20,873 nt of DNA, taken from positions 1 to 20,873 of IMG/VR virus record IMGVR_UViG_3300021500_000009; one strand, given 5' to 3'. The stretch is from a virus. Below the pieces are notes generated by a model. It made no database searches. It saw only the letters and a program-made list of their open reading frames with translations, and was not told the DNA's origin. The position numbers and the translations under genes were made by a program. Each line of letters opens with the position of its first letter. Positions within the stretch are counted from its first letter, which is position 1. Shown in pieces: positions 1-20,873 of this stretch.

Positions 1-1
1 C

Positions 2-46
2 GATGACCCTTTTAGAGATAATCAATATAAAAAAACATGGAGATAA
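2..46 (+). CDS. possible C-terminal end of an upstream gene (partial)
   Basis: From base 2 one frame is open to a TAA at 44-46 and encodes a short hydrophilic tail (DDPFRDNQYKKTWR). Its stop lies 2 bases before the next start at 49, and the next gene's GGAGA lies inside its last codons, as with the other gene joints here. Another frame, stopping near 57, is also open, so the frame choice is an inference from spacing only. Confidence 0.3.
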   Translation, partial: DDPFRDNQYKKTWR

Positions 47-48
47 CA

Positions 49-249
49 ATGAAAGATGAACTAGATGAGTGGATTAGAGAGAAAATTGGAGAATGGATTT
101 TTGAAATTTTTGAGCCAGAACACCCATGGACAGAGCTTTATTATGAAAAAGAATTATATAATGCGGTTATTCAATTATTAAATGAATTTGTAGATAAGTT
201 TTTACAAAGAATGATTAAAGAAAACTTTAAAGAACTTAAATATTTTTAG
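49..249 (+). CDS. small acidic hypothetical protein
   Basis: A 66-residue hydrophilic protein of unknown function, rich in Glu, Lys, Trp and Phe (for example WIREKIGEWIFEIFEPEHPW) and probably mostly helical. An ATG at 37 is in frame, but the GGAGA at 39-43 lies five bases before the ATG at 49, so 49 is the better start. It is the first complete gene of the packed plus-strand operon and is followed nine bases later by a small membrane protein. No Cys clusters, catalytic motifs or signal peptide are visible. A small phage early protein acting on a host target would fit the position, but nothing in the sequence shows it. Confidence 0.7.
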   Translation: MKDELDEWIREKIGEWIFEIFEPEHPWTELYYEKELYNAVIQLLNEFVDKFLQRMIKENFKELKYF

Positions 250-258
250 GAGGTAAAA

Positions 259-456
259 ATGTTATGGACAATCTTTTTTATTTTGTTAGGAATGACTGTT
301 TTGGGGCTTATTGGTTTAGGAATTTCTCATGTATTTGAGAAGCAGGGACTATTGGTCGTAAGTGCCCTCATCTTTGGGATTTTCTCTAAGATTTTAGGGC
401 TATATGTGACAGTTCTTTTAGTAGTGTGGATACTGAAGTTGATAGGTGTCATTTAA
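259..456 (+). CDS. small membrane protein with two hydrophobic segments
   Basis: A 65-residue, very hydrophobic protein. Segment one covers about residues 2-24 (FFILLGMTVLGLIGLGI) and segment two about residues 30-62, with a short charged turn (FEKQ) between them. An AGGAGG at 249-254 lies four bases before the ATG, an ideal ribosome binding site. It is presumably inserted in the inner membrane. Two segments plus small size would fit a holin, but it sits in the plus-strand early-type operon, far from the minus-strand lysis genes. An early membrane protein, for instance in superinfection exclusion, is at least as likely. Function unassigned. Confidence 0.7.
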   Translation: MLWTIFFILLGMTVLGLIGLGISHVFEKQGLLVVSALIFGIFSKILGLYVTVLLVVWILKLIGVI

Positions 457-472
457 TAAACAGGGGGTAATC

Positions 473-658
473 ATGAAAGATAAATTAGCAAGAAAACAAT
501 TAGGAATAAGAAAAGAATATTTTAGGGGTGTTTATTGGATGAAAGAACCAAGCCCCACAATTTACGAACAACTTGAAGCGATTAAAGAATATTTAGGGAT
601 TAGGATAATCAAGAAGCCAGCCTCAATCGAGGTTATTAAAATAGAGAAGGAGGAATAA
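473..658 (+). CDS. small basic hypothetical protein
   Basis: A 61-residue Lys/Ile/Glu-rich protein (MKDKLARKQLGIRKEYFRG) of unknown function. A GTG at 446 is in frame but overlaps the previous gene. The ATG at 473 has a GGGGG tract at 463-467 about five bases upstream and starts after the previous stop, so I prefer 473. The last codons contain the AAGGAGG that serves the next gene. The region IYEQLEAIKEYLGI is probably helical; no other motif is visible. Confidence 0.65.
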   Translation: MKDKLARKQLGIRKEYFRGVYWMKEPSPTIYEQLEAIKEYLGIRIIKKPASIEVIKIEKEE

Positions 659-659
659 A

Positions 660-866
660 ATGACCACAATTATTACTGAAGGGTCAAACATTATTGTTTT
701 TACAGTCAAACAATTTCCAGATGGACATTATTTAGTAGTGGCGACAGGATTAGAAGAAGGGGGAACAACAGAACGAATAGTCCATTCAATCGAGGACGCA
801 GGTAAAGTAATGCACCAAAAAATGTTGGACGCTTTTTTTAAGCCTATTAAGGAGTCGGTAAATTAA
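660..866 (+). CDS. small hypothetical protein
   Basis: A 68-residue protein with a beta-rich N-terminal half (TIITEGSNIIVFTVKQF, then HYLVVATGLEEGG) and a helical C-terminal half (SIEDAGKVMHQKMLDAFFK). This beta-hairpin plus helix plan is common in small phage proteins but does not identify it. AAGGAGG lies upstream of the ATG with correct spacing. The stop overlaps the next start by one base (TAATG), which suggests translational coupling to the exonuclease that follows. Confidence 0.7.
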   Translation: MTTIITEGSNIIVFTVKQFPDGHYLVVATGLEEGGTTERIVHSIEDAGKVMHQKMLDAFFKPIKESVN

Positions 867-1588
867 TGAGAGCTAATGCTTTTAAGTTTAATCCGCATAA
901 GCTGAAAAAGAAAGAGATGGTCTGGCTGATGACCCATAAGTGTAAACATGGACATACTTACATGGAACACCCTGCCTGCTATTATCTCGAGCAACCGCAG
1001 GATAGTCCGGTTCAAGAGAAAATTGGTTTCCTTGACATCGAAAGCACCAATCTTAAGGCGTCCTTTGGATATGTAATAAGCTGGTGTATCAAGGAATATC
1101 GGGGCAAATTGTATGAGGATGTTATTTCACCAAAAGATATTCAGCGAGAAGCAAGGACAAAGCTAGATGGAGAAATTGTAATTGACAAGAGAATTCTTAA
1201 GAATTTCTATGACACAGTGACCAAGTTTGATAAGATTTTCGTTTATTGGGGCAAGAATCGGCGGCATGATATTCCATTCTTGCGGCATCGTTGCTTGAAA
1301 ACGGGTATCCCCTTTCCTTTTTATGGGGAAATTGTCCTTATTGATATGTATGATTGGACTAAGAGCTTCTTATCGCTTCATTCTTATAAGTTGGAAGTGG
1401 TATGTAAAGAGTTTGATATTCCAGCTAAAGGGCATCCATTGACGGGGCAGATATGGATTAAGGCTAATGCGGGCAATAAGAAAGCACTACAATATATTCT
1501 TGAGCATAACAGAGAGGATGTCATTTGTTTAGAGCCTCTCTATGAGATGCTAGAGCCTTTTGCTCGAAGACAAAGGACTTCAATATAG
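866..1588 (+). CDS. DEDD-type 3'-5' exonuclease, RNase H-like fold (YprB/DnaQ-like)
   Basis: A 240-residue predicted 3'-5' exonuclease of the ribonuclease H-like superfamily. Motif I is FLDIEST (D57, E59), motif II is YWGKNRRHDIPFLRHR (D135), and motif III is HNREDV (H214, D218). H214 replaces the Tyr of the DEDDy/YprB pattern. These four acidic residues would bind two metal ions. Before the domain lies a Cys/His cluster C26-x-H28-x-H30...H35-x2-C38 that looks metal-binding. I recall the same N-terminal cluster in metagenomic phage homologues, so it is probably part of the family. The start overlaps the previous stop by one base (TAATG). With no DNA polymerase in the window, a role in repair, recombination or host-DNA turnover is open. 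Confidence 0.88.
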   Translation: MRANAFKFNPHKLKKKEMVWLMTHKCKHGHTYMEHPACYYLEQPQDSPVQEKIGFLDIESTNLKASFGYVISWCIKEYRGKLYEDVISPKDIQREARTKLDGEIVIDKRILKNFYDTVTKFDKIFVYWGKNRRHDIPFLRHRCLKTGIPFPFYGEIVLIDMYDWTKSFLSLHSYKLEVVCKEFDIPAKGHPLTGQIWIKANAGNKKALQYILEHNREDVICLEPLYEMLEPFARRQRTSI

Positions 1589-1597
1589 GAAAAGAAA

Positions 1598-1792
1598 ATG
1601 AAGATTTGTTCTAAATGCGGAAAGAAAATGATTAAACGATATGAAAACTTTATTTTTGCTACTAATCCTCCGCAATATCCATGGTATTGGTGGTGTGGAT
1701 GCGGACATATTGAAAGGGGTGGAATAGACAGAGGGATGAATGTAGATGAATTATATAGAAGAATGTGGGAAACAACCAATGTGAAGGATTAA
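1598..1792 (+). CDS. small zinc-ribbon protein
   Basis: A 64-residue protein with CSKCGKK at residues 4-10 and CGCGH near residues 33-37, two CxxC/CxC knuckles separated by an aromatic stretch (NPPQYPWYWW). This is the layout of a zinc ribbon. The C-terminal third is helical and basic. AGGAAAAG lies just before the ATG. Such small ribbons in phage operons may bind nucleic acid or a host protein; no specific role can be assigned. It is followed one base after its stop by the DUF6899-like gene. Confidence 0.75.
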   Translation: MKICSKCGKKMIKRYENFIFATNPPQYPWYWWCGCGHIERGGIDRGMNVDELYRRMWETTNVKD

Positions 1793-1793
1793 A

Positions 1794-2057
1794 ATGCCTT
1801 ATATTAAAAAAGAACGCCGAGAAATTCTTAATTCTAAAACTCAGTTCCCTGAAATCAGGACACCTGGGGAGCTTAACTATATGATTGTTCGATTAATATG
1901 TTTTTACTTGGCACAGAAACCCAGATTATGCTATACTGATTATAATGAAGTTATCGGGGTGCTTGAATGTGTGAAGCAAGAGTTTTTCAGGCGGCGGATA
2001 AATCCTTACGAGGAAGAAAAGAGAAAACTCAATGGGGAGGTTTTCTTTGAAAAATGA
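1794..2057 (+). CDS. DUF6899-like conserved phage protein
   Basis: An 87-residue protein that starts MPYIKKERRE, followed by TPGELNYMIVRLI, then YTDYNEVIGVLECVKQEFF and NPYEEEKRKLNGEVF. This order of motifs matches, from memory, a widespread phage and metagenomic family of about 80-90 residues annotated as DUF6899, in which MPYIK near the start, GELNY in the middle and NGDV at the end are conserved. The function of the family is not known to me. Predicted all-helical. Its 3' end overlaps the next gene, whose ribosome binding site (GGGGAGG at 2035-2041) lies within its last codons. Confidence 0.75.
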   Translation: MPYIKKERREILNSKTQFPEIRTPGELNYMIVRLICFYLAQKPRLCYTDYNEVIGVLECVKQEFFRRRINPYEEEKRKLNGEVFFEK

Positions 2058-2556
2058 TTCTTTAGTAAGTCCTGAAAAGGTAATAGAATGGTTTAGGAAG
2101 GGATTTATAAAAATGAAACCAAAAGATGCAGAAATAGAAAGAAAGAGACAGAAAATGTTAGAACTGCAAGCATTGGCTTATTCTGGGATTGATGAATCTA
2201 TGGATGGCGTAGTAAGAGATGCTATAATCAGTTTTCCCCTTGGCGATAAATATGAAGCTTGGATTCCTGCTTATGCTGCGGAATATATAAATGAAATGGG
2301 CGAAAAAAAATTAGGGAGATTAATTAAAAATATAGAAACAACAAATAATGAAGAGGAGGATAGAATGGAATTTAAAGACATGATTAGATGGGACTATCAT
2401 GGAGGCATTAAAAAGATTGATAATCATTTTCTTGTGCGGTTAGGATGTGAATACCATATCTGTGAAGACATAAAGGAAGTGGCCAAAAGAATTAGAAAAC
2501 TTTTAGAAGAGGAATATTCGAAGGACAATGAAGCTCAAAATTTATTTAGCGGGTGA
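2047..2556 (+). CDS. hypothetical protein, likely TTG start, with a strong internal start signal
   Basis: About 169 residues from a TTG at 2047 that follows GGGGAGG (2035-2041) by five bases. An in-frame ATG at 2032 lies inside that ribosome binding site and has none of its own, so TTG is preferred. The N-terminal part is basic and helical (KPKDAEIERKRQKMLELQAL). The middle contains ISFPLGDKYEAWIPAYAAEY. The last 63 residues start at an internal ATG (2365) with a perfect AGGAGG upstream and may also be made as a separate protein. That part (FKDMIRWDYHGGIKKIDNHF) is beta-rich, then helical. No family recognised. The 3' end overlaps the deoxyribosyltransferase-like gene by 29 bases. Confidence 0.7.
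   Translation: MKNDSLVSPEKVIEWFRKGFIKMKPKDAEIERKRQKMLELQALAYSGIDESMDGVVRDAIISFPLGDKYEAWIPAYAAEYINEMGEKKLGRLIKNIETTNNEEEDRMEFKDMIRWDYHGGIKKIDNHFLVRLGCEYHICEDIKEVAKRIRKLLEEEYSKDNEAQNLFSG
2354..2367 (+). promoter_or_regulatory. internal Shine-Dalgarno and start codon within a CDS
   Basis: AGGAGG at 2354-2359, then five bases, then ATG at 2365, in frame with the surrounding gene. It is as strong as any gene start in this operon and could produce a 63-residue C-terminal product. Confidence 0.45.
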
Positions 2557-2974
2557 TATTTCTAAAGAAGACCGCTGGCGACCCAAGGTAATTAAGGCTC
2601 TTAAAGGTTTACCCGTAGAATGGTTATCGCCACTTGACCAGATAGACTATCGGTATTATCGCCTAAAGAAAGAACATGAAGAGAATCGGGTGTTCTTGTT
2701 CGCCGATTACATGAAGATTGATAGGGCGGATATTGTTTTTGCTTACCTTCGCCGATGCGATAGTCGCCATTCAGGGACATCAGCCGAGATTGGATATGCT
2801 AGGGCGAAAGGGAAGTTTATCATCTATGTTAACGATATGCCTAAGACTGAGGCGTATTTATATGAGTTTATTCAAAGGACAGCCGATATAGCGTTTACTA
2901 AATTAAGGGACGGGATTGAGTTTCTTAAAGACTTTGTGGCCGAAATGAATTATTTGCCCGTGTCTAACGGTTAG
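2528..2974 (+). CDS. nucleoside 2-deoxyribosyltransferase-like protein
   Basis: A 148-residue protein with the pattern of the nucleoside 2-deoxyribosyltransferase family (PF05014). It opens with KIYLAGDI, a beta strand plus turn (residues 4-11), followed by W17. The middle has DYMKIDRADIVFAYL (D60, D65, D68) and then SGTSAEIGYARAKGK, in which E87 fits the catalytic Glu. The length suits the family (about 140-160). Such enzymes move deoxyribose between bases or hydrolyse deoxynucleosides or their monophosphates. In a phage this suggests salvage or reshaping of the nucleotide pool. The next enzyme-like gene but one resembles a nucleotide-modification protein. Substrate unknown. Confidence 0.82.
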   Translation: MKLKIYLAGDISKEDRWRPKVIKALKGLPVEWLSPLDQIDYRYYRLKKEHEENRVFLFADYMKIDRADIVFAYLRRCDSRHSGTSAEIGYARAKGKFIIYVNDMPKTEAYLYEFIQRTADIAFTKLRDGIEFLKDFVAEMNYLPVSNG

Positions 2975-2977
2975 ACA
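2961..2977. repeat. perfect 7+7 dyad, copy 1
   Basis: TGTCTAA-CGG-TTAGACA, a perfect 7-bp inverted repeat with a 3-base loop. It includes the stop codon of the deoxyribosyltransferase-like gene and ends three bases before the next gene's GGAG. Almost the same dyad, with one extra loop base, occurs on the other strand at 8723-8740. It could be an RNA hairpin controlling the next start or a protein site. Confidence 0.4.
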
Positions 2978-2990
2978 AATGGAGAAAGAA

Positions 2991-3479
2991 ATGAAATTAA
3001 GAAAGCCGGAATGTAAGGCGTGCAAAGAACATTATGAAAAATATCCATTAGTTGAAACTGAAGATGTTTTGAAAGGGGGAATAAAGTTGGTTCATAAATA
3101 TAGTGACCATTATGCTTCTAGCCCAAAAGAATGTGCTTTTGTTAACGGCGTTTTTACTCCTGATAATTGGGGATGCCAAACAATGATACGATTGAGAGCG
3201 TTATGTGGCGAATGGGAAGAAGATTTTATTCCCGAATGGGCAAGGTATTGGTGTCGTAATGATTTATACAATGGGAGTATTGGCGTTTTATGGCTACCAG
3301 AAGATAGCCCCCAACGAGGATACTTGGTTATGAATTGGTATAAATCTAGAGGCCGGACAGATAAGGCGTATATCATGAGAGACGATAGCGAGCCACCAGA
3401 ATTACTGACCTTGGAGACAGCCGAGTTTGTTTTGGACTATTATACTAAAGAGCATGATATTAATTGGGAGGAAACATGA
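2991..3479 (+). CDS. hypothetical Cys-containing protein
   Basis: About 162 residues from ATG 2991, which has GGAG at 2981-2984 at good spacing; an ATG at 2979 is possible but lacks a site. The N-terminus carries CKACKEHYE, one CxxC knuckle. Further Cys residues lie at CAFVNGVF, GCQTM, ALCGEW and YWCRND, so a structural metal is possible. The middle is rich in Trp and Tyr (NWGCQTMIRLRALCGEWEED; WLPEDSPQRGYLVMNWYKS). No family recognised. The stop overlaps the next start (ATGA). Confidence 0.7.
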   Translation: MKLRKPECKACKEHYEKYPLVETEDVLKGGIKLVHKYSDHYASSPKECAFVNGVFTPDNWGCQTMIRLRALCGEWEEDFIPEWARYWCRNDLYNGSIGVLWLPEDSPQRGYLVMNWYKSRGRTDKAYIMRDDSEPPELLTLETAEFVLDYYTKEHDINWEET

Positions 3480-3817
3480 GAATTGAAAATCTATTAATGC
3501 TTCAGGACAACATTAACGAAAAGGCCATGGAATTATTGATTGCTAAGAATACTGATTATGCCTTCAGTGAGGATGTATATTACAATTTCAATAAGCTGGC
3601 TGAGTTATGCAAAATGTTCGATGTAGATGTTACTAAGCCAATCGGGGTGATAAAATTTTTCATCCTTCATAAACTTTTAAGGCTTATGAAATTGTCTGCC
3701 CCGAATATTCAGCCGAAGAATGAATCGTTGATTGACACTGATGTGGATTTAAGAAATTATGTGGACTTATTAATTGGAAAAATACAGGAGGATAAAAATG
3801 TGTCAGACGCAAGCTGA
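3476..3817 (+). CDS. DUF1599/Nmad1-like (nucleotide modification associated) protein
   Basis: About 113 residues, all-helical. The start at ATG 3476 overlaps the previous stop (ATGA) and has GGGAGG at about 3466-3471; a TTG at 3464 is less likely. The order of motifs K-N-T-D-Y-A, then NFNKLAELC, then IKFFILHKLLRLMKL, then NESLIDTDVDLRNYVDLL resembles the DUF1599/Nmad1 family, in which a KxxDY start, an NF helix, a K..R helix and an NES..D...DL.NY end are typical. The fold is related to MazG-type all-alpha NTP pyrophosphohydrolases. Its place near a deoxyribosyltransferase-like gene suggests a shared role in phage nucleotide metabolism or base modification. No catalytic activity can be shown from sequence. 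Confidence 0.65.
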   Translation: MRIENLLMLQDNINEKAMELLIAKNTDYAFSEDVYYNFNKLAELCKMFDVDVTKPIGVIKFFILHKLLRLMKLSAPNIQPKNESLIDTDVDLRNYVDLLIGKIQEDKNVSDAS

Positions 3818-3974
3818 TTTTTATAATCGCAAATGTTGGTTTTGCGGCAAGGTTTTTGTAACGGATAATCCTTATATTAGATATTGCTCTAATAGTTGCC
3901 GCCGCAGGCATTTGTCTTCCCCTGAGGCTCGTCGGGAAATGTTGTTTCCAATACAAAGAAAGGAGAAAAGATGA
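3798..3974 (+). CDS. small zinc-finger protein
   Basis: A 58-residue protein with CWFCGKVF near residues 13-20 and YCSNSCRRRH near residues 32-41: a CxxC followed by CxxxC, as in small treble-clef or FCS-like fingers. The ATG at 3798 follows AGGAGGA by five or six bases; longer starts upstream lack such a site. It overlaps the preceding gene by 20 bases and the next by four (ATGA). The tail after the finger is strongly basic (RRRH, RKEKR), suggesting nucleic-acid binding, which is an inference. Confidence 0.7.
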   Translation: MCQTQADFYNRKCWFCGKVFVTDNPYIRYCSNSCRRRHLSSPEARREMLFPIQRKEKR

Positions 3975-4234
3975 AAAAACGTAAGGTATTAAATGGAGAG
4001 CCGACAACTTATGGCTATGGCAAAGCTTATTGGTCTTTTTGTTGTGATTGTAAGTTGGCTCATCTTGTTTTCTTTGAGAAAAGCAAAAAGGACGAACTTG
4101 TTTATACAGCTTATCGAGATGATTGGGAGACACAAAAGGCTAGAGAAAGAATGAGTGACGAGGAATTAGATGGTCTTATTAAAATATTGCAGGCTGAGAA
4201 ACGGCGGAGAAAGAAAAAAAATGGAAAAAAGTAA
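3971..4234 (+). CDS. small hypothetical protein with CxxC and a basic tail
   Basis: An 87-residue protein with WSFCCDCKLAHLVFFE near residues 21-36, a beta-hairpin-like CCDC knuckle followed by an aromatic strand, then YRDDWETQKARERM and a very basic C-terminus (EKRRRKKKNGKK). I recall small phage proteins with a similar CCDCxLxH motif but know no function for them. The start overlaps the previous stop (ATGA), with AAGGAG just upstream. Its last codons overlap the nuclease-like gene by 14 bases. Confidence 0.7.
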   Translation: MKKRKVLNGEPTTYGYGKAYWSFCCDCKLAHLVFFEKSKKDELVYTAYRDDWETQKARERMSDEELDGLIKILQAEKRRRKKKNGKK

Positions 4235-4634
4235 ACGCAAAAAGGGACTTGATTTTCAGAAGTGGATAACTGATTGGTTGACCGAGAGGGGCTGGGTTAT
4301 TCATAACGAGACACCATCAGCTAAGCCGATATATACTAAAAAGGGCATGATTTGGGTTAGTCAGAAGACCGATATATTCAATTGTATTGATTTGATAGCC
4401 AAGAAGGAATATCGGACACTCTGGATACAGGCGACCCTTGATTCAGGTGTAGGGCGAAAAGTAGAGAAGCTAAAAAAAGTGCCATGGAATATTCATGATG
4501 AGGTGCTTATTTTTCAGAAGGTTGGACAAGAGGTAGTTGTTAAAAAATATTCTGTTGTAAGGCAAGAGGTAGATGAGGTAGGGAGAATCAAGAGAAGAAA
4601 ATTTTACCCTATTGAAGGGGAGTATGAGATATAA
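4221..4634 (+). CDS. PD-(D/E)XK nuclease-like protein (Holliday-junction-resolvase-like)
   Basis: About 137 residues. The helix RKKGLDFQKWITDWLTERGW (residues 6-25) is followed by NETPSAKPI, then DIFNCIDLIA (D51, D57) and LWIQAT (Q70). This helix - strand with Asp - strand with an acidic or Gln residue arrangement is that of PD-(D/E)XK nucleases, with Q70 where E usually stands and no clear Lys two residues later. In phage relatives I recall, this site also reads Q.T, so the family may be active in a variant form or serve only to bind DNA. The start at ATG 4221 is preferred to a longer one at 4170 because GGAGA at 4206-4210 precedes it. Confidence 0.6.
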   Translation: MEKSKRKKGLDFQKWITDWLTERGWVIHNETPSAKPIYTKKGMIWVSQKTDIFNCIDLIAKKEYRTLWIQATLDSGVGRKVEKLKKVPWNIHDEVLIFQKVGQEVVVKKYSVVRQEVDEVGRIKRRKFYPIEGEYEI

Positions 4635-5006
4635 ATGAACTGTATCTATTGCGGGAAAGAAGTGAAAGGAAACATAAGAAAAGATTGCGATATAATTTGC
4701 GGGCATTGTGCCATGAGATTAGTTAAGTATATTCAGGGTCTAGAGGGGGAATTCAAAACTGAAATAAAGAACAAGAAACAGACCTTAGCATTAGAACAAA
4801 AACGCTATGAGAGCCTCGCTGAGAAGCAGAAAAAGGCTTCCAAAGGGTCTACCCTTAGTTTGGGCAACAACTCGTCTCTACGGGCGTCTCAGAGCGTTCT
4901 AGAGGGTAATTTTGAGGGGGTCAGTGACTCTAAAAAGTGGTGGGAAGCATGGAAAGGGATTGATAGGAATGAATTGCCCGTTTCTTGGGATGATTTATTG
5001 AGATAA
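4635..5006 (+). CDS. zinc-ribbon protein with a coiled-coil middle
   Basis: 123 residues starting right after the previous stop. CIYCGKE (residues 3-9) and CGHCAMRL (near residues 22-29) form a two-knuckle zinc ribbon. A Lys/Glu/Gln-rich stretch follows (EIKNKKQTLALEQKRYESLA), probably a coiled coil, then a Ser-rich linker and a Trp-containing end (KKWWEAWKGIDRNELP). This resembles an adaptor with a metal-binding head and a C-terminal binding peptide. Role unknown. The next gene starts eight bases downstream. Confidence 0.7.
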   Translation: MNCIYCGKEVKGNIRKDCDIICGHCAMRLVKYIQGLEGEFKTEIKNKKQTLALEQKRYESLAEKQKKASKGSTLSLGNNSSLRASQSVLEGNFEGVSDSKKWWEAWKGIDRNELPVSWDDLLR

Positions 5007-5014
5007 TCAGAAAA

Positions 5015-5245
5015 ATGAGATGTAAAAATTGCCCATTCTGGGAGAAAATGGAAATCAAAGTGGGGAAAACAAAAATAAAAACCGGGCAATGTCGAATAAT
5101 GCTTGGTATTAATACAAATGTAATATTTTCTCCAGATAGTTTATGTATATTTGGATTCAAAGCAAATGATGTTCCTGTAAAAATTGCTCGAGAATGGAGA
5201 AAGGCATTATGGGAAATACCACAGAAGAAAAAGACGAATACATGA
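5015..5245 (+). CDS. small Cys-rich protein
   Basis: A 76-residue protein with CKNCPFW at residues 3-9, GQCRIM near residue 25 and DSLCIFGF near residue 43. The four Cys residues could hold one zinc or an iron-sulfur cluster. The pattern CxxCPFW...C...C resembles short phage Cys-rich proteins I have seen but cannot name. No strong ribosome binding site is visible, so it may be translated by coupling from the preceding gene. The end overlaps the next gene. Confidence 0.65.
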   Translation: MRCKNCPFWEKMEIKVGKTKIKTGQCRIMLGINTNVIFSPDSLCIFGFKANDVPVKIAREWRKALWEIPQKKKTNT

Positions 5246-5418
5246 TTACCTTTGAGGCTTTAATGAATGCTCGTAAATCATTTGAGGAAACACTAAGAGA
5301 ATATGGTTATGATTCAGCCTATTGGGATATCAAGTTTATTGCTTATCTTGTGGACGAAAGCTTTAAACAAAGATTAAGTAAGATTGAATATGAGTCAGAA
5401 TTAAAAAAGGAGAGCTAA
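5209..5418 (+). CDS. small helical hypothetical protein
   Basis: About 69 residues, acidic and helical (FEALMNARKSFEETLREYGY, then FIAYLVDESFKQRL). Starts are possible at 5194, 5209 and 5242. I prefer 5209 because GGAGAAAGG at 5196-5204 lies four bases upstream. The ATG at 5242 overlaps the previous stop (ATGA) but lacks a site. No motif or family recognised. It overlaps the Cys-rich gene before it by 37 bases, and the next gene begins two bases after its stop region. Confidence 0.6.
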   Translation: MGNTTEEKDEYMITFEALMNARKSFEETLREYGYDSAYWDIKFIAYLVDESFKQRLSKIEYESELKKES

Positions 5419-5419
5419 G

Positions 5420-5653
5420 ATGTTAAGCCAGAAACAAATATCAGAAATTATGTTGGTGTTTTTAAAAGATATGGGGATTTGGGAAAATCAAATAACAGGA
5501 GAATATAGTTTCACTCCAGATTGTGGAGGTGATTTTTGTGAGGGTCAAGTTATTGATGGTTGTAATAAAGCTAGAAAATGCAAAATACTGGCAGAAATAG
5601 TAGATATTTTAAATAGAAAGGAGAATAAAAATGGAAAGATACCCAGAAGATAG
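5420..5653 (+). CDS. small hypothetical protein with four Cys
   Basis: A 77-residue protein. The helical start (QKQISEIMLVFLKDMGI) is followed by PDCGGDFCEGQVIDGCNKARKCK, giving Cys at about residues 35, 40, 48 and 54, which could bind a metal. AAAGGAG lies upstream of the ATG at good spacing. No family recognised. The last 23 bases overlap the next gene and carry its ribosome binding site (AAGGAG). Confidence 0.65.
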   Translation: MLSQKQISEIMLVFLKDMGIWENQITGEYSFTPDCGGDFCEGQVIDGCNKARKCKILAEIVDILNRKENKNGKIPRR

Positions 5654-5927
5654 AGTTTTTTATATTGAGGCAACAATAGGGGGAGAATTCAAGAGTTTTC
5701 TAACATTAGCCAGAAATAGAGAAGAAGCCCTCTTGCTTTTGGAAGATTATAGCAGAGAAGCATGGGATAATCTGGTGACAATAGTTGATATGGGGCGATG
5801 GGAAGGCGTGCCTGGAGTAAAAGAAGGGCTAGAGAATGATGGAATAGTTGTTGCTTTTAATGAGCTAGATGTAAGAGATGAAAAAGAAATTAAAAGAGAT
5901 TATGGAGAAAACGAAGACAATGACTAA
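5631..5927 (+). CDS. acidic hypothetical protein
   Basis: A 98-residue acidic protein. A beta-hairpin-like start (RVFYIEATIGGEFKSFLTLA) is followed by a helix (NREEALLLLEDYSREAW) and a further strand (VTIVDMGRWEGV), ending in a highly charged tail (KEIKRDYGENEDND). AAAGGAG precedes the ATG. The compact beta-alpha-beta plan and net negative charge are typical of small phage host-takeover proteins, but nothing specific is recognisable. The start of the next gene overlaps its stop region. Confidence 0.65.
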   Translation: MERYPEDRVFYIEATIGGEFKSFLTLARNREEALLLLEDYSREAWDNLVTIVDMGRWEGVPGVKEGLENDGIVVAFNELDVRDEKEIKRDYGENEDND

Positions 5928-6219
5928 TAAACGATATTTGATTCTAGAAAAGAAATGGTATTCATTATATTGCGGTAAATATAAAAACAAAGATTTTGAA
6001 GAAGATGAATTGATTTTCTTCCTTGCTAGAGGAGATGATGAGGCAAAAGTAATTCTTGAAGAATATTTTGATATAACAACAGAGGAAGCAAAGAAAGAAA
6101 TTGGATTAGAATTTCATGAAATAGATGGATGGTTCCGTTTTGCTGGTTATTTAGAAAAAGGATTTCCAGCTATAACCTATATTAGTAAGAAAAAAAATGC
6201 CGAAAGTAAGAAAAACTGA
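5920..6219 (+). CDS. hypothetical protein
   Basis: About 99 residues from ATG 5920; upstream ATGs at 5878 and 5902 would overlap the previous gene more. The sequence begins KRYLILEKKWYSLYCGKYKN and continues with DELIFFLARGDDEAKVILEEYF and EIGLEFHEIDGWFRFAGYL. It shares a plan with its upstream neighbour: an aromatic strand pair, then a helix with acidic residues (EEALLLLEDY there, DEAKVILEEYF here). The two may therefore be distant paralogues. Function unknown. Confidence 0.6.
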   Translation: MTNKRYLILEKKWYSLYCGKYKNKDFEEDELIFFLARGDDEAKVILEEYFDITTEEAKKEIGLEFHEIDGWFRFAGYLEKGFPAITYISKKKNAESKKN

Positions 6220-6556
6220 CAGGTTTCTTATTGGTGATTTCTTAAGCCAATTTAAGGGTGTTAAAGTATATCGAAAGACTGATGATGGTTACACTAATGA
6301 CGGCTGGTATATTCATTGGAATCATGTTTATAATCGAGTAGGGATTGCTCCATTCTTTGATTGGAACGGGCAGATGCATTGGAAAAGGACTCAATCTGCT
6401 CATAATAAAAGAAAAGGTAAGTATATGGTAGTTTATTTTCCTATTGAGTATGTTAATGAAATAATTGAGGCGATAAGAGTAGTGGCTAATGACCCTGATA
6501 ACATTCCGCAGGATGACGATGTGGAATACGGGAAAGATATAAAGGAATTGCTTTAA
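6197..6556 (+). CDS. hypothetical protein, last gene of the plus-strand operon
   Basis: A 119-residue basic protein rich in aromatic residues (DGWYIHWNHVYNRVGIAPFF; WNGQMHWKRTQSAHNKRKG), followed by a helix (VNEIIEAIRVVAND) and an acidic tail (PQDDDVEYGKDIKELL). It may bind nucleic acid, but no domain is recognised. It overlaps the previous gene by 23 bases. Its TAA at 6554-6556 directly abuts the stop codon of the converging large terminase gene. Confidence 0.65.
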   Translation: MPKVRKTDRFLIGDFLSQFKGVKVYRKTDDGYTNDGWYIHWNHVYNRVGIAPFFDWNGQMHWKRTQSAHNKRKGKYMVVYFPIEYVNEIIEAIRVVANDPDNIPQDDDVEYGKDIKELL

Positions 6557-8161
6557 CTAATATCCTGTCACAGGATTTCGAGCAAAGCTAATCATTCTAT
6601 TTCTTTTCTTGTTTAATTCCTCTAATTCCGCCACCTTCTTTCTCCTGCCAAAGAATTTATAATACTTACTCAGCATATCGAGTAAATCTACGGTAAAAGA
6701 GTTGGGGTAATTGATTATTTCAGCCTTCAATTCAGTCATTGAACGATGAATATATATCTCGCCATTGAACATCGGATTGATTAGAGCTTTAATATCTATA
6801 TTCTTGGCATCCTTAGTAACATTAGCTTCCATGGGGGAAATCGGGAGATAGACTCCCTTTTCTCTTGCGGCCTCTAGAATATCCTTTCGTATGTATTCTT
6901 GAGCAGCAATTGTTTCTATTTTCCAATGAACAACATTACATTCTTTATGAGCCTTGAATATCTCGTCTATAAAGACAGAAGGCGTCTTAAGTTGTTTAGC
7001 CCATGTATAACGAACAAATTTTTTAATAGAGTTTTTAGGCTGGCCAGCGACTAGGATAGCATTCCTTGAACTTCTCTTGGTGAGTTTCTTCTCGGTAAAT
7101 CCCCCAGGGTCAATAAGTCCATACCAGAGAATAGAGCCAACATCGAATTCTTCTTTGTCATCGTCACAAACTATTATATCACGCCCGTTTTCGTCCTTTT
7201 CAAAATGATAATACCTTATCCAATCGGCCTCAAAAGCATTAAATCCCTCACTACTTTGAGGCATATTCATATGTTGACACCAGAAGATAATTTGTTTCTC
7301 AGGGTTGCTCTTCATTTTTTCATAAACGGAGGTTGAGAAGAAAGGAAAATTACTTTCCCCTTCAGTTACATTGGGGTTATTTATATATTGAATATTAGGT
7401 TTCTGGCGTTTTTTGCAAAGCTCAGTAGATTTAAGACAAGGAACTATCTTCCATTGGTATTCTGGGTATTTTTCCTGAATATAACAGAAAAAATCACCCA
7501 TTGCCCAATGAGTTCCCACTATTTTAATGCGACTACCATCAGCATCAGTCCAATCAGATTTCTTTAAAAGTTCATCTACATTATCGAACCACCGAATAGC
7601 ATCATCTAGAATGGATGGAGATTCGATGGCTCTTTCACCAACAAGGTCATCTATGTGGATAATATCATAATGTCCTGACTGAGCAGCTCCGCCGACACCA
7701 ATGGCTTGAATAGAAGGGACGGGATAAATTCCTTTGCGAGGTAATTCCATGGCTGTCTTTGACCAAGTATGTTTTTTAGTCCAATTCTCATTAACATCTT
7801 TTAGTCTATCCCAATAAACTTTTCTTAACAATCCATTATAGAGTAGTTGTTTTTGAATCCAATCCATAAAATTGGTTACTAACCGTTCATTTTCAGAAAC
7901 CACTAATTGGCAGCATTCTGGATTCTGTAGATATTCCCAAACAACATTCCATCTGGTAAAGACCGTGCTTTTAAACCATGTTCTAGCCATGGCAATCCCC
8001 ATGCGTTTATTAAGGGAGTTCTGAATGAAATCACAAATGGGTTTATGGATTTCTTTAATAATATCACCACCTGCTTCTGGAACAGAGCCACCGATTATCT
8101 TGACAAAATGATAAAAAGAGGAATCACAAAGTTTGCGTAGGAAGGCAATAGAGTATTTCAT
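6557..8161 (-). CDS. terL: terminase large subunit (ATPase and nuclease)
   Basis: 534 residues, the DNA-packaging motor. The N-terminal ATPase has a variant Walker A, ARTWFKST (about residues 59-66, K64), where PRGHFKST-type sequences are usual, and Walker B YDIIHIDD (D171, D172). The THW at about 217-219 fits the coupling motif. The C-terminal RNase H-like nuclease has WYGLIDPGG (D351), HWKIETIAAQ (E416) and LLDMLSKYY (D495). Full length for the family. It is the last gene of the minus-strand operon. No good ribosome binding site lies before its ATG, so coupling to upstream translation is likely. The stop codon directly abuts that of the converging plus-strand gene. Confidence 0.95.
   Translation of the reverse strand: MKYSIAFLRKLCDSSFYHFVKIIGGSVPEAGGDIIKEIHKPICDFIQNSLNKRMGIAMARTWFKSTVFTRWNVVWEYLQNPECCQLVVSENERLVTNFMDWIQKQLLYNGLLRKVYWDRLKDVNENWTKKHTWSKTAMELPRKGIYPVPSIQAIGVGGAAQSGHYDIIHIDDLVGERAIESPSILDDAIRWFDNVDELLKKSDWTDADGSRIKIVGTHWAMGDFFCYIQEKYPEYQWKIVPCLKSTELCKKRQKPNIQYINNPNVTEGESNFPFFSTSVYEKMKSNPEKQIIFWCQHMNMPQSSEGFNAFEADWIRYYHFEKDENGRDIIVCDDDKEEFDVGSILWYGLIDPGGFTEKKLTKRSSRNAILVAGQPKNSIKKFVRYTWAKQLKTPSVFIDEIFKAHKECNVVHWKIETIAAQEYIRKDILEAAREKGVYLPISPMEANVTKDAKNIDIKALINPMFNGEIYIHRSMTELKAEIINYPNSFTVDLLDMLSKYYKFFGRRKKVAELEELNKKRNRMISFARNPVTGY
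6562..6576. terminator. possible weak bidirectional terminator hairpin
   Basis: ATCCTG-TCA-CAGGAT is a perfect 6-bp stem with a 3-base loop, inside the last codons of the large terminase gene and just past the end of the plus-strand operon. It is followed by TTTCG on the plus strand and ATTAG on the minus strand, so there is no real T-run. It is the only hairpin I see at the convergent junction. Confidence 0.25.
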
Positions 8162-8189
8162 GGTTAATCATCTTAAGAACATTAACATC

Positions 8190-8215
8190 AGTTAACCTGT
8201 AATTGAAAGTTAACC
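8190..8215. repeat. 8-bp direct repeat before the terminase gene
   Basis: AGTTAACC occurs at 8190-8197 and 8208-8215, an 18-base period. The second copy overlaps the stop codon of the upstream gene. A related GGTTAA lies at 8162-8167 next to the terL start codon. It could be a protein-binding site or chance in AT-rich DNA. Confidence 0.3.
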
Positions 8216-8515
8216 ACTTTCTTTACCAAGCAGTTCTTCCAAGTATTTTTCTTCTTCTGGAGTAAGTTCTGGCTCTTTCTTTTCAGCTTTTTCTTTCTTT
8301 TCTTTAGTAGTCTGCTTCTCGGGTTGAAGAATACCCAACATACGACTGATAATTTTAATGGCCTCATTCTTATCTCGATTGCTGGCATCAGGGTCATCTC
8401 GAATGGCCATAGCGACTTGTAAATTTTTTTCCCATTGGTCAGAATGTTTCGCTCGCCATTCGGCTAATGCTTCTTTTAAAACTTTCTGTTTCAGTTTTTC
8501 CATTGATTTTGACAT
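8210..8515 (-). CDS. possible terminase small subunit
   Basis: 101 residues, highly charged and helical. The first part (KVLKEALAEWRAKHSDQWEKN) is followed by AMAIRDDPDASNRDKNEAIKIISRMLGIL, a helix-turn-helix-like segment similar to those in small terminase or other DNA-binding phage proteins. A Lys/Glu-rich tail follows (PEEEKYLEELLGKESG). Its position directly upstream of terL and its size (about 100-150 residues are usual) support TerS, but no sequence match is certain. AGGAG near 8525-8529 precedes the ATG at long spacing. The 5' end overlaps the upstream gene by 77 bases. Confidence 0.5.
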   Translation of the reverse strand: MSKSMEKLKQKVLKEALAEWRAKHSDQWEKNLQVAMAIRDDPDASNRDKNEAIKIISRMLGILQPEKQTTKEKKEKAEKKEPELTPEEEKYLEELLGKESG

Positions 8516-8918
8516 AGCGCTTTACTTCTCCTGTGGGCTGAAAATAAAGTAAGTATAAACCATGAAATCCCTCTTGTTTAAGGATGCGATAATACTTTAT
8601 ATCGGACTGAGAAAACCTGAAAATAAAATGATGATTATGTATAATAACTATAAGGTCAGAGATTTTATAACCATCTTCGGCCAGAATCTTTTTAAGGTAA
8701 TAAATCGGAATGACAATCTTAGTGTCTAACCGATTAGACAAGCTATATAATTTACCATCCCAAGTTTGGAGTAATAATACTTCATAAGGCTCTCTAAATA
8801 ATTCTTTATAAAGGTCGGCTTTGGACCCATAAATGACTATATCTTCAGGAGAAAGATTAAGGTGGCTGGGTATGATAAACATGATAAATATAATAATAGC
8901 CACCAAAACCCTTCTCAT
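8439..8918 (-). CDS. exported protein with a JAMM/JAB metalloprotease-like motif
   Basis: About 159 residues from ATG 8918; a TTG at 8930 is less likely because a GGA lies eight bases before the ATG. The N-terminus is a signal peptide or anchor (RRVLVAIIIFIMFIIPSHLN). The rest follows the JAB plan: E46 in the strand EVLLLQTWDGKLY, then IIHNHH (H94, H96) and SQSD (S103, D106). The set E...HxH-x6-SxxD is the JAMM metal site, with six instead of the usual seven residues before Ser. JAMM proteases cut isopeptide or peptide bonds. Phage ones are usually cytoplasmic or tail-associated, so an exported one among lysis genes is unusual. Function inferred; an inactive fold is possible. Confidence 0.6.
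   Translation of the reverse strand: MRRVLVAIIIFIMFIIPSHLNLSPEDIVIYGSKADLYKELFREPYEVLLLQTWDGKLYSLSNRLDTKIVIPIYYLKKILAEDGYKISDLIVIIHNHHFIFRFSQSDIKYYRILKQEGFHGLYLLYFQPTGEVKRYVKINGKTETESFKRSISRMASETF
8723..8740. repeat. 7+7 dyad, copy 2
   Basis: On the minus strand TGTCTAA-TCGG-TTAGACA, inside the JAMM-motif gene. It is the same dyad as at 2961-2977 with one extra T in the loop. Confidence 0.35.
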
Positions 8919-8922
8919 CTTA

Positions 8923-9183
8923 TTATCCAAATAAAAAATGCTTTAAGAGCAAAGTGACGATAGTTACAACTAAAGCTACTGTCCCCCCAATAGCTCCAAC
9001 TTTAACTTGAACGCCCGTCATTCTGTTTTCTAACTTTTCTAAACGATATTTAATTTCCTGCTGACCCTGCTTAAATTCTTCTTTCATTTCTTTTTGAGCT
9101 TCTCCTATATCTTCTAATGCTCGTTTAACATATCCTCGCCATTCAGCAGTTTTCATTTTGAAGTCGCTGTTTATCTCTCCCAT
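8923..9183 (-). CDS. XhlA-like coiled-coil membrane protein, holin-associated
   Basis: 86 residues. The N-terminal two thirds is a charged coiled coil (ALEDIGEAQKEMKEEFKQGQ, then EIKYRLEKLENRMTGVQ) and residues 62-83 form one membrane segment (GAIGGTVALVVTIVTLLL). This is the plan of XhlA/BhlA-type haemolysin-like proteins that assist phage holins. AGGAGG lies just before the ATG. It sits between the trans-envelope protein and the JAMM protein in the lysis part of the late operon, which supports a lysis role. The next ATG (8918) lies five bases past its last codon. Confidence 0.6.
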   Translation of the reverse strand: MGEINSDFKMKTAEWRGYVKRALEDIGEAQKEMKEEFKQGQQEIKYRLEKLENRMTGVQVKVGAIGGTVALVVTIVTLLLKHFLFG

Positions 9184-9230
9184 TCTGTCCTCCTGAAAAG
9201 GATTGATTCTCCATGATGTATCCTAATTGT

Positions 9231-9245
9231 GGGGACACTGTCCCC
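9231..9245. repeat. GGGGAC/GTCCCC hairpin in an intergenic gap
   Basis: GGGGAC-ACT-GTCCCC, a perfect 6-bp GC-rich stem with a 3-base loop, right after the stop of the trans-envelope protein gene. No T-run follows on either strand, so it is not a standard terminator. Similar GGGGAC...GTCCC palindromes occur as REP-like repeats in some bacterial genomes, from memory. Confidence 0.4.
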
Positions 9246-9914
9246 TCAAAATTTCAAATTCAGTCCAACATAAGGTTTGGAGTTTATAAAATCATATCCA
9301 GCAACCAGATTAAGAGAGTAAGTCTTTACCTCTAGTGTCTTGTATTTAAGGCTCAAGCCAATTAGATAATCATCTATTTGTCTATCTTTAACTTTCACCC
9401 CTATCTCTGAGCCTAGATAGATTTTCCATACTCGAATATAATCCAGCGAAAGACAGTGATAAATCTTGTTGCTAGCCACCAACGAATAACCAAGCCTAAA
9501 ATCAAAAGCCACAATCGGCGGCTTCCATTCAGTTATAGAAATCTCAGTTTTGTTATCTGCTATTGTATAAAAATTATCTTTTTTATCTACCACAAGTATG
9601 GTCTTTATCTCTTGACCTTCGGGTGTTTCAGTTTTTATTTCAATTGTTCTCTTTACTAGCTCAGGTCGGATGGGTAATTTCTTTTTCTCTATCGGTGGCT
9701 TATCTGGAGTAATGGGAGTCTTAATAACGGGCGGCCTATAAATCTTTTCTTCAATAGGTTTGGCTTTATTTGCATTATACTGCATATATGAACGGTCATT
9801 ATTGCACCGTTGGATATAAATTACCCCCCAGATTAAGGCCAATACTAAAATAAGACCTAGTCCTGCCCGCAAAATATTACTAATGGCAGTTAAGGTCTCA
9901 GTAAATCTACTCAT
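9246..9914 (-). CDS. putative trans-envelope protein: inner-membrane anchor, Pro-rich linker, beta-barrel-like C-terminus (spanin position)
   Basis: 222 residues. One membrane segment lies at about 16-34 (GLGLILVLALIWGVIYI). A Pro/Lys-rich TonB-like linker follows at about 50-87 (RPPVIKTPITPDKPPIEKKK), then a charged strand-rich stretch. Residues 130-222 show about six alternating polar/apolar strands (for example FDFRLGYSLV, IYLGSEIGVKV, DDYLIGLSLKY, YSLNLVAGYDF). The end is PYVGLNLKF, with a terminal Phe and apolar residues at every second position, as in outer-membrane protein beta-signals. It lies directly after the holin, where T7 carries its spanin. A spanin-like role joining inner and outer membranes at lysis is my inference. 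Similar plans (DUF6808-type) exist elsewhere from memory. Confidence 0.6.
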   Translation of the reverse strand: MSRFTETLTAISNILRAGLGLILVLALIWGVIYIQRCNNDRSYMQYNANKAKPIEEKIYRPPVIKTPITPDKPPIEKKKLPIRPELVKRTIEIKTETPEGQEIKTILVVDKKDNFYTIADNKTEISITEWKPPIVAFDFRLGYSLVASNKIYHCLSLDYIRVWKIYLGSEIGVKVKDRQIDDYLIGLSLKYKTLEVKTYSLNLVAGYDFINSKPYVGLNLKF

Positions 9915-9924
9915 TGCTTAAATC

Positions 9925-9953
9925 ATTTTACAAAATTTAATCATTCGAGTTAA
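9925..9953 (-). promoter_or_regulatory. possible promoter for the lysis/packaging genes
   Basis: On the minus strand TTAACT (9948-9953) and TAAAAT (9925-9930) are separated by exactly 17 bases. They match the sigma70 boxes at 4/6 and 5/6. It follows the terminator at 9966-9999, and the gene starts 10 bases past the -10 box, so the leader would be very short. In AT-rich DNA such matches also occur by chance. Confidence 0.35.
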
Positions 9954-9965
9954 AAACATCTCTTT

Positions 9966-9999
9966 AAATTAAAACTTAGTCCCCAACTCGGGACTAAGT
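9966..9999 (-). terminator. rho-independent terminator after the holin gene
   Basis: Read on the minus strand: ACTTAGTCCC, a 6-base loop, GGGACTAAGT (perfect 10-bp stem, 9974-9999), then TTTAATTT. A third copy of the arm at 10001-10010 contains the holin stop codon. Confidence 0.65.
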
Positions 10000-10010
10000 C
10001 GGGACTAAGT
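9974..10010. repeat. three copies of a 10-mer (one inverted, two direct)
   Basis: ACTTAGTCCC at 9974-9983 is the inverse complement of GGGACTAAGT at 9990-9999 and again at 10001-10010. The last two are direct repeats one base apart, so two alternative hairpins are possible. The pattern looks like a short local duplication of a terminator arm. Confidence 0.7.
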
Positions 10011-10190
10011 CTTGTATTTATCTTGTTTCTGAACAAGCCTCTTAGTGATATAAGCAACAAAGCCAATCGTCAATTGAGTAGCAAAAGCAAGGAAAGGGGC
10101 GTCGGGATAAAATGTTACCCATACATACGCCCCCACCATGGCAAAGAGATAGATAAGCAAAGCAAGCGGGCTAGGAATATTTATTTTCAT
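10005..10190 (-). CDS. holin-like small membrane protein
   Basis: 61 residues with two membrane segments, about 8-27 (LALLIYLFAMVGAYVWVTFY) and 32-50 (PFLAFATQLTIGFVAYITK), a short polar turn (PDAP) and a basic tail (KRLVQKQDKYKT). This fits small two-segment holins, which accumulate in the inner membrane and open it for the endolysin. The start overlaps the stop of the giant virion protein (ATGA), so it is translated late with the virion genes. It is followed by a strong terminator. The peptidase likely to act with it lies 7 kb away. Confidence 0.65.
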   Translation of the reverse strand: MKINIPSPLALLIYLFAMVGAYVWVTFYPDAPFLAFATQLTIGFVAYITKRLVQKQDKYKT

Positions 10191-13100
10191 TGTGTTCTAA
10201 TCCCTAATATAGCCTCAGCATGATTTAAGCCTTTCTGTCGGCGTCTAATATATTTCATGACTTGAGATGTTCCAGGAATACCTAATAATCTTCCGACAGT
10301 TTCAAAGTCATTCTTATTAAACTTTCTTAAGTCTGGTTCAGAAATCATCTTTGTTAAAAGCCTTAAAGCTCCTTCAATGGCCTGTAAAGAGGCTGGCCAT
10401 GCTATTCTATATGGTCTAGACCATCTAATAGCACCACCGATAATAGGTAATTGCTCCATCATTTCTTTAAAGCCAGCACCAACAATTTGAGCTGGTGCTT
10501 TACCTTCTTCAATAGCTCGATAGATTTCCCATTCTGGCGATGGATATGGCGACCTTAATCTAAAAACCTTCTCAAATAAAGCATTAATCAAGGCGGTAGA
10601 TAATGCCAATCTAGCTATTTGAACGGCTTTTTCACCTGTTGGTTTTGGACTTTTAAAAACATCCTTGGCTAAAAAGTTCCATTCATTAATAACAAATGTC
10701 TGAAAGATTGTTCCTAATTTACCCATCGGCGTCCGCTGAATCATAGCTATGTCACTAGGGGCAGCAGAGGCCTGAGTCTTAACAACAACATCATCAGCAT
10801 ATACTCTAGCCTCTTTCGGAGTTAACCCCAATCCCCCCTTATTGACAGGTGTAACACCTTTCTTGTAAGCACCTAGCCATGTTATCCTAGCAGTTTCCAA
10901 GTCTAACCATTGAAGAGGAAAAGTCCCAACTTTAGCGACTTTTCTTTGAATTCGTCCATACTGTTTTTGAAAAGTAGATTGTAAAAAGTCAGCCAACTGA
11001 ACATCAAACATACGGCCTTTAAGAACATTGCTGGCCTTCATGGCGAAATTTCTTTTTTGTGGTTTAGCATTGTCAACAATGCCATCTAATAAAAATTTTG
11101 TTCCCAACTCGATATAACTGTTTCGTAAAGCCGTGGGCTGAATCAGGGCTGACCTAACATTGTAGCCTAGAATAGCCATGCCAATATTACGACTAAGTCT
11201 ATAAGCTGCTCTATTAAGCCATTCGGGAACATGAGTTGGTATTCTTTGGCCAGCATTATAGTCTAACCAGCGTTCTATATAATCAGATAAGATAGGGGCT
11301 TGCTCTTTAAGGTTTACTTTTTCGCCCGTTGGTAAATCTATTTCACTTAATAAGAGCCTTCCTTTAGCAATAACGGGAGACTTATATATATGTCTTAAAG
11401 CAGTATTCATATAATTTTCAAAGACATCAAAGAAGTTAAGCTCGACGGCAGCCTTAACGCCTTTCCGTGGCGTAGCATATTTAAATGGCGTGGCGTTTAG
11501 ATGGCGTTCTAAAAATTTCATGTCAGACTCGGTAAGAACGCTATGGCCTAATTGTTCTAATGTTTTAAGGTTTCTAACAAAAGTAAAATAATTTTCTACT
11601 TCAGGAATGGGGTCTAAACCTGCTAATTCTCTAGCTCTATTAATCCTATTAAATGTCTCTTGCAATATATCCCTTGTTTGATTGTATATTTCCATCTCTT
11701 GTGGCGTTAATTTGGGAATTTCTTTGATTCCCATTGCCTCAAGAACGGCTTTTCCGTCTCTTTGTTGAGCAATAGCATAAATACCTAATCGTTTAGCTGA
11801 AACATTGGGCATCTTTTTAAAACGCCTAATAAGATTTCTGACACTATCTAGCTCTTCATAATGCCCTTTTTCCGCAGCTTTAATTGGGTCATATAAAAGT
11901 TTCTTCAGAATAGGATAATCTTCAAATATTCTAATAGGATTCTCTATCCAATATTTAATCTTTTTGGGCGGTAAATCCCGAATATCTTTTATTGCCTCAG
12001 CCTCATGACGGGCAACAACTTGAGAGTTCTCGTTAAATTGTTTAACTATCTCAATCGGCTCTTTGGTCTTTAATGTATAAGGTTTATCGGGCGAATAATC
12101 TATTACCCCCTTGATTCGCCCTTTGATTTTTTCGGTCAATTTTTCCTTTGGTTCAGGAGCTAATTCTTCTATTGCTAATTCTTCTACTTTCTCTCTAGCA
12201 GTCTTTTCAGCAGCCTTTAACAAGGCCTCATCTAGTTTCTTTAAATCCTTAAATGGATTAATGCCCATATGAAACTCTTGATAACCTTCTTCAGGAATAG
12301 GGATTTCTTTTAAACCAGCAGTTAATTTAGTTTCTATTGCCCCCTCAGCTATACCTGGCTCTACTTCTTCATATATCCCTGCTTCTGCCAAAACTCTTTT
12401 TTCTTCTGGAGTAAGTTCCTTTCTTTCAAGAATTTTTTGCTCAGCTCTTTTTCTAATTGCCTCTATATCGGGGGTTGGTAATGCTTCTTCTTTAATAATT
12501 GGTTCTTCCTTTGGTGCTTCAGTCTCCAATCGCCTTTGAACCTCTTTTATCACTTCTTTAGGTTCAAAGGATATTTCACCCTCAATTGGCTTAAGCCCTT
12601 CTTTAGTAATTAGCATTCTAGGTGCTGTCTCAGCTTTGGCGGGCAATTGAGGTAAGGTTTTTAAAAGTTTTTCATTAGCTTCTTTTTTTAGTCTTTCTAA
12701 TTCTTTTTCATATAGCCCTAATTCTTTAGCTATAACTTCTGATGGCCTTGTCCCTTTCATGGAGAAATAAGTATAGAGTAATTCATTAAAGAAAGTCTGT
12801 GGCGACAATCCCTCGAAAGAATAAACGCCACCTAAAGCACCCATTACCCTAGAACCAACTTGTCGGAGCAACAAGTTAAGCCTAGGATATTTAGTCGGAT
12901 TGATTAAGCCTGTTAGACCAAAAACCGCTCCAACCTTAGCTCCGCCTTTCATGCGTTCTAAGGTTTCTTTTAATTCTGGCTTTTCGGCTATTTCAGATAG
13001 GCCAGAAGCAATGGAAAGAGTGGCTATTTGTTGTCCTAAATGTTTCCCTAAGGCTTTAACAGCAGCTCCGCCGAGTTCTGGGGTTTTGGGTAATAATTTA

Positions 13101-13579
13101 GCCAACCCCCTTGTTATATAAGGGGCAAATTTTCCACCTGCTTTAACAATAAGATTAGCCCCCTTTAAAGGCAATCCTAAAAACCCTACAAATCTACCTG
13201 CTTCTTCAAGTAGTTGTTCGGTAGTTGATGGCTGTGGGATTTCCTCTAGCCCAAGGATTCTCGGAGCAAGTCCCAATGTTCCTGTGCTGGCAATGCCACG
13301 GGTTAAAGCATAAGCCCCTCTAGCAACCTGTTTGCCTAATGGTAATTCTGGAGTTGCTTGTTCAATTAATTTCATTCGCACTTGAGTTGCTACATCTGGC
13401 TCTTCATATCTAAGACCACCACTAGAAATCACTTTGGCTGGAGGTATTTCCGACTCATGAATAAGTTGTTTATATCGCCTAAGAAGAGGGTCTTCTATAA
13501 CCCGCTCTTCTTCTGGTTGTGATTGTTCTAATAATTGACGATATTTTTCAAGGTAAGGGTCATAAATGTTGCCATTCAT
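10187..13579 (-). CDS. giant virion protein, probable internal/DNA-ejection protein
   Basis: About 1130 residues; the start at 13579 overlaps the previous stop (TAATG). The N-terminal part has Pro/Glu-rich and Gly/Ala-rich helices (PRILGLEEIPQPS; GAAVKALGKHLGQQIATLSI). A very charged Glu/Lys/Pro-rich middle follows (roughly residues 320-520). The C-terminal part contains, at roughly residues 920-970, ADDVVVKTQASAAPSD and IQRTPMGKLGTIFQTFVINE. I recall this motif from large phage minor-capsid or polyvalent proteins. Size and place (after other virion genes, before the holin) match T7 gp16-type ejection proteins. No lytic transglycosylase motif is evident. Function is inferred from position and composition. 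Confidence 0.7.
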   Translation of the reverse strand: MNGNIYDPYLEKYRQLLEQSQPEEERVIEDPLLRRYKQLIHESEIPPAKVISSGGLRYEEPDVATQVRMKLIEQATPELPLGKQVARGAYALTRGIASTGTLGLAPRILGLEEIPQPSTTEQLLEEAGRFVGFLGLPLKGANLIVKAGGKFAPYITRGLAKLLPKTPELGGAAVKALGKHLGQQIATLSIASGLSEIAEKPELKETLERMKGGAKVGAVFGLTGLINPTKYPRLNLLLRQVGSRVMGALGGVYSFEGLSPQTFFNELLYTYFSMKGTRPSEVIAKELGLYEKELERLKKEANEKLLKTLPQLPAKAETAPRMLITKEGLKPIEGEISFEPKEVIKEVQRRLETEAPKEEPIIKEEALPTPDIEAIRKRAEQKILERKELTPEEKRVLAEAGIYEEVEPGIAEGAIETKLTAGLKEIPIPEEGYQEFHMGINPFKDLKKLDEALLKAAEKTAREKVEELAIEELAPEPKEKLTEKIKGRIKGVIDYSPDKPYTLKTKEPIEIVKQFNENSQVVARHEAEAIKDIRDLPPKKIKYWIENPIRIFEDYPILKKLLYDPIKAAEKGHYEELDSVRNLIRRFKKMPNVSAKRLGIYAIAQQRDGKAVLEAMGIKEIPKLTPQEMEIYNQTRDILQETFNRINRARELAGLDPIPEVENYFTFVRNLKTLEQLGHSVLTESDMKFLERHLNATPFKYATPRKGVKAAVELNFFDVFENYMNTALRHIYKSPVIAKGRLLLSEIDLPTGEKVNLKEQAPILSDYIERWLDYNAGQRIPTHVPEWLNRAAYRLSRNIGMAILGYNVRSALIQPTALRNSYIELGTKFLLDGIVDNAKPQKRNFAMKASNVLKGRMFDVQLADFLQSTFQKQYGRIQRKVAKVGTFPLQWLDLETARITWLGAYKKGVTPVNKGGLGLTPKEARVYADDVVVKTQASAAPSDIAMIQRTPMGKLGTIFQTFVINEWNFLAKDVFKSPKPTGEKAVQIARLALSTALINALFEKVFRLRSPYPSPEWEIYRAIEEGKAPAQIVGAGFKEMMEQLPIIGGAIRWSRPYRIAWPASLQAIEGALRLLTKMISEPDLRKFNKNDFETVGRLLGIPGTSQVMKYIRRRQKGLNHAEAILGIRTQ

Positions 13580-14580
13580 TATTTTAGCTCGTATCCTAAA
13601 ATTCTTGGGTCTTCCCACAATTCTGGATTATCTAACCAAAACTTAAACCAGCGAATATCCCAACCTCTTTTCTTTGCTTCATCTAAAATACTATTTAAAA
13701 TTTGTTTTTTATCCCATTTAATTCTTCCTTGTTTCGCATCTTCTAGATTGGTTTTAAATGTCTCCGCCATTTCAACATATTTACCGACAATGGCTCGGTC
13801 TTCATCCGTGCCGACTCCATTTCTTAATCTCGCAACTGCAATATTGAATTCTTGAGGAAATCTAAGGTCTATCCCTTGTGGAAGCATAGTAATAACATCT
13901 TCAATTTTTGGTTTAACGAAAATCCTTTTAACATCTTTACCTACATCTGTCCCAAATCTTTGTTTAATATAATTATCATAAAGAGCTCGAACATTCCTCG
14001 CAATGCTATTTCGAGCATTTATTGTCTGATAATCTGTCAAGCCGCCTGATTTTCGGGCATCTATTAACCCCACAAGAGCATCTTTATACTGTTGTTTAGT
14101 TAAATATCCTGCCTCAAAATATTTCTTTAAGTCTTGTTTCTTTTTTTCATATTCTGATGGTTCTCTATATTTTGCCTGAGTTCTAGCTGTAATTTCTGTT
14201 TTTTTCTGATGTATATCTAATGCTTGTTCTGGTGGAATATATCCAATAGCTGCAGGAACAGTCTCCCGTAACGGTTTTCCCGTGGCCTCTGAAAGAGCTA
14301 TTGCTTTTGCTAACCAATCAGGGGGTTTAAGCAACCGTTGCTTTTCTAGTTCTAATCCTTTTTCAGTTAATCCCACTCTTTTCTGCTGCAACTCATACTC
14401 TTTTTGCCATTGTTCCTGTTTTAATCGCTGCTGTTCTTGTAACTGTCGAAGGGCATACAATTGCTGGAGAGTAGAGGCTATCCCGCCGCCAACATTAGGA
14501 TAAGGAGAAAAAGGATTATAAAAAGGATTCTGCTGAGATAGCTGACCTAAAATCACCGCAGGATTGAAATAAACGGCCAT
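13579..14580 (-). CDS. coiled-coil virion protein
   Basis: 333 residues. After an aromatic/Pro/Asn start (NPFYNPFSPYPNVGGG) comes a long Gln/Glu/Lys coiled coil at about 37-85 (LQEQQRLKQEQWQKEYELQQ). A largely helical body follows (EYEKKKQDLKKYFEAGYLTK; NARNSIARNVRALYDNYIKQ), ending with Trp-rich WDIRWFKFWLDNPELWED. GGAGG precedes the ATG. The coiled coil and its place between the low-complexity protein and the giant protein suggest an internal virion protein like T7 gp15, by position only. No family recognised. Confidence 0.6.
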   Translation of the reverse strand: MAVYFNPAVILGQLSQQNPFYNPFSPYPNVGGGIASTLQQLYALRQLQEQQRLKQEQWQKEYELQQKRVGLTEKGLELEKQRLLKPPDWLAKAIALSEATGKPLRETVPAAIGYIPPEQALDIHQKKTEITARTQAKYREPSEYEKKKQDLKKYFEAGYLTKQQYKDALVGLIDARKSGGLTDYQTINARNSIARNVRALYDNYIKQRFGTDVGKDVKRIFVKPKIEDVITMLPQGIDLRFPQEFNIAVARLRNGVGTDEDRAIVGKYVEMAETFKTNLEDAKQGRIKWDKKQILNSILDEAKKRGWDIRWFKFWLDNPELWEDPRILGYELK

Positions 14581-14592
14581 TTTCCCCTCCTT

Positions 14593-15792
14593 TTACCCGT
14601 ATTGATAGCCCCAAGGACTACCATGTGTCGGTGAGGCCATATACATGAAAGGATTATTCTGCCCTTGCCCGCCTAATACCCAAGGAAGAATAGATGGCAC
14701 TATGCCTAGTAACTGAGTCATAAACGATGGCTGATACATCTGCGGAGCATATCCAGGTTGAGAGCCAAGTAACCCAAGCATCCCTTGCATCCAAGGCGGA
14801 TACATCTGATTCATCTCTAACTGCTGTTGCATTAAAGCCTGTCTCATCAAAGCATCAGAAACACTAAGAGGCAATTGGGCATACATACCACCAAGTCCTG
14901 TTAGCCCACTAAGAGCTTGTAACTGAGCCTGAAGTGCTGCTTGACTCAATCCAGCTTGCCCTTGGCCATATGTATATAACTGCCCTAAAGCTGCTAATTG
15001 TCTCTGTCTTGCGGCCTCTAGGGCGGCTAGTTCTCTAGCTTCTCTCTCAAGCCCTGTCTCAGCAGTAATTCTTCCTGCGATGTCTTGTGCTGTCCGCCCC
15101 ATCGGAGTTGACCAACGGAGACCCGTAAGACCAGCTCTTTCAGCAGCATTAGCTATCTGGTCAGCTATTGCTATGTCTGAAACCTGCATGGCTTTCTTAT
15201 ACCATTCCTCTTGAGAGACAGGAAGCCCCGTTTTGGCTATACCTCTTAGAATGTTACTCCCATATGTCCACTGCCAAGGTGTCGGGATGGTAACACCACC
15301 AGCTAATTGAGAATAGATGTCGCTTGCCATGTCCCATTGCCATGGGTAATTAAATTGGAAAGATTGGTCTCCTCCTGTTGGTAGTGTGGTATCAGTGGTT
15401 GCTGGTAAAAAAGGTTGTATTTGCCATGGCGGAATGCTTGTGGGATAATTTGTATTTGTGTTTTGTCCCCTACCAGAGTATTGAGACCAATATTTATAAG
15501 GATTAGCTCCAATTCTTTTAGGGAAAGTTTCCATTAATAGTTCTGGGGTAACTTCCATTCCTTTTCTTGACCATTCTCTAAGTTTGTTGAATAATTCATC
15601 CCGCAGAGTAAAGCCTGTATAGGGATTCCAAAGAACACCTGCCCCCTGAGGATATTCCGGTAACCCAACTAACCACTTGGGGTTTCTATAAAAAGAAACA
15701 TCCTGAAAAAGTGATGGATTTATATATGTAGGCCATCCCTCCATTTGTTCAATTGGTTTAGCCCCCTTTGGAATCTTAGTTAAATCAATCAT
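14593..15792 (-). CDS. Gln/Leu/Gly-rich low-complexity virion protein
   Basis: 399 residues. Residues 1-100 form a folded-looking part (NPKWLVGLPEYPQGAGVLWN; FTLRDELFNKLREWSRKGME). An Asn/Thr/Pro/Trp linker follows. Residues about 215-300 are Ala/Gln/Leu-rich helices (LEREARELAALEAARQRQLA; GLSQAALQAQLQALSGLTGL). The end is rich in Met, Gln, Pro, Tyr and Gly (MYPPWMQGMLGLLG), with a hydrophobic stretch FMTQLLGIVPSILPWVLGG that could enter a membrane. AGGAGG lies 8 bases before the ATG. Composition and place fit a podophage internal/ejection protein forming part of a trans-envelope tube; inferred. Confidence 0.6.
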   Translation of the reverse strand: MIDLTKIPKGAKPIEQMEGWPTYINPSLFQDVSFYRNPKWLVGLPEYPQGAGVLWNPYTGFTLRDELFNKLREWSRKGMEVTPELLMETFPKRIGANPYKYWSQYSGRGQNTNTNYPTSIPPWQIQPFLPATTDTTLPTGGDQSFQFNYPWQWDMASDIYSQLAGGVTIPTPWQWTYGSNILRGIAKTGLPVSQEEWYKKAMQVSDIAIADQIANAAERAGLTGLRWSTPMGRTAQDIAGRITAETGLEREARELAALEAARQRQLAALGQLYTYGQGQAGLSQAALQAQLQALSGLTGLGGMYAQLPLSVSDALMRQALMQQQLEMNQMYPPWMQGMLGLLGSQPGYAPQMYQPSFMTQLLGIVPSILPWVLGGQGQNNPFMYMASPTHGSPWGYQYG

Positions 15793-15797
15793 TGTTA

Positions 15798-16421
15798 TTA
15801 ACCTCCTGCTGGAGTTGTCTCATATGGCGTATTCAGGGCAGTATAATTTTGCCACCACCTTAAAAAATCAGCTAAACTAATGCTGTATGGATTAGCTCCC
15901 CTAGCTTGTAAGTATGCCTGTATCGTAGCTTGGTCAGCTCCTATGTTTTGAGCTAGGGTAAAAATATCCCTAATCTGGTTTAATGACATTGATTGTCCGC
16001 CATAAGGTTGCTGATAAGGTGATTGGTATGGCGACTGATAAGGTGATGGTCGGGATGTCATGTTCGCCCCTCTAGTTACCCTGGGAGCACCTGTATATCT
16101 AGATTGCTGGACTCGATAATAAGGTTCACCATAAGTGTTATAACCAGGGAGCGTATATGCACCACCAATACTAGGTGTCCTTAAGGGATTATAAGCAGGT
16201 TGGTAACCATAAGGATTATAGGCTGGTTGAAAGCTGTATGGATTATACAATTTATATTGACTTTGCTGCCATTGACGATACTTCATTAATTCTTGCTTAG
16301 TTGGCTGAACAATAGGGTATGGAGGGGGCACAGGTGATGCAGAAGGGGTAGAGAGACTTGTTGTGCTGGAGAGAGCATTATATCTTCGCTGTCGTTTTGA
16401 ATAAGGATTATAGTAAAACAT
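15798..16421 (-). CDS. Tyr/Pro/Gln-rich repeat protein of the virion
   Basis: 207 residues of low complexity. The middle holds 9-residue repeats (YNPYSFQPA, YNPYGYQPA, YNPLRTPS) and then SPYQ repeats (SPYQSPYQSPYQQPYGG). Only the last third looks folded: MSLNQIRDIFTLAQNIGADQ and LADFLRWWQNYTAL, helical. AAAGGAGG lies just before the ATG, so it is well expressed. The Tyr/Pro/Gln composition resembles prion-like or adhesive proteins. Its place among ejection-type genes suggests a flexible virion component. No family recognised. It overlaps the upstream small gene by 14 bases. Confidence 0.65.
   Translation of the reverse strand: MFYYNPYSKRQRRYNALSSTTSLSTPSASPVPPPYPIVQPTKQELMKYRQWQQSQYKLYNPYSFQPAYNPYGYQPAYNPLRTPSIGGAYTLPGYNTYGEPYYRVQQSRYTGAPRVTRGANMTSRPSPYQSPYQSPYQQPYGGQSMSLNQIRDIFTLAQNIGADQATIQAYLQARGANPYSISLADFLRWWQNYTALNTPYETTPAGG
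16001..16050. repeat. short tandem repeat coding SPYQ units
   Basis: Repeats of about 12 bases (plus-strand GATAAGGTGATTGG-type units, varied) encode SPYQ three times and QPYG once in the Tyr/Pro/Gln-rich protein. The two GACTGATAAGGTGAT-like units are the most alike. Confidence 0.6.
16186..16247. repeat. 27-bp tandem repeat
   Basis: GGATTATA begins at 16186, 16213 and 16240, an exact 27-base period. The first two units also share GCxGGTTG at the same offset. They encode the YNPYxxQPA units of the Tyr/Pro/Gln-rich protein. Confidence 0.75.
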
Positions 16422-16608
16422 CCTTTACCTCCTTTAAATATTTTGTCCGCCAGATATCCCTCATTAGTTTATCCCATTCTTTTTGACTCTTTTCGAATTG
16501 ACTAGTTAATGGCGACCATGGATGCTTTAGAAATCTCAAGTATTTGGTCTGCGTAGGATTCTGCGGAAAGATATTTATAAAGTAAGAAGTCTTTAAATAG
16601 TTTTTCAT
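16408..16608 (-). CDS. small basic hypothetical protein
   Basis: 66 residues (MKNYLKTSYFINIFPQNPTQ, then FLKHPWSPLTSQFEKSQKEW and DIWRTKYLKEVKDVLL). It starts two bases after the upstream stop and has no clear ribosome binding site, so translation by coupling is likely. It overlaps the next gene by 14 bases and its last codons carry that gene's AGGAGG. The aromatic, basic composition gives no family. The gene is less certain than its neighbours because of the missing site. Confidence 0.5.
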   Translation of the reverse strand: MKNYLKTSYFINIFPQNPTQTKYLRFLKHPWSPLTSQFEKSQKEWDKLMRDIWRTKYLKEVKDVLL

Positions 16609-16610
16609 TT

Positions 16611-17021
16611 CTATCTAGCTAATCCTCTAGTAAACTTAACCCCTCTCCGTGGTGCTCCACCGCCTCGTAAATTGTATTGAAGGGGGTTTACCCCAAGACC
16701 TGCATAATTCATCGGGAATATCGGTGTTCGAGGAATATTAGCCATTGGAATATTATATCCTGGTGCTTGGCGTCCTAGAAATACATTGTAAAGAATGTTG
16801 CTCGCATCATAAATACCACTTGGAACAGGCGGTGCTTGCATATTTAAATATGCCATCATCCTTTGAGCAATGGCATTTCGTAGAGCTTGCTCTTGAGGTG
16901 AAATCATTGGTTGGTATTGTATCGGTTGCCCTTTAAAAACACCGCCGCCATCTCCACCTAAGAGTTGTCCTAACAATCCTGCCCCCGCCGTAATAATTGA
17001 ACCTAAAAGAAAAGGATTCAT
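16611..17021 (-). CDS. small Gly/Pro-rich virion protein with a hydrophobic N-terminus
   Basis: 136 residues. The N-terminus FLLGSIITAGAGLLGQLLGG is a GxxxG-type hydrophobic segment of about 20 residues ending in GGDGGG. Such starts are common in phage internal or ejection proteins (T7 gp14-like by position). The middle is helical (SPQEQALRNAIAQRMMAYLN) and the rest is Pro/Asn/Gly-rich (PGYNIPMANIPRTPIFPMNY) with a basic end. AAGGAGG lies just before the ATG. It may insert in the host membrane during DNA entry; inferred from position and composition. Confidence 0.65.
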   Translation of the reverse strand: MNPFLLGSIITAGAGLLGQLLGGDGGGVFKGQPIQYQPMISPQEQALRNAIAQRMMAYLNMQAPPVPSGIYDASNILYNVFLGRQAPGYNIPMANIPRTPIFPMNYAGLGVNPLQYNLRGGGAPRRGVKFTRGLAR

Positions 17022-17031
17022 TCTATCCTCC

Positions 17032-17547
17032 TTAAAAAATTCGCCTCAGCAAAATGTTTGTGTAATACTTTTCATCCCACTTGAACCCGTATTTCTGACG
17101 CCCCTCAATTTTGAATCCTAATTTTTCATACAATTTAGCCATCTTTTCATCAGGCGTCTGAGTAAACAATCTTTTTAACTTAAATGCCTTGGCGATTTTT
17201 TGAATTAAATTATCTATGTCCTTATGGAGTTTATGAGAATACTTGCCATTCCATAACATCAAAAAGAACTCTCCCTTATGCTTTTGATATACATTCATAA
17301 ACCCCACAATGCCCTTCATATCCTTAATCTCATAAAAAAGATTTAAAGGATTAAGAAGACTAGCATAAATCAATTGCCAGATAGCATCATAATTCCGTCC
17401 CTCATCAGGAATCCATAACGGCCGTTGATAAAGTTGCTCAGCGATAACCCCTAACCGCTTGTCTTTAAAGTCTTTCACTATAAAAACCTTAAGTCTCGTC
17501 GATGGATTGAGAAATTCCTTAATAGTCTGTCCAGCGACATCCTTCAC
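17032..17547 (-). CDS. GNAT-like acetyltransferase fold protein
   Basis: About 171 residues from a GTG at 17547, chosen because GGAGG (17554-17558) lies six bases upstream; a TTG at 17565 lacks a site. The plan follows GNAT proteins: YEIKDMKGIVGFMNVYQKHK in the middle, then a helix NLIQKIAKAFKLKRLFTQT and the typical end MAKLYEKLGFKIEGRQKYGF followed by a last strand. The acetyl-CoA loop (Q/RxxGxG/A) is not clear, so activity is uncertain. GNAT-like genes are frequent among phage virion genes, for reasons I do not know. It overlaps the upstream peptidase gene by 29 bases. Confidence 0.65.
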   Translation of the reverse strand: MKDVAGQTIKEFLNPSTRLKVFIVKDFKDKRLGVIAEQLYQRPLWIPDEGRNYDAIWQLIYASLLNPLNLFYEIKDMKGIVGFMNVYQKHKGEFFLMLWNGKYSHKLHKDIDNLIQKIAKAFKLKRLFTQTPDEKMAKLYEKLGFKIEGRQKYGFKWDEKYYTNILLRRIF

Positions 17548-17956
17548 GCCATTCCTCCAATACAATGGGATAAATGAAATATCCTACATCTATATGAATA
17601 AAAGTGCCTGTCTTTTCATATGTTCCTTTTCTGAGATTCGGTAACCATCGTTCAATAAGGCCATCTAACTCTCTTACTTCCTCTATTGTCGGTAAATCTA
17701 AATCTAATGCTAATCCAAATAAATGGACACTCAACGGCACGCCACCGACTTTCTTGTTGTATCGAGGGCATCTATACCCGCTTGAGATTTTAATCGGTTT
17801 GCCCCATTTCTCTCGTATTAGCTCAAATGATTCAAAAAGAATGTTATAAGGCATTACTATGCCATCCCGCTCCAATTGATATGGAATTCTATGGCAACAT
17901 GGACACTCGTATTCGCTTCTTAGAATGTATGGGGCAATATATTTGCTATCTGTCAA
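17519..17956 (-). CDS. peptidase M15 (PF08291-like) peptidoglycan peptidase
   Basis: 145 residues. PIKISSGYRCPRYNKKVGGV is followed by SVHLFGLALDLD (H78, D85) and FIHIDVG (H121), the zinc ligands and fold of M15A peptidases, which cut D-Ala-D-Ala or L-Ala-D-Glu bonds of peptidoglycan. An N-terminal ECPCCHR knuckle is usual in the phage M15A_3 type. The start is a TTG at 17956 with GGAAAGG upstream; no in-frame ATG occurs before residue 35. There is no signal peptide. It could be the endolysin needing the holin at 10005-10190, or a virion lysin, since it lies among virion genes 7 kb from the lysis genes. Confidence 0.88.
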   Translation of the reverse strand: MTDSKYIAPYILRSEYECPCCHRIPYQLERDGIVMPYNILFESFELIREKWGKPIKISSGYRCPRYNKKVGGVPLSVHLFGLALDLDLPTIEEVRELDGLIERWLPNLRKGTYEKTGTFIHIDVGYFIYPIVLEEWREGCRWTDY

Positions 17957-17962
17957 CTTGAT

Positions 17963-18355
17963 TTACCTTTCCTTTCTAAATAGTGAAGCATTAGCATCTA
18001 CGGTATAGCCCGCAGTTGTCTCTTGGTTTTGAATACTGTAAAGTTTAATTTTCTCGACATCGGGAGTAATAGAAGTAGTTTTCTGAACAACTGATGTCCC
18101 GCTCGGAGTTACATTAATCGTAACATATGCCTCTGTATCCCATTGGTCTCTATCACTGTCATAAGTTACAAACTTAAAAATTACATCCTGACTTACACTA
18201 CCATGGCCACCTTTTACATAACAGGTAATAGACGCAAATTCCGCCCGACTTAAATCAAATTCCTTAGAAGTGAAATCAGAACCATCCACCTCAGTAGAAT
18301 TAATAGCAATTTCCTCATCTGAAGCTAAAAACTTTTCTCTAACAGGAATTAACAT
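17963..18355 (-). CDS. beta-rich virion protein
   Basis: 130 residues, almost all strands: EFDLSRAEFASITCYVKGGH, DVIFKFVTYDSDRDQWDTEA, VTINVTPSGTSVVQKTTSIT and VEKIKLYSIQNQET. This matches a beta-sandwich such as a phage fibre-associated or decoration domain. TAAAGGAGGG precedes the ATG. It lies downstream of the fibre gene and small helical genes. A fibre accessory or head/tail decoration role fits, but the sequence does not decide. No Cys cluster or enzyme motif. Confidence 0.6.
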   Translation of the reverse strand: MLIPVREKFLASDEEIAINSTEVDGSDFTSKEFDLSRAEFASITCYVKGGHGSVSQDVIFKFVTYDSDRDQWDTEAYVTINVTPSGTSVVQKTTSITPDVEKIKLYSIQNQETTAGYTVDANASLFRKER

Positions 18356-18367
18356 ATTTTCCCTCCT

Positions 18368-18601
18368 TTAATCATTTTTTTGTTTTTTGGGCGTTTCTAA
18401 CTTTATAAAATACTCATTATTTTGAGTTAATTGCCATCGTTCTTCTTTTATATCAATTCCCAGCTCCAAAGCCACAGTCTCAATCGCCCGCTGAAGCTCT
18501 GCCTGCTTCTGCTTAGCTAATCGGATGGCGTCCTGCACTATTAGCTTTTTTAGCCTCAGAAGCTCTCTCTGGCTCTCCATGAGTTTTATTTTTTGGGTCA
18601 T
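18368..18601 (-). CDS. small coiled-coil protein
   Basis: 77 residues. Residues 5-45 form a long charged helix (ESQRELLRLKKLIVQDAIRL; KQKQAELQRAIETVALELGI), followed by IKEERWQLTQNNEYFIKLET and a Lys-rich tail. GAGGGG lies before the ATG. It may be a small assembly or scaffold-type protein of the fibre region. No family recognised. Confidence 0.6.
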   Translation of the reverse strand: MTQKIKLMESQRELLRLKKLIVQDAIRLAKQKQAELQRAIETVALELGIDIKEERWQLTQNNEYFIKLETPKKQKND

Positions 18602-18606
18602 TCTGA

Positions 18607-18792
18607 TTACCCCTCTTTAATCAAAAATAATACTATCTTGGTCAGTTTTTTAAGAAACGCCTTGGCTGACTTCAAATCATTTATATGCTGGTCAATGTAG
18701 TTATCCACCTTGCTGTAAGGGATATTTTCCAAAAAAGCCCTTATCTCTTGTCGTTTAGCCCCTACTTCTTCAATCTTATTTTTTATAGCCAT
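18607..18792 (-). CDS. small helical hypothetical protein
   Basis: About 61 residues from ATG 18792, chosen because GAGGAG lies a few bases upstream. A longer start at 18822 overlaps the upstream gene more and lacks a site. Mostly helix (KIEEVGAKRQEIRAFLENIP; DLKSAKAFLKKLTKIVLFLI). The hydrophobic end (LTKIVLFLI) is too short for a firm membrane segment. It overlaps the upstream gene by 10 bases. Confidence 0.55.
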   Translation of the reverse strand: MAIKNKIEEVGAKRQEIRAFLENIPYSKVDNYIDQHINDLKSAKAFLKKLTKIVLFLIKEG

Positions 18793-19061
18793 TCTTCTGT
18801 CTCCTCTTCTGGTGGTTGCCAATTGGGATTTTCTTCAACTTCACCTGTTTCAAGATTAACATAATATTTTCCAAGTGGGGCGGTTTCTGTGAAATCTTCT
18901 GGAAATTCTGAATCTGGAGCATAAAAAAGTTCGACATTTTCCCACTTAATTCCGCTTCCTATTTCACAATCTCTCTCTTTGTTTATAGTCTTTTCTGATG
19001 GCTCACCTTTTCGAATAGGTGGGCTAATTTCGCCTGTTTGTTTATGATAGAGAAAATACAT
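18783..19061 (-). CDS. small acidic protein downstream of the fibre gene
   Basis: 92 residues with MYFLYHKQTGEISPPIRKGE at the start, then KWENVELFYAPDSEFPEDFT and GKYYVNLETGEVEENPNWQP, ending in a Glu-rich tail. The YHKQTGEI and YVNLETGEV segments are strand-turn pairs that look like two copies of one hairpin. Small proteins of this kind follow fibre genes in many phages and may be assembly helpers. AAAGAGGTGA lies before the ATG. Function inferred only from position. Confidence 0.55.
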   Translation of the reverse strand: MYFLYHKQTGEISPPIRKGEPSEKTINKERDCEIGSGIKWENVELFYAPDSEFPEDFTETAPLGKYYVNLETGEVEENPNWQPPEEETEEWL

Positions 19062-19072
19062 TTGTCACCTCT

Positions 19073-20873
19073 TTATATGAAGGCTGATGCTTGGTCTGCC
19101 CCTGCTGTATCTGCTGTGCCTGGGTCGCTATGGTTGCCAGATGAGCCAGAACATTCAGTGCCTAGAACTCGTATTTGTCCTACATATTCTGCATACGCCC
19201 CCCATGTTCCGTTGTTATTACCAAAATTATCCCGAATATAAGTAAGCCCCGAATATTTTGCGTGTATACCATATTTATTATTATCACTTATGCCAGTATT
19301 GTGAATATAAGTAAAATTATTTGCCGAAGAAACAACCCCTCCATACAACGCACTATTTAATGTGTTGTTTTTTACAATCCCACAATATCGCAAGTCATTG
19401 AAAAAGGAAAATTCAACTTGAATACCGGTTACTCCATTCTCACAAAATCCACAGTAATATATTTCCAGATAAAAATTTCGGTATGCTGTGATGCCATAAT
19501 ATTTTGCCTTGTATATCCCAATTCCATTTAATTTAATATATACAGAATTGTTAAATATATGAAGATTGCGGCTTCTTGTCTCCCCCCCATCTATTAAAGC
19601 CCCTACAATTATATATTTTGATGTATTATCAGGCTGTGTTCCTGGCCATGAGGCTACTGTCAGGCTTGTAGCATCATTTCCTGTTATCTGGACAAATCCG
19701 TTGTCTGTTCCTGTTCCAGCTACAATCAAAACCCAACAATTTTGGAATTCATTAGTCGTCCAAGATTGATTTGTGTCTTGAAGTGTCGTAGAAGTTGCTC
19801 CTGTCGCTGTCGGGATTGCTCCACTTTTTGGGAAATAGTTTTCAGCTTGAATGATTATCCCAGCATCATTTGTTAGGCCGTGTTTATTACTTAATTCGCA
19901 AGTTTCAGTCAAGGTTGTTCCCTTTTTAATTGTCACCGTAACTTGATGGGCAATTAAATCGGGCATATCGACTATCATATCCGCCCAAGTTGCATAATCG
20001 CCACCTGAGCCTATGGTCTTGCTCCATGAAGCCGTGGTTTTGTTTGAAAGATTAGGAATATTATCCAATTTTTGCCCATTCCAATCAAACGCCGAACTCG
20101 CCTTCCCTGAAAGCTGAGCCAGGATTTCAGCATCTGTCCGACTCTCAAGCCCTGAAGATGTCGCCCTGACAAGATTGCCCGCAGTAAGTCCCGAGGCTTG
20201 GTCAACTTGGAGAATCTTGTTATCCGCTATACCTACATCCACATTAAAAGTTCTACTAGCAGAAATATCACCTCCACCAATCAAGCCTGTTCCCGCAGTT
20301 AAGGTGACTGATGTATGGTCTATATGTTCATTAGCAACAAAATCAGCAAACGAATCATGAGAGAGATTATAAATATTTGATGGTGAAGATAATGTCAAAT
20401 CGTTGAATGTAGGGCTTGCGGTTGTTCGGACATCCTGGTCAAGGTGATAACCATCTGTAGTTTCAGCATCTATCCCTAGGGCATCATGGGTGGCTTTGGT
20501 ATGGTCAGCTTGTTTAACATAAATGCTATCCAAAATTTCAGTGCTTGAAGGAATCTCCCAGCGACTCCCCGAAACACCTTGATAATAGATTTTCACTGTC
20601 GGGGCATTTCCGCTTCCGCTAACCGAGGCATAGATTTTCCCGACTATTCTTGAGCCTGAATCAGGGGTATAATCAGAATCCAAGGTTAAAGGCACTATAT
20701 AGCTTGTTTTTACGCCCATATCCAGCTCATTACTCTCCGATGAGGTAGCAACTAGAACTTCTGAATCATCAGTCTTTCGCTCATAAAGCTTCCAATAGAG
20801 CCTAAGAGTCTTTGTGCCTGAAGTTTTCTCGGCGAAAATAAACCAATCAAAAATCCCCCGAAGTAACTTAGTC
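19073..20873 (-). CDS. tail fibre / tailspike protein (5' end missing)
   Basis: At least 599 residues. The frame stays open past the in-frame ATG at 20719 to the right edge, and the residues upstream (GIFDWFIFAEKTSG, LRLYWKLYERKTDD) form one domain with those after it, so the gene is cut off by the window. Then come fibre-type repeats (TASPTFNDLTLSS; HIDHTSVTLTAGTGLIGGGD) and, from SKTIGSGGDYATWADMI on, a right-handed beta-helix typical of tailspikes (LNGIGIYKAKYYGITAYRNF and similar rungs). Such proteins bind, and sometimes cleave, surface polysaccharide. No catalytic residues can be assigned. The end (CSGSSGNHSDPGTADTAGAD) looks non-globular. Confidence 0.85.
   Translation of the reverse strand, partial: TKLLRGIFDWFIFAEKTSGTKTLRLYWKLYERKTDDSEVLVATSSESNELDMGVKTSYIVPLTLDSDYTPDSGSRIVGKIYASVSGSGNAPTVKIYYQGVSGSRWEIPSSTEILDSIYVKQADHTKATHDALGIDAETTDGYHLDQDVRTTASPTFNDLTLSSPSNIYNLSHDSFADFVANEHIDHTSVTLTAGTGLIGGGDISASRTFNVDVGIADNKILQVDQASGLTAGNLVRATSSGLESRTDAEILAQLSGKASSAFDWNGQKLDNIPNLSNKTTASWSKTIGSGGDYATWADMIVDMPDLIAHQVTVTIKKGTTLTETCELSNKHGLTNDAGIIIQAENYFPKSGAIPTATGATSTTLQDTNQSWTTNEFQNCWVLIVAGTGTDNGFVQITGNDATSLTVASWPGTQPDNTSKYIIVGALIDGGETRSRNLHIFNNSVYIKLNGIGIYKAKYYGITAYRNFYLEIYYCGFCENGVTGIQVEFSFFNDLRYCGIVKNNTLNSALYGGVVSSANNFTYIHNTGISDNNKYGIHAKYSGLTYIRDNFGNNNGTWGAYAEYVGQIRVLGTECSGSSGNHSDPGTADTAGADQASAFI

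Follow-up and report, generated by a model that had tools for sequence, protein, structure and literature searches.

A candidate one-protein spanin-like bridge with an outer-membrane-protein-like end in uncultivated phages

The locus and its homologues

The window analysed here is the whole of a 20.9-kb viral record. The gene of interest (the candidate) is an open reading frame at positions 9246-9914 on the minus strand, the plus strand at this location being full of stops. It encodes a protein of 222 residues, with a predicted inner membrane (IM) helix, a Pro/Lys linker and a β-rich end resembling an outer membrane protein (OMP). On the minus strand the gene order is an internal-virion-like gene, a 61-aa membrane gene, the candidate, an 86-aa gene, a 163-aa gene, and the small and large terminases. 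The 61-aa protein (10005..10190, minus) is judged from its sequence to be a small holin-like membrane protein; it has counterparts in contigs L008 and L009, and profile search gave no family match for it. The 86-aa protein (8923..9183, minus) is a coiled coil with a C-terminal transmembrane (TM) helix and is XhlA-like (phrog_1103, E 6e-4; hemolysin phrog_937, E 0.046). The small terminase (8210..8515, minus) is a likely assignment by position, while the large terminase (6557..8161, minus) matches phrog_38 (E 5e-43). An M15 peptidase (17519..17956, minus; PF08291, E 1.8e-15; phrog_894, E 1.6e-20) is the endolysin of this phage. A preliminary description had placed the candidate right after the holin, in the position of T7 Rz. 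It does follow the holin-like gene, but the comparison with T7 is approximate only: T7 Rz lies between its two terminase genes, and the candidate precedes the small terminase.

Two other genes of the window deserve mention. The 163-aa protein (8439-8930, minus) has an N-terminal hydrophobic segment and the sequence HNHHFIFRFSQSD, which recalls a JAMM/RadC metal site, although its spacing is shorter than usual by one residue and there is no Pfam match above the cut-off; the gene is conserved beside the candidate in L008. At 2528-2974 (plus) there is a nucleoside 2-deoxyribosyltransferase-like gene (PF05014, E 1e-12).

Homologues of the candidate were seen in uncultivated viral contigs only. One is 96% identical to the window protein (L001/G006), one is a 118-residue fragment with 93% identity (L002), one is 66% identical (L008/G003), and the remaining four (L014, L015/G001, L016/G004 and L019/G002) are 63-69% identical. 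No homologue was found in 50,697 phage records (INPHARED, tblastn, E 10), two scans of GTDB genomes, using candidate patterns and the G001-type terminase, revealed no host or prophage, and other viral scans with different patterns produced no additional relatives. Among the homologues dN/dS is 0.08-0.13 where dS is not saturated, and the candidate is therefore not a chance reading frame but a real, constrained gene, on which purifying selection acts in the seven related contigs.

Profile searches matched the candidate to no spanin, Pfam, PHROG, NCBIfam or PDB sequence family. Two homologues gave a weak match to TIGR04526 (best E 0.006), judged not to be meaningful. DUF6808 (PF20647; threshold 24.4 bits), a family named in the preliminary description, gave no match at E <= 10. 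DUF6549 (PF20186; threshold 27.4 bits) was likewise rejected, no Pfam match being found with the same library that recovers B40-8 gp11. A virion structural protein was also considered and rejected, the gene being among lysis genes and the protein having a membrane anchor; no homologue is a known virion protein.

Predicted anatomy of the protein

The sole hydrophobic helix is N-terminal (residues 16-36; 9807..9869, minus), in agreement with the earlier description, and 12 of its 21 positions are invariant. The C-terminus is β structure, and has no TM helix. A lipobox scan found no lipobox in the protein, Cys37 being preceded by IQR, and no signal peptidase I cleavage site, hence no cleavable signal peptide, was found. 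A cleaved or lipoprotein signal is thereby ruled out, which leaves the helix as an uncleaved anchor. Its positive-inside charge is ambiguous, which counts against the spanin-like reading given below.

The helix is followed by a variable spacer (residues 37-58, 35% identity) and then by a Pro/Lys stretch (residues 59-82; 9669..9740, minus), which reads YRPPVIKTPITPDKPPIEKKKLPI in the candidate and has the consensus YRPPVxKTPITPDKPPxEKKKLP. The Pro/Lys linker had been noted before; it turns out to be the most conserved part of the protein, with 21 of 24 positions invariant. A mere spacer needs no such conservation, and this sequence pattern suggests that the stretch probably binds some partner. 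The linker as a whole is 50-58 residues long, or about 15-18 nm when extended. No periplasmic coiled coil is found; the protein has the proline-rich linker and the β domain instead.

AlphaFold2 was used to model the C-terminal domain (residues 84-222), with an alignment of six homologues. The mean pLDDT is 80.8 (about 91 for the C-terminal 90 residues) and the pTM is 0.57; a full-length model, based on three sequences only, has a pLDDT of 41. The domain is predicted to end in a meander of six confident consecutive strands with short turns (residues 135-147, 151-162, 165-176, 179-196, 199-208 and 213-221, within the segment 131-222; 9249..9524, minus), although such strands could still belong to a soluble barrel or sandwich. 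This agrees well with the β-rich end of about 93 residues, closing in PYVGLNLKF, that was described from the sequence. Upstream of it, in residues 83-130 (9525..9668, minus), there are three weaker strands (87-96, 102-110 and 115-119; pLDDT about 55-75). It had been argued that a protein with six strands must oligomerise, but this does not follow, because the three upstream strands could contribute.

Several features of this domain resemble those of an OMP. Hydrophobicity alternates along the strands, whose limits are taken from the model, with a score of 0.72 as against 0.40 in shuffled sequences (p=0.009). In the window protein the aromatic residues form two bands: counted from the tips of the presumed outer hairpins, they lie at distances of 2-6 and 10-14 residues, and distances 7-9 are free of aromatics; the exception in the homologues is a Phe where the window protein has Leu141. 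Given this exception, the bands give mild support to an OMP-like end. The last eight residues, YVGLNLKF (215-222; 9249..9272, minus), fit the consensus of the β-signal recognized by the BAM machinery. A regular expression for this signal, run on 505 ORFs from seven phage contigs, matched six, all of them being the candidate gene (6/6 homologues, 0/499 other ORFs), and nothing follows the final Phe. When an N-terminal TM helix and a C-terminal β-signal were required together, the candidate family alone matched among all the contigs fetched and eight reference phages, which include A-4L, Pf-WMP4, KHP30 and BPP-1, listed as spanin-less (PMC6139136).

Other features point the other way. A Foldseek search with the domain model gave no match at E <= 0.001, and so no significant OMP match; the weaker matches include outer membrane (OM) barrels of a phage and of bacteria (Vibrio phage nt-1 R9TIU5 and Omp33) and also soluble barrels. 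A monomeric OM barrel does not typically consist of six strands joined by very short turns. Cys154 is within a predicted barrel strand, which is unusual for an OMP and counts against a barrel. It is worth adding that Cys154 and Cys37, the latter beside the IM helix, are both invariant in the homologues, and that it is not obvious how they would pair if the protein's ends sit in separate membranes.

The lysis region in two phage types and their relatives

The gene order in G003 is identical to that of the window. Contigs G001, G002 and G004 represent another phage type, having a terminase of a different family, and there is no terminase or portal among the genes common to the two types. In G001 and G002 the candidate is followed by a coiled-coil/TM protein of 85-87 aa and then by a TM protein of 46-48 aa, the coiled-coil/TM gene (86 aa in the window) thus being the positional partner of the candidate in both phage types. 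An M15 endolysin (phrog_465, Peptidase_M15_4) is found upstream of the candidate, at a distance of about 1.1 kb in G001 and 3.5 kb in G002.

The remaining genes common to both types comprise a segment of the tail fibre and small accessory genes. The tail-fibre segments (window 19073-20719, minus) share 69-89% identity with genes of G001 and G002, phages otherwise unrelated to that of the window, and a 77-aa gene (window 18368-18601, minus) is 77-80% identical to its counterpart there. These sequence identities indicate a recent exchange of host-recognition genes. Since the tail-fibre segment is likewise common to both types, the candidate travels with a gene facing the host envelope. As a separate observation, a TROVE/Ro60-like protein (L019:4411-5922; PF05731, E 3e-40) adjoins the candidate in G002, and the annotation of crAss001 likewise includes a TROVE protein.

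The same gene position was surveyed in related phages, as had been suggested. L048 has a terminase with 58% identity to that of G001 and G002. Its M15 endolysin gene is followed by two small genes, the gene of a 95-aa lipoprotein, two more small genes, an XhlA-like gene (phrog_937, E 1.6e-4; phrog_739 Rz-like, E 0.058), a 67-aa ORF, a likely small terminase of 101 aa, and the large terminase. The lipoprotein (L048:5507-5794), which has an LLSC lipobox and occupies the slot of the candidate, is likely to be an unannotated o-spanin. In L009, whose terminase is 50% identical to that of the window, the slot is occupied by a coiled-coil protein that has an N-terminal TM helix and matches Rz-like proteins weakly (E 0.15). 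We note that, in the slot of the candidate, L009:7708-8328 encodes a 206-aa protein with N- and C-terminal membrane helices flanking a coiled coil and no lipobox, an odd i-spanin-like topology.

A six-frame lipobox scan was conducted on seven contigs, which may be incomplete. It found no lipobox ORF in six of these possibly incomplete contigs. In the seventh, G001, the scan gave one doubtful 48-aa TM protein, and the motif is absent from its G002 counterpart. Run on L048, the same scan recovered the lipoprotein there, a positive control. On this sequence evidence, the phages that carry the candidate appear to encode no credible partner lipoprotein.

A probable spanin-like bridge, its alternatives and known systems

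The candidate was tested for a lipobox, a C-terminal helix, a coiled coil and a lipoprotein partner, and none of these was found. It therefore belongs to neither described spanin class, as the preliminary description had recognized. In the literature library searched, no example of an OMP-type spanin had been reported. The idea was nevertheless foreseen: the spanin survey states that proteins of other topologies would escape its criteria, and that the part of an o-spanin could be played by an OMP (PMC6139136).

The best explanation, which we consider probable, is that the candidate is a one-protein spanin-like periplasmic bridge, with a topology that has not been described for spanins. This proposal draws on the anatomy (an uncleaved N-terminal TM helix, a confident β meander and a β-signal unique to the family), on the context (an M15 endolysin upstream in G001 and G002 and, immediately after the candidate, a coiled-coil/TM gene in both phage types, whose terminases are unrelated), and on the carriers' lack of a credible ORF for a lipoprotein. 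The strongest argument that the candidate acts as a spanin, although an indirect one, is that non-homologous periplasm-facing lysis proteins replace the candidate in relatives. The original suggestion of a spanin is supported in part, by anatomy, lysis-module context and missing lipoprotein partner; insertion into the OM, a closed barrel, an oligomer and lysis itself are what we infer. If the protein is such a bridge, it is more likely than not that its OM end is embedded in the membrane. The complete proposal, a third spanin class in which a single protein takes the place of lipoprotein-anchored spanins, its IM helix being joined by a periplasmic Pro/Lys linker to an OM barrel end that BAM inserts, is more tentative, and we would put it at somewhat below an even chance.

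A possible mechanism, for which a diderm host envelope is assumed, is as follows. The N-terminal helix would be a signal anchor that escapes cleavage and remains in the inner membrane, and the Pro/Lys linker would thread the peptidoglycan and reach the outer membrane. Host BAM would recognize the C-terminal β domain by its β-signal, and the domain would insert into the OM or dock on it, the OM end perhaps being an oligomer or including the three strands upstream. The peptidoglycan mesh would cage the bridges for as long as the wall lasted; after its removal by holin and endolysin they could gather in clusters and draw the inner and outer membranes together or fuse them. Such joining or fusion of membranes after loss of the wall has been proposed for the known spanins, Rz-Rz1 and T1 gp11 (PMC6139136).

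The main rival overlaps with this explanation in function and differs at the OM end. It takes the candidate to be an IM-anchored, i-spanin-like lysis protein whose soluble β domain docks on the OM or on a host OM protein, with no membrane barrel. There are precedents of a similar kind: B40-8 gp11 (DUF6549, E 4e-27) adjoins the endolysin and crAss001 gp27 (DUF6549, E 0.0017) is in a lysis block, each with an N-terminal TM helix, a β-rich end and no lipobox. Moreover, the alternation of the strands equally suits a soluble sheet, soluble barrels are among the Foldseek matches, and Cys154 is invariant. However, the terminal β-signal is strictly conserved, with nothing beyond the Phe, and is absent from the DUF6549 proteins of Bacteroides phages, and the two aromatic bands weigh mildly against soluble docking as well. 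We regard this rival as unlikely, but as one to be taken seriously.

A second alternative is that an IM-tethered OMP kills by inserting its barrel into the IM or by blocking the assembly of OMPs, which would make the candidate an accessory holin or envelope poison and not a spanin. The parallel is LamB(A23D), an OMP tethered to the IM by an uncleaved signal, which is lethal on induction, an effect attributed to Skp-dependent pore formation in the IM (PMC4817254). Against this, small holin-like membrane proteins are already encoded by these phages, a poison has no need of a conserved linker of periplasmic length, and the slot is equivalent to that of the L048 lipoprotein; we consider it improbable. 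Marginally less probable again is a surface or periplasmic protein with no part in lysis, for example one that excludes superinfection or masks a receptor, which would fit with the passage of surface-related genes (tail-fibre segment and 77-aa gene) between the types, but not with the late-gene position amid lysis and packaging genes in both types, nor with the lipoprotein or N-TM coiled-coil protein that relatives have in its stead.

Both described spanin classes hold the OM by a lipid anchor. If the bridge proposed here is correct, what lysis needs is the bridging of two membranes and not the lipoprotein, and the IM-tethered OMP, a laboratory oddity, becomes a natural lysis device. The spanin survey found no spanin in 91 of 677 phages (PMC6139136), for which the candidate suggests one concrete topology.

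The candidate can be compared with several known systems. In trimeric autotransporters a coiled-coil stalk precedes about four strands in each protomer, whereas the candidate has six strands and no coiled coil. With BAM-dependent OM β-barrel proteins it shares alternating strands, aromatic bands and a C-terminal aromatic β-signal, but it is unlike them in having an uncleaved IM anchor, only six confident strands, short turns and a Cys in a strand. Barrels of this kind close with at least 8 strands or with the equivalent in an oligomer; the model of the candidate gives six confident strands and three weaker ones. The DUF6549 proteins (B40-8 gp11 and crAss001 gp27) are similarly single N-TM proteins of the lysis block with a β-rich C-terminus and no lipobox, but they have a coiled-coil stem in place of the Pro/Lys linker, no C-terminal β-signal, and no sequence match to the candidate. 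Lambda Rz shares the N-terminal IM helix, and lambda Rz1 has an essential-looking proline-rich stretch, as does the candidate; the stretch in Rz1 is sensitive to mutation (PMC6139136), which parallels the conserved stretch described here. Unlike Rz/Rz1, the candidate is a single protein without a coiled coil or lipoprotein partner. In this it is like T1 gp11 (u-spanin, SpaninDB), which is also one protein thought to span the periplasm, with a β-rich periplasmic part, in the lysis region and with no partner. The two differ in how they are held: in T1 gp11 an N-terminal lipobox serves the OM and a C-terminal helix the IM, whereas the candidate has no lipobox and combines an N-terminal IM helix with an OMP-like OM end.
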